Source: Diatrype stigma (lineage: Eukaryota > Ascomycota > Sordariomycetes > Xylariales > Diatrypaceae). From it: a stretch of DNA of 64,000 bases. The notes under the pieces are model-generated. The model saw only the letters and a program-made list of their open reading frames with translations, had not been told where the DNA came from and did no database searches. How positions within the stretch are numbered: the stretch's first letter is position 1; the number at the start of each line of letters is the position of its first letter. Of this stretch, positions 1-64,000 are shown one piece after another. A program made the position numbers and the translations under genes. The stretch spans positions 236,396-300,395 of the forward strand of contig JAKJXP020000057.1 of NCBI GenBank assembly GCA_022225965.2, given 5' to 3'.

Positions 1-73
1 ATTTGGAAATGGGTAAGATATGACGGAGCTTGGATTGGAACATAGGAAAAATTAGGGACTAATCATGTCATAG

Positions 74-858
74 GCGCTCGCGACAAGGCTGCCGAAGATC
101 TGGAGAAGGCGGTACAGCAAAACGACCGGGATCCCGATATTTACTACCACCGCGCCCAACTACACTTCATCCACGGCGAATTCCAAGACGCAGCCAAGGA
201 CTACCAGAAGTCCATCGATCTCGACAACACTTTCATCTTCTCGCATATCCAGCTTGGCGTAACGCAGTACAAGATGGGCTCGATAGCCTCATCTATGGCC
301 ACCTTCCGCCGATGTATTAAGAACTTCGACAAGGTGCCGGATGTATATAACTACTACGGCGAGCTTCTCCTCGACCAGGGCAAGTTCGACGAAGCCATCC
401 AGAAGTTCGATACGGCGATGGAGATGGAGAAGCAGACGAAGCCCACGGCTATGAATGTTCTGCCTTTGATCAACAAGGCCCTAGCCCTCTTCCAGCAGAG
501 GAACGAATTCACCGAGGCCGAGAAGCTCTGCGATGCCGCTTTGATTAGTACGTTGTGTCCTGCTAGCTACCAGATATCCTTCCCTATCTAGTCTCTAACC
601 CAACCGCGTGTAGTTGATCCCGAATGCGACATTGCCGTAGCTACGATGGCGCAGCTCCTGCTGCAGCAAGGCAAGGTCACCGATGCACTCAGCTATTTCG
701 AGCGAGCCGCCGAGCTGGCTAGAACACCCGGAGAGATCGTTAACGCACTATCTTACGCGGAGGCCACTCGGACACAGCTGCAAGTACAGGAGAAGTACCC
801 GCAACTAGCAGCCAAGCTGCAGGGCATGGGTGCTGGCGCGTTCCCCGGCGGGCGCTAA
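74..858 (+). CDS. TOM70: Mitochondrial import receptor TOM70, C-terminal part
   Basis: This is the 3' end of a gene that begins upstream of the window. Two exons are visible, 74-547 and 614-858, and they encode about the last 238 residues. Bases 1-73 are the tail of an intron, with a GACTAAT branch-like site and a TAG acceptor at 71-73. The 548-613 intron (GTACGT...TAG) joins LI to IDPECD in frame. The protein is a run of TPR helices, with segments such as [23 protein letters not shown] and [11 protein letters not shown] that are characteristic of fungal TOM70. By family knowledge, TOM70 sits in the mitochondrial outer membrane, and its TPR array receives Hsp70/Hsp90-bound precursors with internal targeting signals, such as carriers, for transfer to TOM40. 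The N-terminal membrane anchor lies outside the window. Nothing looks broken in the visible part. Confidence 0.93.
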
Positions 859-3800
859 GCACACCTCTTCTGGTCTGGCTCATGATGGGGATGATGATCT
901 ATCTTTACGTCGGTGTATGTGTGATGTTTCCACCAAGGAACTTGGTTGTATATTACATACGCAGCTCGGCGGATGGTTCGACATGGGAAGTTACTAATAC
1001 TTCTTATTATTGATTGGCCCTCTCTCCTCATAGGGCATCCATACGGGGAAAAGGAAAAGTATCCGCTTCCCCTTTCTTAGAATCCGACGACGGCGGGGAA
1101 GTTGATAATCTGCTGGCTGGACCGTCTTTGTCCCTGGCGGATGTGCGAATTTTAGTCTTGACTACGAGGGATAAAAAAACATGTTGATTAGGGGATGGAT
1201 GGGTGGGTGGGTGGTTTGGGAGGGGACGGGGATAGGGGGGAATAATTGCGATTGCATGGTTCCGATTGGCGAGAGAAAGAGAGCAAGAGGGAGAAAGAAA
1301 GAGAGAGCAGAGATAGGGACGGAGAGGAGAATAGGGAGGTCCGATCTTCCCCAAAAAGAAAAAAGAAAAAGAGCTGTACCTACGACCCTGTACATACTTA
1401 ATGCTTTTTTTGCTCTTCTGTCCTCCCTCTCTTCCTTCTTATCCTTTTCTTCTTCTACTTCCTTTTCGGCACGTTGGGTTACGTACATCGCAGTCGTGTT
1501 GTGTATGTGTACGCGTATGTGTATAGGTATTGTATGTGTAATGTGTAGGTATGCCTGTCTACGGATTTTGTAAGAGTAACGACACGATAATCTAATCCAA
1601 AACTCCCTCCTCCTGAGTATTTAGTATATGCATACATTATTTGTCCATCGGTCCGCGATCCGGCCCTTTTCTGGCATTGTGAAGAAGACATGAGCCAGCC
1701 AGCCCGTCACAGATCTAGTTCGAGCAGATAGGGGCAGATGTTTGTATCAGCGAGGCTTATATGCATCCATTTTTATGGCTACCTGAAAGAAGCTGGAAAT
1801 TGGCCTGAGGTCAAGCCGCAGTGTTTTGCAATCTGAGTGAATATATTCTGCATCCTACTCGATAGGGGCTAGACTAGTGACCTCTCACACGATCGGATTG
1901 TCAACGGAATGTTAGTATATCGAGACAATTGATAGCCTACAAACATATGCTTACGATACCGAGAGCCCTACAACAACATCGCCAGGTTGTTTAGCGTGCG
2001 TGGCAAGCTAAAATAAGGACCTTGGATCGAGAACTTACGTCGTTGTCCTCCACACGACAGACCTCGTGTCCTGAAGAGTAGGACGTACTTACCACGGCCA
2101 TGGCCACAGCTACGACAGTATTTATGACGACAAGAACAACGACCACCAGCAGCAGCAGGTCTACATATCGTCGTCGGCGCCCGGGGCCGTCTGCCTAGGT
2201 AATGAAAGCCTTCCGCCTTTACTACCTCCTACAGGCAGCCCGGGAACTTGGACGGGGTTTCGAGGCCAGGGGAATGTGCTGAAAGGACGGGACATCCGGC
2301 CCTACATCCACACCTTTCCGGGCCCTCATCCAAGAGAGTTTCTTCGCCAGGGGGGTCAGTGAGAGAACATCTTTAGTAATGTAAGAAATGAGGCTTCTGC
2401 TGCGTCAGAAGCACCATGGCAAAGCCGGACGAGCCTATTATCCTTCTTTAGGTTTGGTTAGACATACTGTCGATTTGGAACAAGGAACAGGGGGGGGGGG
2501 GGGGCAGAGGAGGGCTTGCTGATTATCGTGATGATCACATGAGAATGGGAATGGACGGATTGTACAGCAGCGGCCTAACCTAGCAACCGAATTGTATAGA
2601 CGTGGTGTGGGCAGGTAGGTCTGGGAAGAAAGCGTTTTTATATCTAGCTACCTAGTCTAGCTCTCGAAGCTTGGGTAGCCCCTTTTTGACCAAGTGCAGG
2701 TGAGGCTCCGCACCAAACCCCCTTACTGAGAACACAAAACACAAAACACAAACACCACAACTCGACCCCCTTGCCTACTCACAGTCTTTTTCCGGTAGCC
2801 AGCGTAAATGCATACAAGTCTTGCGTATCGACCACAATCGGGTAAAAGTATGGATTATCTCATCCAGAGGCTCTTGGTCAATGAATATACCAAACTATCG
2901 GATCGTATATACGTACTGTGTACACAGACAAAATAGTAATAAATAGGAGGCGAGTCTCGTAACACCCATTGTCAGATTGGTGTATCGGTTGGCACATCAG
3001 AGCTTCTTCCCCCCCTCCCCCATAAACGTTTCGCCACTCTTTCACTCTTTGTACATCACTTCTGCTGGAAGGACTTCCCGCCCAGTTCATCCGTGGTGAT
3101 GCGAAAATATTAACTAAAAAAAGGGGTTTTAGATGATTGTTCTCCTGCTCCAAGAAATGCCGAGACAAAAGGAATATCCTAGAAAAAAGGGGGGTGAGCG
3201 GGGTAGCATTATAACTCCCCGTCTCGCTTGCTGCTCCAACTACACCGAAGCGAAGAAAGAACCTATAGACCCATAGACCCCCGAGCCAAGTCAAATTACG
3301 TGATGCGTTTGTGCGTGAGAGAAGAACGGGGGATACATATATGTCTGATCTGATGCTTTTTGCTAGGTAAACAAGCAGCGAGCGACAACATACCCCCTAT
3401 TGAGATGCTATGATATGACCTCCTATCTTCCTCCCCCCCTTTGCACAACCGATGCCGTACCTAGCTAGAACCCAATCACCCAAACAAACAAACCCGTGTT
3501 CGAAAACCGTCTGTCTGCTCCACAGGTAGAGTACCCGATCCGATGACATCGGCGGCCGAAGACTAACTAATATAATGGCGGAGTCCGGCTACGCATTTAT
3601 TTCATGGATGGGAAATAATCGAAGACCAAGGCGGGGAAAAAAGGATACGACATTCCCCTTCCCAACGTTCCCCAGTCCACAATAGGTGCATGTGCATGCC
3701 GAAAACCCCCCTTTGATACGGACCGGGACTCCTTTGCGGGAACTCGTTCGGGACACATCGGGGGGCCTATACATAGGCAGGACACTTCCCCTGGTTTTAA

Positions 3801-4152
3801 TCAATCGTCCCTCTCGCTTCTCAGGTCACAATTTCTTTTTCTCTCTTCGTGCTCTCCATACAACGCTGCGGAGGGACGCATGGCAAATTCCCGCATCATG
3901 CCTGCCTGCCCTGTATTTCGCATCCCTTCTTGCTTGCTTGCTCGCTTGCTTGACCCTGTAAAAGGATAATAGCTACATTTCAGCACTAAGGTAGCAGCAA
4001 TACGATCGTTCTCGGAAGCCGGACTGGTGATGGTGATAGTGCTGGTGGTGGTGGCGGTGGTTGGCCTCGGCCGGGCCATTCGTTATCGTGATTCACATCG
4101 TCATTTGTCATTACCATCATTATTTTTTCACTTCTACTAAGCCACCACCTAC
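859..4152. other. Intergenic, no gene recognised
   Basis: These 3.3 kb lie between the ends of two convergent genes. I find no ORF with protein-like composition or family motifs. Content seen: purine-rich and pyrimidine-rich tracts around 1,260-1,460, a run of 15 G at 2490-2504, and CTTGCTTGCTCGCTTGCTTG-type short repeats near 3,930-3,950. It presumably contains both 3' UTRs. Confidence 0.6.
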
Positions 4153-6002
4153 CTATATCGCCCCCGCTCCGCTCTTCCCGTTCACGGCATCAGTTGTAGT
4201 GGCAGCGGTTGAGATAGAGGTCGAGGTCGAGGTCGTTTTGGCGGGAGCGGGAGCGAGAGCGGTGATGGGGACTCCGTTAGCAGGCGAGACGCTCCGGATC
4301 CCGGCGACATCGTCGCCGCCCCTTGAGATGCTGCTCCTGCCGCTGTTGGGGGTGACGCTGCCGATGCTGCCGCGACTACCGCCGCCGATGCTGCTTGCAC
4401 CGCCGCCGCCACCGCCGCTGGTGATGGAGGCGGCAGCTGACGCCTCGAGGCTCATCCTGCTCATCTGGCTCGCCATGCTGAGCCCCGTTCCCTTCCTCGT
4501 CTGGAGCGCCTTGGAATACCGCTGCTTTTTCTTATCGCTCACTTCACTGCCGCTGCGACCACTACGACCGCTACCGACTACGATGGTGGGGTTGGCAGTG
4601 GTGGTGGTGGTGGTGGTGGCCGTGCCGTCCTCCGCTACCTCGAGACCCAACACCTCCAACAGTTCGGGGACCTCGGCGTGGTCGCGGGTGGTCTTCATGC
4701 GGTGACACCACGTGACTCGCTTCGGCTCTATCTTCTCGTCTTCCGCGTTACCAATAGGTGCGTCGTCGCGATGTTGTGGCTGTTCCTGCTGCTGCTGCTG
4801 CTGCTTTCGCTGTTGCTGATGGTCGTCACCCAGCAGCGCCCTCCTATCCTCAGCCACATCGTCAACGACAGGCGTCGCGATGGGCGGCTCGAGGGACAGG
4901 GTAGCGGGCTCGAAGAGGAACTCGCCGCCGACCTGGCGCTGGTCGCCCATCTTGGTGGCGAGGCCGGAGCGGACCTGGCGGAGGCCCTGGACGACGCTGG
5001 AGGCGACGAGCTTGGCGAATGAGGTGCCCCCCAGGTAGGCGGGCTTCTGGCCCATGCGCAGCGTCGACAGCATGCCCAGCTCGGCGTACAGCCGCCGCGT
5101 CGGGTCCGTGTACACGGGGAACGGGCAGCCCGTCTCCCGCACGTAGGGCGCGATCAGCTCCGGCGCCCCGCACCCCACCACCGCGATGAAGGTGCTCACC
5201 GGCAGCTGCAGGAGCGCGTCGGGCGTGATGGCCGCCGAGAGGATGCGCAGGTATTCTTGGCAGTTCTGATTTGGTTGCCCCCCTTCCGAGTTAGCGGGAG
5301 ACATCACAGGCGAGTGAGTTCCTTCTCAAGCAGAAGATATATATATATATATATGGCTGCTGATCATGATGGTGAAAAACTTACACCACAGAAGAAATGG
5401 CGGACGAAGATGACCATGACCCGCCGCGCGACGTTGTGGCCGGCGTACAGGCTCTTGAAGGTGTGGGACTTGCCGTCGGCATCCAGGACGGTGTACGACT
5501 CGATCTTCCGCAGGGTCTCGAGGGAGGGCAGCTCGTTGTTCGTCTCCACCTCGCCCTGGAAGTCCGGGGGAGGGAGACCGCAGGCGGAGAAGGAGTCGTT
5601 GTTGTTGTTGCTGGCGGCAACAGTGGAAGAAGCAGAAGGGGTGAGTGACAAGGTCGAGGGCTTCTCTCCTAGCGTTGGTCCTCCTCCGCCCCCTCGACTA
5701 CTCATGCTAGTTTCCGAGGAGTGGGCGGGGCCCGACGGGGGCGGTGGTGGCGTCGGGGTAGCTGTCGTCGTCGGGGCGGGATCTTGCTCGGCGATGACGG
5801 CGGCGGCGGCGGGTTTACTGTTAGTTGAGGCATCGGATTTCTTTTTCCTCCCGTCTGTTAAGGCACGGCGCAGAGGGTTTTGCTGCCCCTTTCCTGTGAC
5901 AGGACCCGACTGGGTGTCATTTTGTATTCTAGGCGCTATAGCTTTACGGGGAATAGAGTTCCTTTTCGCAGAAGATGCGTTGTTGGCACCCGCCCCGGAC
6001 AT
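4153..6002 (-). CDS. AhpC/TSA (PRXL2-like) thioredoxin-fold protein with low-complexity tails
   Basis: There are two exons on the minus strand, 6002-5385 and 5265-4153, encoding 576 residues. The 119-nt intron has a GTAAGT donor (5384-5379) and a CAG acceptor, and contains an (AT)n run at 5337-5354. The splice joins ...RHFFCG to NCQEYL and creates a CGNC redox motif at residues 205-208, so the intron falls inside the active-site motif. The core (about residues 165-310) resembles the AhpC-TSA_2/PRXL2 group: VIFVRHFFC, then FIAVVGCGAPELI, then PFPVYTDPTRRLYAELGM. Residues 1-140 and 330-576 are Ala/Ser/Gly/Pro/Gln-rich, including a poly-Gln stretch, and look disordered. By family knowledge these are thioredoxin-like proteins of uncertain substrate. 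A peroxide-reducing role is inference. No signal peptide or membrane segment is visible. Confidence 0.85.
5337..5354. repeat. (AT)n microsatellite in an intron
   Basis: A perfect AT dinucleotide run lies inside the single intron of the AhpC/TSA gene. Confidence 0.9.
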
Positions 6003-8189
6003 GTTTGCAACCTTAGGGTTGGGCGGTTGGTAGTGGGGGGGAGCAGATATGGACTTGGCAGTTTTGTAGATACGAATAGTTCACTTGGGGTGAGAATAGT
6101 GAGTGTGAAGTGAGAGTGGGAGTGGGAGTGAGAGTGAGAGTGACTGAAGCAGGAATGGGGGTCAAGTGGCTCCTTAATAAGTGGTGAGTGTGGGAATACC
6201 ATCTACCACAATGCAGCAACAGACGATTGGAGAGCCCCAGGCGTGTGTAGCTGGATAGCTGTCCAATGTCACACTGGCTATTTGGTTTCACGAAAGCAAC
6301 TCAAGTTTCTACCTATTCGCTAGTGAACCGGCTGTGAAAAAGAACAAAGAACAGTGGAAGTGTAAAAGTTTCTGAAGTCTGAAAGAGATGGTTATAACTA
6401 CCTGGTAGCTTAGTGAGGGAGAAAGAGACGAAGAAGAAGAAAAAGAAAGGGAAGAAGTAGAAGAGAAGCTCCAGACCTAACGGAGCAGTTTTACTGGACT
6501 TCCCTAACCACTAACCACCTACTTCGTATGTGGTTTAGGGAGCCTGGGAGCCTGAGAGCCAGTCATGTGAGAATATCTGCATACCTACATACCTACATAC
6601 CTACATACATGCCTACATACCTACCAATGCAGGTGTGCATTGCATTGGCCTTGCATGATGCCTACATGGTACATGATACAATACATGACACGACACGACG
6701 GAAGCTGGCGCAATGAGGCGCCTTGACGATGCTGACTATGTATGTAGTTATGTATAATGTATTAATCATTACATAGTACACTATGTAGTTACTTCGTACT
6801 TATTATCTTACTATAACTCACTCTACATAGTAAAGTACGCATTCTCTTATTAGTTATGGTGGAATCATGGTGGGAATGCCTAATTGCACATCCCGAACAT
6901 CCCACTACAGCTCCATGGCTGAAACGTCAATAGGCCGCACTTAGCGCTTTGCTAGCCTGCATGGAGCCTGGCCTGGCACGCTGGTGGCAGCCCTGGCCGA
7001 TCCACGGGGCAGGGGGGCTGGACTGGCCCCTGTGCCATGGCGGGGTTCTGCTTGCAAGGGTACGAAGGAGCCTATAGTCAGTACCGGTAGTACCTACATA
7101 CTGCACATACGAAGTGGCAGCGCAGCGGCAGTGGCAGTGGCAGTGGCTCGTATGGGCTTCCGCATTGGGGGTCTCACAGCTGGATTCATCCCACTTGAGT
7201 CGGCATATTCGGCATGGGTAGGTAGGTCAAGTAAGTATTCAGGGATAAGCTCCGATATCTTCAACAGGTATGTGTGCTTCTAGAAGTATGACTACTAGGT
7301 ACGGACAGTGGCTATTTCTGCGAAGAGTTCCGATTAGTCTTAGGCGTAGCCTATGAACAGCATATTGTCATCACGTCACACAAGGAAAGGGGCAAGGGGC
7401 AGAAGAAGTGCGTAAGTGAGTAAGTTTTTTTTTTTTTTTTGGTAAACGAGTGTGGATTAGCGAGCGACATCTACTTGCTATCAATCTAACTACAACGCAA
7501 TTTTTTCTGTGTTCTGACCTGCAAGAAGACCACCGCCGTTCGGTTGAACAGTCCGACCAGGGGGTAGGGGGCTTAGGGGGTCTTCCAAAGCCAACGACGG
7601 CTCCGCAGGCCAGGTCATGATGCCCACCAAAACGGGATCTATGAAGTAGTTTGGGGACCGACGCTGGACGCGGCTGGAAATGGTAGCATGGCCACCTGGG
7701 CAGTTGGTCCCATCCATCTACCTGCTTAGTAGGTAAGTGATAAGTAGGCATGAAGTGTGGTGGCAACCGCCAGGCTGCCAATGCGTCCCGACTTTCTCGC
7801 CTGGCACCATCGTCTCCTATATTCCGCCTAACAAATTTCACGACGAAGTATAATTTCTCCAAGAGCTCAGCGTTTGCAACCTCTGTACCCGAGGTGGGAC
7901 TGGGCGTTATGCAGGTAGCGAAGACCTGGGCTGGTCCAACCAACGGCCGGAGCCATTGCTAACTAACACACTCGGGGTCACCTGGAGAAGGCAACATGGG
8001 TTTGAGATGTGCAGGCATCGGCCGGCCCAAGATCGTAAGCCTATTCCGAGGCGAGACTTCCAGTGGAGTTGTCTCGGCGTTCAGGGTCCCAACAGGGGAA
8101 ACGACCATATGGATCTGTACTAGGACGAAGCTGTGCTTTGCCGAAAAGAGGGTTGACAGCACTTTGGTCTGTCGTGTAGGCCTGACGAA
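6003..8189. other. Intergenic with short tandem repeats
   Basis: This spacer holds the AhpC/TSA 5' flank and the UPF1 3' flank. Seen: GTGAGA/GTGGGA hexamer repeats at about 6,100-6,145, CTACATAC repeats at 6,579-6,630, GGCAGT repeats near 7,121-7,146, and a 16-base T run at 7425-7440. Open frames in 7,371-7,943 lack recognisable motifs or a credible start, so I do not call them. Confidence 0.55.
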
Positions 8190-11100
8190 TCAATCGAACC
8201 CGCTACCAAGCTGACTAGCAAAGGCAGTGCTGACACTCTTTTCGTCGTCGTCATATCGGCGTCCGTAACCATTGGCGTATCCCGGGCGAGCGGAGTTTTC
8301 CACAAATTGCTTTAGGCGATCACTCTGGGTGTAGGACGTAGGCCGAGCACGGAGGGCATCTTGTAGTCCAGCACCGAGACTGGCGCCGCCCTGGCCGACC
8401 CCCTTTCCTCCGATGACGCTAGAGGTGCCGTCAGTAAATTCCGAGGTGGCGACACTCTCCCCGGCGATACTCTCGGTGCCGCGAGCTTGTCTCTTGCCCC
8501 CTACCCGGCTACCAGGGGCGGGGTTAAAGCCAGGAAGGCCTGGCCATTGTTCCGGGTTGAAACTGGAGAACATCTGTGGAAAGGCAGTGTTTCCCAGACC
8601 GCCTCCGCCGAGTGAAGAGCTATGAAGACTCGAAGCATCATCCGGAATGAAGGACATCATAGAATTGGCATCAAAGTCTTGGTTGAAAGAATGGCCATTG
8701 GAAGCAGCAGGGCGCCCATTCGGGTATCCACCAGAGACGTAAGATGTCTGCTGAGGTCGTTGGCGGAAAGTATTCTTGGGCTTGCTGAACTGAAGTAGCG
8801 AAGTTTGCAGATTAGTTAGCGGACCCTCGACTAAGCACTTGCGCTCCTTGAAGTGAACAAGGAGGTGATGCCAGAGATCGTGCTTGGCCAGGATCTTGGG
8901 GTTTCCGATAATGACTAGCCCGTATTTCGCACGGGTCAGGCCGACGTTCAGTCGACGTGGGTCGGAAAGGAACCCAATGCCCTGGTTGTCGTTGGATCGA
9001 ACACAAGACAGAACGATAAAATCCTTCTCGCGGCCTTGGAAAGCATCCACTGATGCAACTTCAACCTCCTTGTACGTCTCCTTCTTGAAGGTACCTGTAT
9101 TCTGCATCGTATTCACGATATAGCTTCGTTGTCCTTCGTACGGGGTAATAACGCCGATGTCACCAGGACGAACGCCAGCTTTGAAGAAACGAGTCACAAC
9201 CTTTTCAACGTTGGAAGCTTCTGTGCGGTTGAGGTAGGAAGTGCCGGATGCTGAGATCTCCTCGTTGCCAAGGTTAGACCAAAACATCATAGGCGTGTCA
9301 GCCACAGGCCAGGGGAAATCGACGTCCTTTCGAAGTCGATTCGGGGCCGAGACACCATTCTGAAGAGATCCTTCGTAAAACATGTTGGAGGGAAACTCGG
9401 AAAGGCAGGGATGCATTCGGTATTGAATATTGAGACGAATAGGGGTGAAAGTGAGTCTGACGAGACGCTCGAACAACGACTGGTTGAGACCAGCCTTGGC
9501 TGCTTTCTTGTTCATGATGACCGGACCAAGCTGCTTGTGATCTCCCACAAGGACGACTTGCTTGCAACCGAGAACAAGAGGGATCATGCACTCGGGCTCT
9601 GCGGACTGTGTGGACTCGTCGATAAGTACGTTGCGGAACTTCATTTTAGCCAGACGTGGGTCGCCGGCACCAACACAAGTGCAACAAACAACATCCGCAT
9701 TGCTAAGGATTTCGCGTTCCGCGGCTCTCGTGACCTGTTTGAATTTCTTTTCATCCTGGCTAGAAAGCTCGCCAAGTTCACTCTTGAGCTGGGACAGTTT
9801 CATCAGCTCTGGGTTGGTGTCTAGCATGCGTACCTGCTCGTGTAGAGCAAGAAAGCTGACTGAAGACTCGACATCCTCGCGGGACTTCGCAGTAAGCCGG
9901 ACTACCTTGAGACCTGTAAGGTTAATCCTTTCGCACAGCTGGTCGACAGCGACGTTAGACGGTGCGCACACAAGGACCTGGCCATTGTTCATCTTGGCCA
10001 GGTGGTAGATGATGGTGGCCGAGGTGACCGTCTTTCCAGTGCCAGGAGGACCCTGGATTAGACTGAGAGGCGTGGACAGAACATTCTTGATCGCGCTGAT
10101 CTGACTGCTGTTCAGCTCCGGAAGACCGGGCACACTGAACTTCTTAGGCAGGTTGGTCTTCATGGGAGCAACGGCAACTTCATGGCCAAGCAACTTGTGG
10201 AAAATATATCCAGAAACACTCATCTCGTCGACGGCGAACGTCTTCATGGCAGCCTGCATTCGATCGTATGAAGTGGCTTTCCAAACGTAGTCTGCAGAGA
10301 AATTATGGGTGCACTCCGTCGGCACAGATTTGTCGTTTCCAGTCTTTCGCAGTTCCAGGGTGACTTCGTCGGATTGATTGTTGGGAATCTTGACGACATA
10401 CCCGACACCTTCCCAAACAGGACGGAGCTCTCCCTTGTACTTGAGTCGCATTTCATCACCGACAGCCAATTTGACGTCACCAGATTCCAGCTTCGGGAAC
10501 GTGAAGCTTGCCAGGTGCTTGTTGTTGAGACCCATATCCCAGCGCACGATAAGACCCTCTTCGGACTGTGCTTCCTTGAGCTTCTTATCATAGTCCGACT
10601 CCATCTTGACGAGAGGTCCAAAGATGTTCTGGTACTGGAAGGGGTCCTCATACTTGAGCAATACTGGATGAGGGTCATCGTCGATGCTGGCAGCTTTCTC
10701 GAGGTCCGCGACGGTTGCATTCGCGTTATCTTTCCACATTTCTTCCAGCTTTGCAATCATCGGAGGTGTCAAGTGTCGAGCTCGAAGCTGTTCGTTGTCG
10801 CTAGGTGGAGAGACCAGCCAAGGCAAAAAGGCGCGATCCTCGATCAGGGGCTGCCATCTGGAAATATCCCAGCTCATATCCTTGGAAGACGGGGTGGCGG
10901 CGCAAGGTTGGCGACAGAGTAGTACAACGACCGTATCGGACTTGGCAGGAATGAAACCGAGCAGGAAAACGTTTTTGGTGCCGCAGTTATAGCATTCGAG
11001 GGTAGTGTCTCCGAGGGTCGATTGGGGGTGGAGCTGAACTTCCTTGTGACGAGCTCGCACCAGATGGTTGACGATGTGCGAGGAGCTCGCATTTCCTCGA

Positions 11101-11560
11101 GCACTGCAGAACCACTTGCTACAAGCGAGACATTTGACGACGGAGCCCGGAGCATGAATACCGCAGTAACTATTGTTGTACAACATAGTCAGCAATCAGT
11201 GTATTTGTGCAGCAACAATGCTCGAGTGTCTTCAACAGGGGGGAGGGTCGGTGTAACATACGCGCATGCATGAGGGGGCAGCTTTTTATCCTCCTCGGGA
11301 GCTTTGATGCTCATGCCCTTCATAGCGCCGACAGGGACGCTGGCCATGGATTCGGTATCGTCATCGTCGAAGACTTCAGTCTCGTTATCGTCATCATCGT
11401 TTCGGCGCCTCGCGTTACCTAGTCCTCCTCGGCCGGCATATTTAGGGTAGAGCAGGCTCTCATCGGGATCAAGGGTAGATAAATCATCATCGCCAGCATT
11501 GATAGCGGCAGCTGAGTCGGATACGAGATGATTACCTAGGTGAGTAAATGCGCCTTCCAT
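8190..11560 (-). CDS. UPF1: ATP-dependent RNA helicase UPF1 (nonsense-mediated decay)
   Basis: There are two exons, 11560-11262 and 11169-8190, encoding 1092 residues. The 92-nt intron (GTATGT...TAG) joins PPHACA to YCGIHAPG in frame. Exon 1 is acidic (runs of Asp). The Cys/His-rich CH domain starts at about residue 101, with Cys and His pairs in [21 protein letters not shown] and CRQPC; in the family it binds UPF2 and zinc. The SF1 helicase core follows: Walker A GPPGTGKT at 473-480, motif II IDESTQ at about 616-621, QYRMHP, and motif [11 protein letters not shown] at about 842-850. The C-terminal ~170 residues are Gly/Ser/Asn-rich. By family knowledge the protein detects premature stop codons on cytoplasmic mRNA and triggers decay. 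Length and domain order are normal for filamentous fungi. All key motifs are intact. Confidence 0.97.
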
Positions 11561-13187
11561 CGTAGCGCCTGGCGCGCAGCTGCGGCGGGGGGGGGGGGGT
11601 AGGTTTTAGAAGAGGATAGGGAAGGCTTGTGTTCTAATTGCAATTATTAGTCAAGTGATGTTGACGAGGTTGGATCCCTGTTGCATATGGAGAAGACAGG
11701 GTACGAAGTGAGAATAGGTAGATGATGAGGACAGAAAATGAAAAATACAGAAAGACAGATATACCTCTCGTGGTCCCAGGTTGTGTGGTTTCGTGCTGTT
11801 CGTGTTGTTGGGGCAGTAAAATATCAGAGCCTTGTCTTGCTCGGCGCAAAACCTTGGAAGAATATTGGTGGGTTCGTGGTTGCTGGAAAACGGACGAAGT
11901 ATCACATCATTGGTGTTTGCTAAGTGCAACCAGTGAACATGTCACCTGGAGAGTCGTTGACGAGGGAAAGGGCGATTGAGAGAAACTGGATGTAGTAGCG
12001 ATGCCGATTCCGATGCCGAGTGGCTGTTGTCTGCTGTTCGCTGTCCGCTGTCTGCTCTCCTACGCCGACTCGATGGTGCAGGTCAATTTGGAGTCTGGAG
12101 GTGGAATTTCGGTGTTTCTGAATTGCGATGGGTTCAGTCTTCTGACGAACATTCATTTTTCCCAAGGTGTGGCGGGGTGGAACCTAGTGGCCTGATTGGT
12201 CAAAGCGTAAAGTACCTAGTACCCAGTAGCTAAAGTGAGCCTATGGCCGCAGCTCAGGGCGTAGGTACCTATTGAACTCCTCCTATTGTAGGTCGCAGGC
12301 CTAGGCAGATTAAGTAATCGAGTGCATTCCCGTCTGGTAGCGTCTGTATTTGCATACATACAGGCCTACAATGATGTAGACTATGTGCATCCTTGGAAAG
12401 GTTGATATCGGCCATGTCAATGCATGCACGTGTGGTGTGTTGCATACATATGTCAGCTGTATGTACTCAGACACATACACCCGACGCATATACATACACA
12501 CATACATACATACATAGTTAACCTTCGATACCTTATAACCCTTCCGTTTTGTTGCAGGCAGCCCTGTCAATCTGCCCCTCTGCTGGCTTGTCTACGAACT
12601 TCCCATATTTGGCTTTCTTTTCGTCTGGAAACACTATTGGCAGATTCTAACCAATAACAAAGTTGCGATAAGATACCACCAAGATTTCAAGGTCAAACTA
12701 GAAAACAAAGGTTGCTGTTATACTATCAACTGCGTGGTTGCTACACAACTAACAGCATCAATGTTCTACCAACCCATTGTCCTCTGGATCTTCCCCCCCT
12801 TTTCTGCTTTCCAGGTTACAGCATTGAGAATTAGACGCTAGGTCAGGGCTGAGTCGGTGTATTCAGTGGCCAAGCTCATGCGAGTATTGTCAAGTTTCAG
12901 ATGTTGATAAGAAATAGGAAACTTGTTGAGGAAGGGGGAGGCTGTTACAACACATGTATTCGGAAAATCTGGACTTGAGCTATGCCCAGGTGGTACATAC
13001 AGTCATGTATAAATAGGGGGCCATCTTGCTGTAGTAACTGGTATAATTTCGTGGCAGACCAGACCAGTAGGATCCAAGGTACGTTACACAGATTCGATCC
13101 TTCGCGTCATCCTCGAAGTAATATATAAAGACCGAACGGCCATTCGATACTCCATCGGTATAGTTCTATCTTACCATAATTCTCACC
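11561..13187. other. Divergent intergenic region
   Basis: This lies between UPF1 (minus) and the 255-residue gene (plus), so it should hold both promoters. Seen: an 11-G run at 11587-11597 just upstream of the UPF1 start, CATACATA repeats near 12,490-12,517, and two TATA-like elements before the downstream gene. No further gene is recognised. Confidence 0.55.
13008..13016 (+). promoter_or_regulatory. Candidate TATA box
   Basis: TATAAATAG lies 180 bp upstream of the ATG at 13188. A second A/T element, ATATATAAAG, sits at 13121-13130, only 58 bp upstream. Either could place transcription start. Assignment is by motif and position only. Confidence 0.4.
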
Positions 13188-13955
13188 ATGGATCGTCGGA
13201 GGTACATGGATTCTGATGGGGAACGACTTCCCGAGGGGATGGTCCGAGTCGGGTATGATGCTGATGACGGGGTCTACATCTATCGCGCCGCTGACGGTTC
13301 ACTTTGGCAAGGCGCATCAGGGCAGAGGTACGGAACTGTATTTCGAATCACAGGGCCTTCACACCCGTCACAGCCGTCACGCCCATCGCAGTCGTCACGC
13401 CCGTCACCACCCCCACCATATAGCAGATCGAACGAGGTTCCAGTTGGTCACTCTAGCCAGAGCAACCGTTTGGAATCTTTTGATAATTGGTCTTGGCTTA
13501 ATGGTGGGACGAATTCGGGCGAAGAACAACGTGTTGAGACGAAGTCGAAGAAGGAACGACGTGAAGCCGATGTGTGGCTTCGAGCTAAGAAAGACTGGCT
13601 TGCAAAGCGAATTTCTTCAGTACGTCGGAAGCTGAGCCTGTCGTCGGCTCGAAAGGCCCAAGATGGCAGCAAGCAAATCAATGGCTACCGAGACGAATAC
13701 GAAGCCCTGGTCGACCAGCAACTCGAATCCCTAGGGCCAGATGGCGCTCAACTTGCAGAACGCCGAAGGCAAGCACGGAATCGACGGCGTCAAGAAGAGG
13801 ACCGAGCCCGCCATGGGCAATGGGTAGAGGACACTCCATCCTTGGATGCATCCTCTGGGCCACGGCTAAGCCGGGGAGCTACTATCAGCACCGGACCTAG
13901 TCGCGAACGACATATGGCCAACTCATCTAGGAGGAGGCGGACATCCATGTCTTGA
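13188..13955 (+). CDS. Uncharacterised fungal protein, 255 aa
   Basis: This is a single uninterrupted frame with TATA-like elements upstream and ATG context ACCATGG. I do not recognise a named family. Residues 12-52 form a compact-looking segment rich in Gly, Asp and aromatics (GMVRVGYDADDGVYIYRAADG...GQRYG). I have the impression that such a leader recurs in fungal hypothetical proteins, but cannot verify it. Residues 54-77 are a Ser/Pro/Arg/Gln repeat (HPSQPSRPSQSSRPSPPP). Residues 115-205 are highly charged and probably helical, with many Lys, Arg and Glu. The tail is Ser/Arg-rich and ends [10 protein letters not shown], which could act as a nuclear signal (inference). There is no signal peptide or membrane segment. 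Coding is supported by length, codon-like composition and promoter context rather than homology. Confidence 0.7.
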   Translation: MDRRRYMDSDGERLPEGMVRVGYDADDGVYIYRAADGSLWQGASGQRYGTVFRITGPSHPSQPSRPSQSSRPSPPPPYSRSNEVPVGHSSQSNRLESFDNWSWLNGGTNSGEEQRVETKSKKERREADVWLRAKKDWLAKRISSVRRKLSLSSARKAQDGSKQINGYRDEYEALVDQQLESLGPDGAQLAERRRQARNRRRQEEDRARHGQWVEDTPSLDASSGPRLSRGATISTGPSRERHMANSSRRRRTSMS

Positions 13956-14465
13956 TCATAAGGAATCCTCCCTGTTATGTCGATGTGCTGGACTCATGAG
14001 ATATGAGATATGTGGAGGAAGGTGAGTAGTAGGAAGCTAGGGTTAGTTGGAATCTCTTCTTGAATATGGGAGGGATGCGCGGTATACAGATGGAAATAAA
14101 ATGGTCTTGGCATGAAAAAAGAAGAAAAGTATCCCGTATCCCATATTTACCTACACGAGCAAGTTACATGAGCAATTGGATTTCAAGGTTGAATGAAGAC
14201 CTGGGATCACCCGCTGCGCTAGCAAGGAACCCTTGTAAGATGCGTAAATGGTTAAATTATGGGGAAGTACGCTAGACCCACCTCCTGATTAGATTAGTGC
14301 CTCAGTGCCTATGATCTTATCGGGGAATTTTTCCTGCCTCTGCAAGTCGCAACCTTGGGAAAGCAACAGCGTGCTTCCAGGTTATCTTCGAGCTCTTTGC
14401 ACGACTCCATCTTGCACACGCGCCCGTATTTACAGAGATTCAGTGTCTTCACATTCTATCCAATC
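13956..14465. other. Intergenic, IMP4 upstream region
   Basis: A 510-bp spacer between two plus-strand genes. It should hold the 3' UTR of the upstream gene and the IMP4 promoter. Nothing else is recognised. Confidence 0.6.
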
Positions 14466-16263
14466 ATGATTGTATGCTGTTCTCTGCCCATGCTCTAGCG
14501 TTGTTGTGATATAGACTAATAGAACTTCCTCCAGCGCAAACAAGCTCGCCAGAGGCGGGACTATCTCTACCGAAAGGTTGGTAAAGCTCATGCATCTTGT
14601 GGTCGGAACAGTTCCTGTTGCCAGACGACTAACCCTGCGGCTGTAGGCCTTGATTCTGCGCGACGCCGAGATTAGCGAAAAGCGAGCGAAGCTTAGGGCA
14701 TCGTTAGCTACCGGAAAGCCCTTGGACCCTTCCATTGCCAATGACCAGCAGCTGAGGAAGGACTTCGCGTATGACGAATCGCGCCCCGATCGTACCTCCA
14801 ACGAAGAACTCGACCTCGATGATGAGTACTCCCAGCTTTCCGGTATTGTCGACCCTCGCGTTCTTGTCACTACCTCCCGAGATCCGTCTACGCGTCTTGC
14901 TGCCTTTGCCAAGGAGATTCGTTTATTATTACCAGGTACGTACGGTTATATCTCTGCCGGGAAGCTCAATATTATGTACTGCAATTTCACATGCTAACGA
15001 TAACATAACAGTATGTCCTGAAACCTGCTTTCCCTCCGTTCCGACTTGAACAACCGCATGATGAACCGAGTTCACCGCGATCCTATGGTTCACGATATAA
15101 AACACTAACATATGGTGGAAAGACGGCAATAAGGTTGAACCGTGGAAACTTGGTCCTTCCAGAGCTCACACGGTCAGCCCAGGCCGCTGGTCTTACCGAC
15201 ATAATACTCCTTCACGAGCATCGAGGTGTACCAACAGCATTGTAAATAGCCCTCAAAGCCTGTGCAGACAACGTAGCAAGGGCACTTGCTAATTCGCAAC
15301 AGGACACTTTCCCACTTCCCCCATGGGCCAACAGCTTCATTTTCATTACACAATGTCGTGCTGCGCCACGATATACCAGGTTCCATTCGGGGGACTGTTA
15401 GCGAGTCATACCCTCATCTCATCTTCGACGGTAAGGAATTCCAAATGTGCCCCCGTTTGGTATATGCTAAGTCGGATTTACAGGCTTCACGACACGCCTT
15501 GGAGAAAGGGTTGTCAAAATCCTAAAACACACGTTTCCTCCCAGAGAACCACCGACGAGCAAGGCTAAGCTTGGAAATCGCGTTGTAACATTCAAAAGGT
15601 AAGGAGTTGCCCCCAAACACCCGAGCCCTCACAAGTCGATATGACCAGTACTTTTCATCAAGCTCATTAATAGGCGCTAACCTTTTCACAGTATGTATTA
15701 GCAGTGACCTCCGTACCCTGTTACGCCGGGATTTCTTGCAATGGTGCTAACATATGTAGACATCGATGATACGATTGAGGTTCGACATCATGTCTTTATA
15801 AGAACAGGGCATGACAGTGTGGAGCTCAGTGAGGTAGGCCCACGGCTATCCATGAAGCTTTTCGAGATTCGGAATGGTACATGTAAGTTTCCCCTATATC
15901 GTTTTTACCCCCTTTCCCAATGCACAATCACACTCTTGTTGCTTTCTCTCTCACACCATTCGTGCCCTTTCCACACAGTTCAGGCTCGGAGGTGTGCGCC
16001 TGGCCACTATCAGAAAGGACAGATGCTAATTCTTTGGATTGTAGTGGATAATAAGGATGGTGACGTCGAATGGTGAGTGAATCCACATCGATTCTGTGGG
16101 CTTGGTTCGATGGTGCAAACAGGCCTCGTCTTGAACGCTTCCTTGAACCATATCCTACAAGAGAGATTTTGAACGTATTAGTGCTGAAGCGGGACTCGGC
16201 TAACGGGAGTATAGGCATCTCAACCAATATACCAGGACCAGTCGTAAGAAGGACTATCTATGA
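14466..16263 (+). CDS. IMP4: U3 snoRNP protein IMP4 (Brix domain), nine exons
   Basis: Rebuilt exons: 14466-14471, 14535-14576, 14647-14934, 15123-15241, 15303-15430, 15484-15597, 15760-15882, 16045-16072, 16215-16263. They give 298 residues, the usual IMP4 length (yeast and human about 290). The protein starts [17 protein letters not shown] and ends [12 protein letters not shown]. The Brix domain (about residues 85-275) contains [61 protein letters not shown] and DGDVEW. By family knowledge IMP4 works with IMP3 and MPP10 in the nucleolar SSU processome for 18S rRNA maturation. Exon 1 codes only Met-Ile. Two of the eight introns, at 14935-15122 and 15598-15759, keep the conserved frame only when read as nested stwintrons. 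Simple GT-AG splicing would shift the frame at both places or insert residues into a conserved loop. Confidence 0.93.
14935..15122 (+). other. IMP4: Candidate [D1,2] stwintron 1 of IMP4
   Basis: Exon 3 ends with the codon CCA at 14934 and exon 4 begins ACG at 15123, giving LLLP-TAIRLN. G14935 is the first base of an outer intron. An inner intron, 14936-15011 (GTACGT...GCTAAC...ACAG, 76 nt), interrupts it. Removing the inner intron fuses G to TATGTCC and makes a GTATGT donor. The 112-nt outer intron then ends CACTAAC...AAAG at 15122. No single GT-AG pair gives the conserved frame here. Confidence 0.82.
15598..15759 (+). other. IMP4: Candidate [D1,2] stwintron 2 of IMP4
   Basis: Exon 6 ends AAA A at 15597 and exon 7 begins AC ATC at 15760, giving VVTFK-NIDDTIEV. 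G15598 is the outer donor's first base. The inner intron is 15599-15691 (GTAAGG...GCTAAC...ACAG, 93 nt). Its removal fuses G to TATGTATT, again a GTATGT donor. The 69-nt outer intron ends GTGCTAAC...TAG at 15759. Confidence 0.82.
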
Positions 16264-18951
16264 GGCCGGTATCACTTCGAGGAGGCTTCTCGGGGTGTAT
16301 GCTCGTGTATCCTCGCGACAGGGCGTCAGAGGAACACATATCGAACGGGCGATTGCTGGAGCTCGAATCGCACCCATGCAAATCTCCAGATGAGATTGTA
16401 GCTGTTATGAAGAGTGTCGTGTACAAGGGTGCCAACCTGTCGACCTCCAATCGCATAGAGCAGTTCCGCAACGGCGAGGTCTGCTACTGAATGCTGGTTC
16501 ATTACGGATGCGGTGAAAGCGCTCAGTCTTCTAAGCAGCACTGAGAATCGGGGGTCGTGATGCGTTCCTCATGACGCCGGGGCCCAGTCCACAGGCACTA
16601 TTTAGGTGACCATAATGCTGATTTCTCTGGACTTCCAGAGCCAGAATATCGAGAAGGCGGCAAAGGTTTCAGATATCTGCAGGGAATTGAAGAGTGCTGG
16701 CTACTTCAAGGGCAATTTATATGATCTGTTAAGACAATAGAAGCCAGCGGGCTTTCGCCAGTAAGGCGAGAGCCAGAAAATAGGCATACGCAAAGGACCA
16801 AGCTTTGAATTCCGAATCTGGCGTTGTCGGCTGGACTGTCTCGTCATATGAGAGTCAAATCAGGAAGCTATTACTACACTCGAATTTTCTGGCACCGGTG
16901 TCTCGAGACCTACGTATCAATTTAAGTAGTCAAAAGAAGGACATCATTTCTATATTGAACACTGGACCGCAATGCCTGTTTCAGTGATTTTGATTATGAA
17001 ATCTGCTACGTCCTATAGTAACCATTTCCTTCTCTATACCATTTGCGACGCAAGAGTTCTGTGTGGAAACATGGTACTTTCCAGATAATGAACCAAGCAA
17101 ATCCAGATAATGGGTAAGGAGGTTGGGTTCTGGTGGTATCGAAGACAGGACTTGGCTAAGTAGCCTTACACGAATAACGTCAGCTCGACAGTACTTCGTA
17201 CAAGCCAAACGAACTCTTGGTGAGCCTTGTCCTGCTTGACTCCTGAGAAGTAAACCCAGCCATTGGGGATTGAAGACGAGGTGTGGCAACGGCTACTGCC
17301 GCCATCAAGTGCGTACGCACGCAACGGCCGCAGTGGCAGAGCAGAGCCCTGTTTTTGGTGGTTCTCTTTTTTCCGTACCTATGCATGAACTGATTATATT
17401 ATCCTTTGTGAGTTACCTAGGACCTAGGTATCACTGAGGGGGCTGCACCCGTGCCTTGTTCACCTTGTTTCAAGTTCGCGCAGCCTTTTAAACTTTAGAC
17501 ACCAATGTAGGCAATTTACCTAGAAATTGCCCGCCTAGTGACTTCCAGTAACCACGTCGATGATGGACTCTGTGGAGGACGGCGAACAACATCGATTGAT
17601 GTGAAGAGCTGACGCCCGGGCGCATTTCATTGCCATCAAAACCTTGGAACTTATCCGAATCCGACCTGTCTAGCGGGGCCTGTTGTCGTCTGTCCTGGCG
17701 GCGCGGTTCGCCTGGCAGGGCAGGGCGGGGGCAGGACAACCGTGAAAGTGCTATTTTTGGCTCTCAGGCCTTTTTCTCCCTTCCAACCAGCGAGTGTTAA
17801 ACTTACAGCGGGGGGCTATGCCGTTAGGTATTACCTAGGTACCTACAAGTTGATGAAGCTACTGCTGTGCACCCCAACCAACCTTCCCCCAAGGGCCTTT
17901 CGTTTGGGTTTCGTTTGCATGTTTGGTGGATCTCGAATTGCGAATCATCGCCTTGGCTGGTTGCTGCGGTCGGCCGTTCGGTAGCTCACGTTTGGTTAGC
18001 CTGGCTGAGGAGCGCAATTTTCTGCATACATTCGCCCAACCAGAGGTATCGCTGGGGTCGTTGGCCAAGGATGGATGGAATCATCATCAGATAGATGAAC
18101 GGGGCGGATCTGTTTCTTCATGATGCAAATTGATGATGGCATCTCTTTGGAATTTATTCATTTGGCTGCTTGGTTGGTTCAAATAAATCCCATCATGCCA
18201 CCTTGCTGCTCCGTGCTGGCTTCTCCGTCCTGGTTATGTACGGCTTCAAATTTTAGATTGAAGTTGGGAAAATCCGTGACGATCCGGGAAAATCACAAGA
18301 TTAGAATACGTAGGAAATACTTCTTTGGTCGGACATGTAATGGCAAAAAAGCGCTAGACGATAAGTCCTTGATAAGTACCATCAAGCGTACCCAGCTGCT
18401 CGTCGCATTTCCCGTCACTGCGCCGCCTAAGGTGACCAAACGTCATTTCGTCAGCACCGAGCAGAATCAATTAAGGGGCAGTACGAAGTCCAGGTGCAGG
18501 GTTGGCGCGCTAGCAGACCTACTAGGTACCTAAGCCAAGCACCAACGTTAGTTGAATAATCACTAATTTCTAGAGTAACTGGTCAGCTAAGCCCATCTAT
18601 TCCATGTGCTAGCCTACCTGGGTAGCCACTTGCATCCGCCATCCATCGGTTCCATCCACTCTCCAGGCACGTTAACCCACATACACCCTGCTACCTCAGC
18701 TTGCTCAGGGCCGTTCTTCTTCTTCCCCAGCACTCTGGCCGACCGAATTGCCAAAAACACATCGCATCCTCCCATTCCGTAGCATAATCAATTACCGCCA
18801 GGCCGTGTCTATCCTTATCTCCTTCATACATTCGTCTGTATCGCTTGCCATCTAATCTTCATTGGACGCCTACCCGTGCGCGCCAACCTGGGCTATTGAA
18901 ATTCGTTCAACTATCCCACACCACACACCACATACCACACAGCCAAACACG
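16264..18951. other. Intergenic, possible small remnants
   Basis: Two protein-like tails follow IMP4: an open frame to 16490 ending ...SPDEIVAVMKSVVYKG...GEVCY, and another at 16,618-16,740 ending ...YDLLRQ. I cannot assign them or find starts. Around 17,826-17,848 there is a TAGGTA/TACCTA palindromic cluster. The last ~110 bp before 18952 is a CA-rich leader (ACACCACACACC type) for SSO1. Confidence 0.45.
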
Positions 18952-20062
18952 ATGTCTTACGGCGGTTCATACGCGAATAACCCGTACCAAGATGGCCCCG
19001 CGGCCGAGGGTGGTTATGGTTACGGTCAGGTGAGCAAACATCATGTCGGCCAATTTCAGCAAGGACGATGGCTAAACCGTGATCGCATTCGCAGCAGGAC
19101 CACGAGATGCAGAGTTACCCCCCACAACAGTCGCAGCCTTCGAGCACGCTCTCACAACAGGACTTCCTCGGGCGCATCTCCTTCCTCCGGAACGAGATCG
19201 CCAACTTGCGGACCAATGTCGAGGCCATCCAATCGTTGCACCAGCGCTCCCTTGCCGACTCCGACGGCGGCCAGTCGGCGCAGCAGCTCGAGCGCATCGT
19301 CGCCGAGACCCAGACGCTCAACGGCGGCATCAGAGACCAGCTGAAGTTCCTCGCCACCGACGCCAGCCGGACCTCGGACGGCAGCCGCGGCCTAAAGGAG
19401 AGACAGGTCAACACCATCAAGAACGAGTTCGAGAGCGAGCTGCGCAACTACCAGACCGAGGAGGGCTCGTTCCGCCAGCGCTACCGAGACCAGATCGCCC
19501 GTCAGTACCGCATCGTGAACCCCGAAGCCGACGAGGATGAGGTGCGCCAGGCGACCGAGGCGGATTGGGGCAGTGAGGGTGTTTTCCAAACGGCGGTATG
19601 TATCCCGGCCATCCCGTGATGACGATATATGGGGTAGTGGTGGTGGTGATGATGCTCCGCCACCCTCGTATATCCCGCGGCGTACATATACACATATACC
19701 AGATGCTGACCAACTTACAGCTTAGAAGCAACCGGGTGGGACAAGCATCCAATATCCTCGGCAACGTACGCGCGCGCCACAACGAGCTGCAGCGCATTGA
19801 GAAGACGCTTATTGAGCTGTCGGCCATGTTCCAGGATCTCGCCGTCTTGGTAGAGCAGCAGGAGGAGGCCGTGGTGCAGGCCGAGCAGAACGCCGAGAAC
19901 ACCACCAAGTACATGGACGAGGGCAACGCACACGTCGACAAGGGCATCATCAGCGCTCGCAATGCCCGGAAGTACAAGTGGTGGTGTCTGCTGGTCGCGG
20001 TCATCATTATCGCCATTATCGCCATCGTTGTTGCCATCGTGGTCACCCAGAACAAAAAATAA
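18952..20062 (+). CDS. SSO1: Plasma-membrane t-SNARE (syntaxin, SSO1/SSO2 type)
   Basis: There are three exons, 18952-19029, 19098-19595 and 19721-20062, encoding 305 residues. The N-terminus is Gly/Tyr/Gln-rich (MSYGGSYANNPYQ). An Habc-like helical region spans about residues 45-175 (FLGRISFLRNEIANLRTNV). The Qa-SNARE motif spans about 208-275, with the zero-layer Gln at residue 230 in AMFQDLA. A single C-terminal membrane anchor, CLLVAVIIIAIIAIVVAIVV, precedes TQNKK. By family knowledge it pairs with SEC9 and SNC-type SNAREs for exocytosis at hyphal tips. The first intron (19030-19097) ends GCAGCAG, so splicing three bases earlier would add one Gln. The second intron is 19596-19719, ending in TTACAG at 19720. 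Length and motifs are normal. Confidence 0.96.
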
Positions 20063-22809
20063 TCTCATACTATGCTTAGGTATATATTTGCCTTGGGGGA
20101 TATTTTTGGACAGACCAGTGCGTTATGAGCAATGACTTAGGAGCCCATAAGGATAAACAAGCCTCCACCCTAGGTTCCTTGCGGGAGACTGCGCTATAAA
20201 ACATTCCTTACGAAAAGGAGTTGTTAAAATACTTGTTGGAAAGGAGAGGGGGGGACACGAAAATACCCATCATGAATTCTGGGGATATAGCCCCTATAAC
20301 ATGCACATTAATCAACGACCCCCTCTTCCTTTAAGGAAAGCTGCGGCGCCAATAGGGGGTGGAAGATTGGACGTCCACAGGGTCGGCGAGAGAGGGAGGG
20401 TCTTTAATAATTACATCAAACTATTCTTTATATGCATGCGCATCACTTGTTCCTTACGTTCGGTTTTTTTCCCATTCCTGTACGAGGTGGGCAGAGCATG
20501 GAATTGTCTTGGGTACGGACATTAAGTTTTAACGTTGAGAGTGTGTAAATAGATACCTAGTAGGTAATGACCATTTACCATGACCTAGGCTTGGTGTCGA
20601 GAGTAGATTGTTGGAATCTGTATGTGTAGGTATTGTGTCCCGCGAGCACTTCTCGATACTAGGAGGTAGTCTGGTGGTCAGTCTCCCATGAAGCAAACAT
20701 ACCTACCTACCTACTTTCACCATCTAGTGTAATCAGTAATCTGAATACAGAGCATCAAAATGGTCTGAATGTATCCGCTCTCAGATGGTTCCCGTCAGCA
20801 TCACAGCCATCTTACAAGTAGGTAGAAAAATTAGAGATCTAGAACTTCGAAGATTGGGGTCCGCCTTTGATGCAAAGCATCGACAACTTCGTTGATGGTC
20901 ATGAGGTCGAGAAACAGTGGTGAACATACCTATTTACTTAGGTATCCAATGATTAGGTAGTATCTCTAGTCTTTTTGAAAGACGCAACGGAACGTATGCC
21001 CCTGAAAGTATCTGGATTCCGTGCCTGAACGGACATTCCACAGCTGTCGTACCGTCACAACAACGTCAATCATGTAGCTAATGCCACCACCTCTTAAAAA
21101 GACACTAACCGCCTCGTTGAATGGTTGGGTTGACGTTGAGAGGCGTTATGGCAGATGCCCCAATACCCGTTTCCGGTTGAAGCGCAAGAAAAGGGGTAGG
21201 TAGGTAGCATACGCCCGCAGGGGGGAGGGGCATGCTTGTTGAGTCTAGGAGAGAACTCCTTGTGGCAGATTGGTTCCTTGTTGGTGTTAGGGGGGGTTGC
21301 CGTTGCTAAGAAGCGTCTCGCAGTCACATGTTTTGAGCTATCAGACATGACGCTGCATATAGTATATGTATTTCTGACTCTACATAGTTACCCAGATAAA
21401 GCTCGACAGCTGTTATGATCTTGAACATGGAATGGAACCGTCTCCTTCAATAAGGCCAGCCCATTGTTGTTCTCTATCCGTATTGAACCGTTGTGCCATA
21501 GTGACGAAGGTATACCGTCTTCAAGCATGGTGTGAGTTACTCAGAAGGGCGGCCGTGGCACCAAACTAGGTAGCTATTTATATAGAATATCAAAGTGTCA
21601 CGTCTCACATGCTTTACTTGATTACTTGAATCAACCTAGGCAAGCATTTCGGTAATTGTACCCATACACGATACGCAAACTCATGGCATCTAGCCATACC
21701 CGCCGAGACCTAGACTCAATGGTTTCTGGTATGCCCAACCGAGGGGACGTAGGATTCGATGTCGTTCGGATGAAAACATGATCGGGAGCCTCTAGCCTCT
21801 ACCCCCGCGCTCAACCCCTGGCTGCCGTATCCAGATTGATCAACGATTGGCGAGGTTTAGATCCCCTGTCTCTTGGCAAGTCGATCCAGATCGTCTCCAT
21901 CTACCTAGGTAGACTACGATATAGCTCATGCAGTTGGCCCCCTGCACAGGGTAACATCAAGATGGGCTTTCAATATAAGACATCAACCTAAACTGTTGAC
22001 CTAGTCTCGTACCATGAAGCATGTGTATCCCTTGGTCTACATATGCCATCATGATTTGATAGGGAGAGTTGAGCTAGCATTCGTAGTGATGATATGGATG
22101 AGAGCCTAGCTGCCAAGGTAGGTACACAGTGAGATGAACTTGGTATGCATGTAGGTATTTTGATTGTTTCTACCTACCGGAGGCAGTTCTTGAAATGTCG
22201 AGAGCCACGGTGCGGGCCCCTGCTTTTCGTCCCTGTTTCGGGTTGCGGATCACACCTTGAATTACAGGTACTTCGTAACTAACTTCCAATTACATTGGAC
22301 ATGCTGTGTTTGCCCTGCACGTAACTGTAGGTAGTTACCAAATTACACAAACTTCTGCTGCATCGAGCCTTCCAAGGTACATCATCTTGCACTACGAAGA
22401 AGACTCACGAGATGGCAGCACAAAAGGAAAGAGCCAAGAACACAGGCGAATCTGGCCTGCCGCCAACCGCCGTGACAGCCGTCGTGAGTCGTGACCTTCA
22501 GACCTACCACCTGCATCATCATACCTACTACATACATACCTGAGGTTGGTAGGTAACGAGAGACACCTAGGCCATGTGTCTGTCGTGTTCAGTCTCCAGA
22601 GTCATCTTGGCCGCCTTGTCATATGCCCGAGTGTTGCCCTATCGCCGCCCCCTGCAACGAACTCCATCATCCGCCCTTGTTTCATAGATATTGTAATAAT
22701 ACTATAACAAACACTATGAGCCCCTGTGTTCCTCCCTCAACACTTCGTCTTTAGCTTTTGTGTGTATCATTTGTGTATCATTATAACTCTGCTACGGCCC
22801 CTTTCCGAT
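20063..22809. other. Intergenic, no gene recognised
   Basis: 2.7 kb between SSO1 and the sedolisin gene, both on the plus strand. Repeated TACCTACCTA/TAGGTAGGTA motifs occur, for example near 20,700, 20,930 and 21,190. No credible coding frame. Probably SSO1 3' UTR and the sedolisin promoter. Confidence 0.6.
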
Positions 22810-25111
22810 ATGAAGTCCCTATCGTTCATATCTGCAGTACTTGCATTGCTTCACGCTGCCCTTGCGAGCAGACATGTCGTTGTCGAATCACTTCGAGGGG
22901 TCCCAACCGACTGGGTGAAGTCCAGAGATGCAGACCCTTCCCAGCAGATCGGCCTGCGCATCGCCCTTGAACAGCCTAACCTACCAATATTCGAACAGAG
23001 ACTCTACGACGTCTCAACCCCACAGCATCCCCTTTACGGAAATCACTTGACTCGCGAAGAGGTCAAAGATCTGATGAAGCCGCGGGTCGAATCAACATCT
23101 GTTGTTCTCGACTGGTTGCATGCTTCTGGGATACCAGAGACCGATATAGTGGACACCGGAGAATGGATCAGCTTCAGAACCAGCGTTTCCAAGGCTGGGG
23201 ACTTGCTAGGAACCGAGTTCGCCATCTACAAGTTCATTGGCACAGATGTCGAGAAGCTCCGAACCCTGCGGTATGCTTGAGTTTACTGTGACTAGGTCAT
23301 GGCAGTACACAAACTCACATGGAAATAGGTATCAAGTGCCTTCCGAGGTTCGGCCTCACATTACTATGATACAACCCACAACTCGCTTCGGCCAAATCAA
23401 ACCCCAACGCTCGCTCGTCCTCGAAGTGTTAGACAAAGAGGACATCCCCGCACAGCTCAACTTCGCCGCAAAGGTCCCTGGGAGTCAAGGATTGGACATG
23501 GCTGCTTGCAATCTAGCGATCACTCCTGAGTGCCTACGGACTCTTTACAAGATCGGAGATACGAAGGCCGACCGGAAATCAGGAGCAATACTGGGCGTCG
23601 CTGGATTTCTGGAAGTAAGTAATGTTGTTACTATATTGCCTTAAGTTATATCTAATAGCTATCAGCAATACGCAAAACACGACGGCCTAGATCACTTCCT
23701 AGAACGGTTCGCCCCTTACGCTTTGGAACAAAACTTCACTATTTTCTCGGTGGCTGGCGGACTGGACGACCAGGATGACTACGTTCATGATGACACGGAA
23801 GCAAACTTGGACATCCAATACACAGCTGCACTGGGATTTGATACTGACTTGCGTTACTATTCAACCGGTGGTCGTGGCCCCCTGATCCCTGACCTTGAGT
23901 ACGTCTAACACACTTTCGATATAAGAGAGAGAACTAACTGAACACTCTCAACAGCCAGCCGGATCCTGATGATGTACGCATTCTTTCATGGAGACCAATC
24001 CAAGAACCTGGTCAACTAATAGATTCATAGGTGTCGAACGAGCCTTACCTCGAATACTTGACTTATATGGCTGATCTCCCGGATGATGAGCTCCCTCAGA
24101 CCCTCAGTATATCATACGGAGAGGATGAACAATCAGTGCCGAGAACATACGCGGAGAAAGTTTGCACAATGTTTGGTCAGCTCGGTGCCCGTGGGGTGTC
24201 AGTCATATTTGCGTCAGGAGAGTGAGTTTTGCCCCTCCCCAACATTGCGTCGGCTGTCTTCCTAGAGGAGAAAGAAAGGGTACCCCGGGAAGAAGAGAGA
24301 AGAGAAATATATACACACATATAAGCGGAAGGGGGTAAGAGGAAGGGGATGGAATAAAAACCAAATATACTGATGAAGATGAAATTATCACAGCACCGGA
24401 CCAGGCAGCGCCTGCCAGACCAATGACGGCACCAACACGACGCGCCTGCTGCCTACTTTCCCAGCTGCCTGTCCGTACGTGACGTCGGTGGGCGGTACGC
24501 AGCTCGTGAACCCCGAGAAGGCCGTCTCCTTCTCGTCGGGCGGGTTCTCGGACGTCTTCAAGCGACCCTCCTACCAATCAGCGGCCGTGGAATCCTACCT
24601 CGCGGACCATCTAGGGGGTCCTGACCACTTCAAGGGCTTGTACAACCCGGATGGCCGCGGCTTCCCGGACGTGGCAGCGCAGTCGGTCCGCTACAGCGTC
24701 ACGGGCGCGTCGGGGTCGCTACACCTGGTTGGTGGCACGTCGGCGGCGGCCCCCACCATCGCGGGGATCGTAAACCTGCTCAACAGCGCCCGCCTGCAAG
24801 CCGGACGCCCCCCGCTCGGCTTCCTCAACCCCTTGATCTACGACGAAGCGCTGAAAGACGCCTTCACGGATATCACGGTCGGAGGCAGCCTCGGCTGTAC
24901 CGGCCATGACTTGTTCTCGGACCTCCCTACCCCGAAGGTCCCCGGCGCCGGATGGAACGCAACGGAAGGCTGGGATCCCGTCACGGGGCTCGGCACCCCG
25001 CTGTTCGATCGATTGTTGGAACTGGTGGCGCCGGGGGTTACGTTGCCGAGGGTCTCAGGTGGGTATGGGGTGGCAGGAAGAGGCGAGTCTAGTGTTAGTT
25101 ACATGAAGTGA
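22810..25111 (+). CDS. Secreted sedolisin (S53) protease, tripeptidyl-peptidase type
   Basis: There are six exons: 22810-23270, 23329-23614, 23666-23898, 23955-23973 (19 nt), 24031-24221 and 24394-25111. They encode 635 residues. The start at 22810 opens a signal peptide ([19 protein letters not shown]). A pro-kumamolisin-like activation region follows ([13 protein letters not shown], about residues 75-155). The catalytic set is visible: Glu294 and Asp298 in DTEANLDIQ, Asp397 in ASGDTGPG, and Ser513 in GGTSAAAP. The Ca-binding end is DITVGG...[11 protein letters not shown]. By family knowledge these are acid-active serine-carboxyl peptidases that are self-processed after secretion and release tripeptides from proteins outside the cell. 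Asp397 is split across the intron at 24222-24393. The protein looks complete. The short C-terminal tail after [12 protein letters not shown] is unremarkable. Confidence 0.94.
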
Positions 25112-26527
25112 GATGGAAGAGTTGGGATGAGGTGGTTTCAGGGCTGCTAGGGGAGGTAGTAGAGGAAACAAAGGGGAAAATGAGGGAAAAAAGGGAGAGA
25201 ACACTTTTCGTGTGTGCATTTTCCTTTCACCGTCCCTGATTGACGCCCTAGGTCGGCAAGTACCTATGAATAGGTAGTAATCATAGTATTCATTTCGAGC
25301 ATTTTTGAGAGACTTCTTGGCCTGAGCACTCATAGCCTGGGGCACTACACGCAAAGCCTCTTTCCTATGAGGCTTTCTCAGAATCGTACACACTCGTACA
25401 TACCCTTCGACCCAAGATTTCCTAGCCAAGTGATTGCATGTAAGCAGCATGCTAGCAAGCGCAGCTTTATTTTTTCCCCTTTCCTCTTTTCCCTAAAGTA
25501 TCCTGGTTGTTTTCAGTAGGTGTTCATATGCCAGTCCGTATTTTCTGTGACTTCATGTGAATATAATACACCCGACTACCTATTTAGGTTGTCGCAGTCG
25601 CTGGTTTGAAAGGGGGTAATCAGGGGGGAGAGGTGGAAACGTGGGGAACCGAACCTAACCGCCATCCTAAGCTACTTTATAGGTAAGTCCATCTGCCTGG
25701 AGACGTGGGTGAAGCGCACGTAAACAGGTGGAATATAACGCTCTGTGGAAAATCTTGGAAACAGAAGAAGTCACGGGACGAAACAGACAGCTAGCTGCTG
25801 GATACATACTTATATAGGAAGTACCGGAGTTGCAGATTCGCCATGCATGCATGCTAGCTACTTACTACCTACCCATGATTCTAATCTATTCCTATTTCTA
25901 GCTTTCCCTCCCACCTTTCCTCTCCCCCCCCCTCGCGCCCTCGCCCTGCTCTCGTTTGATGATCATCCCCACGGACGGATGGACGGACGATTAGACGGGC
26001 AGGCGGGCGGACGAAAGGGAATAAACAACTGGATGGATGGATGGAGGGATGCCGGTCGAATATACAATGGACGTGTACAATACAATACAATACATATGTA
26101 GGTTCGGTAGGGAGGTAGGTATATGCATGTAAGTAAGTAGGCGTGTGAAGGTATTCCAAAATGCTTGAAGACCAACCGACCGCCCAACCGGTTTATCAGC
26201 TAGCCGCCCCGTCTTGAATACCGGATGCTCCCACGAAGAAGTTCACGCATAGGGGGTGACGATGATGGGTGATCGATAATGCTGCTGCTGCTGCTGCTGC
26301 TGCATCAGCTCACTGCGGCTAGGTTTGCGTAAAGACGGCAGCGGACAGGGCCAACATCTAGCCAATCTATCGCACATGCTTAGGTACCCCAAAACGTACG
26401 AGCCCCCCTGCACCATACATACTATACGACACTCGCATAGCTTGGGGGCTGGGCCAGGGTCCGGTTGCCAGGCAGTGATTTTTTTCTTGGGGTTTTTGTT
26501 TTTGTGTTTTGTTTTATCTTTTCGGTT
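25112..26527. other. Convergent intergenic region
   Basis: This lies between the 3' ends of the sedolisin (+) and RVS167 (-) genes. Seen: GGATGGATGG/GGACGGACG short repeats at about 25,970-26,050, and a (GCT)n run at 26281-26303. No gene recognised. Confidence 0.6.
26281..26303. repeat. (GCT)n microsatellite
   Basis: About 7.7 perfect GCT/CTG units in a non-coding spacer. Confidence 0.9.
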
Positions 26528-28315
26528 TTACTTGTTCAGTTTCACATAGTTACCTGAAATCACCATCGATCATCCATCGTTAGCCAACATACTCGTCGTA
26601 GGCATATGATACTTAACCAAGAAGAGACATAAGAAAGAATTAAGGAAAATGGAGAAAGCTACATGGGTTGGGGACACATAGCAAGAGAACAAACAAGAAG
26701 TATACACATGAAATAAAATAAAAGAGGGGGAAGGGAGGGGGAGAAAGAGAGACAACGTACCAGGAAATTGCCCCGACTGCCCATGGCACCTGCCATTCCA
26801 CCACTCGTTCTCGTTCGGCGTCCGGGTGACGATCTCGATGACGTCGCCGGCGCGGAAGCTCAGGTCGCCGGCCGCCTGCGCCTGATAGTCGTAGAGCGCC
26901 GTGACCGTCTCGACCGGGGCGGCGCCGGCCGCCGCTAGCGACTTGGGCTTCGGCTTCGGCGGCGGCGGCTTCGACTTGGCCGCCACCGCCGCCGCCAAGC
27001 CCGGCGACAAGCCGGGGCTCTTCAGGGGCGCCGACACGGGCGACTTCCACGAGGGCACCACCGGCGAGGGCGCGGCTGCCGCCAGCGTGTATGGTGGCGG
27101 CGGCTGGCTGTCGGCTTCCTGGTGGTGTTGTTGCTGCCACGGGAGCGGCTTGCTATCGGCTTCCTGGTGGTGTTGTTGCTGCTGCCAGGGGAGCGGCTTG
27201 CTAGTGGTGTTGCTAGTCGAGCCGGCGCCTATGTGGGGGGACGTGGGTGCCGATGTCGAGGGCGAGCCCGCGGTGAGCAGGCCGGCCGGCCTGCTGCTGC
27301 CCTCGATGGCCTGCTGGCCCGGCTTGGGGCCGTACTTGGGCGGGCGGGGGCGGCCGCTGGTCTTGAAGCGGACGATGGACAGCTGCTCGGCCTGCTCCTG
27401 GATGTCGCCGCGCTTCTGGTGGAAGGCCTCCTCGACCTCGAGCGTGAGGTCGAAGTAGCCGATGTCGCACTGCTGCATGCGCTCGTGCAGGGTGTAGAAG
27501 ATGTTCAGCTGCATGTAGTAGAAGGACTGGAAGAGGGGCTGGATGAACTGGCGCTCGAGCGCGAACAGCTTGGGGAGCTCGTCCTTGAGCAGGTCGTTGA
27601 AGTAGTTGAACTCCTGCGTGGACTGCTCGACGTCGTTCTCGGCCTTCCACATGGCCTTCTCGTCCTTGGCCGACTTCTCCTTCTTCTCCCGCAGCTTCTT
27701 CAGCGTCGCGTTGTGGCGGTCGAAGTCCAGCTTCTTGTGGTCGCGCTTGACCACCGACTTCCGCACCACCTTGAGCACGTCGAGCAGCTCGTTCGCCGGC
27801 TGGATCACGCGCGACTCGATCATCTCCAGCTCGGGCGCCAGCGTCGCCTGCAGCTCCCGCACGACGGCCTCGTACTCCTCGCAGGCGCGGATGCCCTCGG
27901 GGTTGCCCTCGACCTGCAGGGTCTCGGGGTCGGACATGCGCCCCGATATGGGCTTGTAGATCTCGGTCATGGCCTGGCTGAACTCGATCTGGTGGTTGAG
28001 CATGCCGTTGATGGCGTCGAAGTACTTCTTGCTCTCATCGTGGAGGTGCTTGGTCTCGGCCTCGAGCTCCTGGAACCGGCGCTCCGAGTCGGTGAAGACG
28101 GGGTCTTTGCTGTGCTCGCCAATGTTAAACTTGGCCTTGAATTGTTGCGGCGCCTGCGGGACGAGGGGTTTTGTTTAGCCTGGTGAGCTCTTCGTTCTGT
28201 TGCTGGTCCGCGACTTGGAGCTCAGCGACCCAAGAGGTTCGGACTCCTCAGACGGAGAGAGGGAACATTTGCAACTTACGCGGACGACGCTCTTCTGGAA
28301 GCCTTTGAAACTCAT
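26528..28315 (-). CDS. RVS167: Amphiphysin-like BAR-SH3 protein (RVS167/Hob1)
   Basis: There are three exons, 28315-28280 (12 codons), 28153-26761 and 26553-26528, encoding 484 residues. The start gives MSFKGFQKSVVRAPQQFKAKF, an N-terminal amphipathic segment. The BAR domain occupies about residues 1-255, with long charged helices such as KKLREKKEKSAKDEKAMWKAE. A Pro/Gln/Ser-rich linker contains a tandem duplication of a WQQQ-HHQEADS unit, encoded at about 27,110-27,205. A C-terminal SH3 domain (ALYDYQAQAAGDLSF...NEWWNGR) is completed only by the last exon, which adds NYVKLNK and the stop. The last intron is 207 nt. By family knowledge the protein forms a heterodimer with RVS161, binds curved membrane at endocytic sites and recruits actin regulators. 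Very GC-rich coding produces long meaningless antisense frames here. Confidence 0.94.
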
Positions 28316-30163
28316 CTCTAGGGGCGCAATCCGGTCTTCGACCACAGAAGAGTGGGTTGGCTGATTGGGACACGCAATACGTATGAAGTGGATACTCGTT
28401 TGTAGATATCGTTGTAGCAGTGAAGAGGGAGGAAGCCGTTTGACTGCTTCGCTTATATGATATCGCTAAAGGCTGCTATGTATAGTAGCGGCGGAAGAGG
28501 GGAAATGTTGCTGTCACGGAGTCACGGATTCACGGATTGTTCGGATGTTCTTCTCGACTCGTTCTGTAGGTGCTGTGAGGACTGAGGACAGGAATGGGCA
28601 GTAGCCACAGACAAAAGCAGGCAACGTTTTAGCACGTGGCGCTTGGAAGGAGATGGTTATTCTAGACTTGGGTGAATACAAGTTGAATACAAGTTGGTCT
28701 TGACACTTGGTCAGGTGGGTTCTTGAGTGGTCGTAATAAGTGACGATGCTCCAGTGGCAGTGCCAATCCGGCCAGTGCCAGGTCTCGATTGTGGCGGCTT
28801 ATCAACGAACGATAGCGGAGACGGGGAGACGGCGGAAGGAGAGGAAGGAAGGATGGATGGGATGGGCTGATGGGGCAAGGCCGAAGCGAATTATTACAAG
28901 CAGTAACGAAGATGAATCAATGTAAGGAGTCGGAGTCCGTTAATCGAACCGAATATATCACATGTATTTTACAATTTTCAAAGTGAGGTAGCCAGGAATG
29001 TACGGAATGGGTCGTTGGGTTTGACTTAGTATTCTAGGTGGTAAGGTAAGACTTGCCTGCATGTTACTCTAGTAATAAGACTAAATCATTTCTTTGTAAA
29101 GGCAAACCCTGAACCCATCATCGCTGCATCGGCATCGGCATCGGCATAGGCACAGGCATAGGCGTCGCTGTAACCTGGAAAACCTGCATGAGCCCAGTCG
29201 ACCAGTGCCAGCCCACACGGCACCGGCACAGTTGGTGCAGGTGTCGTCCCAGTCGTCTCACATGGATTTGGAATAACCCAGAAGCCCAGAAGCCCAGGAG
29301 CCTAGGAAGCGCAGAGCCCGAAAAAGAGGTCCCTCACTTCCCTTTGGTCTGCCAAGAAGGAACTCGGCAAACGTCATGGGTCCGATTGCGTCCCTACGTC
29401 AGTCAATCAGTCAATTTGAGATTGAGGGCGCCAATTGTCGTCAGTTGACTGATCCGTGGTTAGTGGTCGCCTTAGGGCTGTGCTAGGTACCTACCGTAGT
29501 ACCTATCGTATGTATGTACATAATTACCTGGGTTATGTATTGAGGCTCACCATGTAGGATTACATCAGCTCTAAGCCCTTGTGGTACCTGGTAAGACATT
29601 TGATCTGTAATCCATGGATGTTCCAAGGTTGGATATCACCGCATAGGTAAGTATGCACGAGTGTTGGATGCATTCAGGAGACCAGTCAGCTATGACTTGC
29701 GACTGGTTGCAATCACTGAATACTGAACCACTGTATGGTAAGTTGGTAACACCATCGCTTGACAAGGATCCTAGAGGGGTAATATTAGGTACATAGGTAC
29801 ATGCCTAGGTAGACTGTTCAAGGAATGTTGCAGCTGAGGACAAGTGACTCCAGCTGTCTGCTATTGCTGACTTACGTAAGTTAATCCGCCACCTGCACTG
29901 GCGCACTGGCCTGTTCGATCTAATCCCCGAGGCCCGACCACTCCGACCGAGCTTTTTTTCTCGGCCGCATCTCTTTCGACCAATGAAGAGGAGAAGAAAG
30001 AGCTAATCATGAGCTAAGTCAATCACATCGCCAATTTTTATCAACGAAAGTCGCCATCCAACATCCCAACATCCCCATCCTAGGCTTCTCCTCTTCTTCC
30101 TCCCATTTCACCACATCCTAATATCCAGACTATCTCTGGTTTTCTTCACACCCGTTCATCACC
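28316..30163. other. Divergent promoter region RVS167 / NFS1
   Basis: 1.85 kb between divergently transcribed genes. Seen: a GGCATC hexamer array at 29126-29163, a TAGGTA/TACCTA cluster near 29,485-29,515, and a T7 run near 29,951. No gene recognised. Confidence 0.6.
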
Positions 30164-31901
30164 ATGGCGAACGTGGCCACATCCGCGTTAAGACAGGCTT
30201 CGCGCCTCGGTCTCAAGAATGCCGTCACATCAGTACCGAGGCGGGCCACCCCCTCATCCTCGAGAATAGCCGCAAATGTCACAGCTCCCACAGCTTCCAC
30301 GCAAGTTCCGAGGAGGACGTATGTCTCAGAGACCAAGAGAGACAATGCCCAAGTAACCACCGAGACCGCTATCAAATTGGACAAGAAGGACTTTTTAAAT
30401 GACAAGGGCGAGCTCATGATGCCTAGTTCCGCCACTCCCGCGAATGCTACTATCAGCCCTATGGCCGAAGTCCTTAAGGAGGCCACCATCTTGGGAGACC
30501 AGCGGCCGATATACCTAGACATGCAAGCCACAACCCCAGTAGATCCTAGAGTGTTGGATAAGATGCTTCCGTTTTATGTCAACGTGTTTGGCAATCCTCA
30601 CTCGCGAACACATGCGTACGGATGGGAAAGTGAGCAAGCCGTCGAAGAGGCGCGCACGCATGTGGCCAGTCTTATTGGCGCAGACCCGAAAGAGATCATA
30701 TTTACTAGCGGAGCCACCGAGAGTAACAACATGAGTATCAAGGGCGTGGCGAGGTTCTTCGCGCGATCGGGAAAGAAAAAGCACATTATCACTACCCAGA
30801 CTGAGCACAAGTGCGTTCTTGATAGTTGTCGACATCTTCAGGATGAAGGTTTCGAAGTCACCTACTTACCAGTCCAGAACAATGGATTGGTCAACATGGA
30901 GGCCCTGGAAGCAGCAATCAAGCCCGAGACCGTTCTCGTCAGTATCATGGCTGTCAATAACGAGATCGGTGTCGTCCAGCCCCTGGAGGAAATCGGCAAG
31001 CTGTGTCGTTCTAAGAAAGTTTTCTTCCACACCGATGGCGCTCAGGCCGTCGGCAAGCTCCCATTAGATGTCAATGCCATGAACATTGATTTGATGTCCA
31101 TCTCTGGACACAAGATCTATGGCCCCAAGGGTATTGGGGCTTGCTATGTCCGCCGCAGGCCGAGGGTCAGGTTGGACCCTATCATCAGCGGAGGTGGCCA
31201 GGAACGAGGCTTGAGAAGCGGTACGCTTGCTCCACCACTAATTGTTGGCTTTGGTGAAGCATGCCGTATCGCCAAAGAAGAAATGAAGGTGAGTTCTATC
31301 ATATTTCTCCTTCATACCCCAATCGCAATTGATGAACCGCTTTATACATGCATGGCTTTCTGAATTCCTTGACCGGAATCCGTGTGTTGAGACGCAGCAC
31401 ATATGTCTGATTTTGCACCTGATCTTCCACTCTATTTCACTGTCTCTGGCGATGACAATAGACTGACCATTTCTGTAGTATGACTCGCAATACATCAAGA
31501 GGCTCTCGGATCGCCTGTTGGAGGGCCTTTTGTCTCTAGAGCACACTAGCCAAAACGGTGATCCCAACCATTTCTATCCCGGATGCGTGAATGTCTCTTT
31601 CGCCTATGTCGAGGGCGAGTCTCTCCTCATGGCACTCAAGGATATTGCCTTATCCTCAGGCAGCGCCTGCACTTCAGCGTCGCTAGAACCCAGCTACGTC
31701 CTGAGGGCGCTTGGTAACAGTGACGAAAGTGCGCACAGTAGTATCAGATTTGGCATCGGTCGGTTTACTACAGAAGCAGAAATCGACTATGTGCTCAAGG
31801 CCGTCAAAGAGCGAGTCAACTTCCTGCGCGAGTTGAGCCCCTTGTGGGAGCTTGTGCAAGAAGGCATCGACTTGAATACCATCGAATGGAGCCAGCACTA
31901 A
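30164..31901 (+). CDS. NFS1: Mitochondrial cysteine desulfurase NFS1
   Basis: There are two exons, 30164-31288 and 31479-31901, encoding 515 residues. The first ~55 residues are Arg/Ser/Ala-rich with few acids ([20 protein letters not shown]), as expected of a matrix-targeting presequence. The class V aminotransferase core follows: [24 protein letters not shown], and the PLP-binding lysine 317 in [12 protein letters not shown]. The catalytic Cys439 is in SSGSACTS, and the C-terminal ISD11-contact tail ends LNTIEWSQH. By family knowledge NFS1 converts cysteine to alanine and passes persulfide sulfur to the ISU scaffold with ISD11 and frataxin, for Fe-S cluster and tRNA thiolation. The 190-nt intron is long for this region but has normal GTGAGT and CTGTAG ends. 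Confidence 0.97.
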
Positions 31902-33720
31902 TATCTTCACGAAAGCCAGTCTGCCAGGCAATCGTTCGTTACACTACGCCAAGGGATGAAGAAGGAACCAGTTTGGACGCCAGCAAATTAGCTGCCCAGT
32001 TCAGAGGCGAAATAACGTAAAGGGAATGTCTGTATTGTGTGTTAGGAGTTATGCGGATGTGGATACGAAGGCCCTGCCTCTCGCTCAGGGCACTGGCTTA
32101 GGGGCGCAGCAGATGCGCGATACTTTGGGTTGTAATTCAGGAGTTTAGAGGGAGGACCGGCACGTGAACCAACTGATACCAATGAACTGTATATTTACGA
32201 CGGACATGTCAACTCTTAGAGCTCTCGTGCTCGGGATCAATATGAAGCAGATGAACCCCAAGCCCGCTTACTTATCATTCAAGCTGAAATGAAATCGTAC
32301 TCTGTAATGTTTAGTTGTCCGGATCTCCTGGCCTTTGTTACGCAATGCGGGTTCTATACTGAATCTCTGAAAACTGACTACTTTATACAATGCACCGAAT
32401 CCGAAAATACAATCCTGATACGCATGCATCTAGTTATATATGAAGTGCTTGAGAAAGCATGTGCACCTGGTAATATCCATCTCCTTCAGTCCACCATATG
32501 TGTTCAGCCGAGTCCTTGTTGATCTTACGTAGCAATCAACCGCGCTTATGGCATGGCAGGAACTGGTTTTGTCCCAACCCCCAGTTATTCGATCTTGCGG
32601 TTACATGGATATGACGTTGCACATAGGTCAGATACAGGACAAGCGTGAGAAGGCAAGCTCAAGATACCGTACGGGGACAGAGACAGGGTGGCGGCAATAC
32701 CTGATACCTATCTAGCGAACTACGTAGTGGCAATATGTATGTAAACGAACGAAGAGATCTTGTGACGTCCCGTAGCTCTGGGACGATTCGCCATGTACCT
32801 ACCTAGGTAAGTGGTAGATGATGGCGTCGGTTATGCCCGATAGCCTTATACAATGGGGCTATTACGTAGATGTGTATGTATACCTACCTAGGTATGTACG
32901 TATGTAGTTGCCTCTGCTTTGAGGTGATAGCGTACATGCACAAGTTAAGTTACGAGGAGAATTTGAAACTGGCCATGGCTGGTACCAGGCCAGGCAAGCT
33001 CAGGAATGGCTATGGCTGTATGGCTGATGGCTTAAAACTGTGATGCAACTGTGGAATAGCTGGAGAAATCAAGTCACTGTAAGTTCTATGGTTACCAAGT
33101 TACGTAGGACACGTACTTTGGTCTATCATTCGTACGCTACGTACGTAACTACAATTACATGCTACCTACATACAGTAAATAGACACCTTGTACTTGTGGA
33201 ATAGTCATGTATGGAAGTCTTTCGTAAGTGACAACCTTGGAAGCCGCACCCTTTCGGCCTTTGTTCTAGACCTTGCCCCGGGAATGCCAAGCTAGCACAC
33301 AAGGATGACATCAATCAAGGGCTGCCGGGGACCCACGAGACTAAAATAATGACATCATACTTGCCTAAAAGCGTAATTCTCTAATTCTTGCGGCTGCAAA
33401 CGCCATAGTCGAAACATCGATATCGAGTTGTTCCGTGAAGTCCCTTTGAACCACCGTAGATTACACCATAGATTACACCATACAATCGTGATTGGGAAGG
33501 TACGTACGCAATAAACATCTGTGACCATTGGGCAGTCACCAAAGCTTTCACCTACTTATAAGTCCGTACCGTCCACCTCTTTTCACACCTTCTTCATCTA
33601 CCACTTCACAAACAAACAACCAACCAACCAACAAACAAACCTACCTCATACCAACGAGCAACAATCAGCAACATTACAAACTATCCCTCACCACAAGAAA
33701 GTCATCTGCAATCAATCAAA
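31902..33720. other. Intergenic, no gene recognised
   Basis: 1.8 kb between two plus-strand genes. TACCTACCTAGG-type motifs cluster at 32,798-32,910. The last 120 bp is a CA-rich leader (ACCAACCAACCAAC type at 33,617-33,645), with a TTATAAG element near 33,556 as a possible TATA box for the following gene. Confidence 0.55.
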
Positions 33721-34347
33721 ATGTCTTCCAACGAGCAACCCTCTACCCTCCAGTCCGTCGTCAACGGCGTCACCGGCGCCGCTCAGAGCGTCTACGGCAG
33801 CGTGGTCGGCAGCACTGCCGAAGAGGTATGCATGCACCACCCACCCTTCGTTCCATTGGATTCATTCATTTTCTAACCAAATTTGCCTACTTTATAGACC
33901 AAGGGCGACCTCAAGCAGAACAAGGCGGATAAGGAGTACGATGCTTCTCACGCCACCGCCAAGCTCCCCGGCGCCACCGCTTCCTCGGCTGGTCAGGTCA
34001 CCCGGGACGACCCCGATCGCACCAAGGGTTCCTACAACCAGACCGTCGGCTCCGCCAAGGAGACCCTCGGCGGTCTCGTCGGAGCCGAGGGCCTGAAGCA
34101 GTCCGGTCGCGAGCAGAACCTCGAGGGCCAGCAGCAGGAGGCCAAGGGCCAGGTCAGCGACCTGACTGGCGGCATCGGTGACCGTGTCACGGGCACCCTC
34201 GGCAGCGCCGTCGCCGGCATCACCGGCAACAAGGCCGCCGAGGCCGACTACCAGAAGCAGCACGATGTCGGCAAGACCCAGCAGCGCGGGGCGGAGCACG
34301 ACATCACAAAGCAGGCTGAGGCCGAGAAGGACGCTCGCCAATACTAA
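33721..34347 (+). CDS. CsbD-like / Hmp1-type stress protein
   Basis: There are two exons, 33721-33825 and 33898-34347, encoding 184 residues, with a 72-nt intron (GTATGC...CTAAC...TAG). The protein is hydrophilic and rich in Gly, Ala, Lys, Gln and Glu, with CsbD-like repeats: RTKGSYNQTVGSAKETLGGLVG and a following SGREQNLEGQQQEAKGQ...DRVTGTLG block. Fungal members are annotated as mismatched base pair and cruciform DNA recognition protein (Hmp1). CsbD proteins in general are stress-induced and LEA-like. The actual function here is inference. No signal peptide or membrane segment. The strong codon bias toward C-ending codons and the CA-rich leader suggest high expression. Confidence 0.85.
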
Positions 34348-37300
34348 AGCTGGCTGAGAACGGATGTCGATCGATTGTTCCATCTAGCTAGGACGTCATT
34401 CAAACCCTTCATTCTATGATTGTTCGATTGAGTGAGCATGACGGACGGATGGATCGGTGCTGGCATGGCATGGCAAGATGAGAAAGGGCGGAGGAACGAA
34501 GGAAGGATGAACTTTTATGATACCCATGAGAAGAAACGTGAGACACGTTATTGCCCTGATGGAGGGATTAGAGGTGATGGTTAGTGGTGCTTGAGAGTTT
34601 ATAATCATAGCCCAATATAATCATATACACCTCACGTATGGATTCCACAATCCGGTCTTGTGAACATTTTAACATCCATGTTACGTTACCAGAGGAAGAC
34701 ACGAGAGATCATGTTTCGGTATGATTAGTCTTCGACCAGCCCCACAGGCTGGATTATGATTTTCAGCATGGAAAAATACTTACTAAGTTGGTGCTTGAAG
34801 TGCTCGATGAATGTCGGAATGCACCCTCATCTTGGAGTGCATGGTACTAGGTATTCTTGATAATGGATGACAACGCTTCTAGAACGCCGATGCGGGATGT
34901 GCATTGGTGGGCGTTTCGACCCGTTCCCTCCCTAATCCATCTCTTCAGGTTGTTGGTTCGCCCCCAAATGCGAAAAGTCCATGCAGCGGCAGTTGCCTGC
35001 CTTGAAACGATGCCACCATGAAACACACTTACATATGCGGATATCCGGAGGCTTATCTCGCACATGATGGGGCGTCAGACTGACTACAGTACCTAGTCTA
35101 GTCGGTCAGCCTCAATTTAGAATCAAGTGATTCTACAACTAACACCAAACAGAATGCGACGTTGCGCTCCTACAACGCGGCACGGCACGTGTAGTAGGGT
35201 ACATAAGGTTAGCAGCATATGTACGTACGGTACGGTATGGTACGCACATATGCGAGTTGGTAAGCCCCGTCCGGAGATAGGTTTAGACATGATAGGACCT
35301 ACAGACCTACTTCTTGCGAAGGGAAAGAAGAGGCTCTGGGAAACTTTCGTGAATGGACAGCCTAGATTGTGTATGTCAGCCAATAGTAGCTGTCTATTGC
35401 AGACATGAGTCAGGCTTTTCTTCTCCTTAGGTGAGAAAGCGATGCGTTTTGAGTGGCGGCAGTACGACGGTGGGCGCTGGGCAGGTGCCGGCCGGCCAGC
35501 CTCTCTCTTTCTCTCATATCCATGGGATTGTAGCCAGGATCACCAAGATCACCAACAGGCAGGAGGTGTTGTAATATGAATGTATTGCTTATCCTACTGA
35601 CTCCCATCCCTTATGCACTCGGCCCATAGATGATACCATGATTGATGGTGGAGCTGTAGGATGGATGCTGGTGTTATTAGGCAGTACCCGCGGTGTCTGC
35701 GTCAAGGCGTCAAGTATGCCTATGGGTACTTTACTATCTAGATCAGGATCAGTCTGGGGGTAAGGCAGTTAAGTTGCTGCAATCGTCACTGCTATTGGGC
35801 CGCGTTCACGACCCACGGGGATTAGCGGCACTCTGTCCGCCTTATTCTTGTGGGGCCGCCCCGAAGATTACCTCGATTACCTCCACCAAGGATTGGGTTA
35901 CCTCAACTACCTGCCGCGCCGCGCCTGCCTATAAATTCAGGCCTAGGTACCCCGTAGATAGACCAATATGATCTACTACTACGTACCAGTAATATCTCAC
36001 CTGCTCACCTGCTCACCTGCCTGCTCACTTGCTCCACCCAAGCAGCCAAGGAGCCAAAGACCCCAACCCGAACTTCTTTTGAGCTGCTTTTACATCTTCG
36101 GCCCCCACCCGCCCGCCATATATTACCCCTTTTAGGATGGGGCCTCAAATCACACATCACATACCACGTTCTTATATTTGTACTTCTTTATATTTATACG
36201 TACACACACACCACACGCACTGCTGTCATCCAGGCTCCAGTCACAGGGCTGAAGTGGTGGCCTCGGGGTAGCCTATCCTGCGCCTACCCTGCAGTGCCTG
36301 CATGCAGGACAAGAACATCCTGAGTATGGCTTCCCGCCAATCGCTGGCCCCCAAAGGGCCTTCCTCTAATCTTGGTGAAGAGTGTCGGGGGGCCAATCCG
36401 CGTCCAGTTCCTCATCTAGTTCTTCCCTTTCCTGATCTTAGCCCCCCTTAATATGGATGGTGGTTTAACGGCCGGTTGAGTCTGCCGTGATTCTCCTCGC
36501 TCCTCGCTCCACTCGCCGTACCCCTGTGAGGGAATGCCGTTGCTACACTAGTCTTGGGCGCCGTTCTGTATGTCGGGGCTGTTTATTTGTGTGTGTGCAC
36601 ATGCGTGTGTTCGGTGAAGTCTTTTTTCCTCCTCCTTTACCTTCTCATTCAGTTCCCTGAGTGGGACCTACTACCCTCCTTGGCGGCATTGCATACTATA
36701 GAGATGGACTTGCGCTCTGGGTTCGGAACCATGAGCCCGCCATTACTACGCCGGGGTGTTGCGAGCTACATGCCATGAACGCTCCTCAGCCTTCCCATTC
36801 GGCCGCCAGGGAATGATCATGTAGACACGCCTTCGTGGTTTTGCCGTCATAGAAGTCACTAGTACTCTCGAGCTATGTACCAGGGGAAAACGATGAAACT
36901 GACTGTGCCGTGGCCCCGGTACTAGGACTCCTGTCCCACCTGTTGTTGCCTTGACTTCTCCCTAGTACTCACGCTTTCCCGCACTCAGTGCTACTCTAGA
37001 GTCTTGGGGGTGACTTCATTCTTAGGCACACCGAAAGGGCTTCTCTTATGGAAAGCCCCACGCCCATCCTACTCAGAAGGCTGCCCTGTGGCTCAGCTCA
37101 GTACAGATGGACTAGATATGGCAGCATGAGATATGTAGAGACGAGCAGAACTATGCACAATCCGCAGTCGTTCACATGGCATGTGGCTGAAAGCCTTGCC
37201 ACATATAGTTGCGTCGTAATATTCTGTCTTCGAGAGGTCTGCAGGCGCAGCTTTAGGCAACACCTACCACCCACCATTGCCAGAAAATTTTATATCGATA

Positions 37301-38093
37301 TTCGCTAGCCTGACATCCAGAAGGATGTGTATCTCTGCATAGACGGGAACCGGCAGGTTCTATACACGGTTGTGGTTTTGGACTATCCGCTCTATGACAA
37401 GTGAAGTAAGGATTCGACATCAACCCTCAGTAACACCAAGACACTTCGAAGGAAGGAAAGGGTACATCAGCCGGCCGGGACTGTCCGCCGACCCTTCAAA
37501 AAAGGGTGAGTCTAGGGTCTATCTACCAGTACATCGGACCCACCTCCTGACAAAGTTGATCCCACGAAACCACCGGGCTATCTGGATAGTTACCTACCTA
37601 CCTCTTGCATCGCTCGCCGCGAAAATGTAGCAGCCTCTGATGCCTTACCCCCGAGCATTTCGGCGACCAACTCCGTTCCGACGACGAACGACGACAGCAT
37701 TTCGGACATACGAAAACTCCTGTGGATTTTTCTTGTTTCTCGACAGTTTCCTAGGGCCTCGAGCGACCTATCCACGAGCCGTTTCGACTCCTTTCCACCT
37801 TCCATTTGCCGGAAACGTGGGCCTGCCTGAGGCCTTGACTCATAGGCAGACCCCGTTGTCCTCCTGAAGAGACCTGAGTTGGCTTCTTGATCGACCATTT
37901 GCCAGGGAGTCCCCAACTATCTATAACCCCCTGTGGTATAACCGCGTGAAAAGCGCTTAGCAGGTGATTGTGTGATTGTGACAAGTAGGACTTTCGAAGA
38001 AGCTTCCCCAAATATTCTGATCTCGACGCTTTAAGTATCTATCTATCGCTCCTCGTCCGCTCGTTACTCCTATCTTATCCCATCTCATCCAAC
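34348..38093. other. Long intergenic region, no gene recognised
   Basis: 3.7 kb without a credible gene. Frames around 36,554-36,778 and 37,370-37,916 are open but lack motifs. Seen: CACCTGCT repeats at 35,998-36,033, ACGTACGGTACGGTA near 35,223, and scattered TAGGTA motifs. Short plus-strand leader TC-rich tracts precede the gene at 38094. Confidence 0.5.
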
Positions 38094-39377
38094 ATGGTCA
38101 GAAGAACATCCACGGGTATGATGCGAATCGCTATTGCGGGAGCCGGCGGCTTCGCCACCATCTTAGCCCAGCAGCTATCTCAAAGCGCCCACGCCCTCCT
38201 CGTGTTATCAACCAGGGTGAGTTTACAATAATCCGTCCCATTTCCCTGAAGCCCCCTGAGATGAAATAAAAAGAAACATTGCGTTTGACATTGAGAGAAA
38301 AACTAAACCCAACTCACCCCGCCAAATAAGGAACACCCAGAATTCGAAGAATACGACTGCCAAGTCGCTGTAGTCAACTACCACGACGTCGAGGACCTCC
38401 GCTTCACGCTGCAGGGGGTCGACCTCGTCATCTCGACCATCTCGGGCCCGGAGCAGATCAACCTCATCGACGCCGCGCGGCGTGCCCGCGTGCGGCGCTT
38501 CGTGCCCTCGGAGTTCGAGGGCGCCATCAGCCACCGGCCAACGCAGACAGGAACGACGGCGGCGGCCGGGGGCGGCAGTGATGGCGGCGGTGGCGGAGGA
38601 AGCGACCCGCTCGACAACGGCTCCTCGACGGCCCGCGACCTGCTCCAGCAGTGGTCGCAATCGCGGAGCTTCCCCATGCGCTCGACCGTCTTCTCGTGCG
38701 GCGTGTTCTATGAACGCTTTGCCCCCGGCGGCCTGCAGGCCTACAACATGGGCACCGGCACCACCGGCGTCGGCGCGACCGCGGCCTGGCGCCTCCAGGG
38801 CCAGGGCAGCTACCTGGTCGACCTCGGGTCCGGCGCGGGCGACATCCCCGCGGCCGACGCCCGCGGCAGGCCGGTCCACCTGGTGCTGACGTCCGCGTTC
38901 GACGTGGCCCGGTACGTGGCCGCGGCCGTGGAGATGGGCATCGACAACTGGCCGGCTGAGTTCCGCGTCCTCGGGGCGAGGCTGACGACGCAGGGGCTTG
39001 TGAGGGTGTTTGAGGAGGTTCGAGGCTGTGAGTGTAAAAAGAAGAAGAAGAAGAAAAACGCCTTTATTTCTCCCCTTCCGAGAAGAAGCCCAGCCCCTGT
39101 TTTGTTTTCGATTCTGTAATCTGTGCTGACTGATGATGGTTCCGTGATATATATAGTTCACTTCCAGGTGAATGCCAGGCCGTACACGGAAATCGTCTCC
39201 TGGCTCCAATACTTCGAGGAGAACAACGAGCAGGAGAAGTGGTACTTCATGCAGCACCTCCTGCAGACCGCCAACGGCCGCTATACCTTCGGCAACGCGA
39301 ACCTCAACGATATGGTGGACTTCCAGCCTGTTGGGTTTCGAGAGTGGCTGCGGGAGGTCTGGGGACAGGCGCAATGA
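38094..39377 (+). CDS. NmrA-like / isoflavone reductase-like NAD(P)-binding protein
   Basis: There are three exons, 38094-38216, 38331-39027 and 39157-39377, encoding 346 residues. A Rossmann-type start, MRIAIAGAGGFATILAQQL, is followed by DLVISTISG, INLIDAARRARVRRFVPSEFEG (family-typical), and a C-terminal RPYTEIVSWLQYFEENNEQEKWYF region. By family knowledge such proteins are atypical short-chain reductases or redox-sensing regulators. The substrate is unknown. The glycine motif reads GAGGFAT where GxxGxxG would have a third Gly, so cofactor binding is not certain. A Gly/Ser/Thr insertion after SHRPTQTG (about residues 110-135) lengthens a surface loop. The second intron (39028-39156) carries an A-rich GAAGAAG run. 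Confidence 0.85.
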
Positions 39378-41332
39378 AGGGTGGGGGAGAAGGGGGGAGG
39401 AGATGAGGACGGTGGACATGCCTATTACTCTCTGGCTGGCGGTACTATTGTTGTCGTTGTTGTTGCGCAAGATCAGCTATGTTCTATCATTTTGTCGTAC
39501 TTATCACGATGATACAACTACTTTCACATACTACTCGAAACCTACCCCTGAAATCCCTGAAAGCAGGAGGATCCTGGCGACCTCTTAAGTTTTCATTCAC
39601 GCATACACGCACATACACACATCAAACGCAGATATAGCATTTAGGCATAGAGTAAGGAGGGGGGTGGGGTTAAGTTTGGTATAGTCATAAGGACACCGAA
39701 TTTATCACGACTATCTGTCTGCATCCTTATTATTCAGTACCGACGTCGTCAGTGACCAATTACCTACTTGAAATACTCTGGGTGTGATGGCTAGCTAGAT
39801 GACTACCATAAAGACAGCATATTTAGTTAGTCAGACGTGGGGAAGCCCTCGCCCCTTTCTCTGTTCCCCCCTCTGTCTACCATGCTCTAGTCTTGGTCGA
39901 GCCAGCAGAGACTTACACTGTTCCAAGAGAAAATCCAGAGCGGATATACGGCGGTAAGAATGTGTTAGACCTGGCTAATCTATCTTCAGTTAACTACCCG
40001 GCGCGGGAAGACCTTTTACCTACCTACCTATTCTATTGTGGGCACGTCGTCAGTATCGAGTCAAATCATGCATTTATGTATGGCAATTTGATTAGAGTTC
40101 CGTGGGTTAGTGTTACCTAATTCGCGATAGATGATCAGGTGGCAAGGTAGGTCAGGCCAGATATGTAGCGCTTTCGCCTTCTTCTGCCTTGCCGGAGATA
40201 ATTAATCTAGGTATAATATAGATGAATAGACAACATCGGCATACCGGCTGTCTCTTTGCCTGCCTGCCTGCCTGTCTGTCTGTCGTCTGACTCGTCTGAC
40301 TGACTCTTTCCGCTGACATTAGGTACAACCGGGTTATGTACACGCTGGTACCCTAGGTTCCGCATAGATCGTCGCCAACTACCCGGAAGATGGATATCGG
40401 GTTGATATCAGCCTATCAAGTCTGTGCCTTCTCACTCTTTACTCCTTTCTGGGAGTGACCCTCTCTCTTTACTAGACCAGGTACAGATAAGTACGTAGAC
40501 AGGCAGGTAGACTAAGTAGGTAACCATAGGCATGCCCACTCCTATAGGACTGACTAATTGACTAACTATAGGCTGAAGACCGACGATCTAGTAGGCTGAA
40601 GGCTGCCTACTAGGTGGTCGATCCGGCCGCGGTAAGGTGTTGTCGATTGGCGTTGGACTCGATTCCGTCGAGCCCGACCCCGTCATGTCCTGTTCTGCGC
40701 CGTAATTAGGTCATGTACGTAGGCAGGTAGGCAGCCGATAGATCGATACCTCACTTTTATGTCTGACTGACTAAGTAAGCACCCGTATGTATGCAGTCAG
40801 AGTCGCCAGCCAGCTTGCATGAACGGCGTGCGATGCTGTTGATGCGCTGATACGACACGCTGTGATGCGATGCGATGCGGTGCAAAGCCCGGCCAAGGAC
40901 CAATCGCTGGACTCCGTGTCCCCGGTGAGTGAGGGCGCGTCTCTCTATACCCGCGAACGCAAAGCATGTCGCCACCCAGCCTTATACCAGGCCCCGTCCG
41001 GGTCTGCCGTAGTCAGTCTTGCCTCGATCCGGCCCATGCTGACTCACTTCTTAGTTGAACAGGGGGTGAAAAGGGGTACGCTACCCGACCAACCAACCAA
41101 CTGAAGTGTCCGGATTATAGTCAGACTAGTTAGCAGCCGAACGCCTCGTTATACCCTGTCTAGTTTAACTAGGTAGTCATCTTACTACGTACCTGTCCAC
41201 CTAATTTTCACCTTATACCCCCGCCTCTGTTTCATCCTTCTCTCACTGGGGGCCATGCGGGTCGCCGCATCCTACAGCACGACCCTAGCAGCCCTACATA
41301 GGCTGATAGGTGTGTACCCCTAATCCACACAC
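39378..41332. other. Convergent intergenic region
   Basis: 2 kb between the ends of the NmrA-like (+) and adenosine-deaminase-like (-) genes. Seen: CTGCCTGCCTGCCTGTCTGTCTGTC near 40,258-40,283, GATGCGATGCGATGCGGTGC at 40,863-40,882, and many AGGTAG motifs. No gene recognised. Confidence 0.55.
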
Positions 41333-43920
41333 TCACTCTCCTATCCTTTCGCTTCCTGCAGCTTCGGCTTCGGCTTCGCCCTTGTCTTTGACCCCCACCC
41401 CCACCACCTTCTCCTCCCCCAATCCCTCGTCCTCGTCCTCATCCTCCCCAAACTCCGTAACGACCCACAGACAGAACCGCTCCCACTCGACGCGCCACTC
41501 GCGGAGGCGAGCGGCCTTGGCGCCACTCCCGAGGCTGGCCTCGCGGACGTCGCGGGTCCAGTCCTCGGCGCCCTGGTCCTCGAACGCCGCCCAGCGCACG
41601 CTGTTCTCCGCGAGACTGCCGAGCCCCGCCAGGCCCAGGCTCTCCCACCCCTGCAGCGCCTGCCAGAAGTCGTGCGTCGAGCCCGCCGTGTCCTGCCCGA
41701 GCATTGCCGGGTCGTCGTTGCAGAGGGAGCACTGTTGTGCCGCGTGGTATGGTTTGGTTAGCGAGCCGTAAATATGAGAAATGAGCTAGCCGACCGGGAT
41801 AGCTGCTTGTTCTCTTGCAAAGTTCATTGCTTGCTGTGCGGTGTTATGTGTGGGAAGGTGGTGGTGGCTGTGTGGTAGCGGTGAGACAGTTAAGGAAATG
41901 ACTTTAAGGGAAGGACGACGAATGGTGGATAGGGGCGATAAAGAGACCGTACACACAGAGGCTCGACTAGTTGGGAATTTCGATTATGTAATATGTATTT
42001 ACTTTAATACTCATGTAGTAAGGGATAACACATTTATTGTTATTTTTTGGGGGGAGGGGTGGGGAGGGGGGTTCTTTTTTCTTTTTTCTGTCTTTCTTCG
42101 CACACTGTCGTGGGTACGACCATTGATGCAGTTTTTTGAAGGAAGTAGTGGATATACGTAAGAAAACGACCCCAGGTCATAGTTACGAGGGAAATATGAT
42201 GATTTGTGAGAAACGAAATGATTGATTAATTGACTTACGGCAACGCCCCGCGCCAGCAGGGCCGGCAGCGGGTGGCTCATGACGGAGCCGCAAAGGCGTA
42301 GGACCTCGTTGGAGATAGGGCAGCTCTCGACGAGGATGCGCTTCTCCTTAACGAGGTCGACGAGCAGCGGGTGTTTGTAGAGGGAGAAGCCGTGGCCGAT
42401 GCGGCGCGTGCCGAGCAGCACGGCGTCGAACAGGTTGTGGTCGGTGGCGCTGCCGGTGCCGAGGCACTCGCCGGCGTGGAAGAAGAAGGGCATGACGACG
42501 CCCTCCTGGGCGCACTGCTTGCGGAACCAGAACAGCTCGGGCAGCAGGTCGCGCAGCGGGCGGCCCGCGTCCTCCTGCCCCACCAGGTCATAGCCCGCCA
42601 CCAGCCGCGGGTGCGTCATCTTGGTCTCGATGGCGTGGTCCATGTCCTGGACGACGTCGCGCGTCGGGAAGAAGCGGATCGTGGCCCAGATGACGCGCAG
42701 GCCCCAGAAGCGCCCCTCTCGGCCCTCGGCGGACCGCTTGAACGCCTCGACCTCCTCGTCCAGGATGTCCATCATGGCGCCGTAGTCGGCCTCGGGCTCC
42801 TCGCGGCCCTCGCGGAAGAAGTCCAGCGCCCACGAGAACCGCAGCTCCGCCCACCGCACCCCGTCCGCCGCCAGCAGGCTCATCAGCCGCCGCAGGAACG
42901 CCCGCCACACCGGCTCGTAGTGCACGATGCTGTTGACCACCCGGAAGCACCGCCCGAACTTGGCCCAGATCTCGTCGATGCCGTGGTGCTGCGCCACGGC
43001 GTCCGTCCGCGAGATAGTGCACCGCGCGTACACTGCAGCATTTTTTTTATCGAGTAGTTAGCGTAGCTTGACCTTTGCCCGCCTTTCTCTCCTCATCAAA
43101 CATCACTCGTCAAATTCCGGGGAGGATTACTTACACCACCGCAGGAACCCCGGCCTGCCACCATCCGGGAAGGCATCAGCGGCCTGGGTGAGCAGGACGG
43201 GGGTTGCCGGCACATAGTCAGGGGCCCAGACGTCGGCGTCGGTGTGGGGCGACTTCTTGAAGCGGAAGCGGACCTTGGCGCCGTCGTCGCGCAGGGCCTC
43301 GGGATCGGCGAGCGGGCGGTCGGCCAGGATGTGCATACCGGGGGTGGCCAGCAGGACGCCAAACAGGTAGTCGAAGTCGACCATGGCGTCCATGTGGCCG
43401 TGGAGCAGGGCGCCCTTGGGCAGGGCGCGGACGACCTTCCACAGCCGCGTGCCTTCCATGCGCTCCTTGGCCAGCGAGAACATCATGCCCGGGTGCACGG
43501 TGATGCCCTCGTGCGCCGACGCCCGCGCCAGCGCGTCCTCCAGCTGCGGCGTCCACACCGTCCGGGCCTCCTCGTCCCGGATCCGCGCCACGATCTCACA
43601 GGCCTTCCGCGCGATCGGCGACAGGTTCTGCCGGAACGACGCATCTGCAGTGGACGCATAGGCAGTCAGTCAGTCAGCCAGTCAGTCAGGTGATGGAGAC
43701 AGCTGGGTACTAGCCGGCTGGGCCATCCGACACAACACCACGCCAAGAAAAGGAGACAGAGAGAGAGAGCCCCACCGCTGCGCTGCTTGTTCTCCTGCGC
43801 TATGAGGTTCTCGCGCCCCTCGAGGTATTTCTGCAGAACCGCATCGTCTTCCTTGGGGATCTCCTGCGATATCTCCGCCCACTCCTCGTCGGTGAACTTT
43901 TTGTCGTAGGCGAAGTCCAT
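41333..43920 (-). CDS. ADGF/CECR1-type adenosine deaminase family protein
   Basis: There are four exons, 43920-43776, 43644-43135, 43032-42239 and 41731-41333, encoding 615 residues from the ATG at 43920. An in-frame ATG at 43968 would add 16 residues; I prefer 43920 because it gives MDFAYDKKFTDEEW with no extra hydrophobic leader. Metal and catalytic motifs of the amidohydrolase fold are present: HGHMDA (His130, His132), FFFHAGE (404-407), IGHGFSLYKHP, PISNEVL and NDDP (488-491). By family knowledge these proteins deaminate adenosine or related nucleosides, and CECR1-like fungal members are common. This one lacks a clear signal peptide, so location is uncertain. The last intron is 507 nt. 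It splices GVA to CSLCNDDPAM. The C-terminal ~45 residues are acidic (FGEDEDEDE). The first donor is weak (GTGGGG). Confidence 0.87.
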
Positions 43921-44535
43921 AGTTCCCAGCAGTATGCCCAACCAGGGCGATGTGATTACAACCTTCAAGGAACTAAATAGTATCGAAGCTAAGCAGGTAG
44001 TAAGACCAGTCTGACCAGAAAGTATTTATGAGAAAGTTGAAAGTGCCGACAACCTGGAACTTGGAAGTGTGATGCGCTAAGTCAACCCGGAATGCGTTTG
44101 CAAGCCTTCTTTATATTTTTATATATGGACGACTGCCTGTAGAGCTTAGAATGGAAGGCATGATGTCGTTAGGGACGCTACCTTAGGTGCTGTACCCCGT
44201 ACAGGTATTGTACTGTACATACATACGTACCCCCCGCCTGCCCGCATATAGGTACCTACAAAGCTTAAGCTTAACGGCGCCGGAGACCGGGGATCGGTGG
44301 GTTCCCCTCAACTGCGGACTGGTACATACATACCCGGACCTACCTACTCCTTATACGCCACGATAGGACCGTCCGTCTAATGCCGTAGTATACCAACGGA
44401 TATTTTGGCCTTACATGAGGTTGCTGGTGGGCAGGTGGACCCTGGTAATGGGAATAGTCTGGTCCGAGTCTCCGAGGTAGTAGGTATTAGCCCTGACTAT
44501 ACCTACGCACCGGCACCCATGGCTACCGCGACAGG
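43921..44535. other. Upstream region of the adenosine deaminase-like gene
   Basis: The final stretch of ordinary base composition before the repeat block. Contains TACATACATACGTAC motifs near 44,217-44,230. No gene. Confidence 0.5.
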
Positions 44536-44663
44536 TCTTTTTTTCTTTTTCTTTTTCTTTTTCTTTTTCTTTTTCTTTTTCTTTTTCTTTTTCTTTTTCT
44601 TTTTCTTTTTCTTTTTCTTTTTCTTTTTCTTTTTCTTTTTCTTTTTCTTTTTCTTTTTCTTTT
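44536..44663. repeat. (CTTTTT)n microsatellite
   Basis: About 20 nearly perfect hexamer units run directly into an assembly gap, so the real length is unknown. Confidence 0.95.
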
Positions 44664-44759
44664 NNNNNNNNNNNNNNNNNNNNNNNNNNNNNNNNNNNNN
44701 NNNNNNNNNNNNNNNNNNNNNNNNNNNNNNNNNNNNNNNNNNNNNNNNNNNNNNNNNNN
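44664..44759. other. Assembly gap (96 N)
   Basis: 96 undetermined bases immediately after the (CTTTTT)n run. The gap is probably repeat-caused. Confidence 0.98.
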
Positions 44760-44811
44760 TTTTTCGGTTTAACACCGGACTGTTTAGCAGACCTTGGATG
44801 TCAGTAGGACC

Positions 44812-44890
44812 TATGGGGCTGTTACGTGGATTCAGTACTAGATAGATCTCCTCAGCTTTTAGCTTAGCTTTACTTACTTAGGAGAATACG
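44812..44890 (-). repeat. Truncated LTR fragment, related to the Gypsy element at 50.2-60.0 kb
   Basis: Bases 44812-44890 match the reverse complement of the LTR at 50224-50345: a GGGGC start, then TTACGTGGATTC, then ATCTCCTCAGCTTTTAGC, then ACTTAGGAGAATAC. The plus strand here reads like the minus strand of the LTR at 50.2 kb, so it is in opposite orientation to the retroelement. The last ~35 bp of the LTR are missing. It carries few RIP-type changes. Confidence 0.75.
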
Positions 44891-45103
44891 TGAGGCCCCC
44901 TCGATCCGGAGGAGCACAAGAGCCCAAGTGTTAAATGCCAGCTTTAAGTAATCAGTGCGTACAGCATTTAGTACTAGCTAGCTGCAAGTACGGAAAACCT
45001 TCCAGTAGCAAGTGCCAGATGCACAGAAACTTCGCATCGCCAGGTGCCAGGTGCCCAAAAGGTTCCAGTGCCAGTTGCCAACGGCCCCTCTTCCCTCCCC
45101 AAC

Positions 45104-45143
45104 CCCCCCTCCCCCCCTTCTTCGGGGGGGGGGGGGGGGGGGG
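45104..45143. repeat. C-run / G-run hairpin
   Basis: Runs of C (CCCCCCCTTCTTC) are followed at once by 20 G (45124-45143), able to fold into a stem. A T-run/A-run equivalent at about 45,720-45,770 appears to be its RIP-mutated copy. Confidence 0.8.
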
Positions 45144-45300
45144 AGGGCTTTTCCATTCCGGCAGACCCGTAATTCCGTACGATGCACCCAATTATAGCCC
45201 ACAGCTTACGTACCTGAGCCTGTAATTCCGTATAATACACCTAATCATGGCCCCTATAACCTAGGTAGCTTACGTAAACTAGGTGCCTTATATCACTTAC
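45144..45300 (+). repeat. Left inverted end of outer element
   Basis: Contains two partial copies of the same module (GTAATTCCGTA...CCTAAT/CCCAAT...GCCC...GCTTACGTA), one at 45,171-45,215 and one at 45,222-45,280. The right end has a single composite copy. Mostly unmutated. Confidence 0.75.
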
Positions 45301-45404
45301 CTGCTGCCACCTACCTGCTGCCATTTATTTGCTGCCATCTATTTGCTGTTACCTATTTACCTGCTGCCACCTACTTACCTGCTGCCACCTACCTGCTGCC
45401 ACCT
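45296..45404 (-). repeat. CTGCCACCTAC minisatellite, left array
   Basis: Repeated ACCTGCTGCC/ACCTACCTGCTGCC units, in inverse orientation to the array at 50044-50223. Several units already show C-to-T changes (ATTTATTTGCTGCC). Confidence 0.85.
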
Positions 45405-46871
45405 AGTTGCGAGTTCGAGCCCTTTAATTAGGTGCATCCTTTAGTTATATAAATTACTTACCTATATTAGTATTAGTTATTGCTAGCATTTATAATTGCA
45501 TTTATAATTATACTTATAATTATTATTATAATTATATTTAATTATTTTAAATTATTTAATTATTATAAGTTATTTAATTATTATAAGCCTTTAATTATTA
45601 TAAGTTTTTAATTATTATAAGCTTTTTAACTTATATAAATAACTTAATTATTATTATTACTTACTTATTTATAAGGCTAAATATTAAACATTTAAAAGCT
45701 TTTAATATTAATTATTAACGGCTTTTTTTCTTTTAATTCTTTTTTTATCTTTTTTTTAAAAAAGAAAAAAAGGGCTTTTTTATTTCGATAAATTCGTAAT
45801 TTCGTATAATATATTTAATTACGGCCCTTATAACTTAAGTAACTTACGTAAGCTAAGTGCCTTATATTAATTAAGTAACTTTTACTTAATTATTATAAGT
45901 TACTTATTTATTATTATTTATTTACTTATTATTACTTATTTTTTATTATTACTTACTTATTTATTATAATTTTAATTCGTTAATTAAATATATTTCTTAT
46001 TTATATAAATGGCCGACCTGGAATTATTAATAGTTATAATAACATTTAATTATAATTATACTTAATTATTTTAAATTACTTAGTTATTATAAGCCCTTTA
46101 GCTTACGTAAGCGGCCGAATTACTGTTATTACTTACTTATTTAATAATACTTATTTACTTATTATTACTTATTTATTTGCTTTTATTTATTTATTATTAT
46201 TTATTTACTTATTTACTTATTTATTATTATTTACTTATTTATTATTACTTAATTACTTATTTATTATTATTTATTTACTTATTATAAGTTTTAATCTTTT
46301 AATTACGTGCATTTTTAATTTAAATAAATTAATTACTTATATTAATAATTATTAATATTTATAATTACATTTATAATTACATTTATAATTATACTTATAA
46401 CTTATATTTAATTATTATAATTATTATAACTTACTTAATTTACGTAACTTAATTAAATAAATTATAATAATTAAATAAATATAATTATAAATAAACGACT
46501 TATATAAATTAAAAATGCACTTAATTAACGAATTAAAAAATAAATAAATAAGTAAGTAATAATAAGTAAGTAAGTAATAATAAATAAGTAAATAATAGCA
46601 ATCATTTAACTATTTATATAAGTTAAGTAATTGCTATTTTTTAAATGGCTAATAATAGCTAGATATAATAATAAATGCAGTTATAAGTAATAATAATTAT
46701 AAGTTAACGACTTATATAAATTAAGAATATATTTAATTAACGGGCCAGTATTATAATAAGTAAGTAAGTAATAAGTAAATAAGTAATAATAGCAATTCGG
46801 CCGCTTATGTAAGCTAAATGGCTTATAATAGCCAGGTATAATAATAAGTATAATTATAAGTATAATTATAA
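45405..46871. repeat. AT-rich, RIP-type repeat block
   Basis: Composition changes abruptly at about 45,430. The stretch is built from related modules in both orientations. One module runs GTTAATTAAATGCAT...TATATAAGT...TTATAATTGCATTTATAATT (for example near 45,960, 46,300 and, inverted, 46,500 and 46,720). It also contains arrays of TTATTTACTTATTATTAC that look like mutated forms of the CTACCTGCTGCCAC array. No coding frame. Confidence 0.7.
45711..45870 (+). repeat. RIP-mutated duplicate of the left element end
   Basis: Aligns with about 45,040-45,290. CCAGTGCCAGTTGCCAACGGC becomes TTAATATTAATTATTAACGGC, the C/G runs become T/A runs, then GGGCTTTTTTATTTCGATAA, GTAATTTCGTATAATATATT and ACTTACGTAAGCTAAGTGCC follow. 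Nearly every difference is a C/T or G/A transition, and CG sites are kept. Confidence 0.85.
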
Positions 46872-47285
46872 ATATTAATATAAATGCTAATAATTATAAG
46901 TTAATAAGTTATATAAATTAAAGGTATATTTAATTAACGAATTAAAATTATAATAAATAAGTAAATAATAATAAAACTAGCTTTAATTAAGTAATATTAC
47001 GTTAAAGGCTAATTATTTACGATTTAAGTTAAGTTATACGCTAGTTATATTAAGCCTAGCGCGGGCCATTTATAACTTAAAGCAAACATTAAGCTAGTTT
47101 ATTAAAAATTAACCCGTATTAACATTAGCCGCTTTAGGTATATACGGGCCGTTATATATATATTAAGTTGCTTTTTATTTAAAATAACCGATTTTATTTA
47201 ACTTTTATAAAAAAAAGCGATATAATAACTCTTCGTTTTATTATAATATAAGTAAACTTATAATTTATATTAACATTTAAGCATA
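46872..47285 (+). repeat. Left arm of ~1.1 kb palindrome
   Basis: Reverse-complementary to 47569-47984 with frequent transitions. Landmarks: AAACTAGCTTTAATTAAGTA, TTATTTACGATTTAA, CGGGCCGTTATATATATATT and AAAATAACCGATTTTATTTA. Confidence 0.85.
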
Positions 47286-47568
47286 ATTTCGTTTTTTTTT
47301 AATTTTTAAATTCTTATTATAATTTAATAAATTCGAATATATATATTTAATTATTATATATATATATTAGCCATATATATTACGATTAAAGGTAAAGTTA
47401 TATGTATTTATATTACGAAAGAACTTACTTAAATAATAAACGAAACTAGCCTTATTAATATATAAGCCTTATATAAGTCTTAAAAATCCCTTAAAGTTTT
47501 CGTTAAAATAAATAACGTAATGCGTTATAAAGCATTATTTTGGCCTTTATAAAAGGTAAAATAAACAA

Positions 47569-47984
47569 ATTAATACCTAAGTATTAACGTAAGTTATAAG
47601 CTTATTTATATCGTAATAAAATAAAAGATTATTATATCGTTTCTTTTATAAAAATTAAATAAAATCGGCTATTTTAAATAAAAAAGTAACTTAATATATA
47701 CATAACGGCCTATATACGTTTAAAGCGACTAATATTAATACGAATTAGGCTTTAACGAATTAACTTAACGTTTATTTTAAGCTATAAATAGCTCGTATTA
47801 AGCTTAATATAATTAACTTATAACTTAATTTAAATCGTAAATAACTAGCTTTTATAATAATACTACTTAATTAAAGCTAGTTTTATTATTATTTACTTAT
47901 TTATTATAATTTTAACTTATTAATTAAATATATCTTTAATTTATATAAGTCGTCGACTTATAATTATTAACATTTATATTAATA
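47569..47984 (-). repeat. Right arm of ~1.1 kb palindrome
   Basis: Inverse partner of 46872-47285, separated by about 283 bp. Landmarks reversed: TAAATAAAATCGGCTATTTT, AATATATACATAACGGCC and CTTAATTAAAGCTAGTTT. Confidence 0.85.
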
Positions 47985-48206
47985 CTTATAATAAGTTACT
48001 TTAAAAAGGTTATAACGATCGAAATGTTATATATTAAATTCGGCGTTAAGTTTTTTAATACTTATTAATACATTTATATATATAGCTATAAATAACCTTT
48101 TTTTCTTTTCTTTATATATATATATATTTATAATTACTTTATAAGTTTAATTTTATATAAAAATATCTTCGTTTTTATTAATAATTAACATTACATTACA
48201 TGTTAA

Positions 48207-48267
48207 TTTTAAGTAATGCCGTTTTAAGCAGTGCCCGTTTTAAGTAATGCCGTTTTAAATAACGCCA
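48207..48267 (+). repeat. Four-unit tandem repeat (TTTTAAGTAATGCCG)
   Basis: Four consecutive 15-16 bp units, TTTTAAGTAATGCCG with small variations (GCAGTGCCCG, AATAACGCCA), inside the AT-rich block. Confidence 0.85.
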
Positions 48268-48589
48268 TCGCTTTTTTTTCTTATTTTTCTTTTTTAATTA
48301 TGCCGTTACGTTATTAAATTTATATTCTTTTATTATTATAACATTCTTTTATTTAGGCATAAAATACGGAAACGAATTAAATAATTAATTATAAAAAACT
48401 TAAAAACTAAAAAAAAAAAGAGCCATACTTATAAATTAATAAGTATTAAAAAGCTTAGCTTTAAATTTAACATATAACCTTTTAATCGTTATAGCCTTTT
48501 TAAAGTAATTCGAATAATTATATTTATATTTATACTTATAAGGCGAAGAAAGGTTACGTATTGGATTGGTTGTTATTGTTAAAAAAGAA

Positions 48590-48780
48590 GAAAGGGAAAA
48601 ATTTCCGGACGGAGGGGAGGCAGGGTATTTATACCCTAAAGGCGGTATACAATTTGTTCTGCCGGTCAGGTCGTCGTCGCGTCGACGCCGGCCGGGGCAA
48701 ATGGTTTACCTATACCCGGAGCGATGCACCGGGCGCACGGGCCACCCCGTATCGCCCTTCCCCTTCTTATAACTTACCTT
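48590..48780. other. Non-mutated GC-rich island
   Basis: About 190 bp of normal to high GC (GGACGGAGGGGAGGCAGG...GTCGTCGTCGCGTCGACGCC) inside the AT-rich block. A short plus frame (48,561-48,791) crosses it but has no recognisable motif. Origin unknown. Confidence 0.8.
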
Positions 48781-50043
48781 CGCTTATTTAATATACCGGC
48801 ATTATATTTAATGGTACATACGCCGTACGTTTACGGCGCAAAGCCGGACCGGCCTTACGCTATAATTTTTCTTTTAATTTAATAAATAACTTTAGGCTTT
48901 TTTGTAATAAAAAGCAAACAAAAACCGTTTTGGATATCTTTTATATGTAACTAAAAAAATAACTTCGATACGAATTAATAAGTTTTTCTTTTTAATTTCG
49001 GTTTAAGGTTTTTTATTATGCTAAAATTAAACGTATACCGATATGGCCCTTTAGGCCGTCGACCGGGTAATATTATATATATATATTTATATTTATAATT
49101 ATACTTATTATTATATTTAATTATTATAAATTATTTAATTTATATAAATAATTAAATTTTTATTATTATTTATTTATTTATTATTACTTATTTATTTATT
49201 ATAATTTTAATTCGTTAATTAAATGCATTTTTTATTTATATAAGTCGCCGATTTAAAATTATTGGCACTTATAATTGCATTTATAATTATATTTATAATT
49301 ATACTTATTATTATACTTAATTATTATAAGCCACTTAACTTACGTAAGCGGCCGAATTGCTGTTATTACTTATTTATTTATTATTATTTATTTACTTATT
49401 ATTACTTATTTATTTATTATTATTTACTTATTTATTATTACTTATTTACTTATTATTACTTACTTATTTATTATAATACTGGCCCGTTAATTAAATGCAT
49501 TCTTAGTTTATATAAATCGCCGATTTATAATTACTGCTACTTATAATTTTACTTATTATTATACGTATTATTATAAATTACTTAATAAATAATAATTAGT
49601 TAATAAATTATATAAACTAAGTAATTATTATTAATTAAGGCTTTATAATAATTAAAAAACTTATAATAACTAAGTAATTTATAATAATAAGTATAATTAT
49701 AAATATTAATAATTATTAATATTAATAAAAGTAAATAACTTATATATATAAAGAATATATTTAATTAAAAAGCTAGGATTTATAATTAAATATAATAAAT
49801 AAATAAATAATAATAAATAAATAAATAATAATAATAATTAAATTATATATAAATTAAAAAGCTTATAATAATTAAGTAATTTAAAATAATTAAATATAAT
49901 TATAATAATAATTATAATTATAATAATAATTATAAATATAATTATAAGTGCAATTATAAGTATAATTATAAGTGCCAGTAGCTATTAATATTAATTCAGG
50001 TAAATAACCCATATATATACAGAATGCACCCAATCGGAGGGCT

Positions 50044-50223
50044 AGGTGGCAGCAGGTAGGTGGCAGCAAGTAGGTGGCAGCAAGTAGGTGGCAGCAGGTA
50101 GGTGGCAGCAGGTAGGTAGGTGGCAGCAGGTAGGTAGGTGGCAGCAGGTAGGTAAGTGGTAATAGGTAAATAAGTGGCAGCAGGTAGGTAGGTAATAGCA
50201 GGTAGGTGGCAATAGGTAGGTGG
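50044..50223 (+). repeat. GGTGGCAGCAGGTA minisatellite, right array
   Basis: About a dozen units of GGTGGCAGCAGGTA with extra GGTA insertions. The Gypsy element is inserted into this array; its mutated continuation appears after the far LTR at 60031-60060. Confidence 0.9.
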
Positions 50224-50345
50224 TGTAGGATTATTACGGGAATCCAGGAATGGGAGGGAACGAAGTTGTATTTTCCTAAGTGAATAAAGCTAAGTTAAAA
50301 GCTAAGGAGATTTATTTAATAGCGAATCCACGTAATTGCCTCACA
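50224..50345 (-). repeat. LTR (3' LTR in element orientation)
   Basis: 122 bp. Same length as the partner at 59909-60030 with no gaps. Differences are only transitions. The less mutated of the two at its minus-strand start. Confidence 0.92.
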
Positions 50346-53300
50346 TACGGCCAAATCGCCCCTAAAGCCGATTACCGCGACGGCATTTCCAATAAATGAA
50401 AAGAAAAAAAAAACGACCTTTTAGAATTCCATTTATTAATAAACGACTTTACGAAAAAAAAAAACGCAAATCCATATATTGCCTATATAATTTATAAAGA
50501 TTCATTTAACGTAAACGACATTTAAATTTATAAATTAAACGTCGATTAATAAATAATAATAATATTTTAACTAAAAACTAAAACCGGTTAAATAAGGAAT
50601 AAATAAAATGATTCGACGAAAAAAGAAAAATTATTAATATAAGCAAAATATTAAGTTATTATTAATGCAAGCTTTTTAAATTATCGATAAATCGACGTAT
50701 AATAATCTTATTTATAAAAATTAATGCTAATAAATATAAAAATCGTTATAATATAATCCGATATATTACGAATTATTCGAAACGTAATTTTATAAATATT
50801 TTATATAAAACGATAATTCTTAATAATACCTATTAAACGACGATTTGTTTTAACGAATTTCCGAACGCTCGAAATTAAGGTATTATAGGCTTTAAAAAAA
50901 AGGTTTTAATAATCGTTTTAATTAATAATATCCATCGAAAGATTTTTAAAACAAAATGAAAAAACGACGTTAATTTATTTATACGGCTTTATAATAATTT
51001 TATAACGTTAATTATTTTTTAAATTATTAATTCGCTTTTATTTTTTTTGCTTTTTAATATTTTTATTTTATTTATTCGCAATTAAATAATAATAATTAAG
51101 CCATTAATAAATGTTTTTATTTTAATTATTTATTTAATTATTTCGTTCCGTTAAGCTTTTATAATTATTAAGGTCGCAATTAAATTTAAAATAAAAATCA
51201 TTATATTTATTAATTAAAAAAACCTTTTTATTAATATGTTTTTTTAAATAAATAAGTCCAATTCGTAATACATAAAAATCGGCCAATTAATTATGCTTAA
51301 TTTGGAAATTTATAACGATTATTTTTATTTTATATAAACGTTTTGCCATTTCATTTATAATATTATTTAATTGGTTTAAAATAAAAGAAAGATTCTTTTA
51401 AAATAAAAACGAATCATTTTTTTTTCGTTATTATTTAATTAACCTTATTAACGACATTTTAAAAGGTTAACGGATTAATTAAATTATTTAAGCAATTATT
51501 AAGTCGATTTATAAAATCGTCGTTAAACGGAATTTTAAATAATAAATTCTTAATATCTTTATGGTTTAAAAAAAACGTTCGTTTATTAAAAGGTTAATAA
51601 ATAAAATCCGCAATAATTATTAATTTCTTTAATTTATTTTTCGTTTATTATTTTATTAACTAAAAAATCTCCATTTTTTGTTATATCTTTAGGAATTTTA
51701 AAAGCCTTAATTAATATTCTTTTAAGCTTAATCGAGGTTTTATTGGATTTGGTAAATGCCTTAATAGTTTTTCGAAATAAGGTCGAACGTTAACGTTATT
51801 AAGCATTTCATTCTTTTAGGAATTTTAATAAAATGAAAGATCTTATAATAAACGTTTTATATAACCATTTTTTTTTTTTCATATATTTAAAAAATTCGAA
51901 TTTAATCTTAAATGTTATACGAAAATAATAATAAAACAAATTTAATTTTTCCATTTCGTTATGGATCCGTTTAAAAAAAAACATCGCAAAGCCTTTCATT
52001 ATACGAACGATTTCTTTAATTCGAAATGCTTATCGTTAATTAATCGTTTATAACAATAATTCTTAACCGGAATTTTTCGGAAATCGTATAATTTAATTGC
52101 ATTTTTTATCGCTTATTAAATACAATTTAAAAGATTAAGGCGGATATAATTCTTAACGTAAATATAATAAGCGCAAATCTTTTTTTTTATCGTATTGCCG
52201 TCGAACCTTATTTTTTAGGATTTAATTAACCTTAATTATTAAATCTTTTATAACCATTTGGAATTAAAATTTCGTTCCTTTTGTTCCTAAAATTTTTAAT
52301 TCATTCCGAATAAAAAAAATGAAATAAATAAAATCGAAAAAAATACAAACCTAAAGGTAATATTTTATTTTATTAATAGCATTAAAAAAGTTTTTCGTAA
52401 GTTTAAACGAAAATTTATATTGGCCTTATAAATTTATTAATCGTGGATTTAACGTTATAAATATTAAAATCGCTTATTAAGAATTGCTTTATTTATTTAA
52501 AATCCGGGAAAACTCGTTATTATTAAGGTTTAAATATTAGCTTTTAAGCTAAGAAATTACCTTTTTAATTCGTAAACGATATAATAACGAATTCTTTAAA
52601 TTATTGGGAATTTATAACTTAAAGGTTTCCATAATTATATTAACGACCAGTTAAGATATTACAAAACGAAACAATTAATTAAGATATTACAAAACGAAAC
52701 GATATAGTTATAAAATTAAAGTTTACAATTTAAGTAATAATCGGATTTTAGCAGTTAATAAACTTTAATAATTAATAATAACCAAATATATATCTAGTAT
52801 TTATTACGAGAAAAAAGCCAAAATTTCGCAATTTCCATTTTTGTTTTTTAAATATTCTTATATTCCTTATTAATAAAAACATATTATACTTATTAATACC
52901 TTTTTTTCGTTTCTTTTATTTCCTAGCAATTGCATTATTTCTTATATATTAATTATTAATATTACTTTTTTATTTTGTTTTTTACGAATTTATTAAATAT
53001 TATTAATAAAGGGATTAATAATAATCGATTATAAATTAACCGTTCGATTATTTATCGGCTTATACGGAATTTCCGAAACTGGATTCGACTTTTTTAAAAA
53101 TATGTTTTCCGGATTTCGGTATGTAATTAATGCTTTTTAATAAATTAATTTTCGAGGAATTATTTAAATAAATGGTTTAAAGTTAATAACGTAAACCTTT
53201 CGTAATCGTTCTTAAACCATCGGATTAATAATTTTTACCGATATATCGGAAATAATTTTATATATCCTTAATGGACCTTATTAGGCGGGCATAAACTTTA

Positions 53301-53889
53301 AAGCTTTGTTTTTATTATTAACATTATGCTTTAAGTTAGCTTTTTTAACTTAACGGATCTTCCGATTTCTAAGTTTAATATATTCCTAAATTTAATCGTT
53401 TTTAACGTATCCGTAAATTAAACCAAACGATTTTCGTTTATTATATTATACGTAATGTTTTTTTAGGCTTTTTTTTATTTTATTTCGTTATTTTTAAAGC
53501 TTTATTTTTTAAACGGTTCGTTTATAAATATATAAAGTTCATTATTACTTAATATATTAATAATTAAACGCATTTATTATTTAAACATTATTATTACTGG
53601 AAATATTTTGGTATTTTTTATTATTCGTAAATTAATAACTTTAATAATACGTAAAAGTTTTTTAAGCCATCGATTAATTCCTTTATATCCTTTTAAGGAA
53701 TATCATTTCTTAAATTAATTAATAATTAATTTTATCGATTATTTAATCATTTTTAAAAACCATAGGAAATAAAGAAAACTTTAGAAATACTTAATTTTTC
53801 GCTTTTCGAAAAATGCTTTAATAATTAAATAAATAAAAGCAAATTCATTATTGCAATATATTTTTCGTAAATTTCCGAAAATAAAAAGT

Positions 53890-54250
53890 AGTAATTCCCA
53901 GAATTTAAAAACTTAATACCATAACGCATCCGTAACCGCCATAGCAAAAACAAATCGAAAAAAATAATCGACGATTATTAAAATAAATTTAAATCCATTA
54001 ATTCCTTAAGGAAAAAAAGGGCTAATGAAATCCATATTTACGAAATTCCAGGATTTCATTACGACTATTCTTTTAAAATCAATAATCGATAAAAACTTAA
54101 CCTTAGTTTTAATGCAAACGTAATATCGTTAAAAATATTGCATTATATTTACGTATTTCGTAAGCCATTAGAAATTTCCGATAAGCTTTTTAAAAATAAT
54201 CGTTATAACGTAATAGCTATATCCGTTATGAAATCATATTAAGGCCAAAT
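53890..54250 (-). pseudogene. Gypsy integrase remnant
   Basis: On the minus strand a stretch reads NMDFISPFFP (stop) GINGFKFILIIVDYFF, then RFVFAMAV. This matches the first two conserved blocks of a retroviral-type integrase core (a DF-I block and V-D-Y-F-S-R-F). The stop is TAA where CAA would be expected. Upstream residues near 54,100-54,200 may be the zinc-finger end. Confidence 0.82.
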
Positions 54251-54699
54251 TAATTTTATTAGGTATTACGTATTTAAAAAAGGACCCATTTTTTGATTCG
54301 ATATAAGTAATTATTAATAAATCGGTAACGGTAAATATTGCGGATTATTAGTTTTCGTCGTGCCTAAGTCTTATTCTTAATAATATTTGGGCTAATAACC
54401 AAATATCGGATAATATTTCCATATCATTTTATATTAACGTAATTTTTAACCAATTAATTCGCTTTTAAATGCGGCCAAAGGCTAAAACAATATAAGGTAG
54501 TTTCTTTTTATTCTTACGAATTAATAATTCGTATATGGATTTAATTAAATGGGAAAATCCATTTGCAATCTTAATAATCTTCGAAATATTTAAATAATAA
54601 TAAATAACAAATTAATATTCTCTTAATCGTTTTAATTAAGTTAAAATATAACCTTTAACGTTAAAATCCATTCCGAAAATCTTAAATAGGTTTTAATAA

Positions 54700-55860
54700 T
54701 TAATATATAACATAACCGGAAATAGAAATTTAATAATTATTTATCGATATTTAGTTAAAGCCTTTATTGTATTAAATATTTCCCGTTTTTTAATATTATA
54801 TTTCGTTTTGGCATTTAAGAATTTAAACGATAAGAATATAAGGATCCTTATTAACGATAAAAGCTTATCCGTTATAAATATATTAATAAGTTAATTATTA
54901 AGTTAAAACAAAATACTTCCTGTTTTAATATTAAAGGCATCGATTATTAGATAATATTATTTATCCGGCTGAAAATTCTTAATAACGTTTTTAAAACTTT
55001 ATTATATATCTTTATAAATGCATCGGCCTATAATGGATCCCATTTAAATGGCTTAGAAACTGTTTTCCGTTAAACCGACTTTTTCCTATTGGTCGTTTTT
55101 TTTATTACCAGCTTTATATATAAATCCTTAAGGATTCCGGTTAAGTCTGTCCGTTTTAATATATAAACCTTTAAATATAAGATAAAATAAAGGAATTTCC
55201 TTAATTCTTTTTAAGTCTTTAAATAATTTTTTTTAATGCTTATCTTATAAAACGGTTTCGGTATTTTATTAATAAACGGATTTTTCCATTAATAAGTTCG
55301 AATCTTAAGGTATTAATATTATTAATAAACAAAACTATCTTTTTAAGGGTAATATTTATAAAAATAAAGTCCAACCGGAAAAAGTATTAATAATAAAAAA
55401 AATTATAAAAATCATTAAAGGATCGGGCTAATATATTATGATTATCGATAAAAATATCGAAAAAAGCGTTTAAGCCGGAATAATAACTAAATAATAACGA
55501 AATCGCCGGTTCTTATAATATATCATTTTCGGCTATAGGCCATTTATTAAAGCCTATATCGCTTAACGTATAATAAATATATAATAATTCAATCATATTT
55601 TAAGGCATTTATATATTAAACCATTATTTATTCGGAATAATAAACGCCGTTTTGGCTTAATTTTTTTGTTTCGTTTTAACGAATTAATAATTATATAACG
55701 CATTTTCTTAAAAATAAATTAAATAACTTTCCTAAATTATAATATAAAACATTCCGTTTCGGTTATGTATTAGCTATTAAGGTTTTAAAATAACCGAATT
55801 AATTAATTTGTAATTCATAATTACTCGACGATCTCCGTTTTTCTTAAGAAAATATTAAAA
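54700..55860 (-). pseudogene. Gypsy reverse transcriptase / RNase H remnant
   Basis: Minus-strand pieces: RRVIMNYKLINSVILKP near 55,810-55,836 (start of RT), KPFKWDPL near 55,040, YYLIIDAFNIKTGSILF near 54,915-54,957 (RNase H first strand with its Asp), then KTKYN...KALTKYR and FPVMLYINY with NL near 54,700-54,820. Frames are interrupted by TAA and TAG at positions where CAA, CAG or TGG would restore sense. I could not place the RT YxDD motif with confidence. Confidence 0.82.
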
Positions 55861-58589
55861 ATACGCATTTCATTTTTTAATTTCCGGAATAATAAGTTTT
55901 ATTCGTTCGATTTATAAGGAAATCCGTATAACGAACTTTTAATTATTTAAAATATATTTAAGTTGTTTAAGTTTAAAAGGTTTAACGGATTCGTTAATAA
56001 TAATAATATATTATATCAAATTAATTAAGCGAATGTTACTTAATGCTTTTATAAAGCAGTTTTTTTAAATATAACAAAATCGGCGAATTTTTGTTTATTT
56101 CTTTAATGTATTAATAACATTGTTAATTATAATTCTTATATTATCGAATCATTAATTAATCAATTATTAAGGGTTTAGGTTAATATTTTTTTGCTTTAAT
56201 TAACGATTAATTACGGAACGTTCCGGAAATGCTTATATTAAGGTTATATTCGTAAATAAAAGAAATCGAAAACGAAAGATTGCAACGAAAAAGCGTATCA
56301 TAATAACATGCGATTGTTTAATATGTTTATTAATTAAAAACAAATCTATTCGAAAGAACTTAATTATTTTTTCTTTTTTTTTAAATAGGAACCAAAATTA
56401 TTTTTAAAACGTTTATTATAATAAATGACATTTAAAGCTAATTTTTCGTTATTAAGGTTATCGAAAGCTAAAGTTGTTTTTTTACGATTATCGTATATCT
56501 TTATATATCGTAACGAAGCGCCGTAAATTTTATATATATCGTTTTTCATAATATTAATAGCTTTATTTTGGCGTATTTGCTTATTTACCGAAAGTAATAG
56601 CAAATCGGATAAATCCAAGATTTAAAGATTGTTATAAGCCAATTTTCTTTATCGTTAAATATTAAGGCCGTTAATAATATAGTTTTTATAATCGAAATGG
56701 ATATTATAAGAAACGAAAGGTTATATTAACGAATTCCTTAATAGAATTATTAGCACTTTTTCATTTTTTAGTCGTTTATTTAGATCCGGCGATATAATTA
56801 ATTGAAATTTAGCATTATTAAAACCAATAAGGGTCGTAAAAAGGAAAGCCTAAATAAGAATTCGGTTTTTATTAACGGTAAAAAAAAATAAGCAATCGAT
56901 TAACGATTTACAAATTAATTTCCGAAAAACTTCGATTAATCGGAACTAATATAGCTATAAAATTAATTATATTTATTATAACTTAACGGCTTAAACAAAA
57001 CATAATGAAATAAAGAATTAATAACGTTAATACCGTTAAAATTATTACTGGAATTAAATTAAATGTAACGAGTTTTTTGCAAATATATATAGCAATATTG
57101 GAATAATTAGGGCTTCGAATATATTCGAAAGCCTAATCCCGAAACCGGCTTTTATTTATTTTTTTAAAGGTAAAAAGAAATCGTTATAAATTTAAACGAT
57201 TATTAGTTTAGCGATATCGATTATTTCTTTTAAGTAATTTCGGCCATTTTCTTTCCATTTAATAGCTTTATCGTTATTGTCGTAAATATCCGATTCCGAT
57301 TTACTTTTTAAAAAAAGGACTTTTTCGTCGTAAACGATTCTTAACGATGGACGGTTTAATATTCGGTAATCCTTTTTTTGTTCCACATAAATGAAACCAA
57401 AATTAAGGGCTTTTTATATAATTAAGGTATAAATTTATCCATTAATTCCAATCAAAATAAGGCTTTTCGTATGGAAATTAATAAAAGTAACGTTTTATCG
57501 AAGCCATTTTTTTCTTAAAAAAATGTTATAAACCTCATTTATACTTATAATAAATATTCGAATAACCGTTATAATACCTTTTATAATAAATGGAAAAATA
57601 ACGTAATAAATAATCGGAATTATATTATTATTAGCCATTTTTAATTTACATTTCTCGAATAATTTAATTTATTAAAGGCCTAATTTTTTAACTAAAGCTA
57701 AATTAACGAGTTTAAATAAAGATCTAAAATCCACTAGGCATCGACGAATTACCTAATCATTTATTTTTTTATCGATATAACCCAAATAAATAATACCATT
57801 ATCGGTTTTGGTTCGATCCGTAAATTTAAGAAAAAGATTAATCGCAGCCATTACTTATATAGAATTTATTTATATAAAATGGGATTATGGATTTATAAAT
57901 CGGAATTTCTTCGATAATCTCGGCTTTCGGTCTTTTACGAAAAAACCTATTTCTTTGTCCAATTAAGCTCTTAACGTCGGGAAACGATCCAATAATTATT
58001 CCTAAGTAATGTTCGAAAACGCAATGGATTTAAAAATCGCACTAATATTAATACGACTTTTTAAATAATCCTTATAAGCCTTAATAAATACCGTATAAAT
58101 AATAAGGCCTGGACTTATTAAATTCCATTATTTATTAAATTCATGCATTTAATAAAATAATAATCCCATTTCTTAAATAGCCTTCTCATTAAATATATAG
58201 CCCTTAAAACCCTTTAAGGCATTAATCTTATTCATAAACTTATTTTCTCGATTAAAACGATACATAATATCAATAATTAAATCTTTAACGTTATAATAAA
58301 TATAGGTTTTAACGAATTCGCGATTCTTATTAATTAGCTTCTCGGTAATTAACCGATTAAAAATACGATCTTAATAATAATAATTACGCTTATTGCTATT
58401 AATATATATATATTTATAAAAACGATTTCTTAATTTAATGAATTACTTATTAATCGCTTATTCCGTAAATTCGTTAATACGCTTTAAATAATAAAACAAC
58501 TTTTCTTTTAATAGCCGTTTTAAATTATCGATTCGAAATGCGTTATTTTAATCGTTAATGCGGATTTTAACCGGGAATCTTTAAATAAA

Positions 58590-58790
58590 GCTATTTTTTA
58601 TTTAAATTTAATTAAATCGACGCTTTTCGAAAATCTGGAAATACCATTTGCGGGCATTCATTTTTAAATCCAATCGAAAGATTAATTTCATTTTAACCAA
58701 ATTAAGATCATTAGCGGCCGCAAAAAAGGTTTCCTTAACGTAAATCGCTATATCGTCCAAATATTCCTAAAGCGACTTTTTCGGTAACCC
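58590..58790 (-). pseudogene. Gag-like remnant
   Basis: The minus-strand frame EYLDDIAIYVKETFFAAAND followed by RLDLKMNARKWYFQIFEKRRF resembles a retrotransposon Gag core (the L-x-x-x-A-x-x-W-Y pattern). It sits at the expected 5' side of pol in element orientation. Confidence 0.6.
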
Positions 58791-59044
58791 CTTAAAAATC
58801 GGAAAAATAAAAGACATAATAATAACGGATAATCGAAATATAACGATATTAAAATAATTAAAATTTCGTTCGAATTCGTTTATAGCTTCCAGGAATTTAA
58901 TAATTTAAGTAATAAATTCTTAAGACCTAATTAATACCTTAACGAAAATATTAGTCTTATTATAATTCAAAATAATTAAGATTTATAAAATCGATAAAAT
59001 TAATTAAACCCCCTTATAATTAACGAATCATAAATCGGCAACTA

Positions 59045-59155
59045 TATTAATAACAAATTAACGAATTAACAAATCGACGAATTAACGGACCAATAAATCG
59101 GAAAATCAACGAATTAATAAATTAACGTATTAACGAATTAACAAATTAACGAAAC
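59045..59155. repeat. Short tandem repeat near gag start
   Basis: Repeats of about 10-12 bp around ACGAATTAAC/ACAAATTAAC in the retroelement between its 5' LTR and gag. Confidence 0.75.
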
Positions 59156-59908
59156 AAATAATATTTAAATATAAGCAATTTATTCGACGCATTTATTTCG
59201 ATAATATAATAAAAGAGAAAATTCGATAATTAACGGCGTTATTCTTAATTAATACTTATTCGACATTTAATTAACATTTAAATAACATTTAAATATAATA
59301 AGATTTATTAATTATTTAACTTACTTATTTAAATAAATAATCTTTTAAAATGTTTCGTTTAAGAAAAAACGAATTTCATACATACGTTACTTACTTAAAA
59401 GAATAAATCACTAATTCCACCCGGTATCAAAAAAATAACGTAATAAGCAAGTTTCTTTAACTTTTAAGTTTTAAAATAAGAAATAAGGTTTTGGAAAATC
59501 GATAAGGAATTGGAATAAAAAGGAACCTTTTACTTTTTAACCGAGAATAATTTCCAGAAATTTTTCGCATATTCGAATAAATAAATTAACGATTCTCGCG
59601 ATAAAGTAAATATAATAAAAACAATCATATTAAATAAATTATAACGTAATATTAAAGAATTAAAAAAAGAAATAAAAAAGATAATAACAAAATAAATAAT
59701 CCTTATAATTTCGATATAACGTAATTTAATTAAAATCACTGGTTTTTTAAAACTCTCGTTAATAACCGAAACTAAAGCATAAACAATTAATAAAAACTAA
59801 AAAGACTACGTCGAATTATAAGATGGTTTAAATAAAAAGTATAAATAAAACTTTATATAAAGCAATCCGGAAGGTCTTAAAATTCGAAATAGCACTTTCG
59901 TTACCAAA

Positions 59909-60030
59909 TATAGGATCACTACGGAAATCCAGAAATGGGAGGGAACGAAATTATATTCTCCTAAATAAATAAAGCTAAGCTAAAAGCTAAAGAGATTTAT
60001 TTAATAACGAATCTACGTAACCGCTTTATA
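59909..60030 (-). repeat. LTR (5' LTR in element orientation)
   Basis: 122 bp, direct repeat of 50224-50345. By eye about 19 mismatches, all C/T or G/A, no indels. Confidence 0.92.
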
Positions 60031-60060
60031 ATAGCAATAAGTAAGTGATAGCAAGTAGGT

Positions 60061-60164
60061 AATATAAGGCACCTAGCTTACGTAAGCCACCTAGGCTGTA
60101 AGGGCCATAATTGGGTGTATTATATGGGAATTACGGGTCTGCCGGAATGGAAAAGCCCCCCTTT
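60061..60164 (-). repeat. Right inverted end of outer element
   Basis: Reverse complement of modules in 45144-45300: CACCTAGCTTACGTAAGCC, GGGCCATAATTGGGTG, GGGAATTACGGGTCTGCCGG and AATGGAAAAGCCCCCC. Little mutated. Confidence 0.85.
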
Positions 60165-62972
60165 CCTCATATCTCAGAAATAGACGTTTTTTTATGCTAG
60201 CTGCGTTACGCGTAGTTTTATATTATTTAACCAATAATTTTATTAATAAACTTTAGCGGTAATTTTAATGTAATTTAAATTATTCCGAATATTTCTTGTA
60301 TATATTAAGGTACGTACTTATAAAGTGGCCTAAAAAAAACGTTTAAAACGGCGATTTAAAAAAGGGCTAATCTTAATAAATAAATGAATATAAAAAAATT
60401 TATCCGCTTAATAATTTTGCGATTTTTTAATTATTATAATTCGTATAAATATTTCGAATAAACCTTAAAGATTATAGCTTATTGCTTTTTTTAACGAATT
60501 TAAGTTTATATTTTTTTAATTACTTAATTTAAAAATCGTATTTAAAAATCGAACGAAAGTATTTTAATAAATACTTTTATTATCGGAAATTTTTTATAAA
60601 GTTTCTATAAAAGAATCCTATTTAATTAAAACTTAAAACATATATTTTTGAAATGCATTTTTAATAACGACGACTATTCGGAAAAAAATAAGAGTTCGTT
60701 TTTATAAGCGTTTTCGGTAATTTTTATAAATGGCCGATTTGTTATTATTCGAAAACTATTTAAGGCTTTTATATAATTTGCTAATACGAGTTTTTAATTA
60801 AAACGATTATTAAAAGCTTTACGTTTTTATTTTTAAAATATAAGTCGCATTTTTATACGTTAAGTTTTCGATTTTTAAAAAACTCGAAAAACAGTATTAT
60901 GTCGTCGCTTTTTAATAGTTATAATCCGACCTTAAATTTAGCCTAAATTAAGCAAAATAAATTCCTAAGCTTTTTAATAAAAACATAAATCCGTATTGTA
61001 ATTAATAGATTTAATAAAAGCCAGAATTTCGCGGGCGAAATTGAAAATATTTTTTAAAGCGTTATAAGTAAATCGTTGAATATACGGCAAACCGAATTAA
61101 TACTTAATAAATCTTTATTATTAATATTATTTAAACGATTATTAATATAAAAAAAGTTAAAAATGATTAAATTAAGGCTATTTAATAATTAATATACCTT
61201 AAAAGTAATATTATTTTTATCGTTATTATCGGTTACGATAAAAATGCCGTATTATAAGCCTTTATAATTATTATTAAGTTAATTATTATTTAAATCGTCC
61301 CGTTAACGAAATTAAGCAAAATTTAAGTTAATTTTATTAAAAAGGAAATTCCGGGATTTATTTTAATATTCGTTAATTTAAATACGTTTTTTAAGATTAA
61401 TTATAAAGCGTAATATATCGTCGATATTTCGAATTAATTTTAAATAGAATCGCTTTATTTAAAAAAACATTTAAAACGCAAAATATTCCTACGTATTTTT
61501 AAGTTTCGAATAGCTTTTTTATTTAAGATTTAAGGCGGTTTTAAAAAGTCCCGAATTTTATAAATTTGTTGGCTTATTTATAATCGACGAATTTTACATT
61601 ATAAAAAAATGGCGTACTTTTTATAAAAACTGTATTTATTTATATACCGTACGATTTTTTTTAAAAGGCCTTTTTTAATTTGGTTATATAATTATTTTAA
61701 ATCGAAATAATTAAAAATATATTCTTTAATATGCCGGATTTAATGCGGACGTAAAGATTATTCGTATTTCCGTTAATCGATTCGAAATTTTCCTAATGGT
61801 TTAACCTTTTTTTTAAGGATTTATTAAAAATTATAAACGATTAAAATTCCTTTTCGAAAACGCAAGCCCTTAAGTTATACGAATCATTTCGAAAACAATT
61901 ATTTATATAAATAATAAATTCCAATTACTTACGATTCGTCTTTATTTCATTAATTATTTAATATTAAAATATATTTTTTTTAAATTTATTATTCGAAAAG
62001 TTATTATAAAATACGACATAAACGTTCGTTCGGTCGATAAAAACCGAATTTTCGATTAGTCTTTTTAAAAAAATAATGCCGGCAAGGTTATGCTTATTAC
62101 GATTTCTTTCGTAATAAGCCTTAATATTCCTAATATTCGAAAAATCGTCTAGTTTAATCTGTTCCTAAATACGAGCCTTTTAAATATTTAATAACGCATT
62201 AAACGTATAATAAAGAAACAAATAAGCCAAGAAATTGCGTATATTTTTATTTCGTATTAGGCATTCGATAATTTAGGCATTTTAAAAACCGTATCGAAAA
62301 CCTTTCGTTTTAAGCCTTGCCGTCGTTAAATATAAGCTTAATTAATATAAATTCGATTAATATACGTTTTTCGAATTAATAATGGTTTATATAAAATAAC
62401 GTTAACCGAAAAAAATAGCGATAATAATGCAACCAATTAAATAAACGACGCTAATTAAATTAATAACTTAGCTTTTTACGATTTAATAATAAAATAACGT
62501 AACGATTTACGCCTTATCTTTTCCGAAGCTTTATAAAATCTATTCGAAATCGATAATAAGGTAAAATAATTAAAGCAAAACGAAACCAATAAATTAAAAT
62601 TAAGCCTTACCGTTTTTGCGTTTTTTAATTTAAGCTATTTTAAAAAGTCGATTTTTAAATATCTTTAAGAACTTATTAATAATTCCGACCTTAAATATAA
62701 ACGACCAATCGAAATAATCCATTATTGTAATGCTTATAATAACGATCTCGATAAAATTCCATTTTTCGAACCTCGAATTAAGGCCTTTTCGAATAAACCG
62801 TAAATTAATTCGTTTTTTAACGTCGCTTTAATGCTTTTATCGATTTAATATAAAAATTAAGCCTAAAGTTTCGTTTTTAATATCCGATACGACCTTATAA
62901 AAAAACTTTTTTTAAATTCGAAATTCTAATATGCTATCGTTAAGCAATTTTTTTCGAAAAAATAATATTATT
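60165..62972. repeat. AT-rich RIP-type region, content unresolved
   Basis: 2.8 kb of AT-rich sequence with retained CG sites and no open frame of note. It begins CTCATATCTCAGAAATAGAC, which looks like the edge of another element. A weak stretch near 61,200-61,290 (NIIFIVIIGYDKNAVL) hints at a pogo/Fot-like DDE transposase, but I would not assert it. Confidence 0.5.
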
Positions 62973-63240
62973 ATGGACGTCCCGGACTTCCTGCTTTTAG
63001 CTAGGAGTGCCGGCGGCGTCGATAACGTCGACTATATATAGGAGCATAGCACCGCTATGCAATGCTTAGTACTACTTATCACCAGTATGAGATAAAGTTA
63101 TGAAGTAATAAAAGCATGAATTGCTATAAAGTATTAGGAACTCCAAGGATTTTTATATAATCCTTAGCAATATTAGGTAGAAATACGTAATACTAAGTAA
63201 CCCTAGGGACTATTATATTACGTAATAAATATTTACCGTT
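62973..63240 (+). repeat. Non-mutated island, candidate solo LTR or promoter fragment
   Basis: About 270 bp of normal composition. It starts GGACGTCCCGGACTTCC, has a TATATATAGG element at about 63,033, then GCACCGCTATGC and CCAGTATGAGATAAAG, and ends near ACCCTAGGGACTATTA. A TATA element within a short unit lacking coding fits an LTR, but no partner copy is in the window. Confidence 0.45.

Positions 63241-64000
<760 letters not shown>

Follow-up and report, generated by a model that had tools for sequence, protein, structure and literature searches.

The closest described systems to the locus reported here are [D1,2] stwintrons, in which an internal intron lies between the first and second nucleotides (G1 and U2) of the donor of an external intron. 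For the Hypoxylaceae, the text of PMC9024468 (Fekete et al. 2022) covers 117 stwintrons, reports reverse-complement symmetry for all of them and recognizes a class of "uniquely occurring" [D1,2] stwintrons. Sister [D1,2] stwintrons of the Hypoxylaceae and Xylariaceae are treated in PMC12403724, whose text also records occasional missplicing of [D1,2] stwintrons from their distal sites. Section 3.3 of PMC9024468 already mentions a [D1,2] stwintron from further species of the Xylariales, and outside this order the texts of PMC5639578, PMC8469720 and PMC9024468 place a [D1,2] stwintron of lipS in the Eurotiomycetes, Lecanoromycetes and Leotiomycetes. As described in these sources, lipS [D1,2], bioDA [D2,3] and rtnA [D5,6] are all donor-disrupted stwintrons of Pezizomycotina, like those considered here but in other genes, and in bioDA and rtnA the donor is split elsewhere.

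Two predicted [D1,2] stwintrons, introns 3 and 6 of IMP4, lie in the window (the whole 64,000-nucleotide stretch of DNA analysed). Like the uniquely occurring [D1,2] stwintrons of the Hypoxylaceae, they have a donor split between G1 and U2, their five motifs and spacings fit search model A as set out in PMC9024468, and no sequence-similar copy of stwintron 1 was found in the genome. Unlike the stwintrons in the text of PMC9024468, their host has Eutypa (Diatrypaceae) and Monosporascus as its nearest named relatives rather than Hypoxylaceae, and symmetry was not seen in them by our own, different test. The position of stwintron 1 is perhaps common to a relative, namely Eutypa, judging from its protein. 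The sister stwintrons described in PMC12403724 are of the same type, but those of IMP4 are unrepeated, and show neither a complementary 10-mer near their termini nor a fold above chance. In the main texts of PMC9024468, PMC12403724, PMC8469720, PMC5639578, PMC6616335 and PMC7138796 we found no mention of IMP4, Diatrypaceae or Eutypa, and within the stwintron literature searched the IMP4 stwintrons appear to be unreported examples of an arrangement that has already been described.

The gene encodes the U3 snoRNP protein Imp4 and was modeled by hand (Table 1). Solved Imp4 chains align end to end with the modeled protein, and a phmmer search matched the Imp4 chain 5jpq_c at E 2.1e-148 over query residues 1-297. 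A protein search with the IMP4 product gave 2206 relatives, with identity up to 94% among the matches listed; the homologue comparisons below use the listed 120 of these 2206. Also among the matches listed, the closest named relatives are from Eutypa lata (264/275 aligned residues identical), Monosporascus sp. 5C6A (269/284) and Xylariales sp. AK1849 (264/298). Eutypa belongs to the Diatrypaceae and Monosporascus to Xylariales incertae sedis, which makes the host a xylarialean fungus, probably one close to the Diatrypaceae. Imp4 is presumably essential. No second copy of IMP4 was found in the genome (49 Mb, 224 contigs) by a search that scores the best candidates only, the sole match outside the gene among these being a 35%-identical stretch on contig C22; given this, and assuming essentiality, the one copy must presumably be spliced correctly. 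Introns 7 (15883-16044) and 8 (16073-16214) are also long, at 162 and 142 nt, and can be read as single GT-AG introns.

Table 1. Features of the IMP4 gene and of its two predicted stwintrons, in window coordinates
Feature	Position	Strand	Description	Basis
IMP4 gene	14466..16263	+	nine exons and eight intervening sequences; 298-aa product, the U3 snoRNP protein Imp4 (Brix domain)	manual model, full-length ORF, homology
Exon 3	14647..14934	+	ends ...LLLP (CCA 14932-14934)	model, homologue alignment
Predicted [D1,2] stwintron 1	14935..15122	+	intron 3, phase 0, 188 nt	model, published pattern, alternatives scored, shuffles
G1 of split external donor, stwintron 1	14935..14935	+		sequence
Internal intron, stwintron 1	14936..15011	+	U2-type, 76 nt: GTACGT 14936-14941, GCTAAC 14993-14998, CAG 15009-15011	sequence, published pattern
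External intron remainder, stwintron 1	15012..15122	+	TATGT 15012-15016 (TATGTCC), ACTAAC 15104-15109, AAG 15120-15122	sequence, published pattern
Exon 4	15123..15241	+	begins TAIRLN; ACG (Thr) from 15123, then GCA ATA	model, homologue alignment
Predicted [D1,2] stwintron 2	15598..15759	+	intron 6, phase 1, 162 nt	model, published pattern, alternatives scored, shuffles
G1 of split donor, stwintron 2	15598	+	G15598	sequence
Internal intron, stwintron 2	15599-15691	+	GTAAGG, GCTAAC 15676-15681, CAG	sequence
External intron remainder, stwintron 2	15692-15759	+	TATGTATT, GCTAAC 15746-15751, TAG	sequence
Exon 7	15760..15882	+	begins (A)AC ATC GAT = N-IDDT	model, homologue alignment

The sequence-only reading had proposed that the third IMP4 intron is a [D1,2] stwintron, with CCA followed by GGTACGT and an inner intron at 14936-15011 placed after a single G. 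These coordinates are all exact on the sequence, and the proposal is supported by the DNA elements, the reading frame, the protein join and the scoring of alternatives. Set between G14935 and TATGTCC, where it parts G1 of the external donor from U2, the internal intron has a donor, branch point and acceptor of its own, with spacing within that of model A as given in PMC9024468. At position 4 its donor differs from GURWGY, the A. nidulans consensus cited in PMC12403724, yet it is in the donor list of PMC9024468. Excision of the internal intron puts G14935 directly onto TATGTCC and leaves a canonical external intron (GTATGT...ACTAAC...AAG, 112 nt with G14935 counted) that ends at 15122, and every [D1,2] feature that can be tested on DNA was found at intron 3. 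The join LLLP-TAIRLN, which had been taken to be conserved and in phase 0, is indeed so: proline and threonine meet with nothing between them in 119 of the 120 listed homologues, the one exception carrying an AKK insert.

We consider it very probable that intron 3 is a [D1,2] stwintron removed in two steps, and that intron 6 is a second one working in the same way. In the first step, a U2 spliceosome would excise the internal intron by intron definition, bringing G14935 directly before TATGTCC so that a working GTATGT donor arises. The external intron (G14935 plus 15012-15122) would then be excised by a second spliceosome, joining CCA to ACG so that LLLP-TAIRLN is formed. From the mechanism reported in related fungi we infer which step comes first; use of the structure in vivo is likewise inferred.

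To gauge chance expectation, model A (section 2.1 of PMC9024468, as described there) was applied to the whole window, forward and reverse strand alike. It gave two distinct matches, both in IMP4 (14935-15122 and 15598-15759), and their ends are the ends set independently by protein homology. Against these 2 real matches, 60 window sequences shuffled by dinucleotide had 0.25 on average and never more than 1, and 2000 shuffles of the IMP4 gene never gave two matches on the + strand. When the interior of stwintron 1 (14942-15100) was shuffled, the middle motif arose in 116 of 20,000 sequences over its full range, and in its strict form (CTAAC..HAGTATGT) in 1 of 20,000; by the full published range it is uncommon, not extremely rare. 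The corresponding counts for the interior of stwintron 2 were 341 (full range) and 1 (strict) per 20,000. A looser first pattern, whose gap range excludes the second site, found only the first in the window and was present in 3 of 100 shuffles.

By its sequence, intron 6 looks like a second [D1,2] stwintron. Its removal restores VTFK-N-IDDT, and the asparagine is present in 116 of the 120 listed homologues, the other four being gapped there. The best of 95 alternatives at this intron scores 616.5 bits and yields a protein one residue longer by way of a 2-nt exon; none of the 95 satisfies the donor list and the spacing in the text of PMC9024468 together. No sequence similarity is detectable between stwintrons 1 and 2 of IMP4.

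The four proteins gapped at the sixth join are three from Monosporascus (P0026, P0029 and P0030, 284 aa) and one from Eutypa lata (P0091, 278 aa). The Monosporascus annotations are clean at the third join and have a 14-residue deletion, corresponding to the first part of exon 7, at the sixth; P0001, encoded on a contig of 1804 nt and 282/284 identical to P0026, has the 14 residues that P0026 misses. In the Eutypa protein, AKK is inserted exactly at the third join and 23 residues are absent at the sixth. We imposed a single GT-AG intron on the window DNA, running from the distal donor at 15599 to either of two AGs within exon 7, chosen to match these proteins. One AG gave the join TFKRTGHDS and 284 aa, matching the three Monosporascus proteins; the other gave TFKSEVGPR and 275 aa, matching the Eutypa protein once AKK is subtracted from its 278. 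The Eutypa and Monosporascus annotations look as though gene prediction had skirted split donors. On this indirect evidence, both genera probably have a stwintron at intron 6, and Eutypa probably has one at intron 3 as well. In Monosporascus, with its clean third join, intron 3 may or may not be a stwintron.

The alternative that survives best does without a stwintron at intron 3: a plain 187-nt phase-0 intron (CCA|GTACGT...AAAG) would carry one extra G at 14935/14936 through a sequencing or assembly error. Without the second G the intron would indeed be single and canonical, and the gene has two more introns that are long (162 and 142 nt). An error at the GGTACGT junction, which the sequence-only reading had listed as a way in which it could be wrong, nevertheless leaves unexplained the internal GCTAAC...CAG|TATGT (1 in 20,000 strict shuffles), the same geometry at intron 6 and the AKK at the third join in Eutypa. 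It also leaves unexplained a genome-wide excess of the pattern GGTANG-N45..75-CTAAC-N3..18-AGTATGT, which occurs at 15 places against 2 for a reversed control. On this evidence we regard the extra G as highly unlikely.

A [D1,2] stwintron at intron 3 also gives a better protein than other ways of splicing the region. Alternatives were enumerated from GT or GC donors (the first at 14900-14975) and AG acceptors (the last at 15085-15150) with introns of at least 40 nt, and were scored against a profile built from the 120 homologues listed, with the window protein excluded. Within this scanned range, 38 alternatives are in frame and free of stops, five of them with one intron, and they constitute the case for a slightly altered Imp4, made either through two introns with a tiny exon between them or through one intron that starts at a different donor. 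The best of the 38 (two introns, no net change in residues) reaches 611.0 bits and the best with one intron (donor GCCGGG, seven residues added) 610.4, against 622.5 for the stwintron model. All of them fall at least 11.5 bits below it, a gap that is modest because the alternatives differ from the stwintron product by few residues. An in-frame mini-exon at 15012-15037, named beforehand as a refuting case and as 27 nt long, is 26 nt long (27 only with G14935 counted); inclusion of the corresponding nine residues (VCPETCFPS) fits worse than the stwintron model, at 608.6 bits. The claim that no GT/AG pair keeps the frame without adding residues held in substance, but 14940-15133, the only one-intron alternative with a GT donor, keeps the frame and loses a net two residues, turning TAIR into GT (P-GT-LN), with a score of 606.3 bits. 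This is also the only one of the 38 with every donor published: the other 37 have at least one donor outside the list in the text of PMC9024468, and its own donor, GTACGG, is on that list. Its branch point, ACTAAC, lies 21 nt before the acceptor, one base beyond the range in that source, and so none of the 38 satisfies both donor list and branch-point spacing. Taken with the clean proline-threonine join in nearly all of the listed homologues, these results make an altered Imp4 extremely unlikely.

Among GT/GC-AG introns in the scanned range, the conserved protein is recovered only when both parts come out, partial processing leading to early stops at codon 133 (unspliced), 125 (only the internal intron removed) or 185 (one step from the distal sites, 14936-15122). 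Removal mostly by that last route, with one G left behind and IMP4 limited by frameshift and decay, is barely credible: occasional missplicing of this kind is reported from the Hypoxylaceae and Xylariaceae (PMC12403724, as noted above), but the stop at codon 185 makes it hardly the main route in a presumably essential gene for which no second copy was found.

The pattern used for the genome search also points to stwintrons in other genes. Two of its 15 places are the IMP4 stwintrons. At nine of the 13 others the joins were picked by eye, partly by reference to family sequences, and tested afterwards. At five loci (L012, L016, L018, L020 and L021, with the pattern match starting at base 1501 when each is oriented to it) a match of the spliced product to a family or a structure runs across the join, and these are probable [D1,2] stwintrons in genes for, in that order, seryl-tRNA synthetase, a short-chain dehydrogenase, a laccase, trehalose synthase and NMD3. 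The match to yeast seryl-tRNA synthetase is gapless at the join, and the NMD3 match is gapless; the laccase match is gapless at the join, with a one-residue gap a few residues upstream. For the short-chain dehydrogenase the evidence is the span of the Pfam match across the join. For the trehalose synthase the Pfam match likewise crosses the join, with 12 residues in excess overall, and the PDB gave no match. No convincing join was found at L014, L019 and L024, nor at L015. L010 and L017 have open frames that reach no Pfam family at its cut-off, L011 (MIP) has a Pfam match only downstream of the join, and at L013 (MFS) the match extends four residues beyond the join and falls short of the Pfam cut-off.

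An origin as sister stwintrons, that is, as propagating copies of similar sequence, was considered and rejected, as a genome search with the DNA of either IMP4 stwintron recovered that stwintron and nothing else. Among ten stwintron models, an apparent similarity (scores as high as 34, where shuffles peaked at 30) was likewise discarded, the scoring having included the search motif; with that motif masked, none of the 45 pairs reaches the 99% shuffled level. For stwintron 1, 257 of 300 shuffles were at least as symmetric in an alignment test of our own, unlike that in the text of PMC9024468. Its near-terminal complementarity (a stem of the NTIRE-10 type) was reached by 53 of 300 shuffles, and 146 of 200 were at least as stable in fold (z 0.62). 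In stwintron 2, symmetry, near-terminal complementarity and fold were likewise none of them above chance. Symmetry in the eight other stwintron models was ordinary for seven, that of L010 being matched by 7 of 300 shuffles. The IMP4 stwintrons thus fit the "uniquely occurring" class as described in PMC9024468, save for the reported symmetry, which was measured differently there.

These findings suggest that a lineage near Eutypa (Diatrypaceae) has [D1,2] stwintrons too, outside the two families, Hypoxylaceae and Xylariaceae, that PMC9024468 and PMC12403724 mainly treat. The step is a modest one: PMC9024468 already mentions a [D1,2] stwintron elsewhere in the Xylariales, and in other classes lipS carries one. 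The Imp4 annotations of Eutypa and Monosporascus suggest that stwintrons distort gene models even in a highly conserved gene, and a comparison of introns 3 and 6 across these two genera could date one gain or loss of an internal intron, which bears on the origin of introns. We also considered, as a very unlikely idea, that the IMP4 stwintrons and the predicted ones in NMD3 and seryl-tRNA synthetase might form a shared throttle in which incomplete splicing yields early-stop RNAs; if so, the output of ribosome building would track spliceosome capacity.

Broader patterns were also run across the genome against the control, and gave 5 candidates versus 1 with AGTAAGT, 13 versus 3 with AGTACGT and 6 versus 2 with a CTGAC variant; in each of the AGTAAGT and AGTACGT sets, two matches have one common 3′ end. 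The external donors of the candidates may be biased, with GTATGT at 15 (control 2), GTACGT at 13 (control 3) and GTAAGT at 5 (control 1).
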